DNA of 64,000 nucleotides. Origin: Alphaproteobacteria bacterium (GTDB lineage Bacteria > Pseudomonadota > Alphaproteobacteria > Micropepsales > Micropepsaceae). Position numbers and translations under genes: made by a program. The notes beneath the pieces were generated by a model. The model had not been told where the DNA came from. It saw only the letters and a list, made by a program, of their open reading frames with translations, and did not search any database. The stretch is from NCBI GenBank assembly GCA_015654635.1, contig JAATGP010000023.1:1-64000 (forward strand), written 5' to 3'. Below, one piece after another: positions 1-64,000 of this stretch (positions are counted from its first letter, which is position 1; each line of letters begins with the position of its first letter).

Positions 1-11
1 AGCTTCTTCAT
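1..11 (-). CDS. amtB: start of a gene cut by the window edge, probably ammonium transporter AmtB
   Basis: On the minus strand an ATG at position 11 opens a frame reading Met-Lys-Lys before the window ends. A good ribosome binding site (AAAGGAT, positions 17-23 on the complement) lies just upstream. The frame sits 58 bases downstream of glnK on the same strand. In proteobacteria glnK and amtB usually form one operon, so amtB is the natural guess. Only three codons are visible, so the identity rests on context, not on the protein sequence. Confidence 0.45.
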
Positions 12-69
12 ATTCGATCCTTTCATGCGTAAGTCCCCTTTTCGATCCCAAGAATTGAGACAGCGCTCG

Positions 70-435
<366 letters not shown>

Positions 436-445
436 TTATCCTTTC

Positions 446-461
446 ATCAAGAATTGTGCCG
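446..461 (-). promoter_or_regulatory. possible sigma-54 (-24/-12) promoter of glnK
   Basis: Read on the minus strand the site is CGGCAC-AATTC-TTGAT, against the consensus TGGCAC-N5-TTGCW. The -24 GG and the spacing fit; the -12 element has GA where GC is expected. A start site about 12 bases further on would leave a leader of roughly 25 bases with the GGGAAG ribosome binding site. Sigma-54/NtrC control of glnK-amtB is common in proteobacteria. I found no convincing NtrC box upstream, so this is tentative. Confidence 0.35.
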
Positions 462-626
462 GTTCCTTGCGCAGTGGTAAGACGCTGTTCCCAATGGGCT
501 TTCACGGAATCGACAGGAAATGTCGCAGCAAATATGGCGAATTCGTGCCCAAAGCCTAGCCGTGGATTTTTTTATGCCTATATTTTGAGCGTTGACCCTG
601 TCGTGTCAGCGTGGGAAGGCTCAGTC

Positions 627-1838
627 ATGGATGCAGATGTTATCATCGGGGGAGGTGGTTTCGTCGGAATGAGCCTCGCGCTCGCCCTGGCGCGGCTTGG
701 CCTTTCCGTCATCGTGATCGACCCGGTGGCTGCCGAGACGGCTGTTGCCGAGCGCTTCGATGGACGGGTTTCTGCCTTGTCTTACGCGAGCTTACGGATG
801 TTTCGTACGCTCGGTGTCTGGGATGCTTTGGCCCTCCATGCCCAGCCGATTGAGCAGATTCTGGTGAGCGATGCCAAGCCCGGCCGTCCAGCCTCACCTT
901 TTTCACTTCATTTTGACGGTGGCGAGATCGGCGGTCCACTAGGCGTAATTGCTGAAAATCGCGCCATTCGCCATGCGTTGTACGGCGCGGTGGCCGCCGC
1001 TGCGCAAATTCGAGTCATCGCCCCAGCGGCGGTAACTGCGCTAACAGTCGACGGCGCGGCGATCACTGTTCGCTTGTCTACGGGCGAAGCGCTGTCGGCC
1101 CGGCTCGCCGTGGCTGCCGATGGCCGGGACTCCCGGGCGCGGGACGAGATGGGGATCGGCATTGTGGCCTGGGATTATCCCCAAGCCGGGATTGTCGCCA
1201 CCGTGCATCACGAGTGCCCGCATAACGGCGTGGCTTATGAGCATTTCCTGCCTGCCGGGCCGTTCGCGATCTTGCCGCTTCCCGGCAATCGCTCCTCGCT
1301 GGTTTGGACGGAGAAACGCGACATCGCCGCCCGTATGCTGGGGCTCGATCAAGCGGGTTTTGAAGCAGAGATCGCCAAACGCTTCGGGTCTCATCTGGGC
1401 GCCACAAGGGCGGAAGGTCCGCGCTGGTCCTATCCCTTGCGCTTCCATGTGGCGCGCGAATACGTCAAGCCGCGTTTTGCCCTGGCGGGCGATGCCGCCC
1501 ACGGCATTCACCCGATTGCGGGCCAGGGGCTCAATCTGGGCCTGCGCGATGCGGCAGCGCTCGCTGACGTGCTGTCGGAGGCCGCAGGGCTCGGCCAGGA
1601 TATCGGCGCCCTCGATGTGCTGAAGCGTTATGAGGAATGGCGGCGCTTTGATTCGCTGGCCATGGCGCTCACCATGGATGGTCTCAATCGCCTGTTCTCC
1701 AACGATTTCGCGCCGCTCCGCTTGGTACGCGATATCGGCATCGGCATCGTCGACAAAATCGGCCCCATGCGCCGCGCCTTCATGCGCGAAGCCGGCGGCG
1801 ACAGCGGCAAACTGCCGAGTTTGATGCAGGCAAGCTAA
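627..1838 (+). CDS. UbiH/UbiF/Coq6-family FAD-dependent hydroxylase
   Basis: A 403-residue aromatic-ring monooxygenase of the ubiquinone-synthesis family. Three family signatures are visible: the N-terminal FAD Rossmann motif (VIIGGGGFVGMSLALALA, about residues 5-22), the DG motif near residue 163 (AADGRDSRAR), and the GD motif near residue 286 (LAGDAAHGIHPIAGQGLNLG). The start at 627 is chosen because GGAAGG lies ten bases upstream and the FAD fold begins at once; an upstream in-frame extension has no such support. Alphaproteobacteria often use one such enzyme for several ring positions, so UbiH, UbiF or UbiL cannot be told apart here. Confidence 0.88.
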   Translation: MDADVIIGGGGFVGMSLALALARLGLSVIVIDPVAAETAVAERFDGRVSALSYASLRMFRTLGVWDALALHAQPIEQILVSDAKPGRPASPFSLHFDGGEIGGPLGVIAENRAIRHALYGAVAAAAQIRVIAPAAVTALTVDGAAITVRLSTGEALSARLAVAADGRDSRARDEMGIGIVAWDYPQAGIVATVHHECPHNGVAYEHFLPAGPFAILPLPGNRSSLVWTEKRDIAARMLGLDQAGFEAEIAKRFGSHLGATRAEGPRWSYPLRFHVAREYVKPRFALAGDAAHGIHPIAGQGLNLGLRDAAALADVLSEAAGLGQDIGALDVLKRYEEWRRFDSLAMALTMDGLNRLFSNDFAPLRLVRDIGIGIVDKIGPMRRAFMREAGGDSGKLPSLMQAS

Positions 1839-2230
1839 CCCAGTTGTCCGTTGCGGCGCCTGGCCGCCAGCGCTGCTGGCAATTCGCGGTAAAAGCCGCG
1901 GGCGATTTCGCCGATCTTGATCGCACGAATCCTTTCGGCCTCGGCGCGCGAGGTAAAAATTTCGCCTTCAAAGGCATAGCGGATGGCCGGTGTGCCGGTG
2001 CGCGGATCGCTTTCGGTTATCTCGACGATCTCCTCCACCTGTTCTTCAGCTACCTTCAAAGTGTGGCGGACATGGGCGGAGCCATCGCCGCGGTCGCGCC
2101 GCTCGTCTTCGATGCGGCTGCGGTTTTCGGCATCAAAGCGTTTGAAGGCGGCGACGAATTTGGGCCCCAGCCAATAGAAGGCCGCGGCGGCCACAGCCGT
2201 CAGGATCAGAGTGGTGAGATTCCAGAACAT
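1835..2230 (-). CDS. membrane-anchored protein of unknown function
   Basis: A 131-residue protein with one N-terminal transmembrane segment (about residues 5-24), then a charged stretch rich in Glu and Arg (about residues 35-75, possibly coiled coil) and a small C-terminal domain ending in an Arg-rich tail. I do not recognise the family. Its stop overlaps the end of the convergent hydroxylase gene by four bases. Its start codon touches the stop of zapE upstream on the same strand, so it is probably the last gene of the asd/lyase/zapE transcript. Confidence 0.7.
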   Translation of the reverse strand: MFWNLTTLILTAVAAAAFYWLGPKFVAAFKRFDAENRSRIEDERRDRGDGSAHVRHTLKVAEEQVEEIVEITESDPRTGTPAIRYAFEGEIFTSRAEAERIRAIKIGEIARGFYRELPAALAARRRNGQLG

Positions 2231-3273
2231 CAGGGCGGCGTTTCCGAGACTGCCCGCTCTATATAGGCATCGCTGCGCATTTCGAGTAGCCGCGACACAG
2301 TGCGTTGAAAGCCCTCATTGCCGTCAGGGTAAAGCCCGTCCGGTTCCGCCGCCGCCGCACAATAAAGCGCCACCCTCCGGTCATAGAGTGCATCGATTAA
2401 GATCATGAAACGGCGGGCAGAATTGGCTTCCGTCAGGACCGGAACGGCGTCGATCACCACGGTCTCGAACGCTTCAGCGATGGCGAGATAATCGGCCGGG
2501 CCCAGCGGCGCCTCGCACAATTCGGCAAAGGAGAAACGCGCTGCCGCTTCAATGGCTCGGGGGATGGTCAGTGCCCGCCCTAGTACTGTCAGTGTGCGCA
2601 TATGCTCATAAGCCCCGCCCAGTGCCGCCCAAACCCGCTCCATCTCCACCGGGCCATCGGCGCCGACGACATAGCCGCTGCCGGCAAAATCACGGCGATG
2701 ATCGATACCGCCGAGCTGAAACACCTCCATGCGCCGCTCGATTTCCGCAATAAAGGGCAGGAAAAGCAGACGGTTGAGGCCGTTCTGATAAAGCCGGGAG
2801 GGCGGAGTGTTGGAAGTCGCGACGATCACCACATTCCGGGCGAAGAGCTGCTCGAAGAGGCGGCCCAAGATCATCGCATCGGTGATGTCTTCCACCTGAA
2901 ATTCGTCAAAACACAAAACCTTTTGCGCGAGCGCATCTGCCACCAAGGGCAAGGGGTCGCGCACATCTTTTCGCAGCCGCAGCTTGTGCAAGAGAGCATG
3001 AACGCCTGCCATAAAGACGTTGAAATGCACCCGCCGCTTGGGTTCGGCCGCGACCTCGCCGAAAAACAAATCCATCAGCATGGATTTGCCCCGTCCGACA
3101 TCACCCCAAATATAAAGCCCGCGCGGCGGTGCTTTGCGGCGGAAAAGGCCGGGCTTATGGGCAGCGATATCGGATGCCAAATGATCCAAGCGCAGCGCAG
3201 CCGCTTCCTGCGCCGCGTCGCCTTTCAGGCGCCCGTCTGCCAGCGCGCTGCGGTATCGCGCGATGACACTCAT
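2230..3273 (-). CDS. zapE: ZapE/AFG1-family cell division ATPase
   Basis: A 347-residue AFG1-like P-loop ATPase. The Walker A motif GDVGRGKS is at residues 57-64 and Walker B (VLCFDEFQV) at 119-127. The Asp-Glu-Phe sequence after the beta strand is typical of this family, as is ATSNTPPSRLY (sensor region). In E. coli ZapE associates with the Z ring during constriction and under low oxygen; the mitochondrial relatives handle misfolded inner-membrane proteins. The start codon overlaps the stop of the upstream CoA-ester lyase by four bases, implying translational coupling. Confidence 0.92.
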   Translation of the reverse strand: MSVIARYRSALADGRLKGDAAQEAAALRLDHLASDIAAHKPGLFRRKAPPRGLYIWGDVGRGKSMLMDLFFGEVAAEPKRRVHFNVFMAGVHALLHKLRLRKDVRDPLPLVADALAQKVLCFDEFQVEDITDAMILGRLFEQLFARNVVIVATSNTPPSRLYQNGLNRLLFLPFIAEIERRMEVFQLGGIDHRRDFAGSGYVVGADGPVEMERVWAALGGAYEHMRTLTVLGRALTIPRAIEAAARFSFAELCEAPLGPADYLAIAEAFETVVIDAVPVLTEANSARRFMILIDALYDRRVALYCAAAAEPDGLYPDGNEGFQRTVSRLLEMRSDAYIERAVSETPP

Positions 3274-4124
3274 AAAGCCGCAATTGCCTCCGCCATGGCC
3301 AGCGTTTTGCGCGCGGCTTTTTCATGAAGCCGCTTGACCATGCGCCCCGCCACCGCAAGAGCGCCTTTGTCCCGATTTTCCGGGAGCGCAAAAGCGGCAA
3401 TAATGGCTTGCGCCGCCGCGATCTCAGCGAGTGAGGGTGCAAAGGCGGCGTTACAAGGGGCGATTTGGCTGGGATGAATCACGGTCTTGCCGTCGAAGCC
3501 GAAACTGCGCGCTTGGGTGCAGGCCAAGCCAAAACCTTCGCTGTCGGCAATATCGTTGTGCACGCCATCGATCACGGCCAGTCCATGCGCCCGCGCGGTG
3601 AGAACGATTTGGCCCAGTACGAAAAGAAGGTTGGCGCGGTCTTTGGTATGCGTGCCACCCAATTCCTGCAAAAGATCGTTGCTGCCCAGCACCAGGCAGC
3701 CCAGCCGTCCGCCCGCAGCCGCAATTCCGGCAAGATCCAGCACCGCGCCGGCCGTTTCGATCATCGCCCAAATCTGCGTTTCACCAGCTTGCGGCACATG
3801 GCTTAGGCGTTGTTCGGCGCGATGAACCTGCCGCGCAGAGGCGATCTTCGGCAGCAGGATCGCGTCGGGCCCTACCGCGGCCACGGCCAGAAGATCGGCC
3901 TCGCCCCAGGCACTCTCAAGCGCATTGATGCGCACGATCACTTCGCGCTTGCCGAAGCCTTGGCGCACCGCCGCACACACTTGTTCGCGCGCCATCTCCT
4001 TAGCCTCGGGCGCCACCGCGTCTTCGAGGTCCAGGATCAGCGCATCGGCGGGCAGCGTGCGGGCTTTCTCCAAGGCGCGGGGTTTGGAGCCCGGCATATA
4101 AAGAACGCTGCGCCGCGGGCGCAT
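3270..4124 (-). CDS. HpcH/HpaI-family CoA-ester lyase (malyl-/citramalyl-CoA lyase or CitE-like)
   Basis: A 284-residue TIM-barrel protein of the CitE/Mcl family. Its N-terminus (RPRRSVLYMPGS) is characteristic, LILDLEDAVAP (about residues 29-39) supplies acidic metal-binding residues, and VIHPSQ lies near the C-terminus. I start it at the ATG that shares one base with the asd stop (TAATG); a longer frame would extend 33 bases into asd and adds residues unlike the family. Substrate cannot be assigned: malyl-CoA, beta-methylmalyl-CoA and citramalyl-CoA are all possible. Confidence 0.85.
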   Translation of the reverse strand: MRPRRSVLYMPGSKPRALEKARTLPADALILDLEDAVAPEAKEMAREQVCAAVRQGFGKREVIVRINALESAWGEADLLAVAAVGPDAILLPKIASARQVHRAEQRLSHVPQAGETQIWAMIETAGAVLDLAGIAAAGGRLGCLVLGSNDLLQELGGTHTKDRANLLFVLGQIVLTARAHGLAVIDGVHNDIADSEGFGLACTQARSFGFDGKTVIHPSQIAPCNAAFAPSLAEIAAAQAIIAAFALPENRDKGALAVAGRMVKRLHEKAARKTLAMAEAIAAL

Positions 4125-5143
4125 TACTCTTTCAGAAGGTTGCGGTTGATCAGACATTCGGCGATCTGCACGGCATTGAGAGCGGCGCCTTTGCGCAAAT
4201 TATCTGCCACCACCCAGAGGGCGAGCCCGTGTTCGACGGTGGGGTCTTTGCGGATACGGCTGATATAGGTGGCGTCCTCGCCGGCGCATTCGATCGGCGT
4301 GATATAGCCGCCATCTTCGTGCTTATCGACCACCAGGCAGCCGGGTGCCTCGCGCAAGATTGCCCGCGCCCGCTGTGCCGTGATCGGCTTTTCGAATTCG
4401 ATGGTCACCGCTTCGGAATGGCCGATGAAGACCGGCACGCGCACGCAGGTCGCCACCACCTGGATATCGGGATCGAGAATTTTCTGCACCTCGACCATCA
4501 TCTTCCATTCTTCCTTGGTGAAGCCGGAATCCAGGAACTCATCGATGTGCGGAATGACATTGAAGGCGATCTGCTTGGTGAAGCATTCGACTTCCATGGG
4601 ATCGGCCACGAAGACCGAACGGGTCTGGCGGAAAAGCTCATCCATGGCGTCCTTGCCGGCGCCCGAGACCGATTGATAGGTCGACACCACCACGCGCTTG
4701 ATGGTGGCTTCATCATGCAGCGGCTTGAGCGCCACCACGAGCTGGGCAGTGGAGCAATTGGGATTGGCGATGATGCCTTTCTTGACGCCGCCATCGAGGA
4801 CGGCGGCATTCACTTCCGGCACGATCAGCGGCACATCGCGGTCCATGCGCCAAGCCGAAGAGTTGTCGATGATATAGGGAACGTCGGCCGCGATTTTGGG
4901 CGCCCATTCCTTGGCGACCTTGCCGCCCGCGCTCATCAACACCAGGTCCGTGCCTTTGAAATCGTAGTGTTCGAGTGCTTTGACCTTCAGCACCCCATCG
5001 CCGAAAGAGACCTCAGTGCCTTGCGAGCGGCTCGAAGCCAGTGCCACGACCTCGCTTGCTGGGAACTGGCGCTCGGCGAGCACACTCAGCATTTCGCGGC
5101 CGACATTTCCTGTGGCCCCGACCACGGCGACTTTATACGGCAT
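4124..5143 (-). CDS. asd: aspartate-semialdehyde dehydrogenase
   Basis: A 339-residue enzyme that reduces aspartyl phosphate with NADPH, giving the precursor of lysine/diaminopimelate, threonine and methionine. The NADP-binding motif VGATGNVG is at residues 8-15, and the catalytic cysteine is Cys130 in PNCSTAQ. Conserved ECAGED and RIRKDPT segments are present towards the C-terminus. The start at 5143 follows an AGGAG site by ten bases; the open frame extends upstream but without family similarity. Two later lysine-pathway genes, dapE and dapD, lie far away in this window (39-42 kb). Confidence 0.95.
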   Translation of the reverse strand: MPYKVAVVGATGNVGREMLSVLAERQFPASEVVALASSRSQGTEVSFGDGVLKVKALEHYDFKGTDLVLMSAGGKVAKEWAPKIAADVPYIIDNSSAWRMDRDVPLIVPEVNAAVLDGGVKKGIIANPNCSTAQLVVALKPLHDEATIKRVVVSTYQSVSGAGKDAMDELFRQTRSVFVADPMEVECFTKQIAFNVIPHIDEFLDSGFTKEEWKMMVEVQKILDPDIQVVATCVRVPVFIGHSEAVTIEFEKPITAQRARAILREAPGCLVVDKHEDGGYITPIECAGEDATYISRIRKDPTVEHGLALWVVADNLRKGAALNAVQIAECLINRNLLKE

Positions 5144-5399
5144 GGGCTCTGCACTCCTAGGTGAGGCATGGACTGATACAAGAGGCGGGACGGAAGGGAA
5201 AGCCAAGGACCCATTTGGGCTGATGTTGACGGCGGTTTGCATCAAACGGCGGGCTTAAGCCTCTGTAATCTTTGCTGCGGCGGCAAAAAAACCTGCTCTC
5301 ACACGGGCGTGACCCCGCATTATGAGACACAAGGGTGATTGACCCCCACCGCTCCAGCAGTGGTAGGCTCCGTCTGGGCGCTTCCTCAAGAGGGACTGT

Positions 5400-5978
5400 A
5401 TGAGATTTCGGACCGGTGTGGTGATGGCGGGCGTCTGTGCGCTTGCCCTGTGTGTGGCTGCTGGTGCGGCTCCCAAGAAGGCCAAGTCGACCAAATGCGC
5501 CGATCCGTCGGAGGTGTCGGCGATGCAGACTTCGGCCATTCAGCAGGTGCTGATGGATTCGGCGCTCACTTGCGGTGACACGGCAAGAGACAATTACAAC
5601 GCCTTCCAGACCCGCTTTTCCAAGGATTTGCAGGCCTCTGACAAGCTGATGCTCAAAATGTTCGGCCGTGTCATGGGGGGCAGGCAAGGCGATAAGGCCT
5701 ATAACCTCTTCAAGACCGAGCTGGCGGCCAAGGCCGAGCTTAGGCGCACCCACAACCACGCCGATTTCTGCGAAGAAGCAACCCTGGTGGCGGCGGCGGC
5801 TTTAGGCCCGTCCAAGATCGATCTGGCCGATTTTGTCTCTGAAGTGCCGGTCAGCGAAATCTCTGGCGGGGTCTCGGGTTGCCAGATCGAAGTGGGGGTG
5901 ACGCTGAAAGGAGTTATGGCCGCCGGCATCATTCCGACGCCCAATCCCCTGCGTGTGGCGGGAACCGCAACCCAATAA
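5400..5978 (+). CDS. secreted protein of unknown function
   Basis: A 192-residue protein with a clear Sec signal peptide (charged start, hydrophobic core, AAGAA-P near residue 25). The mature part is rich in Ala and Lys and has four or more cysteines (KCAD, LTCGD, DFCEE, SGCQI) that could form disulfides in the periplasm. I do not recognise a family. GAGGGA sits eight bases before the ATG. A strong intrinsic terminator follows directly, so it is probably a single-gene unit. Confidence 0.8.
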   Translation: MRFRTGVVMAGVCALALCVAAGAAPKKAKSTKCADPSEVSAMQTSAIQQVLMDSALTCGDTARDNYNAFQTRFSKDLQASDKLMLKMFGRVMGGRQGDKAYNLFKTELAAKAELRRTHNHADFCEEATLVAAAALGPSKIDLADFVSEVPVSEISGGVSGCQIEVGVTLKGVMAAGIIPTPNPLRVAGTATQ

Positions 5979-5999
5979 ACGTCTTCGCGCTGAAACCGG

Positions 6000-6029
6000 A
6001 AGGGCTGAGCTTTCGCTCAGCCCTTTTTT
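6000..6029 (+). terminator. intrinsic terminator after the secreted-protein gene
   Basis: A perfect 11-bp stem (AAGGGCTGAGC / GCTCAGCCCTT) with a TTTC loop, followed by a run of T. It lies 22 bases after the stop of the upstream plus-strand gene. Confidence 0.92.
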
Positions 6030-6059
6030 GTCTTCCGCGCGGCGAACGTGCCAAACGAA

Positions 6060-6085
6060 AAGGGCGGGTCTTGCGACCCGCCCTT
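6060..6085 (-). terminator. intrinsic terminator of the first OmpA-like gene
   Basis: A perfect 11-bp stem (AAGGGCGGGTC / GACCCGCCCTT) with a four-base loop. On the minus strand it is followed by a T-rich stretch (CCCTTTTCGTTT). It sits 25 bases beyond the stop of the minus-strand OmpA-like gene. Confidence 0.85.
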
Positions 6086-6109
6086 CTGATTTAAGCGCGA
6101 TAACTAGGC

Positions 6110-7177
6110 TTAGCTGCCCAGATCGATGACGGCGCGCCGGTTCTGCGGCTCACGCACACCAGGACCCGTCGGGACCAGGAGGTCGTGGAAGCCCTTGCCT
6201 TCGATGCCGATGCCGCTGGCATCGAGACCTTGACGGACCAGTTCGTCCTTCACAGCCTGTGCACGAGAGACGGACAGCTTCAGATTGTACTTGTCCGAAC
6301 CAACCGTGTCGGTGTGACCGGTGATCTGGATCTTGACGAAGCTATTCTTCTTCGCCGTAGCAACCGCTTCGGTCACGACAGCCTGAGCCGCGTCAGTCAG
6401 GTTCGACTTGTTGAAGTCGAAGAAGACGATGAACGTCTTCACTGGCGGCGGGGGAGGCGGCGGCGGCGGCGGCGGCGGGGGAGGCGGCGGCGGCGGCGGC
6501 GGCGGGGGAGGCGGCGGTGTCAGATAGAACCGGAAGTTAAACAGCACCACATGCTCGCCCGGAGCCTCACCACTCACCGTCAGACCTGGCGAGCCTGCAC
6601 CTTCGACATTGCCATTGAGGTAGCGATAGCGATAGCCAACGCCGATATCGGTGTATTCGTTAAGCGAATAGTCCAATTCCGCGATCGCCTGGACCGTGAA
6701 GTGAACATTGGTTCTGTCGAAGAAATTGGTACCGTTCTTGTAGGTGGACTCTAAGCGTGCTGCGCCAAGACCACCACCGATGCCCAACGTCCAACGGTCG
6801 GTGAGCGGATAATCGTAGACCAGGTTAACGTAGTCGGCGAACGTCTGCTGGCTGCCGTCGAAATAATTCGTGCCGCCGTAAGCGCCCTTGAGCTGGTTCT
6901 GACTGAACCCGAATTCGTTCTCAACGCGCAGCCGGTCAGCAAAGCGGTAACCCAGTGCGCCGAGAAGAATGAAACCGTCGTCGGGCTGCACCGAATAAGG
7001 TGTCGTCGTCGTGCCCGAAGGGCCTGCAAACGGTGTGGTAATGTTGGAGGTTTTATCAACCGCCTTTTCCCAGCCGGCGCCGAGTCCGACGTACCAGCCG
7101 GTCGTATCACTCGCCATGGCTGGCACACTTACCGCCAGCATGGCAGCGCCTGCGAGCGCCAGAGTACGAAGCTTCAT
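6110..7177 (-). CDS. OmpA-like outer membrane protein with a 25-proline linker
   Basis: A 355-residue outer membrane protein. A signal peptide (cleavage after AVSVPAMA, about residue 22) is followed by an eight-stranded-barrel-type domain (WYVGLGAGWEK onward, to about residue 217). Then come 25 consecutive prolines (codons at 6443-6517) and an OmpA C-terminal peptidoglycan-binding domain. The latter carries GHTDTVGS and the NRRAVIDL ending, with the Asp and Arg that grip diaminopimelate. The proline run would need EF-P for smooth translation. A second OmpA-like gene lies upstream on the same strand, separated by 262 bases. Confidence 0.92.
   Translation of the reverse strand: MKLRTLALAGAAMLAVSVPAMASDTTGWYVGLGAGWEKAVDKTSNITTPFAGPSGTTTTPYSVQPDDGFILLGALGYRFADRLRVENEFGFSQNQLKGAYGGTNYFDGSQQTFADYVNLVYDYPLTDRWTLGIGGGLGAARLESTYKNGTNFFDRTNVHFTVQAIAELDYSLNEYTDIGVGYRYRYLNGNVEGAGSPGLTVSGEAPGEHVVLFNFRFYLTPPPPPPPPPPPPPPPPPPPPPPPPPVKTFIVFFDFNKSNLTDAAQAVVTEAVATAKKNSFVKIQITGHTDTVGSDKYNLKLSVSRAQAVKDELVRQGLDASGIGIEGKGFHDLLVPTGPGVREPQNRRAVIDLGS
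6443..6517. repeat. GGC/CGG triplet tract encoding polyproline
   Basis: Twenty-five successive triplets of the form NGG on the plus strand, all proline codons on the coding strand. Seven-to-eight-unit CGG runs are split by GGG-AGG pairs at regular spacing, so the tract looks like a block (about 27 bases) copied three times. It is prone to slippage, so proline number may vary between strains. Confidence 0.9.
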
Positions 7178-7439
7178 CTGAATTCCCCTAATTGCGAAGG
7201 CAACAAGTTGCCATTCCTACCCAGACCCCCTTAAGGCCGTAAGCAACCCGAATATGCCTGCTTAGCGACCGTATTTCCATAACATTGGTTGGTGAGGGGG
7301 TACATTAATCATTGACTGTGGCGGCACAATCACAATCCGAAATTGTGCCCGGAATGCGCCATATATAGCAGAAAAACGGAGGGGCAGACCCTATATTTGC
7401 CCTTTCTTGGCTTAATTGTCTGGTTACGAGATGTTGCAA

Positions 7440-8519
7440 TTAGGATCCAAGATCGATAACGGCACGCCGGTTCCGGGGTTCGCGCACTGCGCGCACATTG
7501 GAGGCGGTCGCCACCAGGGGATCGTGATAGCCTTCGCCTTCCACCGCGATGGCGGTGTCGTCCATGCCCAGACGGACCATTTCGTCTTTGACAGTCGCGG
7601 CCCGAGCCAGTGACAGCTTCATATGATAGTCGTTCGAGCCAACCGTATCGGTGTGGCCGGCGATCTGCACCTTAACCATGCCGGTGGTTTTGGCCACCTT
7701 GATCGCTTCGGCAACCACAGATTCTGCTGCATCGGTCAGATACGACTTATTGAAGTCGAAGAAGACAATGTAGGTCTTCACCGGCGGCGGTGAGACAGGC
7801 GGTGGAGGCGGCGGTGGTGCTACCGCCGTTGCCGCTGCTACCGGAATTTGTGCCGATGCTTCACCGCGATCGAAAGACCAGCGCAAAGACAGTATCAGAT
7901 TGTGTGAGCCAATGTCGCTCGCGCCGCCGCCATAGTGCAGGCCGGTGGTGCGCACATAGCGATAATCAAAGGCCAGATCGAGGTTCTCGCTCCAATGATA
8001 GGATAAGCCGGTGATCGTCTGGAAGGCCAAGCCGCTATCGTTCGTCTTGGCGGAGCCGGTATCGAGGCGCGCCATTCCAAGGCCAAGCCCGCCGCCCAAT
8101 GTCAGCGAAAGATCGCGTGCAACCGGCAGGTCGTAAAGAAGATTGCCGAAGAGGGTGACTTCCGAAAGATCAGCACCCGTCACCTTGGCCGAGGCCCCGC
8201 CAGCGGAAATGGTGCTGATGCCAGGGTCGCTGTAGCCGATTTCACCTTCAAGCCGGAAATGCTGCTGCCAGCGAAAGCCGACATCCGCTATGCCGCGAAA
8301 GGTGGTGTCGCGCGTGACCGTCGCGCCGTGAATGAGGCTGTTGCCCACGGCGATGCTGCCCGGAACGGTAACATCATTGGGCAGGCTCAAGCCCGCACCA
8401 AGGCCAACATACCAACCGCTATCAGAGCTTCCTTGGGCTTGCGCCGAGGCACAGAGCAGGGCACCGAAGGCGGCGCTCGACAACGCCCATTTGTGCAAAT
8501 TTCTGAGGTGCAGCTTCAT
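7440..8519 (-). CDS. second OmpA-like outer membrane protein
   Basis: A 359-residue paralogue of the neighbouring OmpA-like protein. It has a signal peptide (to about residue 28, ending ASAQAQ), a beta-barrel domain starting WYVGLGAGLSL, a short Pro-rich linker (seven prolines, then PVSPPPVK) and an OmpA domain with GHTDTVGS and NRRAVIDLGS. The linker-to-domain junction (VKTYIVFFDFNKS) is nearly identical to the other copy, which points to tandem duplication followed by linker growth in one copy. The start follows AAGGA by seven bases; an upstream in-frame extension lacks signal-peptide sense. Confidence 0.9.
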   Translation of the reverse strand: MKLHLRNLHKWALSSAAFGALLCASAQAQGSSDSGWYVGLGAGLSLPNDVTVPGSIAVGNSLIHGATVTRDTTFRGIADVGFRWQQHFRLEGEIGYSDPGISTISAGGASAKVTGADLSEVTLFGNLLYDLPVARDLSLTLGGGLGLGMARLDTGSAKTNDSGLAFQTITGLSYHWSENLDLAFDYRYVRTTGLHYGGGASDIGSHNLILSLRWSFDRGEASAQIPVAAATAVAPPPPPPPVSPPPVKTYIVFFDFNKSYLTDAAESVVAEAIKVAKTTGMVKVQIAGHTDTVGSNDYHMKLSLARAATVKDEMVRLGMDDTAIAVEGEGYHDPLVATASNVRAVREPRNRRAVIDLGS

Positions 8520-8718
8520 CGGATAATCCTTCGCAGCAATTGACGAGGGACCGCACCGCCTTACAGACACAACGCGAAGGAACGGCTCGACCGGCAGCAC
8601 ACTTGTCCGGTGGGGATGAAGCAGACTGCTATCCCCTTTATTATGCAGTCAGCGTTAACAATGTACAAATTCTCGGTGGAATTCCGCCATGGCACAGCCA
8701 GGGCGATTACCTAGAGGC

Positions 8719-9372
8719 TCAGATTTTGAGGCTGCCTACCGTCAGGAGAAAGGCATAGCGCCCCGGCAGGAAGCGCAGCGCCGTGCCCTTTTGCTGCTCC
8801 AGACTCTCCAGCAATTCCACTCGCGGTGCGACATGGAAAAGGGCGAGCCAAGCCAGCATCGCCGCACGTCCCAGCCTGCCGAGTCCGGTCAGATCGCCGA
8901 AATCGACGGCGTGGATATGGCCGCCCGCCGCCAGATTGGCCGAAGCCGCTGCAATCGCCGCCTTCCAATCGGGAATCATCGACAGGCTGTAGGAAAACAG
9001 CGCCGCCTCGAAGGGCTTTGTCTCGCCGAACATGGCGGGCGACAACGCTTCGGCGTAGCCATGGGCAAGTTTGATGCGTCCCGTAAGCCCGGCCTTGCGA
9101 ATGGTTTCTTCGGCGCTCTTCAACATTTCCAGTGAGGCGTCCAGGCCGAACAATTCGACGCCGGGATAGCGCGTAGCGATCTTGACCAGATTGCGGGCCG
9201 TGCCGCAGCCGATCTCCACCAGCCGGTCGCCCGGCTTGAGGCCGATTTCCGCGATCACCCGGTCGCGCCCGAACAGGTAATATTTGCGCGTCAGGTCATA
9301 GATATAGCGCTGATGCCGGTAAATCCGGTCCATCAAGACGCCATGGTCGTCGTTATCAGCCTTTGCGGACAT
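8719..9372 (-). CDS. btaB: BtaB-like methyltransferase (diacylglyceryl-homoserine N-methylation)
   Basis: A class I SAM methyltransferase of about 217 residues. The segment MDRIYRHQRYIYDLTRKYYL and the SAM motif RLVEIGCGTARNLV match BtaB, which trimethylates diacylglyceryl homoserine to the betaine lipid DGTS. It follows btaA and overlaps its end by 17 bases, which secures the assignment. The start is uncertain: in-frame ATGs lie at 9414, 9390, 9378, 9372 and 9333, none with a strong ribosome binding site. I chose 9372 to fit the usual family N-terminus. Confidence 0.85.
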   Translation of the reverse strand: MSAKADNDDHGVLMDRIYRHQRYIYDLTRKYYLFGRDRVIAEIGLKPGDRLVEIGCGTARNLVKIATRYPGVELFGLDASLEMLKSAEETIRKAGLTGRIKLAHGYAEALSPAMFGETKPFEAALFSYSLSMIPDWKAAIAAASANLAAGGHIHAVDFGDLTGLGRLGRAAMLAWLALFHVAPRVELLESLEQQKGTALRFLPGRYAFLLTVGSLKI

Positions 9373-10570
9373 AGACATGGAACCCGCCATAGATGGAGGA
9401 ACGGTCCTTCGCATGAAAGGCTTTGCTCTCGTCTTCGAGATAATCCCACGGCGCCAAGAGTTCGGCTGGCAGCTTCTTGGGCAGCGGACTGTCGGACCCG
9501 GCGGTGCGGAAAATGACGCGGGCGTCGGTCAGATCGGCCGTGCGGTCAATCTCAGCCCACAAAGAGGAGATTTGCGCTTCGTTCATCCAATCCTGGCTGT
9601 CGAGCAGCACATAGCGATGCAGCGAATGGGCGGCTTGGCGCTTGAGGAAATCGGTAAGCGAGGCGTGATTGACCTCCACCTTGCCGGTCCGGCTGCGGAT
9701 GGTGTTGTAAACATCCTCGCGCAGATAAGCAGGCACAGCTTCGCGATTGGTAACGTCATAGCTGCGGCCAAAGGCTTGCCAGGCGAAATAATTCTCGTTG
9801 ATCGGGAAATCGCAAGCCAGCCGTTCGACCCGCTCGCGCAACACCGTAATCATATTGGCATTTTCGCCGACCAGCTCGTCGTATTGGGCGGGCGGAATGC
9901 CAAGCGCGTAGAGCGAAACCGGGCTCCTCGACAATGCTCGAATGGAGCGGTTGTTGAACAAGGGCGCAATCAAGCGATCAAACAGGACCCGTTGCTCAGC
10001 CGGACTCTTGGCATCCAGCATGCGTTCGAGGCGTTTGCCGTGCAGTTTGGCCACCACATGCAGGATACCGATGAAGCGTCCGAGCAAGCCGTAGCGATAA
10101 AGGTTGCGCGCGAACATGTTGATGCGGCGGCCATGCAGCAAAATCCGCTTTTCCCAATGCTGGCGTGTGGTGGGGTCCAGCTTGTCGCGCAAATAGGTGT
10201 CGTAGGCGGCGCGGTTGGCTTTGTCGTTGGCTTGGCCGAAGAAGCGGAAGAAATCCTCATAGCTCGGCAGATTGGCGAGCGCCGCCAACTTTAGCCGCGT
10301 CAGCGCCACATGATTCGGATTGAGGTCGACCGCAATAATCCGGCACGGATCGGCCGCCAGATAGTTCAAAACATTGCAGCCGCCAGAGGCGATGGTTAGC
10401 AGGCGGTGGTTTGTACCAAGATCCAGCGCGGCCAAATCCACATCGGGATCTTCCCATATTTGATTATATACAAACCCTTGAAACATAAGGGTAAAGAGGC
10501 GCTCCAAGGCTCCCCTTTTGGATGTTGCTGGCCGCTGGTGAGCGGCGCGTTCGAGCAATTCGTTGGCCAT
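9356..10570 (-). CDS. btaA: BtaA: SAM:diacylglycerol 3-amino-3-carboxypropyltransferase
   Basis: A 404-residue member of the BtaA (DUF3419) family. It moves the aminocarboxypropyl group of SAM to diacylglycerol, the first step of betaine-lipid (DGTS) synthesis. Typical features are the N-terminal YNQIWEDPDVDLAAL and the SAM-site segment LLTIASGGCNVLNYL (about residues 58-72) followed by VDLNPNHVAL. AAGAAG precedes the ATG. In other alphaproteobacteria this pathway replaces phospholipids under phosphate limitation. I did not find a clear Pho box in the 138 bases upstream. Confidence 0.92.
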   Translation of the reverse strand: MANELLERAAHQRPATSKRGALERLFTLMFQGFVYNQIWEDPDVDLAALDLGTNHRLLTIASGGCNVLNYLAADPCRIIAVDLNPNHVALTRLKLAALANLPSYEDFFRFFGQANDKANRAAYDTYLRDKLDPTTRQHWEKRILLHGRRINMFARNLYRYGLLGRFIGILHVVAKLHGKRLERMLDAKSPAEQRVLFDRLIAPLFNNRSIRALSRSPVSLYALGIPPAQYDELVGENANMITVLRERVERLACDFPINENYFAWQAFGRSYDVTNREAVPAYLREDVYNTIRSRTGKVEVNHASLTDFLKRQAAHSLHRYVLLDSQDWMNEAQISSLWAEIDRTADLTDARVIFRTAGSDSPLPKKLPAELLAPWDYLEDESKAFHAKDRSSIYGGFHVYVRKG

Positions 10571-10708
10571 GTTCTTCTTTGATAGAGCCCCGGGCCCAAA
10601 ACAAGGGGGTTACTTAGAGGGAACAGCGCCGCCGAGCAAAGGGAATATGCGCCGGAGACATATGTGCCCGTCTTGCGTCAACACAAAGGCGAAGCTTACC
10701 TTGGCGCC

Positions 10709-11578
10709 ATGACCGCACCCATTCAGGAAGTTCTGGACCTCTTAAATCTCGAAAAAATCGAGGAAAACATTTTCCGGGGGCTGAGTCCCAAGGATCGGGT
10801 CCAGCGTGTTTTCGGCGGCCAAGTGTTGGGCCAGGCCTTGATGGCGGCTTCGCACACGGTCGAGGGCCGGCTCTGCCATTCGCTGCATGGCTACTTTCTG
10901 CGCGCGGGCGATCCCAAGGTTCCTATCCTCTACGAGGTTGACCGGTCGCGCGATGGCGGCAGCTTCACCTCCCGCCGGGTGGTGGCCATCCAGCATGGCC
11001 GCCCGATCTTCACCTTAGAGGCTTCCTTTCAGCGCGAGGAGGCTGGGCTCGAGCATGCTTTTGAAGCCCCTGCGGTCCCCCAGCCCGAAGAGTTGGAATG
11101 CGACAACGATCTGCGCGCCAGGATTCCACCGGACCGGGTACCACCCGAATTGTGCGCCTGGGTGTTTCGTCCACGGCCATTTGAAACGCGGCCCATCGAC
11201 CCCAGGCCTTATTTCGATCCTGCTCCGCGTCCGCCGCATGAAAGTTTTTGGGTCCGGACCGCAGGTTCGATGCCGGACGATCCGGCGCTGCACCGGGCCA
11301 TGCTGGCTTTTGCCTCAGACCTCTCCATGCTCGGCACCTCGCTCGCACCCCATGGCATTGGCTGGTACGACGACAAGGTGCAGATGGCGAGTCTCGATCA
11401 TGCCATGTGGTTCCACCGTCCCTTCCGCGCCGATGCCTGGCTCTTGCTGGTACAGGACAGTCCCAGCGCCTCAGGGGGCAGGGGTTTCAATCGCGGCACG
11501 CTGTTCTCGCGCGACGGCGCACTGGTGGCATCGGTGGTGCAAGAAGGCTTGATCCGGCCGCGCCGCGGCGTGCTGTAA
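10709..11578 (+). CDS. tesB: acyl-CoA thioesterase II
   Basis: A 289-residue double-hotdog thioesterase, close to the 286 residues of E. coli TesB, which cleaves acyl-CoA to free acid and CoA. The N-terminus LLNLEKIEENIFRG and VFGGQVLGQAL are near-diagnostic. SLDHAMWFHRPF holds the active-site Asp, and the C-terminus has the FNRGTLFSRDG block. The start at 10709 was chosen by alignment with the E. coli start; the frame is open 45 bases further upstream. It is divergent from btaA. Confidence 0.93.
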   Translation: MTAPIQEVLDLLNLEKIEENIFRGLSPKDRVQRVFGGQVLGQALMAASHTVEGRLCHSLHGYFLRAGDPKVPILYEVDRSRDGGSFTSRRVVAIQHGRPIFTLEASFQREEAGLEHAFEAPAVPQPEELECDNDLRARIPPDRVPPELCAWVFRPRPFETRPIDPRPYFDPAPRPPHESFWVRTAGSMPDDPALHRAMLAFASDLSMLGTSLAPHGIGWYDDKVQMASLDHAMWFHRPFRADAWLLLVQDSPSASGGRGFNRGTLFSRDGALVASVVQEGLIRPRRGVL

Positions 11579-11592
11579 TCAAACGCCTTTGA

Positions 11593-12138
11593 TCAACTGT
11601 GCGCGACCGCCACGGCACGCCGCGGCTTGGCGTAGAAAGTGTCAGTCAAGGTAATGGGCCCGCCGAGGAAGTAGGTGACCGGCGCGGTAAAGGAGTAAGC
11701 AATCTCGGCATAGATCACACTGCCGGGAATGATGTTCCCCTGAGCATCTTTAAGCATCAAGGTGGAGGGAAAATCGCTGGGGGCGGTGGTGCGTTTTGTG
11801 GTGTTCTGAGGGTCGCTCCAGGCGACCGTGAGCTTGCCATTCGCATCGTAGGTGATACTCGAGACGATGATTTTGGCATTGGACGAGGCATAGGGATAGA
11901 GGATGGCGTTGGCAGCATTAAATACGTTGGTGGTGTCGCTGGTGCTCACGAATACGGATTGTGCAACAAGATCGGCCACGGTGTAGCCGACGCGGCCCAC
12001 ACGCGAATTGCAGTCAACCGCGCTTCCCAACTCGACCGCGCCGTAGAACAACATGATCATCACCGGTGCAATTAGCGCGAATTCGATCGCGGCCAGCCCC
12101 TGGCGTGCTTTCGCGAAGCGATGCAGTTGCATCAGCAT
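11593..12138 (-). CDS. TadE-like minor pilin (second of pair)
   Basis: A 181-residue TadE/TadG-family pseudopilin. A short basic leader is followed by a prepilin-like hydrophobic helix (GLAAIEFALIAPVMIML, about residues 14-30) with the conserved Glu five residues into the mature protein, then an extracytoplasmic domain. TadE proteins are processed by the prepilin peptidase and help Flp pilus assembly. Its ATG overlaps the stop of the upstream TadE-like gene, so the two are translationally coupled. Confidence 0.85.
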   Translation of the reverse strand: MLMQLHRFAKARQGLAAIEFALIAPVMIMLFYGAVELGSAVDCNSRVGRVGYTVADLVAQSVFVSTSDTTNVFNAANAILYPYASSNAKIIVSSITYDANGKLTVAWSDPQNTTKRTTAPSDFPSTLMLKDAQGNIIPGSVIYAEIAYSFTAPVTYFLGGPITLTDTFYAKPRRAVAVAHS

Positions 12139-12719
12139 CCCGCCACCTGATTGTTAAAAGGCTCGTTGCGGAAGGCCACCGCCGCCGTCAGCAGATGCTG
12201 CGTGCTGTTGATGTTGACCAGGAATGCCGTCAGCAGCGGCGTTGCCACCGGATAAGTGTAGAAGGTACGCACCAGGACGACGCTGCAAACTGTTCCCGGC
12301 TGCCAGTTGTTGAGTGCGGGGTCGAGTGTATTGCTGGCCGTGATCGGATTGGTAACTGCCGCTTGACTGAAGGTCGAGACCGTTTCGACGTCGACCTGCA
12401 GATTGCCGTCACAGGCAAGCAATGGGCTGATCTCGCCGCAGATAACTTGGCGGAACGCCGTTTGGCTGATGCCGCCCAACGCCACTTGGCCGGTGCGGAT
12501 TTGCCGTGCCGCATCGTTGGTGGCGTTCTGCAAGACGAAATTGCCAAGGAAGATGATCCCCGTTTCCATCGTGCCCATCAGGAAAATGAAGAAAATGGGT
12601 GCGATGAGGGCAAACTCAATGGCCGCCGAACCTGCGCGCGCACGCGGCCTCAGCCGTGCGCCGATTGTTCTCAACCGATTCGCGGCATGCCCCAGAAGCG
12701 TTTTTGCGCCTTGCGGCAT
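12132..12719 (-). CDS. TadE-like minor pilin (first of pair)
   Basis: A 195-residue TadE-family protein. A basic N-terminal region (to about residue 30) precedes SAAIEFALIAPIFFIFLMG, the prepilin-like helix with the conserved Glu. Cysteines near VICGEI, LACDG, TVCSVV and the C-terminal end suggest disulfides outside the cytoplasm. It is divergent from tadG across a 210-base gap that contains a CtrA-like box. Confidence 0.85.
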   Translation of the reverse strand: MPQGAKTLLGHAANRLRTIGARLRPRARAGSAAIEFALIAPIFFIFLMGTMETGIIFLGNFVLQNATNDAARQIRTGQVALGGISQTAFRQVICGEISPLLACDGNLQVDVETVSTFSQAAVTNPITASNTLDPALNNWQPGTVCSVVLVRTFYTYPVATPLLTAFLVNINSTQHLLTAAVAFRNEPFNNQVAGC

Positions 12720-12798
12720 TGTTCGGCTCCCCTTCCGGCAGATCCAGCGGATTAAACGCCAACCCGCTGCTGCCGCGAAGCGAAACTGTTTGTTATGC

Positions 12799-12813
12799 TA
12801 AACATCACGTTAA
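12799..12813. promoter_or_regulatory. CtrA-like box between tadE and tadG
   Basis: TAAA-N7-TTAA, one mismatch from TTAA-N7-TTAA, in the divergent tadE/tadG gap. On its own this is weak, but perfect or one-mismatch boxes also precede both pilin genes and cpaB. Confidence 0.3.
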
Positions 12814-12929
12814 CGCTGATCTGAGGCTTAATGGTGTAACGCGAATATTCAAAATTGCAGCGAGAAGGGAACGCAATTTTCACTTCTGGAGCGCGAACAT
12901 CGGGAGTGATAAGCCTGGAGTAAGGCGCG

Positions 12930-14474
12930 TTGCTGTCGTTCAAGGGCTGGCTTCAAAAGTTCGGCGCGTGCCATCGCGGCAACGTGGCGATGATCTTCGC
13001 CATTGCGCTCGTCCCTACTGCCTTGGCTGTGGGTGGGGGCCTCGATTACGCCCGCGCGGTGATGGTGCGGTCAGCCATGAACGAGGCGCTCGATGCGGCG
13101 GCCTTGGCGGTCGGCGGCTCCAAAAATCTATCGGATGCCGACGCGCAAGCGTTGGCGCAACAGTATTTTAATGCCAACTACCATCAGAGCAGCGATTATG
13201 GTACCCCTGGCGCTGTGACGGTTACCCGTACCGCGCAGAACGTGACGGTATCGGTGACCGACCAAATGCCGACCACTATGATGCGCGTTGCGGGCGTCAA
13301 TACCTGGTCGGTGGCCTCTTCCAGCACCGTGGTGTGGGGGCAATTAAAGCTCTGGGTCGCGCTGGTGCTCGACAACACCGGTTCGATGTCGGATACGGAT
13401 AAATCCCACGTCAGCAAAATCTCGGCTCTGAAAACCGCCTCGCATCAGCTTTTGACGATGTTGCAAGGGGCGGCGCAGACCGACGGTGACGTGCGGGTTT
13501 CGATCATTCCTTTCGCGCGCGATGTCAATATCGGCACCAGCTATGCCAGCCAGAGCTGGCTCGGCTTCTCCGATTTCACGGCTGCACCACCAGTGCCTGC
13601 CAGCAACATAGGGCCCAGCTCTTCCTGCCCGTGGCAGGACAATGACGAGGGCTATCACTGCACCACCGGGCCAGCAAATGGGGCGTCCGACACCGGGACC
13701 ATCCCCGGTAGTGGTTCCTATTCGGGCTATATCTGCCCCAGTGTGACGACCGTCGGCCATTATTGGAACGGCTGCTACAATTCGGTCAGCGCCGGGTCAA
13801 AGACATGGACTCACAAATGGATCGCCAATCCTCCGACAACCATCGGAAATGTGACCGGCACTTGGAGTGGCTGCGTCACTGATCGCGGCTCGGCCAACAT
13901 AACAACGGCCCAGGGTTCCAGTCAGAGTTACGACGTCAAGAATACCACGCCGGATCCGAACGTACCGGCCACGCTTATGGTGGGAGAAAACTCGCCCAGC
14001 TGTCCAGTGACGACCATTCTGCCGCTCAGCTATAGCTGGTCGGATCTGTCGACCAAGATAGACGCCATGACGCCGAACGGCTCGACCAATCAGACCATTG
14101 GTTTGGTCTGGGGGTGGCAATCGCTGTCGCAAGGGGCGCCGCTCAGCCCGATCGCGCTACCCGCCAACACCCAGCGCTTCATCATTCTGCTCAGCGACGG
14201 TCTCAACACCCAGAACCGCTGGTCGGGTAATGGCTCAGCGCAAAGTTCAGCCGTCGATGGCCGCATGGCGCTGGCGTGCAGCAATGCCAAAGCTGACGGG
14301 GTTATCATCTATGCCGTCTTTGTGGATTTGAACGGCACCCAGGGCAACTCCTCGGTGCTGCAGAACTGCGCCAGCGATACCAGCAAATATTTTGATCTGA
14401 CAACCTCCAGTTCGATCATCACTGCCTTCGCTAGCATCGGTCAGCAGATCACCAATCTGCGCGTCAGCCAGTAG
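12930..14474 (+). CDS. TadG-like pilus assembly protein with von Willebrand A domain
   Basis: A 514-residue protein that starts at TTG after GGAGTAAGG. Residues 10-40 form the TadE/TadG-type N-terminal helix (RGNVAMIFAIALVPTALAVGGG). A long extracellular part carries a VWA domain whose metal-site motif DNTGSMSD lies near residue 147. A Ser/Gly/Cys-rich stretch (residues 220-340) is inserted in it, with repeated Cys pairs. It ends AFASIGQQITNLRVSQ. TadG helps anchor or assemble the Flp pilus at the envelope. A wrecked copy of the same gene follows 134 bases downstream. Confidence 0.88.
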   Translation: MLSFKGWLQKFGACHRGNVAMIFAIALVPTALAVGGGLDYARAVMVRSAMNEALDAAALAVGGSKNLSDADAQALAQQYFNANYHQSSDYGTPGAVTVTRTAQNVTVSVTDQMPTTMMRVAGVNTWSVASSSTVVWGQLKLWVALVLDNTGSMSDTDKSHVSKISALKTASHQLLTMLQGAAQTDGDVRVSIIPFARDVNIGTSYASQSWLGFSDFTAAPPVPASNIGPSSSCPWQDNDEGYHCTTGPANGASDTGTIPGSGSYSGYICPSVTTVGHYWNGCYNSVSAGSKTWTHKWIANPPTTIGNVTGTWSGCVTDRGSANITTAQGSSQSYDVKNTTPDPNVPATLMVGENSPSCPVTTILPLSYSWSDLSTKIDAMTPNGSTNQTIGLVWGWQSLSQGAPLSPIALPANTQRFIILLSDGLNTQNRWSGNGSAQSSAVDGRMALACSNAKADGVIIYAVFVDLNGTQGNSSVLQNCASDTSKYFDLTTSSSIITAFASIGQQITNLRVSQ

Positions 14475-14608
14475 TTGTGCCATTGCGGTACGGGTGCGGC
14501 AAAATCCTGCCCGAATGCCTAACGACACACGAACCGTTACCCCGGATAACAGGGGCTACGCCTAACCATTTGTTCGATGATCCACCACTGCCAGCAAGGA
14601 TCACGTTC

Positions 14609-14870
14609 ATGCGGCTAGGGACGGGTCTGCTGCAGCGTTTCCGGGCAGCGCATCGCGGCAATGTCGCGAAGATTTTCGCCGCGGCACTGGTTGCCTTGCT
14701 GATCGCCATCGGTGCCAGCTTGGATTTCGATCGGTCCCACGAGCGCGTCCATGCAACCTTTGGCACAAAGTTATTTCAACGCCCATTATGGCTACAGTGC
14801 GGGTGGTGCGCTGAAAAGTGCTTTTCAGGACATTACGCAGCAAATCACGAATCTACGCCTCAAGGGCTGA
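14609..14870 (+). pseudogene. degenerate, internally deleted tadG paralogue
   Basis: The ATG at 14609, preceded by AAGGA, opens LLQRFRAAHRGNVAKIFAAA, matching the TadG N-terminus (FGACHRGNVAMIFAIA). Around 14745 the match moves to another frame and continues as LAQSYFNAHYG (tadG has LAQQYFNANYH). It then jumps to FQDITQQITNLRLKG and a stop, matching the tadG end GQQITNLRVSQ. The whole VWA domain is missing. So both ends of a tadG copy are retained in about 260 bases with at least one frameshift. It is probably not functional. Confidence 0.8.
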
Positions 14871-14894
14871 CGAGACTCTGCTTACAAAGCGCGG

Positions 14895-15356
14895 TTACTG
14901 GCCGCTCGCGGCTTTGGCGAGCATGCCTTGGTACTTGTCGATTTGCGTGGTGGCGCTGTCAAAGGCATCTTTGCCATCGCCCGGCTGCGGCGCCGGCTGG
15001 CAGCGCTGACCGGTGCAGGTATAGCTGGTCTGCTGCGAGCCGCGCTGCAGGGTGACGACGGCATTTCCCTTGGAGGAAACGACAATTTGCTGATTGGCAA
15101 TTTGTTTGCCGTTGCCGTCGAGTGCCACCACGTTGGTCGCACCGAACGCCTTGGCCTGCACAAAGGCGTGGCGGTTGTCGATGATGGTAACGTCGGCAAT
15201 CATGGGATTGCCCACATAGAGTGTCGACACCGGCTTGGCGAAAGCCACCACCCGCACTTCGTCAAGCGGCACGGAAAGCGCCGACCCGGCATAGGCCGCG
15301 CTGCCAAAGACGGCAGCGGTGGCGAACAGGACGGCAATCAAAGCACTGCGTCGCAT
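14895..15356 (-). CDS. stand-alone secretin N-domain (pilus formation) protein
   Basis: A 153-residue secreted protein with a signal peptide (to about residue 23, SAAYAGS). Residues 28-105 look like the N-terminal domain that precedes Tad/T2SS secretins (LSVPLDEVRVVAFAKPVSTL, VGNPMIADVTIID, FGATNVVALDGNGK). CpaC in this window has the same domain at its own N-terminus. There is no secretin barrel here, and the C-terminal tail holds one Cys pair (TCTGQRC). It may assist the CpaC channel. The location among pilus genes supports this; a function has not been shown. Confidence 0.75.
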   Translation of the reverse strand: MRRSALIAVLFATAAVFGSAAYAGSALSVPLDEVRVVAFAKPVSTLYVGNPMIADVTIIDNRHAFVQAKAFGATNVVALDGNGKQIANQQIVVSSKGNAVVTLQRGSQQTSYTCTGQRCQPAPQPGDGKDAFDSATTQIDKYQGMLAKAASGQ

Positions 15357-15565
15357 CGGATCATCCCACGCTAGATTGACGGCAAGCTTACGCCGTGTGG
15401 TGTAAAATAGTGTTTACGACAGCGCTCACCAGAACGGCTTCTTGCTGGAGCACAGGCTTTTCCGAGCGTGGTGAAGCAACCGTAAAGAATTAGAATGGCA
15501 CCTGTCGGGAAAGTCCAATTTCTGTTTTGTTTTGGCACGATACAATCTGTTACGGCTGATTCGAA

Positions 15566-15580
15566 TTAGGAGATGATTAA
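15566..15580. promoter_or_regulatory. CtrA-like box before the first flp gene
   Basis: TTAG-N7-TTAA, one mismatch from TTAA-N7-TTAA, followed by ACC as in the perfect box before the second flp gene. It lies about 60 bases before the start codon. Confidence 0.45.
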
Positions 15581-15638
15581 ACCCAAGCGTACACACTCTG
15601 TCCCGGTTAGGGCAATTCTTGGGCATGTGGAGAGTTTT

Positions 15639-15815
15639 ATGAACACGATCATCAGCAAATTCCTGCGCGACGATAGTGGCGCAACAGCAATCGAATACGG
15701 TTTGATCGCCGCGCTTATCGCCGTGGCGATCATTGGGACGGTATCAGCGCTGGGCACAAGCTTGAGCGCAACCTTTACGGCGATCTCTACCCATCTCGGC
15801 GCTAACCCGAGCTAA
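15639..15815 (+). CDS. flp: Flp/Fap pilin, copy 1
   Basis: A 58-residue Flp-type pilin. A short leader (MNTIISKFLRDDSG) ends at the Gly where the CpaA/TadV peptidase should cut. The mature chain begins ATAIEYGLIAALIAVAIIG with Glu+5 and Tyr+6, the hallmark of Flp pilins. GGAGAG precedes the ATG; an upstream in-frame ATG would add 22 residues and lacks sense. A hairpin follows the gene. Nearly the same protein is encoded 310 bases downstream. Confidence 0.93.
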   Translation: MNTIISKFLRDDSGATAIEYGLIAALIAVAIIGTVSALGTSLSATFTAISTHLGANPS

Positions 15816-15843
15816 GGCGAGGTAGGGTCAAACTGAGATCGGG

Positions 15844-15863
15844 CGGCCGCCGCGAGGCGGCCG
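15844..15863 (+). terminator. hairpin after flp copy 1
   Basis: An 8-bp perfect GC stem (CGGCCGCC / GGCGGCCG) with a GCGA loop, 28 bases after the stop. The T-run is poor (TCTGCATTT). The same stem follows flp copy 2. Confidence 0.6.
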
Positions 15864-16014
15864 TCTGCATTTGGGGTCAACGAGACATTGTGATTCAGGT
15901 GGGCGATTTCTGCGTCGTGGTAAACAGAAAGCAAAACTTTACGAAGAGGTATCCCGCTAGACCCCTCTTTGTGTTTCATGCTGGCACGAAACGTAAAAAT
16001 GCGAACGATCGGGT

Positions 16015-16029
16015 TTAAGAACGCATTAA
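16015..16029. promoter_or_regulatory. perfect CtrA-type box before the second flp gene
   Basis: TTAA-GAACGCA-TTAA matches the CtrA consensus TTAA-N7-TTAA exactly and is followed by ACC. It lies about 95 bases before the flp start. In Caulobacter the pilin gene pilA is activated by CtrA, so a site here makes sense. The 309-base gap 15816-16124 also holds the flp copy 1 hairpin; I see no gene in it. Confidence 0.7.
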
Positions 16030-16124
16030 ACCTCGGGGGCTACTCTTTCCCGCATGTCCTGGCAACAAACCGGTGAATACGGGGAGCGCAGGGCAACCCT
16101 GGGTGTCCAAAAGTGGAGGCGTTT

Positions 16125-16301
16125 ATGCAAAATCTTTTTTCCCGCTTTGTCCGAGATGAATCGGGCGCAACGGCAATCGAATACGGTCTTATCGCAGCAC
16201 TGATCGCGGTAGCCATCATCACAACCGTCTCGGCGCTCGGCACGAGCCTGAGCGCGACGTTTACGGCCATCGCAGGCCATCTCGGCGCCGCCCCGCACTA
16301 A
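16125..16301 (+). CDS. flp: Flp/Fap pilin, copy 2
   Basis: A 58-residue Flp pilin (leader MQNLFSRFVRDESG, mature ATAIEYGLIAALIAVAIITT). It differs from copy 1 mainly in the leader and at the C-terminus (AGHLGAAPH versus STHLGANPS). The start at 16125 follows a GGAGG site by five bases. Of the two copies it has the better ribosome binding site and the only perfect CtrA box, so it may be the main pilin; that is inference. Confidence 0.93.
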   Translation: MQNLFSRFVRDESGATAIEYGLIAALIAVAIITTVSALGTSLSATFTAIAGHLGAAPH

Positions 16302-16330
16302 AAGAGGGTTGCGCTCCGTACAATAATGGG

Positions 16331-16351
16331 CGGCCGCCATGTGGGCGGCCG
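16331..16351 (+). terminator. hairpin after flp copy 2
   Basis: CGGCCGCC / GGCGGCCG stem with a five-base loop, followed by TTCTCTTT, 29 bases after the stop. It uses the same stem sequence as the hairpin behind copy 1. It may limit read-through from the abundant pilin message into cpaA. Confidence 0.65.
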
Positions 16352-16403
16352 TTCTCTTTCCTGGCGTGCTGCTGTTTCGGCAATTTCACTTTGGAAAAAC
16401 ACG

Positions 16404-16910
16404 ATGAGCGCTGTGCTGGTGATGATTGTGTTTCCCGGCTTGCTGGCCCTGGCCGCGGCTTGGGATTTGGCGAGCTACACCATCCCGAACCGCTTATCTC
16501 TTGCTCTTGCTGTGGCCTTTCTGGCCTTTGTCGCGCTCTGCGGCGTGGCGCTGCCCGCATTTGGCACCCATCTTGCGGCGGGCGCCGTGGCGTTGGCAGT
16601 GGGCTTTTGCCTGTTTGCAGCCGGTTTTATCGGCGGCGGCGATGCTAAGCTTTTTGCGGCCGCTTCTCTGTGGTTCGGCTTCACCGATCTGTTTGCCTAC
16701 GCGCTGGTGTCCGCCGTGTTTGGCGGCGTGCTGACGCTGAGCATCCTGATGGCAAGGCGTGTGCCGTTGCCCGCAGGGCTTCGCGGTCAGCAGTGGCTGG
16801 TGCGTCTGCACGATCGGCGTTCCGGCATCCCTTATGGCGTGGCGCTCGCAGCGGGCGCCCTCTTTATGCTTCCCCAGGCGGAGATATTCCGCTGGGTCAA
16901 CCATGTGTAA
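16404..16910 (+). CDS. cpaA: prepilin peptidase CpaA/TadV
   Basis: A 168-residue polytopic membrane protein of the A24 aspartyl peptidase family, without the N-terminal methylase domain of PilD, as usual for CpaA. The two catalytic aspartates are visible: one in AAAWDLASYTIPN (about residue 20) and one in the GxGD motif GGGDAKLF (about residue 77). It should remove the leaders of the Flp pilins and TadE-like proteins encoded alongside. It begins 102 bases after flp copy 2. Confidence 0.9.
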   Translation: MSAVLVMIVFPGLLALAAAWDLASYTIPNRLSLALAVAFLAFVALCGVALPAFGTHLAAGAVALAVGFCLFAAGFIGGGDAKLFAAASLWFGFTDLFAYALVSAVFGGVLTLSILMARRVPLPAGLRGQQWLVRLHDRRSGIPYGVALAAGALFMLPQAEIFRWVNHV

Positions 16911-16954
16911 AGCAAACTGTAACCAAGCTTTTTCGTGCATTTGGCAGCGCCGTA

Positions 16955-16969
16955 TTAAGCACTTTCTAA
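16955..16969. promoter_or_regulatory. CtrA-like box before cpaB
   Basis: TTAA-N7-CTAA, one mismatch from the CtrA consensus, about 40 bases before the cpaB start in a 99-base gap. It could drive the cpaB-tadC operon. Confidence 0.35.
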
Positions 16970-17009
16970 ACGCTTCCGTGGTCGATTAGACGCGAAGGGA
17001 GCCTTAGGT

Positions 17010-17879
17010 ATGAATTCGAAGAGGCTGGTTGTTCTCTTGCTTGCGGCGGGTGCTGCCGGCGTTGTGGCCCTCATGGTGCGCAACGTCATGGGTGGCGGTT
17101 CCAAGGCTGCCGAAGCCCACATCGCGCCCGCGCCTGCCGAAATCTCCGATGTGCTGGTGGCGGCGACGCGGATCGAGGCGGGCAAGGCAGTGAACGCCGG
17201 CCAAGTGCGCTGGCAGTCCTGGCCGACAAAAATCATCGACCCTTCCTTCATCCGCCGCTCGAGCGGTTTGACGCCCGCCGCCATTGTCGATGGCAGTGTC
17301 GCGCGCGCACCGATCATAGAAGGCGAACCCATCACCTATACCAAGATCGTCAAGAGTCAGGGCGCTGGCTTCATGGCGGCGACATTGGGCCCAGGCATGC
17401 GCGCGGTGTCGATCAGTGTCTCGGTGGCCTCGGTTGCGGGCGGCTTCATCCTGCCGAACAACCGCATCGATCTGCTTCTGACCATGGTGACGGGCGATAC
17501 GCCCAAGCGCGGCATCACCAAGCTGGTTGTGTCGAACGTGCGCATCCTCGCCATCGACCAAGCCTCTGACGACAAAAACCAGAAGGCGGTATCGGACGTG
17601 AAGACGGTGACGTTGGAACTCACGCCCGAGCAGGCCCGTACGGTGGCCCTGGCCCAGGCGATGGGCTCGCTCTCTCTGGCTCTGCGCAGCCTCGGCGACG
17701 AAGATACCGCGGTTGCCGCCAACACCGCAGCCCATGCCGGTAATGGTCTGCACAAAGTGGAACACGATGGCAGAGCGGGCTCACCCGGCTTGCAGGATGG
17801 TGATGGCGGGCAAGAAGGCGTCGTGACGGTGCTGCGCTACGGCATGATGCGCAAAAGCGCAGGGGGCGCAGGACAATGA
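17010..17879 (+). CDS. cpaB: Flp pilus assembly protein CpaB/RcpC
   Basis: A 289-residue protein with an N-terminal membrane segment (RLVVLLLAAGAAGVVALMV). An SAF-type domain follows (about residues 45-110, ISDVLVAATRIEAGKAVNAGQV), then the CpaB C-terminal domain. GAGFMAATLGPGMRAVSI, VAGGFILPNNRIDLLLT and the TVTLELTPEQARTVALAQA block are family features. It acts in the periplasm with the secretin. Its last bases overlap the cpaC start (ATGA), so it is first in the tightly packed cpaB-tadC operon. Confidence 0.93.
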   Translation: MNSKRLVVLLLAAGAAGVVALMVRNVMGGGSKAAEAHIAPAPAEISDVLVAATRIEAGKAVNAGQVRWQSWPTKIIDPSFIRRSSGLTPAAIVDGSVARAPIIEGEPITYTKIVKSQGAGFMAATLGPGMRAVSISVSVASVAGGFILPNNRIDLLLTMVTGDTPKRGITKLVVSNVRILAIDQASDDKNQKAVSDVKTVTLELTPEQARTVALAQAMGSLSLALRSLGDEDTAVAANTAAHAGNGLHKVEHDGRAGSPGLQDGDGGQEGVVTVLRYGMMRKSAGGAGQ

Positions 17880-19441
17880 GGCGCCTCACACAGATTTGGC
17901 TTTGCCTGGCCGCGGCAAGCTTGGCGGCTTCGGCCGCGTCTGCGGCGCCGCAACTGAGCGATGACGCTGCAAATTCGGCGCGCGTGGTGGTGGTTTCGAC
18001 CAAGAATGGCACGCCCGCGCATCAGCGTATCACCCTCGGCCTGGGCAAGGCGGCCATTGTCGAAATCGACACCGATGCCCGCGACGTGCTCGTCTCCAAT
18101 CCCGATATCGTCGATGCCGTGGTGCGCACGCCGCGCCGGGTATTCCTCATGGGGCAAAAGGGCGGGCAGACCAACGCTTTCTTCTTCGACGCGCAGGGAA
18201 AACAGCTCGCCTCGATCGATATCCGCGTCGAGAAGGACGTTACCGATCTGACCAAGCTCATCAATATGAGCTTTCCTGATACCGATATTAAAGCGACAGC
18301 GATCAACGACACGGTGGTCCTCACCGGTCATGTCGGCAGTGCCGCGGAATCGCTGCGGGCCCAGGACATCACGGCCAAATTCGCCGGTGACGACAAGAAG
18401 GTCGTCAATGTGCTGCAGATCCGTTCCAGCGATCAGGTGATGCTGAAGGTGCGCGTCGCCGAGATGGAGCGCTCGGTTGCCAAGCAATTCGGCATCGATT
18501 TGTCGAGCGCGATGATGGCGGCGGGCGTGCCTATAGCCTTCGGCACCTCCAATCAGTTTGGCCTCGTGGGGCACGCGCTGAACGATCTGTCGGGTGGCCA
18601 GGTGGGCTCGGCTTGCGCCAGCCAGTTTCTTCCGACCGGCACCAGCACCACCACGGCGACGGGAATAAACAATGTCAGCACGAATGCGACCCTGCTGGCG
18701 TCCGGTACGGCAACGGGCATCACCACGACATTGACGAGCACCGGAACCGTCTGCCCCAACAATCTGCAAGGCACCGTCAAGGCGCTGGAACAGGTGGGGC
18801 TGATGCACACCCTGGCCGAACCGAACCTCATTGCGGTCTCGGGCGAAACCGCCAAGTTCCTCGCGGGCGGCGAATTTCCTGTGCCGGTCTCGCGCGACCG
18901 CGATGGCAACATCACGCTGGAGTTCAAGCAATTTGGCGTTGGCCTGTCCTTCACGCCGGTGGTGCTGGGCCCGGGGCGCATCTCGCTGCAGCTCTCGACC
19001 GAAGTCAGCGAACTGACCAATACCGGCGCCTATACGCTGCAGGGCAGCACCAGTTCCACCACCACCACCATCCCGGCTTTGTCGGTGCGGCGCGCCGAAA
19101 CCACGGTGGAGGTACCCTCCGGTGGCAGCTTTGCCATTGCCGGTCTGATGCAGCACACCACCAAGCAGGTGCTGGATGCTTTTCCGGGCGTCAAGGACAT
19201 GCCGGTGCTGGGCGCTTTGTTCCGCAGCCGCGATTTTTCCAACGACGAAACCGAGCTTGTCGTGCTGGTGACGGCCTATCTCGTCAAGCCGACGCAGGAG
19301 GCCAAATTCGCGGCGCCGACCGATGGCTTCGTGCCTCCGACCGATCTCGAGACCATCCTGCTTGGCCGCCTCAACGCCGTCTACGCGCAAGACAAGTCGT
19401 CGGCGCGGGCCGAAGCGCCGGCTGGCTATATCGTGCAATAG
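17876..19441 (+). CDS. cpaC: pilus secretin CpaC/RcpA
   Basis: A 521-residue outer membrane secretin for the Flp pilus. After a signal peptide (to about residue 24) comes the pilus secretin N-domain (about residues 38-115, IVEIDTDARDVLVSNPDIVD). A BON/N1-like part follows (DTDIKATAINDTVVLTGHVG), and the secretin core fills about residues 180-490. Typical core segments are VMLKVRVAEMERSVAKQFG, ALEQVGLMHTLAEPNLIAVSG and ETELVVLVTAYLVKP. A Thr/Ser-rich insert lies near residues 245-290. Confidence 0.94.
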   Translation: MRRLTQIWLCLAAASLAASAASAAPQLSDDAANSARVVVVSTKNGTPAHQRITLGLGKAAIVEIDTDARDVLVSNPDIVDAVVRTPRRVFLMGQKGGQTNAFFFDAQGKQLASIDIRVEKDVTDLTKLINMSFPDTDIKATAINDTVVLTGHVGSAAESLRAQDITAKFAGDDKKVVNVLQIRSSDQVMLKVRVAEMERSVAKQFGIDLSSAMMAAGVPIAFGTSNQFGLVGHALNDLSGGQVGSACASQFLPTGTSTTTATGINNVSTNATLLASGTATGITTTLTSTGTVCPNNLQGTVKALEQVGLMHTLAEPNLIAVSGETAKFLAGGEFPVPVSRDRDGNITLEFKQFGVGLSFTPVVLGPGRISLQLSTEVSELTNTGAYTLQGSTSSTTTTIPALSVRRAETTVEVPSGGSFAIAGLMQHTTKQVLDAFPGVKDMPVLGALFRSRDFSNDETELVVLVTAYLVKPTQEAKFAAPTDGFVPPTDLETILLGRLNAVYAQDKSSARAEAPAGYIVQ

Positions 19442-19451
19442 GACAGCGGCC

Positions 19452-20123
19452 ATGATGAACCTCAAGGATAGCTTGCGCATCGCCTCGGTGGCCGCCGTAC
19501 TTTTGGCGGGCAGCTGCGCCGCGCCAATGAATGACGGCACCACCTTCTCAAACGATCCCGCCGTCAATCATCCCATCGCCGTAGAGCCCCATTTCACGGC
19601 TCTGAAAGTCAACTTCTCGGCTGCCGATGCGGGTCTCTTGCCCGATGATGCAGCCCGCTTCGAGGCTTTCGTTGCCGATTACGCTTCACGCGGCTCGGGC
19701 TCGATTTCGATCTCGGCGCCCCAGGGCGGCGATACGGCGGCAATCATCCGCTATTTCGGCAACCGCCTGTTCGAGATGGGCGTGCCGCGCTCTCGCATCC
19801 TTGTGGGGACCCATGATAGCTCCGATGCCAGGGTCGAGATCGGCTTCATTGCCTATGGGGCCTCGACCAAACCCTGCGGCGACTGGTCGAAAAATCTCGG
19901 TGACACGGCGGACAATTCGCCGTCACCCAATTTTGGTTGCGCCGAGCAGACCAATATCGCCGCCCAGCTCGCCGATCCGCGCGACCTCGTTCAGATGCGC
20001 GACGCCGATCCGGTAGATGCCACGCGCCGCGCGGCGGTCATCGGCAATTACGAACAAGGCAAGGTTACATCCTCGGAAAAGTCCAAGGATCAATCCGGCG
20101 CCGTGGCCGATGTGGACAAGTAG
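19452..20123 (+). CDS. cpaD: pilus biogenesis lipoprotein CpaD
   Basis: A 223-residue CpaD-family protein. The N-terminus (IASVAAVLLAGSCAAP) is a lipoprotein-type signal with Cys near residue 22. The body has the family's OmpA-like stretch (VNFSAADAGLLPDDAARFEAFVADYASRG cut short here) and the C-terminal CPDWS-like block CGDWSKNLGDTADN, then NFGCAEQTNIAAQLADPRDL. It probably helps the secretin insert. Two adjacent ATGs (19452, 19455) can serve as start. It lies 10 bases after cpaC. Confidence 0.9.
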   Translation: MMNLKDSLRIASVAAVLLAGSCAAPMNDGTTFSNDPAVNHPIAVEPHFTALKVNFSAADAGLLPDDAARFEAFVADYASRGSGSISISAPQGGDTAAIIRYFGNRLFEMGVPRSRILVGTHDSSDARVEIGFIAYGASTKPCGDWSKNLGDTADNSPSPNFGCAEQTNIAAQLADPRDLVQMRDADPVDATRRAAVIGNYEQGKVTSSEKSKDQSGAVADVDK

Positions 20124-20134
20124 AGGTTTAGGCC

Positions 20135-21382
20135 ATGAGCGCGACACGTTTTCCGGAACAAGCCTTCGGGGCCGCCCCTCATGAGCGGCCGGTGCCGCGC
20201 ATTACCATCCAGGCGTTTTGCGAGTTTCCCGATACTGGAGCCGCCTTGCAGCGTGCCGGTGCCGACCGCCGCCTGTCCAAGACGCAACTCAATGTCCAGC
20301 TCGGCGGTATTCCGGCGGCAGCGGAGTATTTTCAAGGTCAGGTGACACCCAATCTGCTCCTGGTGGAGACCCGGCTTGCGGGCCTGGAGGCGCTGGCCGA
20401 AATCGATCGCTTGGCGGAAGTCTGCGATCCGGCGACCAAGGTGGTGGTGATCGGCCGCGTCAACGATGTCGAGTTCTATCGCGAACTGATGCGCCGCGGT
20501 GCGAGCGAATATCTTGTTGCCCCGCTCAATCCGCTCCATCTCATTGAAGTGATTTCGGGCCTTTATGCCGACCCCCAAGGCCATCCCATCGGCCGCGTCG
20601 TTGCCTTCATGGGCACACGCGGCGGCGTCGGTTCGTCGACGCTCTGTCACAACGTCGGCTGGAGTGTGGCCGAAGAATTCCAGATCAACACCACCATCGT
20701 GGACCTCGATCTGCCGTTCGGCACGGCGGCGCTCAATTTCAACGACGAGCCGGGGCAAAGTGTGGCCGACGCGCTGGCAACGCCCGAGCGCCTCGATGAT
20801 GTGCTGCTCGAACGCCTGCTCCTGAAGCGCGGCGACTATCTCTCATTGTTTGCGGCGCCCGCTTCGCTGGAACGCGACTACGAAGCTGGGCTTGAGGCCT
20901 ATGAAACCGTGCTCGATGTGGTGCGCCAGTCAACGCCTTGCGTGCTGGTGGATCTGCCGCGCCATTGGTCGCCTTGGGTGAAGGCAACACTGATCGCCGC
21001 CGATGAAATCGTGCTGGTGGCGACGCCCGATCTCGCCTCCTTGCGCAACACCAAGAACATCCTGGATGTGCTGCGCCAGAACCGGCCCAACGATCTTGTG
21101 CCGCGCATCATCCTCAACAAGGCGGGCATGCCCAAACGGCCCGAAATCCCGGCCAAGGATTTTGCCGAAACCATCGGCCACGATCCAGCGTTGGTCATTG
21201 CCTATGATCCCCTCCTTTTCGGGCAAGCGGCCAACAACGGTCAGATGCTTGCCGAGTTGGGTCAGAAATCGCCGATCGTCGATGGCGTGCGCGCTTTCGC
21301 AAGCCTGATCACGGGGCGCAAGCCTGTGGTGGCGCAATCAAAGTCGTTGTTCTCCCTCTTTGGTAACAAGAAGCGGGCGTAA
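20135..21382 (+). CDS. cpaE: CpaE/TadZ-family pilus localisation ATPase
   Basis: A 415-residue protein with an N-terminal receiver-like domain (about residues 20-135) and a C-terminal MinD/ParA-like domain. The P-loop is FMGTRGGVGSSTL near residue 160. It has the deviant form seen in TadZ/CpaE proteins, with Ser where the Walker lysine usually stands. In Caulobacter CpaE is polar and sets where pili form. It precedes cpaF with no gap. Confidence 0.93.
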   Translation: MSATRFPEQAFGAAPHERPVPRITIQAFCEFPDTGAALQRAGADRRLSKTQLNVQLGGIPAAAEYFQGQVTPNLLLVETRLAGLEALAEIDRLAEVCDPATKVVVIGRVNDVEFYRELMRRGASEYLVAPLNPLHLIEVISGLYADPQGHPIGRVVAFMGTRGGVGSSTLCHNVGWSVAEEFQINTTIVDLDLPFGTAALNFNDEPGQSVADALATPERLDDVLLERLLLKRGDYLSLFAAPASLERDYEAGLEAYETVLDVVRQSTPCVLVDLPRHWSPWVKATLIAADEIVLVATPDLASLRNTKNILDVLRQNRPNDLVPRIILNKAGMPKRPEIPAKDFAETIGHDPALVIAYDPLLFGQAANNGQMLAELGQKSPIVDGVRAFASLITGRKPVVAQSKSLFSLFGNKKRA

Positions 21383-22822
21383 ATGTTCGGCAAGCGCGCG
21401 GTCTCAGATACGAAGACAGCCCCGGCCCGTCCGGTCGAGCGCGTGCACGCCATGGATTCGATGCCGCCGGTGGTGGCGGCCAAGGCTGGTCCAATCTCTG
21501 TGTCGGCCCCGCCGGTCTCGCCGCAACCTTTCGCCGCCGACCACCGGTCCGACGACTATTACCAGATCAAGGCGACGATCTTTTCGGCCCTGATCGATAC
21601 CATCGATCTGGCCCAGCTTGCACAACTCGATCCGGATTCGGCGCGCGAAGAAATCCGCGATATCGTCAACGAGATCATCTCGATCAAAGCCGTTGTGATG
21701 TCGATCGCCGAGCAGGAGCAGCTCTTGCAGGACATCTGCAACGATGTGCTCGGCTACGGCCCGCTCGAACCTTTGCTGGCGCGCGACGACATCTCCGATA
21801 TCATGGTCAATGGCGCCTCCCGCGTCTTTATCGAAGTCGCCGGCAAAGTGCAGCTCACCAATGTGCGCTTCCGCGACAATGCCCAGTTGATGAATATCTG
21901 CCAGCGTATCGTTAGCCAGGTCGGCCGCCGCGTCGACGAAAGTTCGCCAATTTGCGACGCACGCCTCTTGGATGGCAGCCGCGTCAACGTCATCGCCCCG
22001 CCATTGGCGCTGGATGGGCCGACCCTTACCATCCGAAAGTTCAAGAAGGACAAGCTGAAACTGTCCGATTTGGTGCGTTTCGGTTCCATCTCTGAAGCGG
22101 GCGCGCGCATTCTCGGAGTCATCGGGCGTTGCCGCTGCAATGTTTTGATCTCCGGTGGTACGGGTTCGGGCAAAACCACGCTGCTCAACTGCCTTACCGC
22201 CTATATCGATGTCGATGAGCGCGTCGTCACCTGTGAAGACGCCGCCGAATTGCAGCTGCAGCAGCCGCATGTGGTGCGCTTGGAAACCCGCCCGCCCAAT
22301 CTGGAAGGCCAAGGCCAGATCAACATGCGCGATCTCGTCCGTAACTGTCTGCGTATGCGCCCGGAGCGCATCATCGTGGGCGAAGTGCGCGGACCGGAAG
22401 CCTTCGATTTGCTGCAGGCGATTAACACCGTCCATGATGGTTCGATGGGCACCCTGCATGCCACCAGCCCACGCGAAGCTTTGGGCCGTTTGGAATCTAT
22501 GATCACCATGGGCGGCTTCTCGCTGCCCACCAAAACCATCCGCGAGATGATCGTGGGTTCGATCGATGTAATCGTCCAGGCCGAGCGCCTGCGCGACGGT
22601 TCGCGCCGCATCACCCAAATCACCGAAGTGGTGGGTTCCGAAGGCGATGTCATCATCACCCAGGATCTCATGACATACCAGATGCAGGGCGAAGACGATC
22701 AGGGCCGCATCAAAGGCCGCCATGAAGGCACCGGCATTGTGCGGCCGAAATTCTGGGAGCGCGCTGCTTATTTCGGTCTGGAGCGCGAATTGTCCGAAGC
22801 CCTTGACGCATTGCAGGTCTAG
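21383..22822 (+). CDS. cpaF: pilus assembly ATPase CpaF/TadA
   Basis: A 479-residue secretion ATPase of the type II/IV family that powers Flp pilus extension and retraction. Walker A GGTGSGKTTLLN is near residue 258, the Asp box region is RVVTCEDAAELQLQQ, Walker B is RPERIIVGEVRGPEAFD, and the His box is GSMGTLHATSPREAL. An extended N-terminus (about 70 residues, Pro/Ala-rich) precedes the conserved part. It starts at the base after the cpaE stop. Confidence 0.96.
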   Translation: MFGKRAVSDTKTAPARPVERVHAMDSMPPVVAAKAGPISVSAPPVSPQPFAADHRSDDYYQIKATIFSALIDTIDLAQLAQLDPDSAREEIRDIVNEIISIKAVVMSIAEQEQLLQDICNDVLGYGPLEPLLARDDISDIMVNGASRVFIEVAGKVQLTNVRFRDNAQLMNICQRIVSQVGRRVDESSPICDARLLDGSRVNVIAPPLALDGPTLTIRKFKKDKLKLSDLVRFGSISEAGARILGVIGRCRCNVLISGGTGSGKTTLLNCLTAYIDVDERVVTCEDAAELQLQQPHVVRLETRPPNLEGQGQINMRDLVRNCLRMRPERIIVGEVRGPEAFDLLQAINTVHDGSMGTLHATSPREALGRLESMITMGGFSLPTKTIREMIVGSIDVIVQAERLRDGSRRITQITEVVGSEGDVIITQDLMTYQMQGEDDQGRIKGRHEGTGIVRPKFWERAAYFGLERELSEALDALQV

Positions 22823-22824
22823 CC

Positions 22825-23790
22825 ATGATGTTTGCGCTCGCTGCCATGCTGGTTGTGCTTCTCGCGGGTGGGGCCATCATGGCCTTTTCCAGCGGCAATG
22901 GCAGTGCGGTGGCGCAAAAGCGCGTGGCGGCCCTCACTAGACCGGTGGTGCGCGGAGCAAAAACGGATGGCGCCGCGACCCGCAAGCGCAACATGCAAAC
23001 GGCGATCAAGGATTTTGAGAAGAAGCAGGCCGAAAAAAAGGCCGTGATCACCCTGCGCCGGCGCTTGGATCAGGCGGGTCTTGGCGCGACCTCGACCAAA
23101 ATGTTTTGGATCGCCTCCGCTTCTCTTGCCGGCCTGACCCTTATGTTCTGCCTTATTCGGCACCAGTCCTTGCTGGTCATGGCGCTGGCAGCGGTCGGCA
23201 CTGGTCTCGGCCTGCCGCGTTGGATCCTGTCCTTTCTCAAGAACCGGCGCGAGAGGAAGTTCACCGACGACTTCGCCAGCGCCATCGATGTCATTGTGCG
23301 CAGTGTGAAATCCGGCCTTCCCACCAATGATGCGCTGCGCATTGTTTCGGCCGAATTCCGCGATCCGGTGGGCAGCGAGTTCAAGCGCTTGGTCGAAAGC
23401 ATGAAGATGGGCGTCACGCTGGAGCAGGCGCTCAAGAAGATGTTCGAGAACATGCCGACCGCCGAGGTCAGCTTCTTCGCCATCGTCATGACCATTCAGC
23501 TCAAAACCGGTGGCAACCTCGCCGAGGCGCTGGGCAATTTGGCCTCTGTGCTCCGCGACCGCAAACGGCTGCAGGGCAAGATCAAGGCGATGTCGTCGGA
23601 AGCCAAGGCTTCGGCCATGATCATCGGCTCCTTGCCGCCGGGGGTTGCCGGCATCGTCTATTTGACCGCGCCCGCCTACATCTCGGTGCTGTTCACCCAA
23701 CGGCTCGGCAATCTCATGTTGGCTGGCTGTGTGATGTGGATGGGGCTCGGCATTTTCGTGATGAAAAAAATGATGAATTTCAAGCACTGA
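22825..23790 (+). CDS. tadB: pilus assembly platform protein TadB
   Basis: A 321-residue inner membrane protein of the T2SF (GspF-like) family. One membrane segment is at the N-terminus and more near residues 95-130 and 270-310. The cytoplasmic domain (about residues 150-270) has DDFASAIDVIVRSVKSGLP and KTGGNLAEALGNLASVLRDR, typical of TadB. It couples to the CpaF motor. It starts two bases after cpaF. Confidence 0.94.
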   Translation: MMFALAAMLVVLLAGGAIMAFSSGNGSAVAQKRVAALTRPVVRGAKTDGAATRKRNMQTAIKDFEKKQAEKKAVITLRRRLDQAGLGATSTKMFWIASASLAGLTLMFCLIRHQSLLVMALAAVGTGLGLPRWILSFLKNRRERKFTDDFASAIDVIVRSVKSGLPTNDALRIVSAEFRDPVGSEFKRLVESMKMGVTLEQALKKMFENMPTAEVSFFAIVMTIQLKTGGNLAEALGNLASVLRDRKRLQGKIKAMSSEAKASAMIIGSLPPGVAGIVYLTAPAYISVLFTQRLGNLMLAGCVMWMGLGIFVMKKMMNFKH

Positions 23791-23799
23791 GGAAGCCCC

Positions 23800-24789
23800 A
23801 TGTTCGGCAATGTCGACATCGTGGATTTGTTGTTCGATCAGGGCTTCCTGGCGACGCTGGGCGTCGCTGTCCTGGCCTTTGCCACCTTCGTGACATTGGG
23901 CTTACCGCTGCTCGAACGCGACACGCTGAACAAGCGGCTCAAATCGGTCGCCGAGCGGCGCGAGGAGTTGCGCGCCCGCCATAAGGAATCCCTCGTCGGG
24001 CGCAAGGGGACGGCGCTCAGAGCCGATCCTGTGGGCTCGGCCAAGCTGATCAAGCAGATTTCCGACCGTTTCGATATCGGCAAGCTGGTGGCGTCCGAAG
24101 ATAGCCAGTTCAAGCTGCATCAAGCGGGTCTTCGCGGCCCCACGCCGGTGGTGGTCTTCAACTTCTTCCGCTTCGTCATGCCCTTCGTCGTCTTCCTGGT
24201 GGCCGTATTCTATCTCTTTGTCGTCACCCATTTTTCCTGGGCGCCGATGCCGAAGGTCGCGGTTTGCGTGGCGGCGGCGCTGGCAGGTTTTTATCTGCCG
24301 GATGTCTATATCAACAACGCTATTCAGCGACGCCAGCAATCGATTATGGCGGCCTTTCCCGATGCGCTCGATCTCTTGCTCATCTGCGTCGAAGCGGGCA
24401 TGAGCGTGGAGGCGGGCTTCGCCAAAGTCGCCGCCGAAATCGGTCAGTCCTCGGTGGAGCTGGCGGAGGAATTTGCGCTCACCACAGCCGAGCTCAACTA
24501 TCTGCCGGATCGCAAACAAGCCTTTGAGAATCTCGCCAAACGCTGCGGCCATCAGGGTGTCAAGGCAGTGGCGACGGCCCTCAATCAGGCCGAACGCTAC
24601 GGCACGCCGCTCGGTCAGGCTTTGCGCATCTGCGCCCAGGAAAACCGCGAAATGCGGATGATGGAAGCGGAGAAAAAAGCCGCGGCACTTCCCGCCAAGC
24701 TCACCGTGCCGATGATCGTGTTCTTTTTGCCATGCCTCTTTGTGGTCATCATGGGCCCGGCCGTCATGCAAATCTCGCACATGATGTGA
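23800..24789 (+). CDS. tadC: pilus assembly platform protein TadC
   Basis: A 329-residue T2SF-family membrane protein, partner of TadB. Membrane segments lie near residues 10-35, 120-165 and 300-325. The T2SF domain carries FPDALDLLLICVEAGMSVEA and NQAERYGTPLGQALRICAQE. It begins nine bases after tadB and is the last plus-strand gene of the cluster. It faces tadD across 86 bases without an obvious terminator. Confidence 0.94.
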   Translation: MFGNVDIVDLLFDQGFLATLGVAVLAFATFVTLGLPLLERDTLNKRLKSVAERREELRARHKESLVGRKGTALRADPVGSAKLIKQISDRFDIGKLVASEDSQFKLHQAGLRGPTPVVVFNFFRFVMPFVVFLVAVFYLFVVTHFSWAPMPKVAVCVAAALAGFYLPDVYINNAIQRRQQSIMAAFPDALDLLLICVEAGMSVEAGFAKVAAEIGQSSVELAEEFALTTAELNYLPDRKQAFENLAKRCGHQGVKAVATALNQAERYGTPLGQALRICAQENREMRMMEAEKKAAALPAKLTVPMIVFFLPCLFVVIMGPAVMQISHMM

Positions 24790-24875
24790 GTGCGGCTGGC
24801 CACGGATCGCTTTCCCGTGCATCACCCAGAGCAGCTATCTGGGAGACAAACAGCCGCTAAACCGAAGCTGCCGCA

Positions 24876-25751
24876 CTATTGCCGGTCGTTGGCCAGGCGC
24901 AGCGCCGGGATGCCGTCGCTTTGCTTCGCCGTTTTGACGGGCGGGGGGCTCTTGCTGGCGGTTTTGTGCGGCTTGGAACCGGCTGGGGTGTCGGCGGGCA
25001 CAGCCTGCATCACAATCTGTTTGCCTTCGGCGGTGGTCAGGGTGCGTGGCGGGCCCGACGCAAGATCGGGGGACGCAGCCGCTTTGGCGATTTGCTTGCT
25101 TGCGGCCCTGGCCGGCGCTGGCACTGGCGTGCTTGCGGTTCTGGTCGCAGGCAGCGGCGTCAGGCCGTCGATCATCTTGACGTTGCGGGCGACGCGCTCG
25201 TCCTTGGACGTGGCGGCGGCTTGGGCGATCAGCGCCTTGGCTTGGGGCAGATCACCAGCCATGGCGCGCGATAGCGCATAATTGTTGAGAATGGCGGGCT
25301 CGCCCGGCTTCATCTGCAAGGCGCGGTCATAGGCGCCTTTGGCATTGGCGTAATCGCCGCTGCCGTCATAGGCGACGCCCAGCGCGGAATAGAGCGTCCA
25401 GTCGTTCTGGGTCAATTGGACGGCGCGGTTCAGGAAGTCGAGCGCCTCGCGGGCCCGGCCTTGCTGTATCAGCACTTTGCCGTATTCGGCGACGACGCGG
25501 CCGTCATCGGCGTTGATCAGCATCAGCTGGCTCAAAACCCGCACCGCCCCGCCCAGATCGCCCGCGGCTCGTTTGGCCTGGGCATCGCGGATGCCGCCTT
25601 CGATGCTCTGACTCAACATGGCGGCCTTGGCACCCGGCGATTCGCCGGACGTCGCGTCAGATTTGGTATCGGCGGAACTGGCAAAGGCCGCTCCGCCCAA
25701 GAAAGTTCCACTCAGCAAAGCCGAGAATGCCAGAACACGGAAGGGGCGCAT
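24876..25751 (-). CDS. tadD: TPR protein TadD
   Basis: A 291-residue protein with a signal peptide (to about residue 25). A tetratricopeptide domain (about residues 50-190) has GKVLIQQGRAREALDFLNRA, YSALGVAYDGSGDYANAKGA and LSRAMAGDLPQAKALIAQ, followed by a Pro/Ala-rich low-complexity tail. TadD proteins are needed for Flp pilus assembly, probably by stabilising the envelope complex. It is transcribed towards tadC, on its own promoter. The start at 25751 follows AAAGG by eight bases and fits the signal peptide. Confidence 0.85.
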   Translation of the reverse strand: MRPFRVLAFSALLSGTFLGGAAFASSADTKSDATSGESPGAKAAMLSQSIEGGIRDAQAKRAAGDLGGAVRVLSQLMLINADDGRVVAEYGKVLIQQGRAREALDFLNRAVQLTQNDWTLYSALGVAYDGSGDYANAKGAYDRALQMKPGEPAILNNYALSRAMAGDLPQAKALIAQAAATSKDERVARNVKMIDGLTPLPATRTASTPVPAPARAASKQIAKAAASPDLASGPPRTLTTAEGKQIVMQAVPADTPAGSKPHKTASKSPPPVKTAKQSDGIPALRLANDRQ

Positions 25752-25899
25752 CAAAATCGCCTTTACGACTGCCCCCGCACAATGGCCCAATCGCGGTCAA
25801 CAAAGGCTTAAGTTCCCTGCGTTACGGCTTTTGTTCGTTATGCGTTTTACCAAGGCTTGCGCCCGATTGCTGACGCAAAGCTATACGAAAGATACGCGG

Positions 25900-26940
25900 A
25901 TGGTTCCTTTGATGACGCGCCTCATCGGTGCCTTCCTCCTCTGCTTATTGCCGCTCCTCGCCAGCGCCGCGCAGAGCCTGCCGCCACGCCGCTCCTTTGA
26001 CATTGCCACCGGCCCGGTTGCGGGAACCTATTTTCCGATGGGCGAACTGATCGCGCAGGTCGTCAGCCATCCCCCAGGTCTTTCGCGCTGCGAGAAGAGC
26101 GCGCAATGCGGGCCGCCGGGTATGATCGTCTCCGCCAGAACCAGTGATGGCGCGGTGGCCAATGTTCGCGCCGTCAACGATGGCGCTGCCGCCTCGGGGC
26201 TCGCTCAGGGCAATGTGGTGGCCGATGCGGTGGCCGGGCGGGGCGCTTTTAAGACGGCTGGGCGCCAGACTCATATCCGGGTGATGGCCGATCTTTTTCC
26301 CGAAGAGATGCAGCTTCTGGTCTCCGCCCATTCGCCGATCAAATCGGTGAATGATTTGAAGGGTAAGCGCGTCTCGCTCGGCAATGCCAATTCCGGTGCC
26401 GACGTCATTGCACAGCAAATCCTTGCCGCCTATGGCGTGCAAAATGTGAAGGTTGTGCGTGAGACCTACGAGATTTCCGGCGGCCTGCTCCGCGAAGGCA
26501 AAATCGACGCCTTTTTCTTCTTGGGCGGCGCCCCCAATATTCTCATCGCCGATATGGTGGGGCGCGGCCAAGCCAAGCTCATTGCCATTGACGGGCCGGG
26601 CAGAGCCAAGCTCATCGCCAAGGTCAAAGGCCTGTCGGCTGACATCATTCCGCCCGGCGCCTATCGCGGCAAGGGGCGCGTGGAGACCATCTCCTGCCAT
26701 ACGCTGTGGATCGTGAAAGACAGCGCGCCCGCCGATGCAGTCCACGATCTGGTGCGGGCGCTCTATCATCCGGGCAATCGCCCACTCTTGGAACAAGGCC
26801 CCAGCCCGGCGCAGGAGATCAAGCTCGGCGAAACGGCAAGCCTTTTGTCGGTGCCGCTGCATGCTGGCGCCGCTCGCTTTTACCGCGAAACCGGGCAATT
26901 GCCGTGGGCTCCGCCGATAATGCCGCCGCGGCGCAAATAA
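25900..26940 (+). CDS. TAXI-family TRAP transporter solute receptor
   Basis: A 346-residue periplasmic binding protein with a signal peptide (to about residue 25, LASAAQS). It then has the TAXI hallmark IATGPVAGTYFPMGELIA, LKGKRVSLGNANSGAD and the IDAFFFLGGAPN segment. TAXI receptors normally feed a fused DctQM permease. None is present in this window, so the partner is elsewhere or the protein has another role. An internal Cys pair (RCEKSAQC) is unusual. The start at 25900 is the first Met before the signal peptide; 25912 is also possible. Confidence 0.85.
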   Translation: MVPLMTRLIGAFLLCLLPLLASAAQSLPPRRSFDIATGPVAGTYFPMGELIAQVVSHPPGLSRCEKSAQCGPPGMIVSARTSDGAVANVRAVNDGAAASGLAQGNVVADAVAGRGAFKTAGRQTHIRVMADLFPEEMQLLVSAHSPIKSVNDLKGKRVSLGNANSGADVIAQQILAAYGVQNVKVVRETYEISGGLLREGKIDAFFFLGGAPNILIADMVGRGQAKLIAIDGPGRAKLIAKVKGLSADIIPPGAYRGKGRVETISCHTLWIVKDSAPADAVHDLVRALYHPGNRPLLEQGPSPAQEIKLGETASLLSVPLHAGAARFYRETGQLPWAPPIMPPRRK

Positions 26941-27588
26941 CTATTTCCAGCCCTCGGCCACTTCCTTTTGCGCGGCTGCCATCCATTCCTGCATCGCGGG
27001 CAGCGCCATGATGCGGGCGCAATAGGCTTCAGAGGCGGCGGGCAAGCCGATGCCATAGGTGGTAAAGCGCGATACCACCGGCGCATACATACAGTCGGCG
27101 ATGGAGAAGTGCCCAAACAGGAAGGCGCCGTCATAGCGGGTCAGCGCCGAGTCCCAGGCCTGCGTGATGCGCGCAATCTGCTTTTGCGTCTCCTCGTTCA
27201 GCTCCGGCGTCGGCAGGGTGCGGGAAAAATCCATCGACAGTTGCTGGCGAATACCGACAAAGGCCGAATGCATTTCTGCGGCATAGGACCGGGCCTCGGC
27301 GCGCGCAAAGGGGTCTAGCGGCCACAGCTTGGCCTCGAGATGGCGCTCGGCGATGGTCTCGCAGATCGCCAGACTGTCCCACACCAGCTGCGTCTTGCTG
27401 CTCTCCGTAATCTTCAGTACCGGCACCTTGCCCGCGGGCGAATAGGTGGCGATGGAGGCGCGGGTCCCGGGCTGATCCAGGCGCACCACAATCTCGTCAA
27501 ACGGCACCCCGGCCGCTTTGAGCGCCAGATAGGGGCGCAAGCTCCAGCTCGACAGATTCTTGTTGCCGATGATGAGGGTGTAGGTCAT
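26941..27588 (-). CDS. glutathione S-transferase family protein
   Basis: A 215-residue two-domain GST. The N-terminal thioredoxin fold has NLSSWSLRPYLALKAAG, with the likely catalytic Ser near residue 13. GKVPVLKI provides the cis-proline glutathione site and VWDSLAICETIAE the Asp-Ser that grips the gamma-glutamyl group. The helical C-terminal domain has GHFSIADCMYAPVV. Substrate is unknown. It converges on the TAXI receptor with no gap. Confidence 0.9.
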   Translation of the reverse strand: MTYTLIIGNKNLSSWSLRPYLALKAAGVPFDEIVVRLDQPGTRASIATYSPAGKVPVLKITESSKTQLVWDSLAICETIAERHLEAKLWPLDPFARAEARSYAAEMHSAFVGIRQQLSMDFSRTLPTPELNEETQKQIARITQAWDSALTRYDGAFLFGHFSIADCMYAPVVSRFTTYGIGLPAASEAYCARIMALPAMQEWMAAAQKEVAEGWK

Positions 27589-27645
27589 GAGGCCGCTCCG
27601 TGAGGTGGCCGTGTTCTAGCCCCTGGCGTGCCATAGGCTCAAGAT

Positions 27646-28590
27646 TCAATAGGCCGTGTTCACATCCACCACCGTGGCCGGTTGGTCGCCGCGCTCAAAG
27701 GCAGCGATGCCGTCGCGGACATAGGCGAGCACCACCGCGGGCTGGGAAATCGCCGCCACGTGCGGGGTTACCGTCACCTTGGGATGGCGCCACAAGGGAT
27801 TGTCCTGGGCCAAGGGTTCATACTCGAACACATCCAACACCGCGCCCGCCAGATGGCCGCTATCCAAGGCAGCGATAAGATCGGCCTCGTGCAAATGGCC
27901 GCCACGCGCCACATTGATCACCAGGGCGCCTTCCGGCAGGGCCGCGAAGGTGGTGGCGTTCAAAATTCCTGCCGTCTGACGCGTCAGCGACAACAGGCAG
28001 ATCAGAATATCGGCACGCGACAGGAAAGGTATCAGCTCCTCCTCACCGGCAAAGCTGGTGACGCCCGGCACGGCTTTGCGCTGGCGAGTCCAGCTGCGCA
28101 CCGGAAAGCCCAACTCGACGAAGTGCCCGGCGGCGACGCTGCCGATCTCGCCCAGCCCCAGAAAGCCGATATGGGTTTCTTCGGTGCGCCGCTCCAGAAC
28201 CCGCTGGCGCCATTGGCTTTCGCGCTGACAATCGTCGAAAAAGCGCTGCATGCGATGATGGATGAGGGCCTGCAGCAGCAGATATTGTGTCATCTCCGCC
28301 GACAGCGTGCGGTCGACGAACCGCACCAGCGGCACGTGCTTGGGATAAGCAGGATCGCAGAGAAAGCCGTCGACACCGGCACCTAAGGAAAATGCCGCTT
28401 TGAGATTGGGCAGGCGCGCCAAAAGCCCCGGCGGCGGGCGGAAGCTGAGGACATAGCCGATCTCGGCAGGGTCATAGGCATCCTTGCCTTCGACCACGAC
28501 TTCGACATTGCCAAGCGCTGACCCGGCCAGCCCCGCCCATTTGACGGGGACGATCATCAGAAGTTTGGGTTTGGATGGCGTGTGGGACAT
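27646..28590 (-). CDS. ghrA: glyoxylate/hydroxypyruvate reductase A-type 2-hydroxyacid dehydrogenase
   Basis: A 314-residue NAD(P)-dependent D-2-hydroxyacid dehydrogenase. The Rossmann motif is IGFLGLGEIGSVAAGHF (about residues 137-153). The catalytic set is present: Arg in INVARGGHLHE, Glu in VFEYEPL and His in TPHVAAISQP. KAAFSLGAGVDGFL is typical of the GhrA subgroup. It probably reduces glyoxylate and hydroxypyruvate. The start at 28590 is preferred to an upstream ATG because similarity begins there. Confidence 0.88.
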   Translation of the reverse strand: MSHTPSKPKLLMIVPVKWAGLAGSALGNVEVVVEGKDAYDPAEIGYVLSFRPPPGLLARLPNLKAAFSLGAGVDGFLCDPAYPKHVPLVRFVDRTLSAEMTQYLLLQALIHHRMQRFFDDCQRESQWRQRVLERRTEETHIGFLGLGEIGSVAAGHFVELGFPVRSWTRQRKAVPGVTSFAGEEELIPFLSRADILICLLSLTRQTAGILNATTFAALPEGALVINVARGGHLHEADLIAALDSGHLAGAVLDVFEYEPLAQDNPLWRHPKVTVTPHVAAISQPAVVLAYVRDGIAAFERGDQPATVVDVNTAY

Positions 28591-28677
28591 GGCGCCAACC
28601 ATGCCCCCCAGATGCTTGAATGTCATCCGCGCCAAGCGCCGCTGGCCAGCATTCCTCCTCCCACAAATGGGGAAGCT

Positions 28678-29229
28678 TCACTTCTTCGCTGGAATCGGCA
28701 GCGGGCTATCGGACTGCATGCGCAGATAGGCGAGAAGATCGATGCGGTCCTGGCTTGAGCGCAAACCGGCAAAGCTCATCTTGGTGCCCGGAACCACCGT
28801 TTGTGGCGCCTTCAGGAAGACGAAGAGCTTATCGAAGTCCCATGGATCGTGACTGGCCCCCATGGCGCTGGAATAGGAAAAGCCGGGATGGCTGGCACGC
28901 GGCCGGCCGACGACACCCCACAGATTGGGCCCGATCTTGTTGGGCCCGCCTTTGGATAGATCGTGGCATTGCTCGCAGCGGCCGGAGATTTCCTTGCCAT
29001 GGCCGACATCGGCGCTGGCCAGCACGGTGCCGAAATCCGGAATCGGCTCGGCGGCGGGCGCTGCGGCGGCGGTTTGGCCCGTGCTCTCTTCCGGCACCTC
29101 CACGGCATAGCCCGGCTTTTGGGGCTGAGGCGTATCGTAAACCGCCTCTGCGACGAATTTGACAACCAGAACAAACAGCACGGTGCCCAGCACCGCACCG
29201 GCGATCTTGTTCCACTCCCAGGAATCCAT
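28678..29229 (-). CDS. cycM: membrane-anchored cytochrome c (CycM type)
   Basis: A 183-residue cytochrome with an N-terminal anchor (IAGAVLGTVLFVLVVKFVA) kept as a membrane segment, an Ala/Pro linker (about residues 40-65) and a class I cytochrome c domain. The haem site is CEQCH at residues 85-89, and the sixth ligand is the Met in GTKMSFAG near residue 151. The mitochondrial-like NKIGPNLWGVVGR segment is clear. In rhizobia CycM carries electrons from the bc1 complex to the aa3 oxidase; that role is inferred here. Confidence 0.92.
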   Translation of the reverse strand: MDSWEWNKIAGAVLGTVLFVLVVKFVAEAVYDTPQPQKPGYAVEVPEESTGQTAAAAPAAEPIPDFGTVLASADVGHGKEISGRCEQCHDLSKGGPNKIGPNLWGVVGRPRASHPGFSYSSAMGASHDPWDFDKLFVFLKAPQTVVPGTKMSFAGLRSSQDRIDLLAYLRMQSDSPLPIPAKK

Positions 29230-29423
29230 AAGGTCTGGCTCCGTGTTATCGGTGTCGTTAGAGGTTCCGTTGAGAAAGCCGGATAGCGACGCGAAAGGCT
29301 ACAAGGCGAAGACAAAAAGAGGCCCCCGTGGGACCTCCGGGTGCGACATTACAAGCACATTTCGAGGCGGAAGTGCGGCGAACTGTCGCATTATGGCCCC
29401 GGTCTATTTCAGGGGGACACCCA

Positions 29424-30164
29424 ATGAAACCAATCGTATTGATCCCGGCCAGGATGGCCTCCTCGCGCCTGCCGGGCAAGCCCTTGGCCGATATCGGCGG
29501 TGTACCGATGATCGTGCGGGTGTGGCAGCGGGCGGTGGAAGCCGATATCGGTCCGGTCGTGGTGGCTTGTTCGGAGGCCGAGGTTCAAAGGGCGGTGGAA
29601 GCCGCCGGCGGGCGCGCCGTGATGACCAATCCCGCGCTTCCCTCCGGTTCTGATCGGGTCTGGGCGGCGCTCAATGCGGTGGACCGCGGTTTTGAGCATG
29701 ATGTGGTGGTCAATCTGCAAGGCGATCTGCCCTTGTTGGATGGCGCTGTGCCCAAGGCGGCTTTGGATGCTTTGGTGACGACCGGCGCCGATATCGCCAC
29801 CTGTGCGGCCGAGATCGAAGACGAAAAAGAGGCTGACAATCCCTCCACCGTCAAAGTTGCGGCGACCTGGGATGTCGGTTTCACGCGCGGCCGGGCCCAT
29901 TACTTCTCCCGCGCCCGGGTGCCTTGGGGCAAGGGGCCGTGGTTCGCCCATGTCGGGATCTATGTCTACCGCCGCGAAGCTTTGCAGCGTTTTGTGGGCT
30001 TGCAGCCCTCGCCGCTCGAACTGCGTGAAAAGCTGGAACAACTGCGTGCCATCGAAGCGGGCATGGCGATCGCCGTTGGCCGGGTGGACGAGATGCCGCT
30101 CAGTGTCGATACCCCGGTCGATCTCGAAAAGGCCCGCAATGCCGTGGCGCGGGAGCGCCGCTAG
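29424..30164 (+). CDS. kdsB: 3-deoxy-manno-octulosonate cytidylyltransferase
   Basis: A 246-residue enzyme that activates Kdo as CMP-Kdo for lipopolysaccharide core synthesis. It begins IVLIPARMASSRLPGKPL, the nucleotide-binding signature. It continues with SGSDRVWAAL, VVNLQGDLPLL and HVGIYVYRREAL. AGGGGG precedes the ATG at 29424; the frame is open further upstream but with no similarity. It is followed 15 bases later by pheA on the same strand. Confidence 0.94.
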   Translation: MKPIVLIPARMASSRLPGKPLADIGGVPMIVRVWQRAVEADIGPVVVACSEAEVQRAVEAAGGRAVMTNPALPSGSDRVWAALNAVDRGFEHDVVVNLQGDLPLLDGAVPKAALDALVTTGADIATCAAEIEDEKEADNPSTVKVAATWDVGFTRGRAHYFSRARVPWGKGPWFAHVGIYVYRREALQRFVGLQPSPLELREKLEQLRAIEAGMAIAVGRVDEMPLSVDTPVDLEKARNAVARERR

Positions 30165-30179
30165 AAAAGGAAACCCACC

Positions 30180-31088
30180 GTGAGCGCCAATTCGCTGATC
30201 GCCCGTGCCAAGACCGTCGCGTTCCAGGGTGAGGCCGGGGCCTATGCCAATCTGGCGGCGCGCGAGGCGCTGCCCAACGCGCAGTTCATCGGCAAGCCGA
30301 CGTTTGAAGACGCCCTCGATGCGGTGCGCAGAGGCGAAACGGATCTCGCCTTCGTGCCGGTGGAAAATTCCGTCTACGGACGGATCGCCGACGTCCATCT
30401 CCTGGTCCGCCATTTCGGCCGCGCCGTGAAGGGCTTCGTGCCGCAAGAGGATGAGAAAAGCCTTTTCATCCTGGGCGAACATTTTCATCGCGTGCGCCAT
30501 CAGCTTCTGGGCGTGCCTGGCGCCAAACTGGAAGAGGTGAAGGCCGTTTTCAGTCAGGCTCCGGCGCTCGGCCAGGTGCGCAAGGTGATCAAGCAATTGG
30601 GGCTGACCGAAAAGCAGTGGTACGACACCGCCGGTGCCGCCCGCCATGTCGCCGAAATGAAAGACCCATCCTGCGCGGCGGTGGCCTCGACCCTGGCGGG
30701 CGAGATTTACGGTCTGGAAATTTTAAAGCCCGACATCGAAGACGCCTCCAACAACATGACGCGCTTTCTCATTGTCGGCAGCGAGCCCGATGATCCGCCT
30801 AACGACGGGGCGCCGGTGATCACGACGTTTTTGTTCGGCGTGCGCAACATTCCCGCCGCGCTTTACAAGGCGATGGGTGGCTTTGCCACCAATGGCGTGA
30901 ACATGACCAAGCTGGAAAGCTATCAGCTGGGCGGCTCCTTCAACGCCACCGAATTCTACGCCGACATCGAAGGCCACCCCGATTCGCGCAACGTGCGTTT
31001 GGCGCTGGAAGAACTCAGCTTCTTCTCCTCCCGCGTCATTATGTTGGGAATCTATCCCGCGCATCCCTACAGAAGCGAGATGCCGTAA
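30180..31088 (+). CDS. pheA: prephenate dehydratase
   Basis: A 302-residue monofunctional enzyme converting prephenate to phenylpyruvate for phenylalanine synthesis. The catalytic domain (about residues 10-195) has VAFQGEAGAYANLAA, VPVENSVYGRI and the TRF motif in NNMTRFLIVG. A C-terminal ACT domain (about residues 212-290) has NGVNMTKLESYQ, the phenylalanine feedback site. No chorismate mutase domain is fused. It starts at GTG after AAAAGGAAA. A terminator follows. Confidence 0.94.
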   Translation: MSANSLIARAKTVAFQGEAGAYANLAAREALPNAQFIGKPTFEDALDAVRRGETDLAFVPVENSVYGRIADVHLLVRHFGRAVKGFVPQEDEKSLFILGEHFHRVRHQLLGVPGAKLEEVKAVFSQAPALGQVRKVIKQLGLTEKQWYDTAGAARHVAEMKDPSCAAVASTLAGEIYGLEILKPDIEDASNNMTRFLIVGSEPDDPPNDGAPVITTFLFGVRNIPAALYKAMGGFATNGVNMTKLESYQLGGSFNATEFYADIEGHPDSRNVRLALEELSFFSSRVIMLGIYPAHPYRSEMP

Positions 31089-31104
31089 GAAGTGAATAGC
31101 GAGT

Positions 31105-31135
31105 AGCTCGCGGGAGAAATCTGCCGAGCTTTTTT
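31105..31135 (+). terminator. intrinsic terminator after pheA
   Basis: AGCTCG / CGAGCT stem followed by five T. It is nested in a longer dyad (GAATAGCGA at 31094-31102 with TCGCTATTC at 31138-31146). The longer dyad reaches into the nudC stop, so it may also serve the convergent nudC. Confidence 0.6.
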
Positions 31136-31140
31136 ATTCG

Positions 31141-32031
31141 CTATTCGTCCAGCCATCCCTTGATCAAATGATGCGCGATGGCGATTTTGATCGGGCCTCT
31201 GCGGCCTTCGATTTCGTCGGCCAGAAGCGCGCGGGCCTGGTCTTTGTCGTACCATTCGGCATCGGCGATCTCGGTGGGATCCAGCCGCAGCTCTAGGCTC
31301 TCCACTTCCGCATAACAGCCGATCATCAGCGCCGCCGGAAAGGGCCAGGGCTGGCTGGCAGCATAGCGCACGTTCTTTGCCCGCACCCCGGCCTCCTCGT
31401 AAAGCTCGCGCGCCACGGCTTCTTCGATAGTCTCCCCTGGCTCCATGAACCCGGCGAGGCAGGAATAAAAATCGCCCGACCAGCTGACATTGCGCGCCAG
31501 CAGGCATTTGTCGCCACAGGTGGCGAGCATGATCACCGCCGGATCGGTGCGCGGGAAGTGCTCGGCCTGACAGCGCGGACAGCTGCGCTTGTAGCCCGCT
31601 TCGCCGCTCAGCGTTGCCGCGCCGCAGCGGGCACAAAAGTGGTGACGGCCATGCCAATCGAGCATCGCCTTGGCTTGAGACAGGATGGCGAGGTCCTTGC
31701 GCCGCAAACTGGGCGCCGCCGCCCGCAGCTCGAGAAATTCGCCGTATTGCTTCAGCGCCTCAGGCGCTTCCGCGGTGCCGGAGACATCCAAGGCGAAAAG
31801 CGGCACTTCACCATCCAGCCCCAGGAATACGGAAGCCGCGTCGGGCGCGGCCAGGGCCTTGGCCAGCGCATGCGGCAGTGCCGCTGCCGACAATAAGGGG
31901 GTTCCCGCCACCAACACATTCAGCCGCCACAGCGGCAAAACCCGCGCCGCTTGGTGCTGCTCTGCCAGCCAAGCCATATCGCCCCGCTTGTCAGAGCGGC
32001 GGTCGAGGGGATTTCCGGTGAAGGGGAGCAT
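31141..32031 (-). CDS. nudC: NADH pyrophosphatase / NAD-decapping Nudix enzyme NudC
   Basis: A 296-residue Nudix hydrolase. A four-cysteine zinc ribbon (CARCG and CPRC, about residues 133-155) precedes the Nudix box GFMEPGETIEEAVARELYEE. The NudC-specific SQPWPFP signature follows. The enzyme splits NADH to NMNH and AMP, and removes NAD caps from RNA. I start at the ATG at 32031 (LPFTGNPLDRR); GTG codons at 32037 and 32043 just upstream are alternatives closer to the AAAAAGG site. Confidence 0.93.
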   Translation of the reverse strand: MLPFTGNPLDRRSDKRGDMAWLAEQHQAARVLPLWRLNVLVAGTPLLSAAALPHALAKALAAPDAASVFLGLDGEVPLFALDVSGTAEAPEALKQYGEFLELRAAAPSLRRKDLAILSQAKAMLDWHGRHHFCARCGAATLSGEAGYKRSCPRCQAEHFPRTDPAVIMLATCGDKCLLARNVSWSGDFYSCLAGFMEPGETIEEAVARELYEEAGVRAKNVRYAASQPWPFPAALMIGCYAEVESLELRLDPTEIADAEWYDKDQARALLADEIEGRRGPIKIAIAHHLIKGWLDE

Positions 32032-32104
32032 GGTCACTAACACCTTTTTCCATATGGCTTATCTTCCAGATTCGCCTTCAGCAACGGCAATGTCTATAGA
32101 AAGA

Positions 32105-32190
32105 GTGGGAGCCGGCGGTGGACGGAACGCTCGTGAGCCCGGTCAGGTCCGGAAGGGCGAGTTAACGCCAGCGTGTAAGCGCCGTAACGA
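32105..32190 (+). pseudogene. decayed tandem copy of the SRP RNA gene
   Basis: The first 55 bases match the intact ffs gene downstream almost base for base (GTGGGAGCCGGCGGTGGACG, then CCGGTCAGGTCCGGAAGG). About 20 bases (GCGAGTTAACGCCAGCGTGT) then interrupt the conserved GGAAGG-AAGCAGCC block, and the match resumes as AAGCGCCGTAACGA. The 3' closing strand of the end helix is missing. The RNA could not form the normal hairpin, so this is most likely a dead duplicate. Bases before both copies are also alike (TCTATA), so the duplication included the promoter area. Confidence 0.8.
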
Positions 32191-32255
32191 CATTCAACCA
32201 ACAACTTAGCCCAAAACCCGACTCGCATTCTGGCGAAGGCCGTTCTATATCCGCT

Positions 32256-32351
32256 GTGGGAACCGGCGGTGGACGGAACGCTCGCCAACCCGGTCAGGTC
32301 CGGAAGGAAGCAGCCGTAACGAATCCGGTCTGGGTCATAGCCGGTTCCCAC
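32256..32351 (+). ncRNA. ffs: bacterial small SRP RNA (4.5S RNA)
   Basis: A 96-base RNA gene. The conserved apical core CCGGTCAGGTCCGGAAGGAA-GCAGCCGTAACG is present, with the GGAA tetraloop and the asymmetric loop bound by Ffh. The ends form a perfect 11-bp helix (GTGGGAACCGG with CCGGTTCCCAC). The RNA joins Ffh to make the signal recognition particle, which targets membrane proteins to the translocon. It sits 16 bases before dnaX, a common neighbour. Confidence 0.96.
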
Positions 32352-32367
32352 CTCACACAGAGCGCTT

Positions 32368-34128
32368 ATGGACGACACAGAAGCCCCTTCGCTTGGTTTG
32401 GGACCGGCGCCAACGGCGGCGGCGGCGGGCGGTGCTGACTACAAAGTCCTGGCCCGCAAATACCGCCCCTCCGATTTCACCGGGCTGATCGGTCAGGAAG
32501 CCCTGGTCCGCACCCTGTCGAACGCTTTTGCCACTGGCCGCATTGCCCATGCTTTCATGCTGACTGGCGTGCGCGGGGTCGGCAAAACCACCACCGCGCG
32601 TATTATCGCCAGGGCGCTCAATTGCATCGGCGCGGACGGCAAGGGCAGCGCGCCCACCATCCAGCCATGTGGCGTCTGCGAGCCGTGCCGGGCCATTGCC
32701 GAATCCCGTCACGTCGATGTCCAGGAGATGGACGCCGCCTCCCGCACGGGCATCGACGATGTGCGCGAAATCATCGAAGGCGTGCGCTACGCGCCGGCTT
32801 CGGCCCGCTACAAAGTCTATATCATCGACGAAGTGCACATGCTGTCGAAGCAGGCCTTCAACGGTCTTCTGAAGACGCTGGAAGAACCGCCACCGCATGT
32901 GAAATTCGTCTTCGCCACCACCGAAATCCGCAAAGTGCCGGTGACGGTGCTGTCGCGCTGCCAACGCTTCGACCTGCGCCGTATCGAGACGCCGGAGCTG
33001 GTGGCGCATCTGGCCAATATCGCGGGTCAAGAGAACGTGCGCATCGAAGATGCCGCTTTGGCCCTGGTTGCCCGCGCCGCCGAAGGCTCGGTGCGCGATG
33101 CCCTGTCGCTGCTCGATCAAGCCATCGCCCATGGCACTGAAGAGGTCATCACCGCCGAGATCGTGCGCGGTATGCTGGGGCTGGCCGATCGTGGCCGTGT
33201 GCTCGATCTTTTCGAGACCGTGATGGCGGGCAAGATGCCGGAAGCCTTGACCAGTCTGGGCGAGCTTTACAATCGCGGCGCCGATCCTTTGGCGATCATG
33301 CAAGATCTGCTCGAGACCGTGCATTTCCTCACCCGTGTGAAAGTGGCCCCCGGCGCCGAAGGCTTTTTCGATGGCGCCTCGTCCGAGGCCAAACGCGCCG
33401 CCGAGATGGCGGGCAAGCTTTCCGTGCCGTCGCTCACCCGCGCCTGGACCATGCTGCTGAAAGGCTTGTTCGAGGTGCGCGATGCCGCGCGGCCCGTGCA
33501 AGCTCTCGAAATGGCGCTGATTCGTCTTGCCTATGCCGCCGATCTGCCGCCTACCGACAAGCTGGTGCGCGATCTGATGGAGGGCGCGCCCACAGGACGC
33601 GCCGCGCCAGCACCCTCTGGCCCTTCCGGCGGCGCCCCCCGCATGGCCATGTCGAACAACGAACGCCCGCAAAGCCAAGCTGCCGTCCAGCCGATAGCCC
33701 AAGCTGCTCCCGCGCCGGTGTTTCAGTCTCTCGAAGACCTCGCTGCTTACGCCCATGCCCATGGCGCTCCAGTGCTCAAAGTGCATATCGAAAACGACAT
33801 GCATCTGGTCAGCATCGAGCTAGGCCGTCTGGAATTTCGTCCCGGCTCGCGCGCCCCGCGCACCCTGGCCGCCGATCTTGGCCAGAAGCTGAAGGATTGG
33901 ACCGGCACGCGCTGGGCCGTCACCGTGGTCAGCCAAGGCGGAGCGCCAACGATTGCCGAACAGCGCGTCGCTGCCAAGCAGGCCCGGCACGAGGCGGTAC
34001 TGCAGGAACCGTTGGTGCGCGCCGTGATGGATCGCTTTCCCGGCGCCGAAATCATGGCCGTGCGCGATGTGGTGGCGGAAGACGCGGCCGACACACCCAT
34101 GCCTGATGGCGATACGGACGAAGAATAA
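32368..34128 (+). CDS. dnaX: DNA polymerase III subunits gamma and tau
   Basis: A 586-residue clamp-loader ATPase. Walker A is GVRGVGKTTTARI near residue 70. The zinc-site cysteines are in ALNC and CGVCEPC (about residues 103-109), Walker B is VYIIDEVHML, and the SRC motif is VLSRCQRFDL. A Pro/Ala-rich hinge (about residues 410-455) leads to the C-terminal tau domain. No obvious slippery A-run was noticed, so a frameshifted gamma form is not evident. Confidence 0.96.
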   Translation: MDDTEAPSLGLGPAPTAAAAGGADYKVLARKYRPSDFTGLIGQEALVRTLSNAFATGRIAHAFMLTGVRGVGKTTTARIIARALNCIGADGKGSAPTIQPCGVCEPCRAIAESRHVDVQEMDAASRTGIDDVREIIEGVRYAPASARYKVYIIDEVHMLSKQAFNGLLKTLEEPPPHVKFVFATTEIRKVPVTVLSRCQRFDLRRIETPELVAHLANIAGQENVRIEDAALALVARAAEGSVRDALSLLDQAIAHGTEEVITAEIVRGMLGLADRGRVLDLFETVMAGKMPEALTSLGELYNRGADPLAIMQDLLETVHFLTRVKVAPGAEGFFDGASSEAKRAAEMAGKLSVPSLTRAWTMLLKGLFEVRDAARPVQALEMALIRLAYAADLPPTDKLVRDLMEGAPTGRAAPAPSGPSGGAPRMAMSNNERPQSQAAVQPIAQAAPAPVFQSLEDLAAYAHAHGAPVLKVHIENDMHLVSIELGRLEFRPGSRAPRTLAADLGQKLKDWTGTRWAVTVVSQGGAPTIAEQRVAAKQARHEAVLQEPLVRAVMDRFPGAEIMAVRDVVAEDAADTPMPDGDTDEE

Positions 34129-34131
34129 CCC

Positions 34132-34728
34132 GTGTCCAGCATCGGCCCCGAAATCGAACGCCTGATTCAACTCCTGGCCAAGCTGCCGGGGCTGGGGCCG
34201 CGCTCGGCGCGCCGTGCCGTGCTCGAACTCCTCAAAAAACGCGAAGCCTTGATGGAGCCGCTCGCATTGGCGCTGCAGGATGCCGCCGCCGCGATCAAAA
34301 CCTGCGCCATTTGCGGCAATCTCGATACCGTCAGCCCTTGCGCGCTGTGCTGCGACAGCCGCCGCGATCCCCATATCCTTTGCGTGGTGGAGGATGTCGC
34401 CGATCTCTGGGCCTTGGAGCGCGCCAATGTCTTCCGCGGCCGTTATCACGTCCTTGGCGGGGCGCTCTCGGCGCTCGACGGTATCACGCCGGAGCGGCTC
34501 AACGTGGCAACCTTGCTCTCGCGGGTGAAAGACGGCGTTGAGGAAGTCATCCTCGCCATGAACGCCACCGTGGAAGGTCAGACCACCGCCCACTACCTCC
34601 TCGATGCGCTGGCGGCGAGCCATGTCAAAATCACCCGCCTTGCCCATGGTGTCCCGGTCGGCGGTGAACTCGATTACCTCGACGAAGGCACGCTATCGGC
34701 GGCCTTCAAGGCCCGCCGCTCGCTGTAA
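34132..34728 (+). CDS. recR: recombination protein RecR
   Basis: A 198-residue RecF-pathway protein. It has the helix-hairpin-helix ([17 protein letters not shown]), the four-cysteine zinc finger ([18 protein letters not shown]) and a TOPRIM domain ([28 protein letters not shown]). It loads RecA at gaps together with RecO. It starts at GTG three bases after dnaX. The small ybaB gene that often lies between dnaX and recR is absent here. Confidence 0.95.
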
Positions 34729-34740
34729 GCCTCGTTTCGG

Positions 34741-34821
34741 GGTGCTGCGCCCATCTTGGGCCCTCCGGTCGGCGGCTTCATTGCCACCTATTGCTCCTGG
34801 CACTGGATCGAGTTTGCTTAG
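34741..34821 (+). pseudogene. short remnant of a DHA2-type (EmrB-like) MFS gene
   Basis: One frame reads APILGPPVGGFIATYCSWHW and then a stop. This resembles the motif C region of DHA2 drug pumps (ILGPxLGGFI...SWRWIF). Nothing else of such a gene is visible in the 160-base gap between recR and rmuC, so this looks like a leftover of about 25 codons. The match is short, so chance is not excluded. Confidence 0.45.
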
Positions 34822-34888
34822 GATCATCAGCTATTGGCGGCTGCCGTCGCGCGAAAATTGCTACGCCCGGACTGGCTCCAGCAGGGTA

Positions 34889-36385
34889 TCAGCCTTCGCC
34901 GGATTCATCCTCTGGCGCTGCCAAGCCCAAAATATCCCGGGCTTCGATGTGCGGCATGGCTTCGACGTCGCGCAGTTTGCGGTTCATCACATTGGTGCGG
35001 GTGCCGAGCTGATCGATGGTATTGGCCGCGGCGCCGAGTTGATTGCGCAGCTTTTCCACCACCCTGCCGTGGTTGGAAAATTCCGTGCGCACCGCCGCCA
35101 GCAGTTTCCACACTTCGCCCGAGCGTTGCTGTAGGGCCAGCGAGCGGAAGCCCATCTGAAAGGCGCTGAGCAAAGACGACAGCGTCGTTGGCCCGGCAAT
35201 CGTCACCCGGTATTCGGTCTGGATATGTTCCAGCAGTCCCGGCCGGCGCAGCATTTCGGCAAACAGCCCCTCGGTCGGCAGGAACAAAATGGCGGTCTCG
35301 GTGGTCACCGGCGGGTTGATGTATTTGTCATGGATGGTCTTGGCGCAGGCCTTCACCCGCAGTTCCAGCGCCAAAGCCGCGGCGGCCACGGCCTCCACTT
35401 CGCCGCGCTCAGAGGCTTCCACAAGCCGGATATAATCTTCCTGCGGAAATTTGGCGTCGATCGGCATTAAAACATCGGCATCGTCATCACGGCCCGGCAG
35501 GCGGATGGCAAATTCCACCCGTTCGGCGCTGCCCTGTTTGATTTGCACATTGGCGCTGTATTGGCTGGGCGAGAGGAACTGCTCCAGCAGCATGCCCAAT
35601 TGCACTTCGCCCAGAATGCCGCGCGTCTTGACGTTGGAGAGCACCTTTTTCAGATCGCCGACGCCGATGGCCAAGCTCTGCATATCGCCAAGGCCCTTAT
35701 GCACGCGCTCCAACTGCTCACTCACCGTGCGGAAAGAATCGCCCAGGCGTTTTTCGAGTTCTGTCTGCAGCTTCTCATCCACGGTCTGGCGCATTTCGTC
35801 GAGCTTGGCGGAATTCTCCACCCTGAGCGCATCGAGACGGCTTTCCACCGTCTGGCGCAACGTCTCTTGCGCCAGAGCCTGTTTGTCTGTCAGGGCTTCC
35901 AGAGCTCCCAGCAGCTTGTCGAGACGTTCTTTCTGATATTCGCCGATACCGCTGAGCGCGGCGGTCAAAACCTCCCGTGTTTCGCGGGCGGAAGCGGCAA
36001 GGCGTAGATCGGTGGCATCGAGTTTGGTTTCCATCGCCCCGCGCAAGAGGTCGCGGCTCATTGCGGCATCTTCGGCCAGCTTGCGCATATCCGCGTCCAG
36101 CTTCTGGCCGATGGCCGCCACCGGCGTGCGAAGACTTTCCACACCGGCATCCAGGCGTTTTTCCAGGGAATCCTGAAAGCCGCGGATGACATCGGTCATC
36201 TCCTGGCGCAACGCCCGCGCCTGCTCTTCGGCTTGGGCCCGGCTGCGGTCGGCTTCGCTCCTCACGGTATCGCTGATGCCGCCCTCGCCGCGGCCACGGC
36301 CAAAGCCCAGCAGCACCATCAGAATGGCGCCGGTGGCCAGAACCGCGAAACCAAGGCTAAGAAGCTGAAAAACCAACATATCCAT
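34889..36385 (-). CDS. rmuC: DNA recombination protein RmuC
   Basis: A 498-residue protein with an N-terminal membrane anchor (about residues 5-27) and a long coiled-coil region (about residues 40-235, many Glu/Arg/Leu). The RmuC nuclease-like domain (about residues 245-440) has VKTRGILGEVQLGMLLEQ, PIDAKFPQEDY and FLPTEGLFAEML. RmuC limits inversions at short repeats in E. coli; biochemical activity is not firmly known. It converges on recR. Confidence 0.92.
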   Translation of the reverse strand: MDMLVFQLLSLGFAVLATGAILMVLLGFGRGRGEGGISDTVRSEADRSRAQAEEQARALRQEMTDVIRGFQDSLEKRLDAGVESLRTPVAAIGQKLDADMRKLAEDAAMSRDLLRGAMETKLDATDLRLAASARETREVLTAALSGIGEYQKERLDKLLGALEALTDKQALAQETLRQTVESRLDALRVENSAKLDEMRQTVDEKLQTELEKRLGDSFRTVSEQLERVHKGLGDMQSLAIGVGDLKKVLSNVKTRGILGEVQLGMLLEQFLSPSQYSANVQIKQGSAERVEFAIRLPGRDDDADVLMPIDAKFPQEDYIRLVEASERGEVEAVAAAALALELRVKACAKTIHDKYINPPVTTETAILFLPTEGLFAEMLRRPGLLEHIQTEYRVTIAGPTTLSSLLSAFQMGFRSLALQQRSGEVWKLLAAVRTEFSNHGRVVEKLRNQLGAAANTIDQLGTRTNVMNRKLRDVEAMPHIEARDILGLAAPEDESGEG

Positions 36386-36473
36386 GAGGCGAATCTTCCC
36401 GTGTTCGGGTCATCTTAAGCCAATCGGAAGGGCGAAACTTGACCCGCGCGCCCCCCCACCCTATCTGACAGCT

Positions 36474-36989
36474 ATGGCCAAACGACCCATCCTCATTGCC
36501 CCCGATCCCCGCCTCAAAGAGGTGGCCAAAGACGTGCCCAAAGTGGACGCTGACATCCGCCGCCTTGCCGATGACATGCTGGAAACCATGTATGCCGCCG
36601 AGGGTATCGGTCTGGCCGCCACCCAGCTTGGCGTACCGCTCCGCGTCGTGGTGATCGATGTGGCGCAAAAGGAAGACAAATTCGAGCCGATGGTCTTCAT
36701 CAATCCCAAGATCGTCTGGGCGTCGGATGAAAAAGCCGTGTTCCAGGAGGGCTGCCTCTCGGTGCCCGATATTTGGGACGATGTTGAGCGCCCCATCGCC
36801 ATCAAGTGCGAATATCTGGACCGTGACGGCAAGCCGCAAACCCTGGAAGCCGAGGGCCTGCTAGCCGATTGTCTGCAGCATGAGATCGATCATCTCAATG
36901 GCACCCTCTTCATCGACCACCTCTCGCGTCTCAAACGCGCCATGGCGATCAAGAAACTGACCAAAGCCAAGAAGCGGGAAAACGCGTAA
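36474..36989 (+). CDS. def: peptide deformylase
   Basis: A 171-residue metalloenzyme that removes the N-formyl group from new proteins. All three motifs are intact: GIGLAATQLG, EGCLS (metal Cys) and QHEIDHLNG (HEXXH, metal His and catalytic Glu). The start at 36474 was chosen over an upstream in-frame start because similarity begins at ILIAPDPRLK. It is followed by fmt and truA on the same strand after a 169-base gap. Confidence 0.95.
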   Translation: MAKRPILIAPDPRLKEVAKDVPKVDADIRRLADDMLETMYAAEGIGLAATQLGVPLRVVVIDVAQKEDKFEPMVFINPKIVWASDEKAVFQEGCLSVPDIWDDVERPIAIKCEYLDRDGKPQTLEAEGLLADCLQHEIDHLNGTLFIDHLSRLKRAMAIKKLTKAKKRENA

Positions 36990-37011
36990 CGTTATCCCCT
37001 GCGCGATGCGT

Positions 37012-37139
37012 GCGTGTTTCGAGGCTCCACGCCCGTCATGCTGAGATGGCCGGCCGCGGGAGAATGATTGTGATATGTTGCGTTCGTCGCGCGGCCGGCC
37101 CTCAAAGCACGCAACGTGTGGGGCACCTCAGCATTGACG
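37012..37139. repeat. dispersed palindromic intergenic repeat, copy A
   Basis: Nested inverted repeats fill the def-fmt gap. GGCCGGCCGCG pairs with CGCGGCCGGCC. The flanks GCGTGTTTCGAGG and CCCTCAAAGCACGC pair imperfectly. CGTCATGCTGAGATG is echoed inverted as CACCTCAGCATTGACG. The same words (CGTCATGCTGAG, GGAGCCTCGAAGCACG) recur at 50.9-51.1 kb. It looks like a member of a dispersed palindromic family. Confidence 0.7.
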
Positions 37140-37158
37140 AGCGTTTTGGACGTGGGCA

Positions 37159-38076
37159 ATGACTCTTAAATTGGCCTTCATGGGCACACCGGATTTCGCC
37201 GTGCCGCTGCTCGCCGAATTGATCGCGGAAGGCCACGATATCGCCGCGGTCTATTCCCAGCCGGCTCGCCCCAAAGGCCGCGGCCTAAGCGAAGAACCGA
37301 CGCCGGTCGCCAAATTGGCGCTCGCCCATGGCCTCACCGTCCGCACGCCAATCTCTTTGCGCAACGCCGAGGCGCAAGCCGATTTCGCCGCGCTCGCTCT
37401 CGATATCGCGGTGGTGGCCGCTTACGGCCTCATCCTGCCCAAACCGATCCTCGATGCCCCGCGTCTGGGCTGCTGGAACCTCCATGGTTCGCTGCTTCCG
37501 CGCTGGCGCGGCGCCGCCCCGGTGCAGCGCGCCATCGTGGCAGGCGACGAACAAACCGGCGTCATGGTCATGCGCATGGAAGAGGGCTTGGATACCGGCC
37601 CCGTCCTCATGACCGAGGCCACGCCGATCGCGCGCAAAACCGCTGGTGATCTCACCGGCGAACTGGCCAAAACCGGTGCCAAGCTGATGGCCCGCGCTTT
37701 GGTGGCGCTCGAACGCGGCAATGCCGAAGCTGTGCCGCAAGCGGCTGAGGGTATCACCTACGCCAAGAAAATCCTCAAAGAGGAAGCCCGCATCGATTGG
37801 ACAAAGAGCGCCGCCGAAGTCGATTGCCATATCCGCGGCCTCTCGCCTTGGCCCGGCGCATGGAGCGAGGCGGCTGGCGAGCGTCTCAAAATCCTCTATG
37901 CTGAACCCGTTGCCGGAAAGGGTGCGCCCGGCGAAGTTCTCGATGACGAACTCACCATTGCCTGCGGCAGCGGTGCCGTGAAACTCCTCCACGTTCAACG
38001 TCCCGGCAAAGCCGCCATGAACGCCGCCGATCTCTTACGCGGCTGGTCTCTGGCGCCTGGAACGAAGCTCGTCTGA
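37159..38076 (+). CDS. fmt: methionyl-tRNA formyltransferase
   Basis: A 305-residue enzyme that formylates initiator Met-tRNA using 10-formyl-THF. It has [14 protein letters not shown] at the start, the formyl-THF site [15 protein letters not shown] (about residues 110-124) and the C-terminal RNA-binding domain ([19 protein letters not shown]). It shares one base with truA (TGATG), implying coupling. The usual def-fmt pairing is kept. Confidence 0.96.
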
Positions 38077-38813
38077 TGCCACGCTATCGCCTCACCATCG
38101 AATATGACGGCGGCCCCTTTGTCGGTTGGCAGCGGCAGGATAACGGCCCTTCCATTCAGGGCTCGCTCGAAGCCGCCATCATGCGTTTTTCCGGCGAGAG
38201 CGCCACGGTCACTGGTGCGGGGCGAACCGATACCGGCGTGCATGCGCTGGGGCAGGTGGCCCATTTCGATCTCGTCAAAGACTTCAAGCCTGACAAGGTT
38301 CGCGATGCGCTGAATCATTTTCTCCGCCCCGCGCCGATTGCTATTCTCGAGGCGAGCGAAGCCGCGCCGGATTTCCACGCCCGCTTCTCGGCCAGAGCGC
38401 GGCATTATCTTTTTCGCATCATCGTCCGCCGCGCCCCGCTGGTGCTGGATCGTGGCCACGCCTGGCATGTGGTCCATGAACTGGATGCCGGCGCCATGCA
38501 CGAGGCGGCGCAAACGCTCGTCGGCAGCCACGACTTCACCACCTTCCGTGCCGCCGAATGCCAGGCGCAGTCACCGGTCAAAACCATCGACAAGCTGACG
38601 GTCCGCCGCAGCTTGGATGAGATCGATGTCGAAGCCAGTGCGCGCTCCTTCCTGCATCATCAGGTGCGCTCCATTGTCGGCAGTCTGAAGCTCGTCGGTG
38701 AAGGCAAATGGCGCCCCCGCGATGTTGCCGCAGCGCTGGAAGCCCGCGATCGCCGCCGCTGCGGACCGGTGTCTCCGCCCGATGGCCTGCATCTGGTGCG
38801 GGTGGATTACTGA
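38076..38813 (+). CDS. truA: tRNA pseudouridine(38-40) synthase
   Basis: A 245-residue synthase that makes pseudouridine at positions 38-40 of the tRNA anticodon stem. The catalytic Asp52 lies in [37 protein letters not shown] is typical of the C-terminal half. Its end overlaps the convergent murI by seven bases. Confidence 0.95.
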
Positions 38814-39613
38814 AGGTCCACTTGTTCCACGGCGCCGGGGTCGATGGGGTGGCCGAAGAAAATTTCGCCGACACGGGCGAAGCGGTCGGGCGCATCGGTG
38901 ACCAGGAAGTGATGCGCCTGCGGCTCGCCGCGCGCGGCCATGCCGTTTTGATCCAGCAATTTTGCCACCGCCGCTGCGGTGATCGCGGCGCTGTCGACCA
39001 GCGCTATTTCAGAGCCCACCACGCGCGCGATGATATCCTTCAACACCGGGTAATGCGTGCAACCCAAGACCAGCACCTGCGGCTTGGGCAGCCGTGCCAT
39101 CAGGGGTTCCAGATAGCGCCGCGCCACTGCTTCGGCGATGGGCCCATCGATCAAGCCTTCTTCGGCCATGGGCACGAAAAGCGGGCAGGCTTGCTGCGCC
39201 ACCGGCGCCATTGAGAGCGCGTGAATGGCGCTGACATAGGCCCCGCCTTTGACCGTGCCTTCGGTGGCGATCACCGCAATCGGGCCCTTGGGGGCCACGG
39301 CCAGCGCGGCTTCCGCCCCCGGTTCAATCACGCCGATCACCGGCAGAGGCGCCAGTGCCTCTTTCAGATAGGGCAAGCCGACCGAAGCGGTATTGCACGC
39401 GATCACCACCAGCTTGACGCCGCGTGCCGTCAGCGCATGGGCAGCTTGCAAGGCATAGCGGCGCACGGTCTCGGCGCTTTTGGTGCCATACGGCAGCCGC
39501 GCGGTGTCGCCCAGATAAATGAACTGCTCGCCGGGCAAACGCTCCGCCAAAGCGCGCATGACGGTCAGCCCGCCCATGCCGGAATCGAAAATGCCGATAG
39601 GCGCGTTGTTCAT
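38807..39613 (-). CDS. murI: glutamate racemase
   Basis: A 268-residue enzyme supplying D-glutamate for peptidoglycan. The two catalytic cysteines are in [12 protein letters not shown] (about residue 73) and LGCTHYPVL (about residue 184). The N-terminal [17 protein letters not shown] motif is typical. It begins three bases after the dapE stop on the same strand and is likely co-transcribed with dapE, since both feed cell-wall precursors. Confidence 0.95.
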
Positions 39614-39616
39614 GAC

Positions 39617-40768
39617 TTATTCCGCGAAATAGGCGCCCAAAATGGCGGTGTAGATGTCGGTCAGCTTTTCGATGTCCGCCACAGGCACGCATTCATTGGC
39701 TTGATGCATGGTGGCATTCATCAGGCCCAGCTCCACCACCGGGCAAAGTTCTTTGATGAAGCGCCCATCCGAAGTGCCGCCCGTGGTCGAATGTTCGGGC
39801 TTGGCGCCGGTCACCGCCGCCACCGCGTTGTCGAGCACGTCGGTAAACGGTCCCGGCTTGGTGACAAAAGAAACGCCGCTCAAATTGAAATGCAGGGTGA
39901 CCGTGGCGCCCGTCTCAATCTCCACCGCTTCGGCCACCGCCGTCAGATGGTCTTTCAGCGTGTCGAAGCTATGGGCATCGTTGAAGCGAATATTGAAATT
40001 CCCGGTCGCTTTGGCGGGGATCACATTGGTCGCCGGATTGCCGACATCGACACTGGAGAAAACCAGCGTGGAAGGCTCAAACGCCGCCGTGCCCGCATCC
40101 AGCGGCGTCTTGGTCAGTCGACAAATGAACTCTGCCAGCGCGTGAATGGGGTTCAGCGCCTTGGCGGGATACGCCGCATGGCCTTGAATGCCCTCCACCA
40201 CAACGCGGGTGTTCAGCGAGCCGCGGCGCCCCACCTTGATGCCGTCGCCAATCGTCACCGTCGAAGACGGCTCGCCGATCAAGCAGTGGTCGAGCGTGAT
40301 AGTCTTCTCTTGCAGCCAGCGCAGCAGCTTGGGGGTGCCGTTGATGGCATCGCCCTCTTCATCGCCGGTGATGAGCAAGGCGATGGTGCCTTTGAACGGG
40401 CCTTTGGCGAGATGGCGCCCTGCTGCGGCGGCAAAACAGGCCACCGCCGATTTCATATCCACGGCGCCGCGGCCATAAAGAAGGCCGTTGGCGATCACAC
40501 CGCCAAAGGGATCATGTTTCCACAGGCCGCTGTCACCGGGGGGCACCACATCGGTATGCCCGGCAAAACAGAACACCTTTCCGCCCGAACCAACGGTGGC
40601 ATAGAGATTTTCCGTGGCCGGGCCGCCATCGCCCGTGAAGGGCAGGGGGGTGCAAGCAAACCCCAGCGGCGTCAGCGCTTCCGCCAAAACCCCCAGCGCC
40701 CCTGCATCCTTCGGGGTCACGGAAGGGCAGCGGATCAGGGCTTGAGCCAGGGCGACGGGATCAATCAT
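39617..40768 (-). CDS. dapE: succinyl-diaminopimelate desuccinylase
   Basis: A 383-residue M20-family zinc enzyme that releases diaminopimelate for lysine and peptidoglycan. The metal ligands are in FAGHTDVVPPGD (His, Asp) and the catalytic Glu in LLITGDEEGDAINGT. TGGTSDGRF and the C-terminal NATMHQANE complete the site. It lies 45 bases downstream of dapD on the same strand, so consecutive pathway steps are neighbours. Confidence 0.95.
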   Translation of the reverse strand: MIDPVALAQALIRCPSVTPKDAGALGVLAEALTPLGFACTPLPFTGDGGPATENLYATVGSGGKVFCFAGHTDVVPPGDSGLWKHDPFGGVIANGLLYGRGAVDMKSAVACFAAAAGRHLAKGPFKGTIALLITGDEEGDAINGTPKLLRWLQEKTITLDHCLIGEPSSTVTIGDGIKVGRRGSLNTRVVVEGIQGHAAYPAKALNPIHALAEFICRLTKTPLDAGTAAFEPSTLVFSSVDVGNPATNVIPAKATGNFNIRFNDAHSFDTLKDHLTAVAEAVEIETGATVTLHFNLSGVSFVTKPGPFTDVLDNAVAAVTGAKPEHSTTGGTSDGRFIKELCPVVELGLMNATMHQANECVPVADIEKLTDIYTAILGAYFAE

Positions 40769-40813
40769 GGGCCGGATTTACGCTCCGGCCTGCTGGCGGT
40801 CAAATCTGCCCGC

Positions 40814-41650
40814 TCAGTCCCTCAGCAGCTCGTTAATGGAGGTTTTGGCGCGGGTTTTGGCGTCCACACGTTTGACGATCACGGCGCAGTACAGCGCGGG
40901 TTTGCCGTCGCCGCCGCCGGTGGTGCCGGAGACCACCACCGAATAGGGCGGCACCTTGCCGTAGAAGACTTCGCCGGTCTCGCGGTCGACGATCTTGGTC
41001 GATTGCGAGATATAGGTGCCCATGGCGAGCACGCTGCCTTCGCCGACGATAACGCCTTCCACCACCTCGGCGCGGGCGCCGATGAAACAATGGTCTTCGA
41101 TAATCGTGGGGCCTGCCTGCATCGGCTCCAAAACGCCGCCGATCCCGGCGCCGCCCGACAGATGCACATGTTTACCGATCTGGGCGCAGGAGCCGACGGA
41201 AGCCCAGCCATCGACCATGCTGCTTTCATCGACATAGGCGCCGACATTCACAAAGCTTGGCATCAAGACCACGCCTTTGGCGATATAGGCCGAGCGGCGC
41301 ACGATGGAGCCTGGCACGGCTCTAATACCTGCGGCGCGGAAAGTGTCGGCCTTCCAGCCATCGAATTTCATCGGCACCTTGTCCCACCAGACGCTGCCGG
41401 CGGGGCCGCCTTCGATCACTTGATTGTCGTTGAGGCGGAAGGAGAGCAGCACGGCTTTCTTCAGCCATTGATGCGTCACCCATTCGCCCGCGATCTTCTC
41501 GGCGACGCGAAAGCGGCCGGCATCGAGCCCGTCCAAAGCCACATCTACGGCGTCGCGGATCTCGCCTGTGGTGCTCAGGCCCAGCGTGTCGCGGGCATCC
41601 CAGGCGCGTTCGATAACGCCAGAAAGTTCAGCAGAAAGTTCTGTTGCCAT
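40814..41650 (-). CDS. dapD: tetrahydrodipicolinate N-succinyltransferase
   Basis: A 278-residue left-handed beta-helix enzyme using succinyl-CoA in the succinylase branch of lysine/DAP synthesis. Hexapeptide-type repeats run through [20 protein letters not shown] and [30 protein letters not shown] is near the C-terminus. It is followed by dapE and preceded by the HAD gene, 21 bases away. Confidence 0.95.
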
Positions 41651-41671
41651 GGCCGTTTGGGAAAAGATGTT

Positions 41672-42370
41672 TCAGAGCCGGATGGTCTGAAGGAAATCGC
41701 CCAGATCGTCAATCGTATGGTGGATGTGGCCGCTTGCCTCGCGCGGAGCTTCGGGGCCTTGATCCGACCATGCCGAACCATTGGCCAGCCACACCGTCGT
41801 CATCCCCAGCGCATAGGCGGGGGCGAGGTTGACGGCCATATCCTCGAACAGCACGGCGGTGGCCGGATCGATGCCAGTCTCGGCGACGATGCGGGCATAG
41901 GCTTCCGGTTGCGGCTTGGGCTTGAATTCCATGCTGCGAATGTCCCAGATGCCGTCCATCAGCCCGGTGAGTCCGGTTTTTTCCAGCACGCGCGTGGCAT
42001 GGTTGCGGCAGCCATTGGTGAAGACATAGCGCTTGCCCGGCAGCCGGGCGATGGCCTGGGCCAAAGCCGGGTCCGGCCTCAGTGCCGACAGATCGATGTC
42101 GTGGACGTAACTCAGAAAAGCCTCGGGGTCGATGGTATGATGGGCCACAAGACCACTTAAGGTTGAGCCGTAAGCGCCATAATACTTGCGCCGCAGCGCT
42201 TTGGCCTCGGCTTCCTCCAGCTTCAGCTCGCGCATCAGGAACACGTTCATGCGTTCCTCGATCTGCGCGAACAAATTGCTGCTTGCTGGGTAAAGCGTGT
42301 TGTCGAGATCGAAAATCCAGGTGCCGATATGGCGGAAATCGGGGGCGGTATCGTTGGTGAAATTATCCAT
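41672..42370 (-). CDS. pyrimidine 5'-nucleotidase-type HAD hydrolase
   Basis: A 232-residue HAD-superfamily phosphatase of the SDT1/PYN subgroup. Motif I is WIFDLDNTLYPASSNLF with the nucleophile Asp near residue 21. Motif II is YVFTNGCRNHA, and the late acidic motif is AVLFEDMAVNLAPA. It probably dephosphorylates pyrimidine nucleotides; the exact substrate is unknown. It heads the dapD-dapE-murI run on the minus strand. Confidence 0.85.
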   Translation of the reverse strand: MDNFTNDTAPDFRHIGTWIFDLDNTLYPASSNLFAQIEERMNVFLMRELKLEEAEAKALRRKYYGAYGSTLSGLVAHHTIDPEAFLSYVHDIDLSALRPDPALAQAIARLPGKRYVFTNGCRNHATRVLEKTGLTGLMDGIWDIRSMEFKPKPQPEAYARIVAETGIDPATAVLFEDMAVNLAPAYALGMTTVWLANGSAWSDQGPEAPREASGHIHHTIDDLGDFLQTIRL

Positions 42371-42482
42371 GGGCCTGAGCTAAGCAGCCGATTGCGGCAA
42401 TTCAAGCACGCCGCAATGCTGTGCGGCGTTATCCTTACGCCTGGGCCGTGAAAGTTTTGGTAAACGCGGTGTCCCGTCCGGC

Positions 42483-43466
42483 CTACCGCGCGCCCACCAA
42501 GCCGCTCTCCGCCACATGGGCCACGAAGCCGCTTATGCCTTTTAGGTTGGTTTCGGCAAAGCCCGCCTCGGCCAGCCCGCGTTTGGCACAATTCTCGCGG
42601 CCTTGGATGTCGAATTCGATGGTTGTGACGCAGAAGCCCGTCGGGCCGCCCACCAGCGGTGCCCCTTTGCCGCGCTCCACCCTGAGCCAGATTTTTTGCC
42701 CCGCGAGAGGATCGGTGATGAGGTGGGAACAACTGCCGCTCGCCACCGTCCACCAGCCGCGCGAGACAAAGGCGGCGCCGGTTTTCTGGCCAATAGCGGC
42801 GCCGAAATCCGTTTTGGTGTCGTTGCACAGGGTATAGCCCGCGGGCACTGCCGATTTCATCGCCTCGGTCTCCAAGGCATCGAACAGCGCCGTATTGGCC
42901 GCGCCCGGGGCCAGATGTACCCGGCGGCGGAAAGCGGCGAGGGCGGCATCCAGTTTTTTGTCATCGCTGGCATCACGCACCCCGGTATCGCCGAGCAGGC
43001 GCCGCAGGCCCGCGCGTTCGGCGGCAGGCATGGAGGGCTGATCCGGCGTCTCGCGCAAGGTGGTGGTCAGGCCCCGCATATGGTGGGTGTCGATCTGAGC
43101 AAAGCCAAGCTCGAAGCCATCGGCCGGGCAGCGCGCGCCAAAACCCTGCGCAAAGGAAAAATCCTTGTCCTTGATGCAGAAATTGGTCGGGCCGCTCCAG
43201 GCTCTAGGGCTGCCGCTATGGGCTCTGGAACTGCGCGCGGAAAGATAATAGGCGTCGGCGGTCAGATCGCCCGCCAGCACCGTGGCGCAGACGCCGGGCA
43301 CGATTCTGGTCCAGCCTTGCACCGAAACATTCGCCGCCTTCAGTGTCGCCACGGCTGTGTAAAGCACATAGCTGGTGCGGTTGCAGGCGCTCAGCGCGGC
43401 ATGGCCCGGCGTGGCGGTCAGAGCAAAGGCGAACGTCAAACCGGCAAGGGAAAATGCGCGTCCCAT
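42483..43466 (-). CDS. secreted protein with two DUF1036 domains
   Basis: A 327-residue protein with a signal peptide (to about residue 23, PGHAALS). Two copies of the DUF1036 pattern follow. The first is at about residues 25-130 (SACNRTSYVLYTAVATL, GWTRIVPGVCATV, FCIKD). The second is at about residues 210-315 (YTLCNDTKTDFGAAIGQK, GWWTVASGSCSHL, FCVTT). Paired cysteines in each copy suggest disulfides. Function is unknown. It follows argB on the same strand by 16 bases. Confidence 0.82.
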   Translation of the reverse strand: MGRAFSLAGLTFAFALTATPGHAALSACNRTSYVLYTAVATLKAANVSVQGWTRIVPGVCATVLAGDLTADAYYLSARSSRAHSGSPRAWSGPTNFCIKDKDFSFAQGFGARCPADGFELGFAQIDTHHMRGLTTTLRETPDQPSMPAAERAGLRRLLGDTGVRDASDDKKLDAALAAFRRRVHLAPGAANTALFDALETEAMKSAVPAGYTLCNDTKTDFGAAIGQKTGAAFVSRGWWTVASGSCSHLITDPLAGQKIWLRVERGKGAPLVGGPTGFCVTTIEFDIQGRENCAKRGLAEAGFAETNLKGISGFVAHVAESGLVGAR

Positions 43467-43482
43467 TATGGCATTGTGACCA

Positions 43483-44409
43483 TTATTCCGCGGTGATCAG
43501 AGTGCCCGCGCCATGTTCGGTGAAAAGCTCGAGCAGCAGCACATGGGGAATGCGCCCATCCAGGATGACGGCCGCTGAGACGCCGCTTTCCACCGCTTCG
43601 ATGGCGGTTTCGATTTTCGGAATCATACCGCCCTTGATGGTGCCATCGGCAATCAAGGTGCGCGCTTCGCTTAAGGTCAGCCGGGGGATCAGCTTGCCTT
43701 CCTGGTCCAGCACGCCTTCGACATCGGTGAGCAGGATCAAGCGTTCGGCCTGCATGGCGCCCGCCACCGCCCCCGCCACCGTATCGGCATTGATGTTGAA
43801 GCTTTCGCCATGGCGGCCGACACCCACCGGTGCAATTACCGGGATCAAATCGGATTTGATGAAGGTGCGCAGCACCTCCGGATTGATCTGTTCCGGCTCG
43901 CCGACAAAGCCCAGATCGATAGGCTTGGATTCGAGGGTAACCGGATCGGTTTTGGTGCGCTCGAGCTTATGGGCGACGACGAGATTGGCGTCGGTGCCGG
44001 AAAGCCCGATGGCATGGCCGCCCGCCGCATTGATGCCGGTGACGATCTGTTTGTTGATCGAGCCGGTCAGCACCATTTCGACCACTTCCATGGCCGCTTT
44101 GTCGGTGACGCGAAGCCCGTCGATGAATTGGGAAGGGATTTCGAGCTTTTTCAGCATCGCCCCGATCTGGGGCCCGCCGCCATGGACCACGATGGGCTCC
44201 ATGCCGGTTTGCTTCATCAGCACGATGTCGAGGGCGAAATCCTTGGCGATTTCTTCGCTCATGGCGTTGCCGCCGAACTTCACCACGATGATCTTGGTGT
44301 CGTATTTCAGGATGTAAGGCAGCGCCTCCACCAGCACGCGGGCGGTGGTGCGCCAGCGCGCCATGGAGCGTAGATTCTTGTCCTGACCAAGGTCGTCCGA
44401 AAAGGCCAT
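43483..44409 (-). CDS. argB: acetylglutamate kinase
   Basis: A 308-residue amino-acid kinase, second step of arginine synthesis. It has [29 protein letters not shown] and [20 protein letters not shown]. The N-terminal extension (about 25 residues before the kinase core) is the type linked to arginine-sensitive hexameric enzymes. In many bacteria ArgB is also a target of P-II proteins, and a glnK gene is in this window. It follows engB after 43 bases. Confidence 0.95.
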
Positions 44410-44452
44410 TTTCCGAAAACTCTCCCGAAGCCGGGCCGTTATAACAACATAA

Positions 44453-45115
44453 TTACGGGGCCGCCAACGCTGCCAAATGCGCTTTTAAGCTGTCGAGGCC
44501 GGACGCTTTCAACGACGAGGTGGCGAACAGAACAGGATAAGCGGCGACATGCTTTCTGGTTGCCGCTTCCACCTCGGCGCGCGCGCTGTCTCTTTCATAC
44601 GGCGCCAGCGTATCGGTTTTGGTCAGCACGGGGCAGTAGGAGACCGCCGCCCGGTCGAGCAAATCCATCACCGCATGATCGACCGGCATAACGCCGCGGC
44701 GCGCATCGATCAGCAGAACCACGCGCTTCAAGGTCGGCCGGCCGCGCAAATAGGCAAAGATCATGTCCTGCCATTCCGCTGCCAGCTCTTTGGAGGCTTT
44801 GGCGTAACCGTACCCCGGCAGGTCAACCAGGGTGAGCCGCCCGCCCAGATTGAAGAAATTGATCTCGCGTGTGCGTCCTGGGGTTTGCGACACCCGCGCC
44901 AAGGCTTTGCGGCCCGTCAGCGCATTGATGAGGCTGGATTTGCCGACATTGGAACGCCCTGCAAACGCGGTTTCCGGCAGGCCCGGGGGCGGCAAGCCGT
45001 CCTTGCGCGAAGCACCCCAGAAAAAGGTGCACTCGCCGGCAAACAGCTTGCGCACCTCCTCCGGATCGACCTTGCGCTCGTTCAGGCTTTGCGCGTGTTC
45101 GTCTTCTTCGCTCAC
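44453..45115 (-). CDS. engB: ribosome biogenesis GTPase YsxC/EngB
   Basis: A 220-residue EngB GTPase needed for large-subunit assembly. G1 is [14 protein letters not shown] (about residues 52-65), G3 is [12 protein letters not shown], and the G4 motif TKTD is intact. It starts three bases after the yidC stop. The rpmH-rnpA-yidD-yidC-engB order is a well-known alphaproteobacterial arrangement. Confidence 0.94.
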
Positions 45116-45118
45116 GCC

Positions 45119-46966
45119 CTATTCCTTGCTACCCAAAAAGTCCTTACGGCCGATCAGGCCGAGGGCCCAACGCGGCGGCTTGAGGTTCTGGAACAGGTGA
45201 ATCGGCACGCCCTCGCGCTTCATCATGTAGCCCTGCTGCGCCATCGAGAGGATGTTGTTCCAGGTGTAATAGATGACAAGGCCCGCCGGGAAGCTCGCGA
45301 ACATCACCGTGAAGATCAGCGGCATGAAGGCGAACATCTTGGCCTGAATGGGATCGGTGGGCGCCGGGTTCATCTTGAACTGCACCCATTGCGTCACACC
45401 CATCAGCAGCGGCCACAACCCGACATGGAGCACGAACACTGCCCCGCCCAGAATACCCGGCAGGCTCGCCGGCACGGTGAACGGCAAGAGGCCGAACAGG
45501 TTCAAATACGAAGTCGGATCGGGCGCCGACAGATCGCTGATCCAGCCCCAGAACGGCGCATGGAACATTTCGATGGTGACGATCTGCACTTTGTAGAAGG
45601 CAAACAGGATCGGGAACTGCACCAGCATGGGCAGACAGCCGGAGACCGGATTGATCTTCTCGCGCTTATAAAGCTCCATCATTTCTTGCTGCTGCTTGGC
45701 GGGATCGTCGCCAAACTTCTTCTTGATGGCTTCCATCTGCGGCTGCACCTTCTTCATCTTGCCCATCGATTTGAAGGAGGCGTTGGCCAGCGGGAAGAGC
45801 ACGATGCGGATCAGGATGGTCGCCAGGATAATGGCGAGGCCGAAATTGCCGACATAGTGGGAGATCTTGTCGAGCAGCCAGAACAGCGGTTTGGTCAGCA
45901 CGATGAACCAGCCCCAATCCACCGCATAATCGAAGCGGTTGATGCCGAGCGTGGTTTCATAGGTCTTTAGCTGCTCCACCACCTTGGCACCGGCGAAGAG
46001 GTGATGGGTGACGGTGACGGGTTTGCCCGGAGCGATGCTGCGCGCCCCCAGCGCATAATTGGCCTGATAGGATTTGGCCCCGCCGTAAGGCGTGGCCCGG
46101 AAGGCGCCGTTGAAGGCGTCGTTCTGCGGCGGAATGATCGCCGCCATCCAATATTTGTCGGTGATGCCGAGCCAGCCGCCAGTCGAATCAAAAGTCTTGG
46201 GCGCCGCGTCGTCCTTGTCGAAATCCTTATAGGTGGCGTCCTGCAGTTTGCCTTTGGCGGCGCCGATGAAGCCTTCATGCAGCAGCTGATAGGTCTGATG
46301 CGGCGGCACGCCATCGCGCACCACCAGCGCGTAAGGATAAAGCGTCACCGCCCCGCCCGAACTCTTGGTCACGCTGTCGCTGACCGTGAACATGTACTGG
46401 TCGTCGACCGTAATGGTGCGGGTGAAGACGAGGCCCTTGCCGTTATCCCAGCTAAGCGTCACCGGGTGGCCGGGTGAAAGCGTCGCGCCGCTTGTCACTT
46501 TCCAAGGCGTCTGGTCGCCGGGCACCGGCGTCTCGCGGTTCTGGGCGCTCCAGCCGAACTGGGCGAAATAGGGAAATTTGGAGCCCGACGGTGCCAGAAG
46601 ATCGATTTCCGGGCTCTTCTTGTCCACCGTCTCGCGATAATGCTTGAGCTTCAGATCGTCGAAGCGTGCACCCTTGATCAGGATGGAGCCGTTCACCGTC
46701 GGCGTGTTGATGGTGATGCGGGGCCCGCCGAGTTGCAGCGCCGCTTCGCGCGTCAGCTGCTGGGCGGCGGGGGCGGACACCCCTGGCGGCAGCGGAATGC
46801 TGGAGGGCGCCTCGGCTGAGGCCACCGGCTTTTTCTGCTGCAAAGCGAGTTTCTGAGCCTGCTCTTGCTGCAGCTTGGCCTGGGGCGCGGCAAAGAAAAA
46901 CCACCAGCCGCCCATGAACAGGGCCGAAAGGGCGAGGGCAACGAGCATATTGCGGTTGTCAGACAT
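45119..46966 (-). CDS. yidC: membrane protein insertase YidC
   Basis: A 615-residue insertase of the Gram-negative type. The first membrane segment is at residues 6-26 (LVALALSALFMGGWWFFFA), followed by a large periplasmic beta domain (about residues 60-365). Five-helix core segments are IILATILIRIVLFPLANASF, NPVSGCLPMLVQFPILFAFY and VMFASFPAGLVIYYTWNN. The conserved core Arg is in ILIRIVLF. Substrates arrive partly through the SRP whose RNA gene (ffs) is also in this window. Confidence 0.96.
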   Translation of the reverse strand: MSDNRNMLVALALSALFMGGWWFFFAAPQAKLQQEQAQKLALQQKKPVASAEAPSSIPLPPGVSAPAAQQLTREAALQLGGPRITINTPTVNGSILIKGARFDDLKLKHYRETVDKKSPEIDLLAPSGSKFPYFAQFGWSAQNRETPVPGDQTPWKVTSGATLSPGHPVTLSWDNGKGLVFTRTITVDDQYMFTVSDSVTKSSGGAVTLYPYALVVRDGVPPHQTYQLLHEGFIGAAKGKLQDATYKDFDKDDAAPKTFDSTGGWLGITDKYWMAAIIPPQNDAFNGAFRATPYGGAKSYQANYALGARSIAPGKPVTVTHHLFAGAKVVEQLKTYETTLGINRFDYAVDWGWFIVLTKPLFWLLDKISHYVGNFGLAIILATILIRIVLFPLANASFKSMGKMKKVQPQMEAIKKKFGDDPAKQQQEMMELYKREKINPVSGCLPMLVQFPILFAFYKVQIVTIEMFHAPFWGWISDLSAPDPTSYLNLFGLLPFTVPASLPGILGGAVFVLHVGLWPLLMGVTQWVQFKMNPAPTDPIQAKMFAFMPLIFTVMFASFPAGLVIYYTWNNILSMAQQGYMMKREGVPIHLFQNLKPPRWALGLIGRKDFLGSKE

Positions 46967-46982
46967 CGAAGTCCTATAAGTC

Positions 46983-47264
46983 CTAACGGGTGGGACGCGG
47001 TGGAACGGGGTCGTAGCCTTGGCTGCCGCCGAGCCACGAAATGGGATGGCAGCGGCTGAGACGGCGGACCGTCAAATACAGGCCTTTGAAGGGGCCGTGA
47101 ACCCGCAAGGCCTCAATAGCATAGTTGGAACAGGTCGGCATGAAGCGGCAAGACGGCGGCAGAAGCGGCGAAAGGAAATAGCGATAGAAACGGATCGGCG
47201 CGATCAGCAACGCCACGGCAATCTGCCGCAGGGCTCTAACCGCGTACATCGGACCGCTTTGCAT
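46983..47264 (-). CDS. yidD: membrane protein insertion efficiency factor YidD
   Basis: A 93-residue YidD protein. It has an amphipathic N-terminal helix ([20 protein letters not shown]) and the three-cysteine signature [16 protein letters not shown] with RLSRCHP. The ATG at 47264 lies nine bases after AGGAG; a GTG at 47270 is closer and also possible. The gene overlaps the end of rnpA, as is usual. Confidence 0.92.
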
Positions 47265-47676
47265 CGTCACCGTCTCCTGCCCCCTCTTGGGCCAAAGCCG
47301 CCAGCTTGGCCGTCTGGCTGGCCAGCTTCACATGGGCTGCGGCCAGGATTTGGGCAAGGTCTTTTAGAAGCTCGTCATAGGGCCGCGTCAGGGTGGCGGT
47401 GCGGGCCACGAGAACATAATCGGTACGCTCGATCCCTTGCTCGGTCAGAATGGCTTGGGCTGCGGCTCTGAGGCGGCGTTTGGCGCGGTTGCGCTCCACG
47501 GCGCCGCCCACCTTGCGGCTGGCCGTAAAGCCGACGCGGATATGCCCGTCCTGGGCGGCGGGCTGCGGCGTGGCGCAGATTTCGAGGGTAAGGCCAGCCG
47601 CGCTTCTGCGCACGCCCTTTTGGGCGCGCAGGAAATCGGCTCGTTTTCGAAGATGGTCGGCCAACAGCCTTCCCAA
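47236..47676 (-). CDS. rnpA: ribonuclease P protein component
   Basis: A protein of about 146 residues, the protein subunit of RNase P. The RNR signature is [15 protein letters not shown], with [12 protein letters not shown] near the start and [12 protein letters not shown] before it. No ATG lies between the rpmH stop and the conserved region. The TTG at 47676 (after GAAGGGGG) or at 47664 are the best candidates. An ATG at 47739 would place the start inside rpmH. The C-terminal tail of about 30 residues is Ala-rich and acidic. Confidence 0.85.
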
Positions 47677-47713
47677 GGCCCGGCCCCCTTCAAGGATAGC
47701 GATAGGGCCGTAA

Positions 47714-47848
47714 TTAGGCCGAAAGCTTCGCCCGGCCATGGGCCCGGCGGCGCGACAGCACCTTGCGGCCGCCCTTGGTGGCCATACGGGCACGGAAGCC
47801 GTGGCGGCGTTTGCGCACGATGACGCTAGGCTGATAGGTGCGCTTCAT
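47714..47848 (-). CDS. rpmH: large ribosomal subunit protein bL34
   Basis: A 44-residue very basic protein, [20 protein letters not shown], then an R/K-rich stretch including [14 protein letters not shown] and ending KLSA. It matches bL34 from end to end. It is the first gene of the rpmH-rnpA-yidD-yidC-engB-argB run. A GGAGAAAG site lies just upstream. Confidence 0.96.
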
Positions 47849-48002
47849 AAGGCTTTCTCCGGTCGGCAAAAGAGGCGCGGGTTCTAAGCATTGGCCCCGC
47901 CCCTGTCAATGACCCTGGTGGAAAGGACTGCCTAACCCTTCCGCCCTATTTATCGGACTTAGCCTTTTTTTTGCCGGAGGACGGGCGCTTTATGCCCGTC
48001 AT

Positions 48003-49409
48003 ATGCGATTCCAGACGGGGCAGCTCCAGGGGGTATGGAGCCTCGTGGCCTATGGCCTGTCGGGGCGCATCCTTTTGCTGACCATTTTGTACGTCTTGGC
48101 CAGCGGGGCGCTGATCTTTTTGCCCGCCATGGGCCTCAAGGAGCGCGAACTTCTGGAGGATCACATCCTCTCGGCCGAGCTTACCATCCTGCCCTTCACC
48201 ACCCCCGGCCAGGATTGGCCCGACGAACTGCGCCAGAATCTGCTCGCCCATGCCAATGCCGACGAAGTTTTGCTGCGCCGGGCTTACCAGCGCGATTTCT
48301 TCCAGATCGGCAAGATGCATAGCCAGATCGACCGCACCATCGATCTCACCAAAGACCGCTTCGGCAATGACATCATCAATGCGCTGGATTGTCTGTTTCG
48401 CGGTGGCGTCCGCACTCTCCACGTCATTTCTCCGACCAGCATCAAAGATGCTCAATCCATCTCCATCATCTTGAGCGAGGCATCGATCCGGGGCGAACTC
48501 GTCACCTATGCTAAACGGGTGACCGAGGCCGCAGCCTTCATCTCTGGCCTCACCGGGGCGCTGGTCTTCCTCAGCCTTTATCTTGTTGTGGTCTCGCCGG
48601 TGCGGCGCATCACCCGCGCCATGGGCGCCTTCCACGAAAATCCCGAAGATGCCAGCCGCATCCACAGCCCTTCCAACCGAGCTGACGAGATTGGCGTTGC
48701 CGAGCGTGAACTCGCCGCCATGCAGCGCGATCTCTATGGCTATCTGCGCCAGAAAGCGCGTCTGGCGGCATTGGGCACCGCGGTCTCGCGCATCCAGCAC
48801 GACCTCAGAAACATCCTCGCCAATGCCCAGCTTGCCTCCGACCGCCTCGCCGCCAGTGAGGACCCGGAGGTCAAACGCCTGGCGCCGCGGCTGGTGATCG
48901 CCATCGACCGTGCCATCGCCCTTGCCACCACCACCCTCAAATACGGCCGCAGCGAAGATGCTCCGCCCCAGCGCAGCGAATTCTGCCTCTCGGCACTGGT
49001 GGACGAAACCGCCGCCGCGGTGCTGGAGCGGCGCAATGACATCGCCGTCAGCCTCGACAATCGCATTGCGCCGGGCTTCATCATCCATGCTGATCGCGAG
49101 CAACTTTTCCGCATTGTGCTCAATCTTCTGCGCAATGCGTTTGAAGCCTTAAAGGGAACTGGCGCTGTTACCATAACCGCGTCGCGCACCGGCACCGGCT
49201 GCGCCGTCGAGATCGCCGATACCGGCCCCGGCATTCCCATGGCGGTGCGCGCCAAACTGTTTCAACCCTTCGTCTCCGCCGCCCGCCCCGGCGGCTCCGG
49301 CCTCGGTCTTTCCATCGCCCGCGACTTAGCGCGTGGCCACGGCGGCGATGTCGTGCTGGTCTCGACGCAGGCCAATGGCACGGTGTTTCGCATCACCCTG
49401 CCGGGTTAG
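48003..49409 (+). CDS. orphan membrane sensor histidine kinase
   Basis: A 468-residue kinase. The first membrane segment is at about residues 20-45 (ILLLTILYVLASGALIFLP), then a periplasmic sensor part and a second segment near residues 180-202. A HAMP-type linker is followed by the H box AVSRIQHDLRNILANAQL (His near residue 267). The ATPase part has NLLRNAFEAL (N box), DTGPGIP (G1) and GGSGLGLSIARDLA (G2). No response regulator gene is next to it. The H box has HDLRN in place of the usual HELRTPL. Confidence 0.88.
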   Translation: MRFQTGQLQGVWSLVAYGLSGRILLLTILYVLASGALIFLPAMGLKERELLEDHILSAELTILPFTTPGQDWPDELRQNLLAHANADEVLLRRAYQRDFFQIGKMHSQIDRTIDLTKDRFGNDIINALDCLFRGGVRTLHVISPTSIKDAQSISIILSEASIRGELVTYAKRVTEAAAFISGLTGALVFLSLYLVVVSPVRRITRAMGAFHENPEDASRIHSPSNRADEIGVAERELAAMQRDLYGYLRQKARLAALGTAVSRIQHDLRNILANAQLASDRLAASEDPEVKRLAPRLVIAIDRAIALATTTLKYGRSEDAPPQRSEFCLSALVDETAAAVLERRNDIAVSLDNRIAPGFIIHADREQLFRIVLNLLRNAFEALKGTGAVTITASRTGTGCAVEIADTGPGIPMAVRAKLFQPFVSAARPGGSGLGLSIARDLARGHGGDVVLVSTQANGTVFRITLPG

Positions 49410-49520
49410 GATGGCGGGCTCCCATGGCGACCGTCTCAGACTTTACGCCGCACAAAGGCGGTCCCGTCATGGTGTTTCGGAAAGTCTCGCGTTAGGGTTG
49501 CCGTCATGCTGGAGGGTAGC

Positions 49521-50414
49521 ATGAAGCCCATATGGGGTTGGATCATCGGCGGCGCGGTGGTGATCGGCGCCATTGTCCTGTTGGCGCACGACCAAGCAGG
49601 CAAGCACCGTCAGATTGACCTGTGCCTGCGCGCGACGCGCCAAAGCGCCGTCGACGCCTGCACAAAGGCGATCGCGTCCGGTGGTGCGGATGGCCTATGG
49701 CGTGCTTATGTCACGCGAGCCAACGCTTATGTATCGCTGCACCAATACGCGAAGGCGTTAAGCGATTTTGATACCGTCATTCGTCAGAATCCCGGCAGCG
49801 CGGCGGAGTATGTTTGGGTCGCTTATATCGACCGCGGCCAAACCTATTGGGCCCTGCATCAATACGGCAAGGCGCTGAACGATTTCGATACGGTCATTCG
49901 TCGGAACCGTACCGGTCAAACGGCCTTGGTCGTTGCTGCTTATATGGATGGCGCCAACGTCTATATGGCTCAACACCAATATGAAAAGGCAGTGGCCTAT
50001 TTGGACACGGCCGTTCGTCTCAATGCACCCGGCAGCGCGGGTTTCACCCAAACGCGGGGCATCCTTTTAAACAACCGATGTTGGGCGCGGGCGATTTGGG
50101 GTCAGCAACTCAATGTGGCTCTTGCCGATTGCAATGAAGCGGTCTCGCTGCATCCCAACCGCGCCACCTTTCTCGGCAGTCGTGCGTTGGTACAGTTTCG
50201 GCAGGGAAACTACGCGGCCGCCATTGCTGACGGCGACGAGGCTATCGCCCTTGCAAAGCGTAAAGGGGCCGACGTTTTCTACATCAGGGGGTTGGCCAAG
50301 CTAAAGATCGGCGACCGGCATGATGGGCAGGCGGATATCGACGCTGCGGAAAAAATCAATCCCGCCATCGCAGGCACCTATGCTGCCTGGGGCGTGCCGC
50401 CTGCAAACAAATGA
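49521..50414 (+). CDS. membrane-anchored TPR protein
   Basis: A 297-residue protein with an N-terminal membrane segment (IIGGAVVIGAIVLLA, about residues 7-22). At least four TPR-like repeats follow: YVSLHQYAKALSDFDTVIR, YWALHQYGKALNDFDTVIR, YMAQHQYEKAVAYLDTAVR and FRQGNYAAAIADGDEAIAL. The first two repeats are very similar at DNA level, so they duplicated recently. The ATG at 49521 follows GGAGG by five bases. Function is unknown; TPRs mediate protein contacts. Confidence 0.8.
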   Translation: MKPIWGWIIGGAVVIGAIVLLAHDQAGKHRQIDLCLRATRQSAVDACTKAIASGGADGLWRAYVTRANAYVSLHQYAKALSDFDTVIRQNPGSAAEYVWVAYIDRGQTYWALHQYGKALNDFDTVIRRNRTGQTALVVAAYMDGANVYMAQHQYEKAVAYLDTAVRLNAPGSAGFTQTRGILLNNRCWARAIWGQQLNVALADCNEAVSLHPNRATFLGSRALVQFRQGNYAAAIADGDEAIALAKRKGADVFYIRGLAKLKIGDRHDGQADIDAAEKINPAIAGTYAAWGVPPANK

Positions 50415-50416
50415 CA

Positions 50417-50470
50417 GCGCGCGATCTCGTCCGCAGCCACGGCGGCGATGTCGTGCTGGTTTTGACGGGA
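50417..50470 (+). pseudogene. remnant of a histidine kinase G2-box region
   Basis: One frame reads ARDLVRSHGGDVVLVLTG. The intact kinase 1.1 kb upstream has ARDLARGHGGDVVLVSTQ. The DNA CACGGCGGCGATGTCGTGCT is identical in both. It is therefore a copied piece of the kinase 3' end stranded behind the TPR gene. The rest of the 230-base gap shows nothing else I can identify. Confidence 0.7.
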
Positions 50471-50644
50471 GCACTATTCTGCAGGGGTAAGGGGCGTTCG
50501 CTGCAGCCATAGTCTCGCGCCCCCAGCAAGCGAGCTTAGGGGGAGCCCACGTCAACTTGTTTCCATCGAGCATACAAGCGAAGGCTGGCGGAACCGGCCT
50601 CCCCTCTCGGCGTTAGAAACAGCGACCTCTGAAGGGAGACATCT

Positions 50645-50926
50645 ATGCGATCTCTGAAAAACGCCGCAGCCGTGACGGCAATTGCAATGTTCGCGGCTAC
50701 CGGCAGTCTCATCGCCACCGCCCAGCCTGCCGCCGCCCGCATTGCCTGTAATGCCGAAGGCGATTGCTGGCATACCGACAAGACCTACCATTATGACCGC
50801 GGCGTCAAAGTCGTGGTCCATCCCGATAGCTGGTACTTCCATCAAAGCTGGGACAAGGACCATCGCTATCATGAACATCATGACGACCGTGGCTATTACC
50901 GCAACGGCGCCTGGGTGCACTTCTAA
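50645..50926 (+). CDS. small secreted His/Tyr-rich protein
   Basis: A 93-residue protein with a clear signal peptide (cleavage near residue 34, PAAARIA). The mature part has two cysteines (IACNAEGDCWH) and many His, Tyr and Asp residues (DKDHRYHEHHDDRGYYRNG), which could bind metal. GAAGGGAG lies upstream of the ATG. Similar short secreted proteins are common in rhizobia-like genomes; I cannot name a function. Confidence 0.75.
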   Translation: MRSLKNAAAVTAIAMFAATGSLIATAQPAAARIACNAEGDCWHTDKTYHYDRGVKVVVHPDSWYFHQSWDKDHRYHEHHDDRGYYRNGAWVHF

Positions 50927-50941
50927 GGCCCGACCGCGCGG

Positions 50942-51053
50942 CTCAGCATGACGGAAGGATGAGCAAAAATAATCCCGTCATGCTGAGGTGCTCCGCGCGC
51001 AATTGCGGCCACAGCAGGTCTGCGCCATTCGGGCGCGGAGCCTCGAAGCACGC
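50942..51053. repeat. dispersed palindromic intergenic repeat, copy B
   Basis: CTCAGCATGACGG is followed 19 bases later by its inverse CCGTCATGCTGAG. GTGCTCCGCGC pairs with GCGCGGAGC, followed by CTCGAAGCAC. The same words occur in copy A at 37.0-37.1 kb. The element fills the gap between the small secreted protein gene and the SDR gene, and could act as a transcript end for both. Confidence 0.7.
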
Positions 51054-51062
51054 CAGATTTCT

Positions 51063-51788
51063 TTACTGCGTCAGCGCTTTCTCGACAGCTTGTGCCAAAC
51101 TTAATCCCGCATAATCTTGCGCCCCAAACAGGCGGCCGCTGACGCCATCGTTCAGTACCGCTGGCACTAGGGCGGCAGGTATCACGCTGGCGGGATCGTT
51201 GGGGGCTTTGGGGCCGCCCAGATCGGTGCGCAGCCAGCCGGGATCGAGCAGATTCATCGCAACGCCGGTGCCTTTCAGCATCGGGGTGAAGTCGCGCACG
51301 AATTTGTCGACCGCCGCTTTTGAAATTGCGTAAGCCGTCAGTTGCGGCTCGTTGACGATGCCCGAGGTAACATTGATCACCCGGCCCCATTTGCGCGCCA
51401 GCATCGGGGGCACCAGGCGGTGGCATATCCGCGCCAGAGCAATGACATTGACCTCGAAACTTTTGCGGAAATCTTCCGCCGGAATGTCCCAGGGATTGTC
51501 ACGCCACGGCGTCATGATGGCCGCATTGTTGTAGACAATATCGATCTCGTGGTTCAGCGCCGCATCCAGCATGGCATCGACCTGTGCCTGATCCGATAGC
51601 TCCCCGCCCACGCTGACAACGTGCACGCCCAACTCTTCCAGCTTGCGGGCCAGCGTATGCGTATGGGCGGCATCCCGGCTGTGCAGCACCAGATTGCAGC
51701 CGAGCTTGGCCAAGCCTTCGCTGACATGCACGCCGACGCCGCGGCTGGCGCCGGTCACCAGTGCCCATTTGCCTTGAAGCGTTTGCAT
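51063..51788 (-). CDS. short-chain dehydrogenase/reductase
   Basis: A 241-residue classical SDR. The cofactor motif is VTGASRGVGVHVSEG (about residues 11-25), followed by YNNAAIMTP (NNAG-like). The active site is the Ser in NVTSGIVNE with YAISK (Tyr-x-x-x-Lys). The substrate cannot be predicted. It lies 15 bases beyond the purK stop on the same strand, so it may be co-transcribed with purEK. Confidence 0.88.
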   Translation of the reverse strand: MQTLQGKWALVTGASRGVGVHVSEGLAKLGCNLVLHSRDAAHTHTLARKLEELGVHVVSVGGELSDQAQVDAMLDAALNHEIDIVYNNAAIMTPWRDNPWDIPAEDFRKSFEVNVIALARICHRLVPPMLARKWGRVINVTSGIVNEPQLTAYAISKAAVDKFVRDFTPMLKGTGVAMNLLDPGWLRTDLGGPKAPNDPASVIPAALVPAVLNDGVSGRLFGAQDYAGLSLAQAVEKALTQ

Positions 51789-51803
51789 CGGGAGATTCCT
51801 TCT

Positions 51804-52865
51804 TCAGCCCTTCGGCGTGATCCAATTGACATGGCCCATTTTGCGGCCGGGGCGGATGTCGCGTTTGCCATAAAGATGCAGGGCGCCGCCGTTTTGCGAC
51901 AGGGCCTGCCAGTCGGCAGCTTCTTCGCCGATCAGGTTTTGCATCACCGCATCGCTATGGCGCGCGGGATTGCCCAAGGTCCAGCCCGCCACCGCACGGA
52001 TATGCTGCTCGAACTGGCTGACCAGACAGGCATCCATGGTCCAATGCCCTGAATTATGCACCCGCGGGGCGATCTCGTTGACGATCAGGGTGCCGTCTTT
52101 GCCGACAAACAGTTCCACCGCAAACACGCCGATATAATCGAGGCCCTCGCCAATGCTGCGGGCGATATGCAGCGCGTTTTCCGCCGCCTCCGCTGAGAGC
52201 GGCGAGGGCACGGTGGAGCGGTGCAGAATATGATTGCGATGCACATTGTGCGGCGGGTCATAGGCGGCAAAGCTGCCATCGCTGCCCCGCGCCGCGATGA
52301 TCGAGGCCTCATAGGCAAAATCGACAAAGCGTTCGGCGATGCAAGGCACGCCGCCCAATTTTTCAAAGGCCGTCACGGCTTCTGCCGCCGTCGCCACCAT
52401 GGCCTGGCCTTTGCCGTCATAACCAAAGCGCCGCGTCTTGAGCACCGAGGGCCCTTGCACTTGGGCCGCGTCTTCGGCCGTCGCCACGGCCAAGAATTGC
52501 GGCGTCTTCAGCCCCAGCGAGGCGATGAAGTTTTTCTCCAGCAGGCGGTCTTGCGTCAGCGCCAGGGCCCGTTCGTTGGGGCGTAAGGCGACGCGGGAGG
52601 CGACAAACGCCGCTGTCTCCGCCGGCACGTTTTCGAATTCATAGGTCACCGCATCGCAGGCCCCGGCGAAACGGGCCAGAGCTTCGGTGTCGGTGTAAGC
52701 CGCCAGCGTATGAGCGGTGGCGACCTCGAACCCGGGCGCCTCGGCCTTGTCGCAATAGACGTGGGTTTTCAGGCCCAGCCGCGCTGCGGAAAGGCTCAGC
52801 ATGCGCGCCAGCTGGCCGCCGCCCAGAATGCCGATGGTGCCGCCAGGGGGAACGGGACTGCTCAT
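51804..52865 (-). CDS. purK: 5-(carboxyamino)imidazole ribonucleotide synthase
   Basis: A 353-residue ATP-grasp enzyme of purine synthesis that carboxylates AIR to N5-CAIR. It has [18 protein letters not shown] at the N-terminus, [12 protein letters not shown], and [20 protein letters not shown] near the C-terminus. The ATG overlaps the purE stop as ATGA, so translation is coupled. Confidence 0.95.
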
Positions 52866-53341
52866 GCTTCGGGGGTTTCGGGCACGCCGTCGGTCTGGGC
52901 TTGGCGCCACGCCGCCAGCCGCGCCGCTACAGCGGGATCCGACAGCGCCAGGATGGCGGCGGCAAAGAGGGCCGCGTTCTTGGCGCCTGCCTCACCTATG
53001 GCAAAGGTGGCCACCGGCACGCCGCCCGGCATCTGCACGATGGAATAAAGGCTATCCAAGCCCTTCAACGCCTTGGATTCGACCGGCACGCCCAGCACCG
53101 GCAATGGGGTCATGGCGGCGGTCATGCCGGGCAGATGGGCCGACCCGCCGGCACCGGCGATAATGATTTTCAGGCCACGCCCGGCGGCTGTCTTGGCATA
53201 ATCCGCCATCCGGTCGGGGGTGCGGTGGGCGGAGATGATTTTGGTCTCGAAGGCGATGCCCAATGCGTCCAGAATGGCGGCGGCAGGCTTCAGGGTGGGC
53301 CAATCAGACCCGCTTCCCATGATGATACCAACTTGCGGCAT
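52862..53341 (-). CDS. purE: N5-carboxyaminoimidazole ribonucleotide mutase
   Basis: A 159-residue class I PurE that turns N5-CAIR into CAIR. The signature [14 protein letters not shown] opens the protein, followed by [10 protein letters not shown] (catalytic His region) and [12 protein letters not shown]. The start at 53341 fits the family; an upstream in-frame start adds 19 unrelated residues. It is first in the purE-purK pair. Confidence 0.95.
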
Positions 53342-53476
53342 ACTGGCTTTCCGAATCGCGCGCTGTTTGAAGGCTTGTTTATAGGGGCGGCAGAGCACAG
53401 CGAAAAGTGTTGTGGCGCCGCGTTAATACTTTATTGGGGAAGATAAGCGAATTCTTAACGAACGGCTGAGGTCGGC

Positions 53477-54190
53477 ATGAAGATCGAAAAGACCAGCACG
53501 CCCCGCTCGGTAGGGGCCACGGCTTATGCCCGCGCCGCCAAAGCTGCCGATACGGTGCAGGCGCCGCCGCCGGTTACCGCTGCGGCCAGTGTGCTCGGCA
53601 TTCCGGAAGCCGAATTCACCCCGCGGGTGCGCGACGCCATCATGACCCTGATGGGCGAGGTCGATAACCTGCGCAAAGAGCTGCAAAAAACGCAGGAACG
53701 GCTGGAAGCGGTGGAAAAGACCGCCGATCAGGATCACCTTTTGCCGCTTTTGAACCGCCGTGCCTTTGTCCGCGAGCTGACCCGCTATATTTCCTTTGCG
53801 GGCCGCTACGGCACCCCGGCGACACTGCTCTATTTCGACCTCGACGGCTTCAAACAGGTCAACGACACCTATGGCCACGCCGCGGGCGATGCCGTGCTGG
53901 GCCATTTCGCCGACACGCTTCTGGCCCAAACCCGCGACAGCGACGTGGTGGGTAGGCTGGGCGGCGACGAATTCGGCGTGCTCCTTGCCCATGCTACGGT
54001 GGCGCAAGGCCGCGTCAAAGCCGATCTTCTGGCCAGGAATTTGGAAGCCAGCCCGACACAATGGCAAGGCCAGCCGATTCCCATCGCCTTTTCCTACGGT
54101 GCTTTTGAACTCAAAGGCGACGACACCCCCGACCTCGCCATGGCTCGAGCCGACGAAGCGATGTACGCGCAGAAAAAGGGCAGCCGATAG
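53477..54190 (+). CDS. diguanylate cyclase (GGDEF protein)
   Basis: A 237-residue soluble protein. The N-terminal 60 residues are of low complexity, then a coiled coil (LMGEVDNLRKELQKTQERLE, about residues 56-75) and a GGDEF domain (about residues 85-235). The active site is RLGGDEFGVLL and substrate contacts are in FDLDGFKQVNDTYGHAAGD. The usual DxLTGLxNRR start is changed to HLLPLLNRR. No RxxD inhibitory site is seen five residues before GGDEF (DSDVVGRLGGDEF). It should make c-di-GMP, which in related bacteria affects pili and motility. Confidence 0.9.
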   Translation: MKIEKTSTPRSVGATAYARAAKAADTVQAPPPVTAAASVLGIPEAEFTPRVRDAIMTLMGEVDNLRKELQKTQERLEAVEKTADQDHLLPLLNRRAFVRELTRYISFAGRYGTPATLLYFDLDGFKQVNDTYGHAAGDAVLGHFADTLLAQTRDSDVVGRLGGDEFGVLLAHATVAQGRVKADLLARNLEASPTQWQGQPIPIAFSYGAFELKGDDTPDLAMARADEAMYAQKKGSR

Positions 54191-54403
54191 CTACGCGATA
54201 ATATCCGGCAGAAGCTCGTTCTCGATCTGGGCGATCTGATCTTTCAGTTGCAGCTTGCGCTTTTTCAGCCGCGTCAGCTGCATGATATCGGGATGGGCCA
54301 CCAAGGCATCGATCGCGGTATCGAGGTCGCGATGTTCCTGGGTCAGTTCGGCCAGTTTGGCACGCAACGCCACCTGTTCCGGGGCCGTGACTTGGCTCGT
54401 CAT
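54191..54403 (-). CDS. DUF465 (YdcH-like) small protein
   Basis: A 70-residue helical protein of the YdcH/DUF465 kind. HRDLDTAIDALVAHP and QLTRLKKRKLQLKDQIAQIE are typical. The ATG lies one base after the ubiX stop, so it is translated with ubiX. A related gene lies on the other side of ubiX. Function of the family is unknown. Confidence 0.85.
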   Translation of the reverse strand: MTSQVTAPEQVALRAKLAELTQEHRDLDTAIDALVAHPDIMQLTRLKKRKLQLKDQIAQIENELLPDIIA

Positions 54404-54404
54404 C

Positions 54405-55019
54405 TTAGGGCTTAGCCTTTGTTTTTGGGACTGGACCATCCCAGCGTTTGGCTTTGGCCCAATGATACCCGAAACAGTCGAGAATGCGTCCCACGAAATG
54501 GTCGACCAGATCTTCCAAACTGTCTGGGGCAGCATAGAAGGCGGGAACCGGCGGCAGGATGATGGCGCCCATTTCGGTCAGGGCCGTCATGGTCCGCAAA
54601 TGGCCCAGATGCAATGGAGTTTCGCGCACCGCCAGCACCAGGCGGCGGCGTTCCTTCAGGGTGACGTCGGCGGCGCGGGTCAAAAGCGTGGTGGTAACGC
54701 CCGTGGCGATCTCGCTCATGCTGCGCACCGAGCAGGGGGCCACCACCATGCCTTTGACCGCAAAGCTGCCCGAGGCGATGGAAGCGGCCACATCGCCGGC
54801 AGCATAATGATGGTCGGCTTTGGCCAGTACCGATTTGAGATTGAGTTTCGTCTCAAGCGAGAGCGTCAGTTGTGCCGCTTTGCTGATCACCAGATGCGAT
54901 TCGACCCCTATATCTCTTAATGCATCGAGCAAACGAACGCCGTAAACGACGCCTGAAGCGCCGGAAATCCCGACCACAAGGCGCTCTTTGACAGCTGTAT
55001 TCGTTTGGCTTTTCCGCAT
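54405..55019 (-). CDS. ubiX: flavin prenyltransferase UbiX
   Basis: A 204-residue enzyme that prenylates FMN to make the cofactor for the UbiD decarboxylase in ubiquinone synthesis. It has VVGISGASGVVYGVRLLDAL, MVVAPCSVRSMSEIATG and the ERRRLVLAVRETPLHLGHL block. No ubiD gene is in the window, though a UbiH-like hydroxylase of the same pathway lies at 0.6-1.8 kb. Confidence 0.94.
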   Translation of the reverse strand: MRKSQTNTAVKERLVVGISGASGVVYGVRLLDALRDIGVESHLVISKAAQLTLSLETKLNLKSVLAKADHHYAAGDVAASIASGSFAVKGMVVAPCSVRSMSEIATGVTTTLLTRAADVTLKERRRLVLAVRETPLHLGHLRTMTALTEMGAIILPPVPAFYAAPDSLEDLVDHFVGRILDCFGYHWAKAKRWDGPVPKTKAKP

Positions 55020-55121
55020 TCCTTTTCCTTTACAGCTCGTAAGGGATTACGCAAAGAGGCTGGTGACAGAACGATGACTTGGTGGTTTACTTTCTGGCGC
55101 CACTCAAGACTGAGGTCGCGC

Positions 55122-55295
55122 ATGTTACAGCCAGGACATATCCAAGAGTTGTCCGAAAAACATCAAAAGCTCGAAGATCTGATCTCCACCGAAATGGCCC
55201 ATCCCGATTGGAACGAAACCCGGGTTGCGGCACTCAAAAAGCAAAAACTCCGCATCAAGGACGAGTTGGAACGCTTAAGAAGCGATCTTCACTGA
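55122..55295 (+). CDS. second DUF465 (YdcH-like) small protein
   Basis: A 57-residue protein: QELSEKHQKLEDLISTEMAH, then LKKQKLRIKDELERL. It is related to the DUF465 protein on the other side of ubiX, with which it is divergent. The ATG at 55122 follows GAGG; an in-frame ATG at 55074 would add 16 aromatic/basic residues not seen in the family. Confidence 0.82.
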   Translation: MLQPGHIQELSEKHQKLEDLISTEMAHPDWNETRVAALKKQKLRIKDELERLRSDLH

Positions 55296-55335
55296 ATACG
55301 CATGCTATGGACCGGGCACGCGCTTTCGCCGCCTC

Positions 55336-56559
55336 TTAAGACGGTGCGCGTGCCACCGGTCTGATCAGCGCAAACAGCAGCGCTGCCAGCACCAAACATA
55401 AGGCAGAGGCCAAGAAGGCCGCCCCCGGAAAATAGACCGGCGCTTGGCGGCTTGAAAAATACGCAAACAAATTGCCGAGCATCAGCGGCGACACCACCGA
55501 GGTCAGTCCGCCCAAGCTGGTGAGCGCGCCTTGCAGCTCGCCTTGTTCTTTGGGGCCCACTTCGCGGGACATGATGGCATTGACGGCCGGCATGGCCAGC
55601 GACATCAGCGCAAAGGGCAGCATGAAGGCGAAGATCATCCAGCCCTTGGTGGAGAAGGCATAGCCCGCGAAGCTGAGCGCTCCGCCCATCAAGCCGAAAT
55701 AAACGGCCCGCCGCTCGCCGATCCGCGGCACCAGCCGCGGCAATGTCGAATAGCCGATCGTCACGATGATGCCGACCGCCACCAGCGAATAGCCCACCTG
55801 TCTCGGTCCCCAGCCGAATTTTTCCATGGTGTAATAGCTGAACACCACGGGGTTGGCATCGTGGGCGATCCGCATCAGCACCAGCACGGCGCAAAGCGGC
55901 AGGATGACGGGAAAGCGCCGCAGCACCAACAACGCGCCCAACGGATTGGCCCGCCAGATTTCGAATGGACGGCGGTTTTCCTGCAAGTGCGATTCCTTCA
56001 GCACCAAGAGGCCATAAAGCGCATTGGCAAAACCGCATGCCGCCGCCGCGAAGAAGGGAAGGCGCACGCCATATTCACCGATAACCCCGCCCAGCGCGGG
56101 CCCCACCACGAAGCCGATGCCGAAAGCCGCTCCCACCAAGCCGAAATTCTGCGCCCGCCTCTCCGGCGGGGTGATATCGGCAATATAGGCGGCAGCAGTG
56201 GTATAGCTCGCGCCGCTGAAGCCGGAGAGCAGCCGTCCGGCGAACAACCAGCCGATGCTCGGAGCAAAGCCCATGATGGTGTAGTCGATGCCGATGCCGA
56301 CGAGAGACAAGATCAGAATCGGCCGCCGCCCGAAACGGTCACTCAAATTGCCCAGCAAGGGCGAAAACAGGAACATCATTCCGGCATAGGAAAAGCTCAG
56401 CCAGGCGCCATAGCGGGCGGCGTCGTCCATGCCGCCATGGACCAGCGTGGCGATCAGCTTGGGCAGCACCGGCAGGATGATGCCGAGGCCCATGGAATCG
56501 ATCAGTATCGTGATGAAAATGAATACGAGCGCGTGTTTGCCCGCCTGTTGCCCGCCCAT
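55336..56559 (-). CDS. MFS transporter, TetA-like drug efflux type
   Basis: A 407-residue 12-helix pump of the DHA1/TetA group. Motif A is [14 protein letters not shown] between helices 2 and 3. The motif C-type segment [20 protein letters not shown] is in helix 5. FLDSMG-like [14 protein letters not shown] is in helix 1, as in TetA proteins. It may export tetracycline-like or other drugs; substrate is unproven. It follows acr3 on the same strand after 125 bases, so it may have its own promoter. Confidence 0.88.
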
Positions 56560-56684
56560 GCCCTGCCCTTAGAGCGCTTTCTGTGGGAAAACCCAACGCC
56601 GTCCGAAAGCGCAACAATAATGATTCTAAAGCTTCGGCAAGCTGACAGAGGCGGGTGCCCGAGGCAAGGAGTGTGGTGCGTCTC

Positions 56685-57716
56685 TTAGCGCAACACGCGG
56701 CCCTCGTACCAGCCCTTGGAGCGGTTGACGAGTGCCACCACCGACAGCATCACCGGCACCTCGATCAAAACCCCCACCACCGTGGCAAGCGCCGCGCCGG
56801 ATTGAAAGCCGAACAGGCTGATGGCGGCGGCCACCGCCAGCTCGAAAAAGTTCGAAGCACCGATCAGCGCCGAGGGGCCGGCCACACAATGCTGCTCGCC
56901 GCTCCAGCGATTCAACAAATAGGCGAGCCCGGCGTTAAAGTAGACCTGAATCAGAATCGGCACCGCGAGAAGCGCGATCACCACAGGCTGGGCGATAATT
57001 TGCTCACCCTGAAAACCGAACAGCAGAACCAGGGTCGCAAGCAATGCCAGCAGCGAGACCGGCGACAGACGCTGCAGAAGTCCCGCCAGCGCCGTCCTGC
57101 CCTCCGACGCCAACACGGCGCGGCGCACGATCTGGGCCAGGATCACGGGCACAACAATATAAAGGACGACGGAAAGGGCCGGCGTATCCCAAGGCACACT
57201 GATCGCCGAAAGCCCCAACAGCAATGCCACAAGGGGCGCGAAGGCGACCACCATGATGACATCGTTCAGCGCCACTTGACTGAGTGTAAAATGCGGCTCG
57301 CCTTTGGTCAGGTTCGACCACACAAACACCATCGCCGTGCAGGGTGCTGCAGCCAGCAGGATCAGCCCGGCGATATAGCTGTCGATCTGTGCCGCGGGCA
57401 GCAGCGGGCGGAACAACCAGCCGATAAACAGCCACCCGAGCAGCGCCATTGAAAATGGCTTCACCGCCCAGTTGATGAACAGCGTCACGCCGATGCCACG
57501 CCAATGCTGGCCGACCTCCTTCAGCGCCGCAAAATCGATTTTGAGCAGCATGGGAATGATCATCAGCCAGATCAGCCCCGCCACCGGCAGATTGACTTTG
57601 GCAAGCGCTACACCGCCGATGGCTTGAAAGACGCTTGGCATGAGCTGGCCCAGCGCAATTCCGGCGATAATGCACAGTCCGACCCAAACGGTCAGATAGC
57701 GTTCAAAGGCCGACAT
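56685..57716 (-). CDS. acr3: arsenite efflux transporter Acr3
   Basis: A 343-residue ten-helix carrier of the ACR3 (BART) family that exports arsenite. The conserved helix-4 cysteine is in LAAAPCTAMVFVWSNLTKGE. ALIGASNFFELAVA is the family's helix-9 segment. It is separated from the arsC-arsN2 fusion gene upstream by only three bases, so both belong to one operon under ArsR. Confidence 0.95.
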   Translation of the reverse strand: MSAFERYLTVWVGLCIIAGIALGQLMPSVFQAIGGVALAKVNLPVAGLIWLMIIPMLLKIDFAALKEVGQHWRGIGVTLFINWAVKPFSMALLGWLFIGWLFRPLLPAAQIDSYIAGLILLAAAPCTAMVFVWSNLTKGEPHFTLSQVALNDVIMVVAFAPLVALLLGLSAISVPWDTPALSVVLYIVVPVILAQIVRRAVLASEGRTALAGLLQRLSPVSLLALLATLVLLFGFQGEQIIAQPVVIALLAVPILIQVYFNAGLAYLLNRWSGEQHCVAGPSALIGASNFFELAVAAAISLFGFQSGAALATVVGVLIEVPVMLSVVALVNRSKGWYEGRVLR

Positions 57717-57719
57717 GGT

Positions 57720-58547
57720 TCAAAATCCAAGCTTGCGGGAAAGAAGAATGGCGGTGGAGGGACACAAACCTTTGGCCTCCTGCGTCGCGAGAATAGCCGC
57801 TGGCGCCGCACGGCGTTCGCTCACCTTGAAACCGAGCTGGACAAAGAACGGTTCGGCGGTGGTGGTCAGCAACCAAGCCCGCCGTGCCCCTTCGCGGAAA
57901 GCCCTGTAGAGCAGCAATGGCACCAGATTGCGCCCCAGCCGCTGACCGCGCAACGCTTCGGGCACCACGATGGAGCGCAGCAATACGTCGTCGCCACAAC
58001 GCTCATAGCCGCCGAAGCCAACCGGCGCGCCCGCCAGCGTGCTGTAAGCAAAAAATTGTTGTCCGGCTCCGTTCAAATCGCTGGTCGGCAGTTTCGCCGT
58101 CATCAGGGCTGCGATCAATGCAGGCTCGCTGCCGGCAACAACCCGATCGCGCAGGAACGGCGCGCCATCTTCCTTGGTGAGGCTGGCATGAAAGTCCGGC
58201 GGCAACAAATCGAGAGCCACATCCGAGGGCCGGCACAGCGCCACGCCGCGCTCGGTTTGCACCATTGGGCGGTTGAGCAAGATGGGATGGGCCCGCATCG
58301 CCTCCAGCAAAGTCTCGTCGCTCAGGTCGGGATTGTCGAGGCCCAGTTCGCTGTAAGGCGTGCCCTTCTTGCGCAACACATCGCGAACCGAAAGGCCCGC
58401 CCGCGCAATCAAACTCTGCAAGGTCTCTTGAGACGGCACCGCTTCCAGATATTCGATGACCGTAACCTCTGCGCCGCTCTCGTGCAGCAGCGCCAGCGTA
58501 TTGCGCGAGGTGCCGCAATCGGGGTTGTGATAGATGGTCAGGCGCAT
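57720..58547 (-). CDS. fusion of ArsC arsenate reductase and ArsN2-type acetyltransferase
   Basis: A 275-residue two-domain protein. Residues 1-120 are a glutaredoxin-dependent ArsC: HNPDCGTSRNTLALL with catalytic Cys12, LRKKGTPYSEL, and ILLNRPMVQTERG with the phosphate-site arginine. Residues about 135-255 are a GNAT domain like ArsN2 (FGGYERCGDDVLLRSIVVPE, ALRGQRLGRNLVPLLL for acetyl-CoA). ArsN-type enzymes acetylate organoarsenicals, for ArsN1 phosphinothricin-like arsinothricin; for ArsN2 the substrate is less clear. The start follows GAGGAGG. The frame shows no stop or slip between domains. Confidence 0.88.
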   Translation of the reverse strand: MRLTIYHNPDCGTSRNTLALLHESGAEVTVIEYLEAVPSQETLQSLIARAGLSVRDVLRKKGTPYSELGLDNPDLSDETLLEAMRAHPILLNRPMVQTERGVALCRPSDVALDLLPPDFHASLTKEDGAPFLRDRVVAGSEPALIAALMTAKLPTSDLNGAGQQFFAYSTLAGAPVGFGGYERCGDDVLLRSIVVPEALRGQRLGRNLVPLLLYRAFREGARRAWLLTTTAEPFFVQLGFKVSERRAAPAAILATQEAKGLCPSTAILLSRKLGF

Positions 58548-58560
58548 CGGTGGCCTCCTC

Positions 58561-58908
58561 TCAGCAGCAGGTGATTTTTCCGGGCTCGACCACTTGGTTG
58601 CGCGTGCAACATTCGGCATAGAGGAAGGCGAGCAGGTCCTGCAGCGCTTGGGTGTCGGCGGCATAGCGCAGAAACACCCCCTCGCGCGTCACGCCGACGA
58701 GGCCTTCATGCTTCAGCTTGTCGAGGTGATGGGAGAGGGTGGAGTTCGGGATGCCGAGTTCCTCGCCAATCTCGCCCACAACCATGCCGACGGGATGGGC
58801 GGCTAACAGCAGACGCATGATCCGCAAGCGCGGCTCCGTCCCCATGGCGGAGAGCATGTCGGCATAGTGCGCAAGCTCGTTTTCGACCATTTCGGTCTTC
58901 ATTTCCAT
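58561..58908 (-). CDS. arsR: ArsR-family arsenic-responsive repressor
   Basis: A 115-residue winged-helix repressor (EIGEELGIPNSTLSHHLDKL recognition part, about residues 46-65). It lacks the ELCVCDL metal site of E. coli ArsR. Instead it has cysteine pairs at 100-101 and 114-115. The 100-101 pair resembles the C-terminal As(III) site described in Acidithiobacillus ArsR. An operator palindrome covers the start. The ATG at 58908 or at 58902 could be used; neither has a clear ribosome binding site. Confidence 0.9.
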   Translation of the reverse strand: MEMKTEMVENELAHYADMLSAMGTEPRLRIMRLLLAAHPVGMVVGEIGEELGIPNSTLSHHLDKLKHEGLVGVTREGVFLRYAADTQALQDLLAFLYAECCTRNQVVEPGKITCC

Positions 58909-58928
58909 ATTTCTATATATATGGAAAT
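58901..58928 (-). promoter_or_regulatory. ArsR operator palindrome
   Basis: Perfect 10-bp inverted repeat ATTTCCATAT / ATATGGAAAT with an AT-rich eight-base spacer. It overlaps the arsR start codon at 58908-58906. Such a site would block both transcription and the start region, giving self-repression of the ars operon released by arsenite. Confidence 0.75.
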
Positions 58929-58967
58929 ACTGAACGTCAAGAAGTAACCCCGCAGACGATTATCAGC

Positions 58968-59558
58968 CTAAGGGGTAAGACCAAGCTTCTCGCGGGTTTC
59001 GGCTTCCACCACACTCCAGGGCCGCTTGCCGTCGAAGATCATGCCGACCAGCACGAATTTCGCCATCCCGGCGTCATCCTGCAGCGGCGCACAGAGATAT
59101 TCGGCAGTCATGTAGGACTTCTCGAAAGTGTCGGCGCGCAGGACGAAACGCACTGGCTTTTGCGCGATGAGCGAAACATCGGAAATTCCATACCAGCGAT
59201 CCAAGTATTTCGCGGGTACCGCGTCTTCAAAGAATTTTCCCGTCAGCTCGCCATAATACTGCACGATGCCGCTGCCCATCAGCCGCACGCGATAGCGCCG
59301 CTGCTCGCCCGTGCCGTTGCGTTCATAGAGTGCAATGTTGCGCATAAAGGGTTGCAGCTTGCGGGCCGTCATCACCGTCCGCGCCGGAATACCGTTTGCC
59401 GCTTCGCCGCGCCACAGGGTCAGAAGCTCACCCAGCAATGCGTGCTCGAAGCCGCAACTGTCGTCGCAGAGCAGGGGCCAGCCTTTGCTGGCGGCGGTTT
59501 GGTTGAAAGCCGCGGCATGCGGAGTTTCTGGAAAATTCATTCTCGGTTGTGATGACAT
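58968..59558 (-). CDS. PAS-domain protein (PAS_5 family)
   Basis: A 196-residue protein with a single alphaproteobacterial-type PAS domain (about residues 45-175). Typical parts are LLTLWRGEAANGIPARTVM, RRYRVRLMGSGIVQYYGELT and FVLVGMIFD. There is no output domain. Such proteins are numerous in this group; their partners are mostly unknown. The start at 59558 follows GGAAC; an ATG at 59540 is an alternative. A fragment of a similar protein lies at 61.8-61.9 kb. Confidence 0.78.
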   Translation of the reverse strand: MSSQPRMNFPETPHAAAFNQTAASKGWPLLCDDSCGFEHALLGELLTLWRGEAANGIPARTVMTARKLQPFMRNIALYERNGTGEQRRYRVRLMGSGIVQYYGELTGKFFEDAVPAKYLDRWYGISDVSLIAQKPVRFVLRADTFEKSYMTAEYLCAPLQDDAGMAKFVLVGMIFDGKRPWSVVEAETREKLGLTP

Positions 59559-59866
59559 ACAGTTCCAATGGCACGCATATAGTATTCGGATACAGTCGTA
59601 GAATGCGCAATCGCCGCATGTCTTTGAAGTTCGCATACGGAACGTTAAAATTCACCTCGAAATTAACCGCGTCGCGCGGCCCTTATCGTTAACGTGAGGC
59701 GCGAGACCTCGGCTCTTACACGCGCCCAGGCGAGCGGCGCGGAATAGTCAGGCGATTTTGCGGAAAATCTTCCAAAAACAAGATTAACGCCCCGGACCCC
59801 AAGAAGCATGGACGCTCAGCCCCCGGGTTGCTAGGACAGGTGCTCCTTTTACAACGGGCGAGCGAC

Positions 59867-60487
59867 ATGGCGGCACAAGCATCAGGCGGGGAACGCAGCG
59901 GACCGCTGCGCAGGGTTTACGCGTCGATGATGAAGAATGCGCAAGGCCGCCATGCTTGGTGGGCATTGGCAGCCTTTGCCTTCGCCGAGGCCTCCTGCTT
60001 TCCGATTCCGCCGGATGTGATGCTGCTCCCCATGATGCTGGCGGACAAAAAGCGCGCCTTCCCTTTGGCCGCCTGGTGTGCGCTGTGGTCGGTGATCGGC
60101 GGCATGGCGGGCTACGCCATCGGCATGTTCTTCTGGGATACGGCGGGGCTGTGGATCATCCATGTTTTCCAGATTCAGCAGATAAAGGTCGAGCATGCGC
60201 GCGCCCTCTATCAGGCGAATGCCTACTGGATCGCCATCCAGGGGCTGACGCCGATCCCTTTCAAGCTTGTGACGATTACCTCGGGGCTGGCCGGTGTGTA
60301 CTTTCCGGCATTCCTCTTTTTCGCGGCGCTGGCCCGCAGCGTGCGCTTCATCGTCATCGAGGGGCTCCTGGTGCATTTCTTCGGCGCCCAGGCCAAGGCG
60401 ATGCTCGACAAATATATGGAAATCGCCTTGGTGATATTCCTGATTGCGGTGGTTGCCGGCATCGTGTTCGTAACCATGGTCCTTTAA
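59867..60487 (+). CDS. DedA/YqaA-family membrane protein
   Basis: A 206-residue polytopic protein of the SNARE-associated/DedA group (YqaA type). It has AAFAFAEASCFPIPPDVMLL and IQGLTPIPFKLVTITSGLAG, the two re-entrant-loop motifs with conserved Glu and Pro. DedA proteins are thought to flip phospholipids or carrier lipids. The start at 59867 is chosen for its position before the basic N-terminus. The 230 bases upstream hold no gene that I can see. Confidence 0.87.
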   Translation: MAAQASGGERSGPLRRVYASMMKNAQGRHAWWALAAFAFAEASCFPIPPDVMLLPMMLADKKRAFPLAAWCALWSVIGGMAGYAIGMFFWDTAGLWIIHVFQIQQIKVEHARALYQANAYWIAIQGLTPIPFKLVTITSGLAGVYFPAFLFFAALARSVRFIVIEGLLVHFFGAQAKAMLDKYMEIALVIFLIAVVAGIVFVTMVL

Positions 60488-60533
60488 CCGCGCGAACGCT
60501 GTTGCCGCCATGATGTTGCCGCAAGGCGGGACG

Positions 60534-61790
60534 ATGGATCGGCCTATGGTTCCGCAACTGGCATCGCTGGCCGCCATATTGTTCACGACGCTGGTCTTCC
60601 TCGTCGGCAACGGGCTTCTGGGCACGCTCATTCCGGTGCGGGCGCATCTGGAGGGCTTTCCCACCCTCGCCATCGGCCTCATCGGTTCGGCCTATTTCGT
60701 CGGGTTCGTGGCGGGCTGCTTCTCGGGTCCGCGCTGGCTGGCCCGGGTGGGTCATGTGCGCACCTTCAGCGTCTGTGCCGGGATCTGCGCCGCCGCCACG
60801 CTGGCGATGTCCATCCTCGTCAGCGAGACGAGCTGGATTCTGATGCGCGCCTTGTTCGGTTTTGCCGCCGCCAATATGTATATGACGCTGGAAAGCTGGC
60901 TCAACGATCGGGTCCGCAACGATACCCGCGGCATGGTGTTCTCGGCCTATCTAGGGGTGAATTTCGCCGGCCTCATGATCGGTCAGCTTCTGTTCGCCAC
61001 CGCGCGGCCCTCCACCTTCGTGCTCTTCAGCTTGGCGACGATGTTCTATGCGCTGTGCCTCATTCCCGTGGGGCTCACCGATCTGAAACAGCCCGCGCCT
61101 GCAGCCGTGCCCAAATTGCGACCGATGAAACTGTTTCGGATTTCTCCTGTGGGCGTGGCCGGATGCATCGCCGTGGGGCTCGCCAACAACGCCGTGTGGA
61201 CGTTGGCGCCGGTCTATGCCCAGTCGCAAGGTCTCACCAGCGGCGGCGTTGCCCTTTTCATGGTGGCCTTCACGCTCGGCGGCATGCTGGTGCAAATCCC
61301 GGTCGGACGGCTGTCGGATCACATCGACCGGCGTTGGGTAATCGTGGGCACCTGTACGCTGGCTGCCGCGGCCGGGGCATTGATTGGTCTTTTCGGCAGC
61401 CATGACCGCACCATCATGCTCGTCACCATCGGCCTGTTCGGTGTTTTCATGCTGCCGCTCTATGCGCTCTCGATGGCCCACGCCAACGACCGCATGCCGC
61501 GCGAGGCCTTTGTCGAATCCTCGGCGACTTTGCTCTTGATCAATTCGATCGCCTCGGTGATCGGCCCCACCTTCGCCGCCACGGTGATGGATATGTATGG
61601 CACCCAGGCACTGTTTTTCTTCACAGCGGCGGTGCACAGCGCCATGCTGATCTTCACCCTGGTACGGCTGAAGCAAAAAGGCTCAGCGCCAAGCCATGGC
61701 GCCTTCGCTCCGCTACCGCCGGATTCCTCGGCGGCACCCCTGGAGCTGGCTCCGGCCAGAGGCGCGGTCAGGCCGCAGGCTGGGCGTTAG
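60534..61790 (+). CDS. MFS transporter (YcaD-like)
   Basis: A 418-residue 12-helix MFS protein. FVGFVAGCFSGPRWLARVGH is the motif A region, FAAANMYMTLESWLNDR is typical of the YcaD-like group, and QIPVGRLSDHIDRRWVI is the second-half motif A. Substrate is unknown. AAGGCGGGACG precedes the ATG at 60534; an ATG at 60510 is in frame. The C-terminal 30 residues are Pro/Ala-rich. Confidence 0.85.
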   Translation: MDRPMVPQLASLAAILFTTLVFLVGNGLLGTLIPVRAHLEGFPTLAIGLIGSAYFVGFVAGCFSGPRWLARVGHVRTFSVCAGICAAATLAMSILVSETSWILMRALFGFAAANMYMTLESWLNDRVRNDTRGMVFSAYLGVNFAGLMIGQLLFATARPSTFVLFSLATMFYALCLIPVGLTDLKQPAPAAVPKLRPMKLFRISPVGVAGCIAVGLANNAVWTLAPVYAQSQGLTSGGVALFMVAFTLGGMLVQIPVGRLSDHIDRRWVIVGTCTLAAAAGALIGLFGSHDRTIMLVTIGLFGVFMLPLYALSMAHANDRMPREAFVESSATLLLINSIASVIGPTFAATVMDMYGTQALFFFTAAVHSAMLIFTLVRLKQKGSAPSHGAFAPLPPDSSAAPLELAPARGAVRPQAGR

Positions 61791-61909
61791 GCGGCTTTTT
61801 GCCAAGCGCCAGCTTTTGCTGCGCTGCCCACTTTGGTATTCGTCGAACGCCATCCCGGCCAGCACGAATTTCACATCGCCACCATCGGCATCCGGCGCGG
61901 CGTCAAGTG
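61768..61909 (-). pseudogene. 3' remnant of a PAS_5-type gene
   Basis: Directly after the chemoreceptor stop, one minus-strand frame reads DADGGDVKFVLAGMAFDEY. The PAS protein at 59 kb has DDAGMAKFVLVGMIFDGK at the same place. A frame change then gives WAAQQKLALGKKPPNAQPAA and a stop, like the family end (ETREKLGLTP). So the last third of a PAS_5 gene remains, with a frameshift. It overlaps the convergent MFS gene end. Confidence 0.55.
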
Positions 61910-63760
61910 TCAGAAGTCGGACCATTCCGGTTCCAGCGCGCGTGCCTGGGCAGCGGCGCCATTCGCTGCCGCAAGCTTCGCCAGGGGGCGATGTTGCGGC
62001 CTTTTCGCTGGGGCGGTCGATTTTCCCAGTGCGGTCGCCATCCTGTCGCCGACCGAGAAGAAGCCGACGAGATTGCCAAGAACCCGTGTTTCATCCGCCA
62101 GACTGCGCGAAGCCGCAGTCGATTCCTCGACCATCGCTGCATTTTGCTGAGTCACCTGATCCATCTGGCTGACCGCCACATTGACTTGTTCGATGCCGGT
62201 GGATTGCTGTTCGGCTGCTTGCGCCATTTCGCTGACAAGGCTGTTGATTTTGAGAACCTGATCGACGATGCGCTTCAGGGCCGCACCGGAATCGCCGACG
62301 AATTTAACGCCGTCATCGACATGTTCGCCCGATTTTTTGATCAAGGTCTTGATCTGCTTGGCCGCATCGCTGGAGCGCTGGGCCAGTGCCCGCACTTCGC
62401 TGGCCACCACCGCGAAGCCTTTGCCCGCGTCGCCCGCGCGGGCCGCTTCGACACCGGCGTTCAAGGCCAGCAGATTGGTCTGAAAGGCGATTTCGTCGAT
62501 CACGGCAATGATGTCGGTGATCTGTTTGGAGGATTGTGCAATAGCGTCCATCGCATGGATGGCTGTTCCCACAACACGCCCGCCATCCTCCGCCGCCGCT
62601 TTGGCGTCGGTGACGCTGTGGGAGGCCTCACGGGCGTTGGCCGCCGTCTTCTTCACTGTGACGGTGATTTCTTCCAGCGCCGCAGCGGTTTCTTCCAGGC
62701 TCGCCGCCTGCTGTTCGGTGCGGTGGGAGAGATCGTCTGCGGCCTGCGAAATTTCGCTGGCGCCGGTCGATATCTGGTTGGTCGAGCCGCGCACGTTCTT
62801 CATCGTCTCCTGCAGATGCGCCATGGCCCCGTTGAAGTCGTCCTTGAGCTTGGCAAAGGCGCCGGTCAATTCGACCGCGATGCGATGGGTAAGATCGCCC
62901 TCGGCCAGGCGCTCAAGCCCGCCACCGATCGAGGAGATGATGAGCTGGGCTTGTTCGGTTTTGGCCTTTTCCGCCGCCGCAAGCTGATGTTTGAACGTGG
63001 TCATGGCCTCGGCGAGATGGCCGATTTCATCGTTCTGGTCGGCATGGGGGACATCGGCGTCAAGGTTGCCCCTGGCCAGATCCTTCATCGCCGCCGTCAT
63101 GGCGCCGAGCGGCGTGGAAATGGCCCGCACCAACACAACGCCGGCGGCACAGCACAGCAGAGTGGCGATTGCGAGCATCACAAAGATCAGCAGGCGCGCG
63201 CTTTCAAAGGTCTGCTTGCTCTTGTCCGCCGCCGCTTCGCCGTCCTTGTTATTGAGGGCCACGTCCGCATCGATGGCGTCGATCAGAGTGCCGAAAGAGA
63301 CTTTCATCGGCCCCATGAAATAGGCGATGGCGGCGTCTTTGCCTTGGGTTTTGGTAATGCCGTCAGCCTCTGCCTGCATCGTCCCGTAGATTTCGTGTTG
63401 CGCCATGATCTTTTCGGCGGCGGCTTTTTCAGCGGGGCTGGCAATAAAGGGCAGATATTTGTCCCATACCTCGCTGGCCTGGGCGGCATAGCTCTGCAGA
63501 CCTTCGCGCATGCTCTCGCGCTGCTCTTCGCTGGTGGCCATGACAATATTGGCTTGGAACACGCGAATGCGTGTCACGAGATATTCGTAGCGGCTGAGGA
63601 CGCTGATCGACGGCATGGCTTGGTCGCTCACGTCCGCCGCGGCCCTATTCAGTGTCATCAGACTGCTGACGGCGAACAGGCCAAGTCCGGCGGTAACGAT
63701 AAGAACACATCCGAAAACACCGATGAGTTTTTTGCTCACCGACAAGTCTTTGAAGTTCAT
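61910..63760 (-). CDS. methyl-accepting chemotaxis protein
   Basis: A 616-residue chemoreceptor. Membrane segments are at about residues 12-33 and 188-211, with a four-helix-bundle type periplasmic domain between them. A HAMP domain follows (about 212-265), then the signalling domain. Its hairpin tip is [20 protein letters not shown] with [20 protein letters not shown]. The protein ends EWSDF, of the xWxxF type used to tether CheR/CheB. The 240 bases upstream (63761-64000) hold no gene. No che genes are adjacent. Confidence 0.94.
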
Positions 63761-64000
63761 TACCTTTTCTCCCCCATAAAGGCGGTGCCAGCGGCCTGCC
63801 CGCGGGTAAGACTGGGGGCGGCTCCGTTAATGGCGGATGTAATGATTTTTTTGGAAATGGTTGGGGGCACAACGTGGGCTTGTGGCGATTGCGGGGCCAA
63901 TGTAATCAACCGGAATGTTTGTAAGCAGACTAATTATAATCAACGCAAGCGCTTGTCGTCACAACGGCATGTTTTTTGGCCTTTTGGATTATTTTCAAAA

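Follow-up and report, generated by a model that had tools for sequence, protein, structure and literature searches.

A hairpin-interrupted half-copy of the SRP RNA gene beside intact ffs is a probable relic of tandem duplication in an alphaproteobacterial genus

Two stretches that resemble ffs, the SRP RNA gene, lie in the same direction between a leftward gene, which we take to encode a NudC-like NUDIX hydrolase, and a gene that is presumably dnaX (DNA polymerase III gamma/tau), and this arrangement raises the question of what the first of them is and how it came to stand beside the second. The window, meaning the whole stretch of DNA that was analysed, is the initial 64 kb of contig 6 in a 3.9 Mb alphaproteobacterial genome assembled in 80 contigs (Table 1). 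In the original prediction the two stretches were described as tandem copies about 150 bases apart, in agreement with the 151 bases that separate their starts, and the coordinates given there were right. The second copy is a full member of the family RF00169 (ffs/4.5S RNA; Bacteria_small_SRP), scoring 56.6 bits against a gathering score of 40, and is intact as predicted, although its end helix, found to be perfect by an inverted-repeat search, has 12 bp rather than 11. Its predicted fold has a z value of -2.53, with 4 of 200 shuffles being equally good.

Table 1. Features at the ffs locus of the window.
Feature	Position	Strand	Remarks
NUDIX hydrolase gene (presumed), neighbour	31141..32043	-	ORF
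Promoter-like boxes of copy 1	32069..32098	+	GATTCGCC 32069-32076, 16-base spacer, TCTATA 32093-32098
Copy 1, 5' half of ffs through GGAAGG of apical loop	32105..32156	+	48/52 identical to 32256-32307
Copy 1 insert, 26 bases replacing AAGCAGC	32157..32182	+	Short imperfect palindrome by eye; boundaries resemble those of congeners' inserts
Copy 1 tail CGTAACGA, remnant of ffs 3' half	32183..32190	+	8/8 identical to 32315-32322
Promoter-like boxes of ffs	32220..32249	+	GACTCGCA 32220-32227, TCTATA 32244-32249
Intact ffs (SRP RNA gene, copy 2)	32256..32351	+	RF00169 match, 12-bp end helix
dnaX (presumed)	32368..34128	+	ORF; relatives by tblastn

The likeness of copy 1 to the intact gene goes well beyond chance, as illustrated by a self-similarity score of 84, where 60 dinucleotide-preserving shuffles of the region upstream gave no score above 23, and a coincidental resemblance is thereby ruled out. 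The approximately 55 matching 5' bases of the earlier description are corrected here to 52 bases, 48 of them identical, plus a tail of 8 bases. Between the two, 26 bases separate GGAAGG from CGTAACGA in copy 1 and 7 in copy 2, so that copy 1 has 19 net extra bases, close to the 20 or so that had been claimed for its core. Past CGTAACGA no clear ffs likeness is seen, and the inverted-repeat search found neither a closing strand nor an end helix for copy 1, just as had been predicted. Furthermore, a search of positions 32020-32380 with RF00169, at E values up to 5, did not report copy 1, which falls below the gathering score, and three further clan matches in this interval all overlap copy 2; copy 1 is therefore excluded as a normal second SRP RNA. 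Within its Ffh-binding core GGTCAGG is present and the AGCAGCC strand is absent. Ffh requires the AGCAGCC strand of SRP RNA, and because this strand is gone the known Ffh site is incomplete. The predicted fold of copy 1 is also no better than that of shuffles (z 0.06). Compared with the RF00169 family, copy 1 has the 5' half and promoter-like boxes, but neither the 3' strand of the apical region nor the closing arm is present, and it cannot act as an SRP RNA of any known type. The RF00169, inverted-repeat and alignment results thus support the central part of the original prediction, namely a tandem duplicate interrupted in the Ffh-binding core. An intron-like insert, removal of which would restore ffs, is ruled out for the window by the lack of AAGCAGC next to the insert, and an assembly fault is unlikely, the same form being found in several assemblies, including a genome that consists of one contig (G027).

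The same arrangement recurs within the genus. ffs was recognised, as an RF00169 match above cut-off, in 62 of 69 genomes, the seven without it being excluded from the counts, and upstream copies were sought by self-comparison of each ffs and by the tail motif CGCC(A/G)TA(A/C)CG. The motif lies upstream of ffs in 11 of the 62 genomes, namely that of the window (G000), G016, G025, G027, G030, G032, G061, G070, G076, G079 and G083, so that a copy or remnant is found at the same place in related genomes. Self-comparison flags nine genomes, eight of these eleven, in which the match stops at ffs position 48-51, and G015; the latter, which has no tail motif, was set aside because its match (score 35; shuffles reach 25 at most) involves the 3' half and lies at about -317. 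G032 and G061 fail self-comparison but contain the tail and a degraded apical stretch, and upstream of ffs in G016 there is the tail only, while in G083 the intact gene is preceded by three copies at spacings of 149-155 bp. The upstream copies of G000, G027, G070, G076, G079 and G083 retain GGTCAGG; the motif reads GGTCCGG in G030 and GGCCAGG in G025, which is the closest genome by DnaX (97.9%) and in which the -10 box of the copy is TCTTTG. An upstream copy is lacking in 51 of the other 61 genomes with ffs, and 47 have neither this form nor the mirror form described below. Outside the genus, a comparison was possible at 47 of 80 named dnaX loci, those with an ffs core and a long enough upstream stretch, and only one of them (L084) scored as a copy, its sequence reading like that of G079. 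The upstream copy of G079 itself carries a second, perfect 26-base palindrome in its 5' half (L049:1351-1376). Weak second RF00169 matches, below cut-off and away from ffs, are seen at G090:C12:22883-22959 (19.0 bits) and G092:C110:6662-6749 (17.7 bits).

A mirror form of the copy stands downstream of ffs in 5 of the 62 genomes (G016, G066, G069, G089 and G092), no more than ten bases from where the RF00169 match ends. Its order is the apical strand (GGTCAGG, preceded by a few bases), the GGAA loop, a hairpin and then the 3' half with the closing arm. The pieces of G016, G069 and G092 pass the comparison with their own ffs, and those of G066 and G089, which fail it, were identified through the tail motif. 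G069 has a longer insert, behind which AGCAGCC is still present. In total, a piece on one side or the other is found in 15 genomes rather than 16, because G016 has remnants on both sides. Another palindrome-like stretch, of the GCGAGCA...TGCGAGAGGG type, follows ffs in G036 and G092 (L033 and L042).

The inserts of G027, G030, G070, G076 and G079 are palindromes of the form (G/A)G(T/C)GAG...CGA(A/G)CGCC, and in the hairpin of these five copies 92.1% of cells are paired and 6 of 19 pairs are changed on both sides. A covariance model built from these copies (R1) also picks up, among the matches listed, hairpins at sites other than ffs in many congeners. A second model (R2) was made from 28 of 38 such hairpins examined, the other ten comprising six that were not tried and four that the trimming pattern missed, and one of the 28 (L209) coming from another family; the discovery of these hairpins leans on the ffs copies, since they were found with R1. 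In the R2 element 94.6% of cells are paired and 14 of 20 pairs are changed on both sides. R2 matches the five upstream inserts, with 56.0, 53.2, 49.8, 42.0 and 33.4 bits for G030, G070, G079, G027 and G076, respectively, and finds the element in at least 44 of the 69 genomes, with up to 44 matches in one genome, this count being a lower bound from 86 candidates scored per genome; G076 gave none in the genome scan, though its insert scores locally as stated. The five inserts are thus members of a dispersed palindromic element, and with upstream copies in 11 and mirror copies in 5 of 62 genomes, both of the terms first applied to copy 1, 'rare' and 'decaying', need to be changed. The insert of the window is not significant against R2 (7.6 bits, E 6.4), nor is that of the nearest copy in G083 (12.7 bits, E 0.29), and R2 gave nothing below E 0.3 over the 64-kb window. 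Elsewhere in the window's genome there is an R2 match at G000:C61:336-386 (49.6 bits) and a weaker one of 31.1 bits. The shorter insert of the window lies at the same site as those of its congeners and has similar boundaries, and on the strength of this placement in the alignment the shorter inserts of the window and G083 may be cut-down elements. Over 385 genomes of the class, R1 gave matches in at least 226 (9 candidates scored per genome), and of three matches from outside the genus that were read, L210 and L221 resemble ordinary ffs and L209 is a palindrome without ffs. This last (L209:560-610, G390), from a different family of the class, is the same kind of palindrome, either through transfer or through contamination.

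The history of the broken halves is illustrated by the closing arms of the intact genes, which by a rough pattern are of the CTTCCAC type in 33 of 62 genomes, TCTC in 17, GTTCCCAC in 7 and other in 5. Four genomes, G016, G066, G069 and G089, combine an intact gene of the CTTCCAC type with a broken 3' half that has TCTCAC close to its end, and when all 62 intact genes are ranked by similarity to this half, the genome's own ffs comes 54th, 62nd, 39th and 61st, respectively. The half of G069 is 0.94 like the intact gene of G070, and the piece of G016 has extra sequence, with a best match of only 0.48; in G092 there is no type difference and its own gene ranks 23rd. For the upstream copies, a comparison from which G079 was left out places the broken 5' half of G070, whose intact gene is of the TCTC type, closest to G071, with its own gene sixth; the own gene ranks first in G025, G030, G076 and G083 and is level with the best in G000 and G027. 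That some broken halves are closer to the ffs of other species than to their own suggests an old tandem pair and reciprocal loss. In a DnaX tree of 57 of the 62 genomes (G084 and G033 were dropped as too short, and G009, G068 and G078 for want of a hit), G013, G069, G070, G071 and G089 group together (100/97), and the simplest account is a tandem pair in the ancestor of these five, of which species keep different members, though exchange between species could also be a source of the foreign halves. The copies are spread over several separate DnaX clades, so that one origin with many losses and several origins both fit, and near neighbours are without an upstream copy in three instances (G071 beside G070, G028 beside G027 and G085 beside G079). 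In the window's own clade the relic looks inherited, because G000, G025, G032 and G061 have similar spacers between the relic and ffs, as in part do G007 and G062, in which no copy is recognised.

Copy 1 is, in our judgement, probably a hairpin-interrupted, non-SRP relic of a tandem duplication, and what recurs across the genus looks like a relic of gene doubling rather than a one-off. The sequence of events would begin with an old tandem pair, copy 1 being the leftover of its second SRP RNA gene; this pair is something we infer, since none of the congeneric genomes gave more than one RF00169 match above cut-off, with 50 candidates scored in each. Entry of a small palindromic element into the apical loop, just past GGAA(G/C)G, is the probable next step, with presumed loss of the AGCAGCC strand and of the part facing the intact gene. 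Such pairs may have resolved either way, leaving a downstream gene with a broken upstream copy, as in the window, or the reverse, and recombination between the direct repeats would then homogenise, multiply or delete the relic. Divergent resolution is a known fate of duplicate genes, which undergo reciprocal loss such that species keep different members; species of this genus likewise appear to keep different members of a pair, but here the gene encodes a structural RNA and a palindrome sits at the same internal site in either member. Several observations count against the relic, including the single above-threshold RF00169 match per genome among the candidates scored, the scatter of the copies over separate DnaX clades, the paired state of the five-copy hairpin, which is kept through two-sided changes, the failure of the window's insert with R2, the first or level rank of the own gene in G000, G025, G027, G030, G076 and G083, the weak matches of the G016 3' half and the absence of a type difference in G092. 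Also against it is the preservation of the promoter-like boxes, which is better than expected of a dead copy.

These boxes are the part of the upstream regions in which the original claim of likeness stands, 12 of 14 positions being identical between copy 1 and ffs (6 of 8 in the -35-like and 6 of 6 in the -10-like box), whereas the claim fails for the spacers, both of 16 bases with 5 identical, and for the next six bases, none of which agree; for the window alone, the comparison of boxes with spacer gives a Fisher p of 0.004. A GACTCGCA-like box lies 35-42 bases upstream of the RF00169 match in 51 of the 62 genomes. When the four diverged copies of G000, G030, G070 and G079 are each set against their own ffs, 51 of 56 box positions agree, as do 24 of 67 spacer positions (Fisher p about 1e-10), a comparison that is biased toward kept boxes, as those of the last three were located by pattern and ffs boxes are constrained anyway. 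A sigma-70 consensus scan found no promoter at the boxes of copy 1, and their assignment accordingly comes from conservation. With such boxes, and with no terminator found by a scan of positions 31950-32450, copy 1 might be a second promoter, at which transcription would start, read through into ffs and yield SRP RNA by processing, the half-copy being ballast. However, the 51 genomes without an upstream copy, 47 of which have no downstream one either, do not bear this out, nor do the downstream pieces, whose sequence opens with the apical strand and includes no promoter, or the altered -10 box of G025, and the location of three sets of boxes by pattern weakens its main support; we consider it fairly unlikely. 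Under the preferred reading as a relic, copy 1 is perhaps still transcribed.

In this genus ffs is not the only intact gene with an interrupted half-copy next to it, as is apparent from the other hairpins. Flanking DNA is repeated on both sides of 9 of the 38 hairpins (above 30 base shuffles), with best stretches of 18 to about 117 bp, the left one ending within 2 bases of the hairpin in eight of the nine, whereas no such repeat above shuffles was found at the other 29. At eight of the nine an intact tRNA-Ala(CGC) is nearby and the element abuts a further, partial copy of its 3' part, which in six of these eight is broken at the anticodon loop (L191, L211, L212, L213, L216 and L217). The ninth, L200 (G087:C31:49180-50230), has a copy of the same 69 bp on either side of the element, which read as the end of a protein gene; part of the adjoining 500 bases matches in 39 of the 69 genomes, many of the listed matches spanning the first 37-95 bases. 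L195 and L199 likewise have the element at tRNA-Ala(CGC) with a partial 3' part, and L213 and L217 contain two hairpins each. It is conceivable, if doubtful, that the palindrome favours loops of structural RNA genes (apical in ffs, anticodon in tRNA-Ala) and arrives with a tandem duplication of its target of tens to more than 100 bases, the essential gene surviving beside an interrupted half-copy. Carried over to ffs, arrival of the palindrome would itself duplicate the flanking DNA and re-form the gene next door, with no need of an ancestral pair. The nine repeated flanks and their close fit to the hairpins favour this, but the 29 hairpins without repeats do not, the halves of G066, G069, G089 and G070 are closer to the genes of other species, which is unexpected after a fresh duplication, and the upstream copies resume CGTAACGA-like ffs sequence after the insert; this origin is therefore very unlikely for copy 1.

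Least likely of all, and hardly to be expected, is a regulatory or decoy RNA in which the apical hairpin and the added palindrome would compete for Ffh or pair with the 3' strand of SRP RNA: the only hints of it, read from sequence, are the kept boxes and the pairing maintained in the hairpins of five congeners, besides the GGTCAGG retained in six upstream copies, and against it stand the incomplete Ffh site, the unremarkable fold of the window's copy, the altered cores of G030 and G025, the 47 genomes with neither form, and the fact that upstream and downstream copies, keeping the 5' and the 3' half, respectively, share only the core around the insert. The tandem-promoter reading outweighs it, given the kept boxes and the lack of a detected terminator versus these degraded cores.

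As a dispersed element, the palindrome invites comparison with REP sequences, which carry GTAG or CGTC tags, include RPEs inside genes and, for the CGTC repeats, occur mostly in alphaproteobacteria (PMC3733652). Like these, the genus element is short, dispersed, present in many copies per genome and also found inside genes (PMC3733652); unlike them, it runs GTGAG...CGAACGC and recurs at one site of the duplicate of an essential RNA gene. No constant REP tag was found in 28 elements with 12 flanking bases (GTAG 5, CTAC 0, CGTC 6, GACG 5). Tandem or palindrome-interrupted bacterial SRP RNA genes were not encountered among the literature matches listed, nor in passages of PMC3733652 and PMC3322544, in a search that covered few subscription papers.

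For annotation, the locus is a warning that ffs-like stretches beside ffs can be relics. If the reading of copy 1 as a relic is true, two copies of an essential RNA gene are sorted anew time and again in this genus, one of them disabled at the same internal site by a small palindrome. Its species would then form a natural series in which to ask both why a second SRP RNA gene fails to persist and by what route tiny palindromes that carry no gene come to lie in structural RNA genes while the cell survives.
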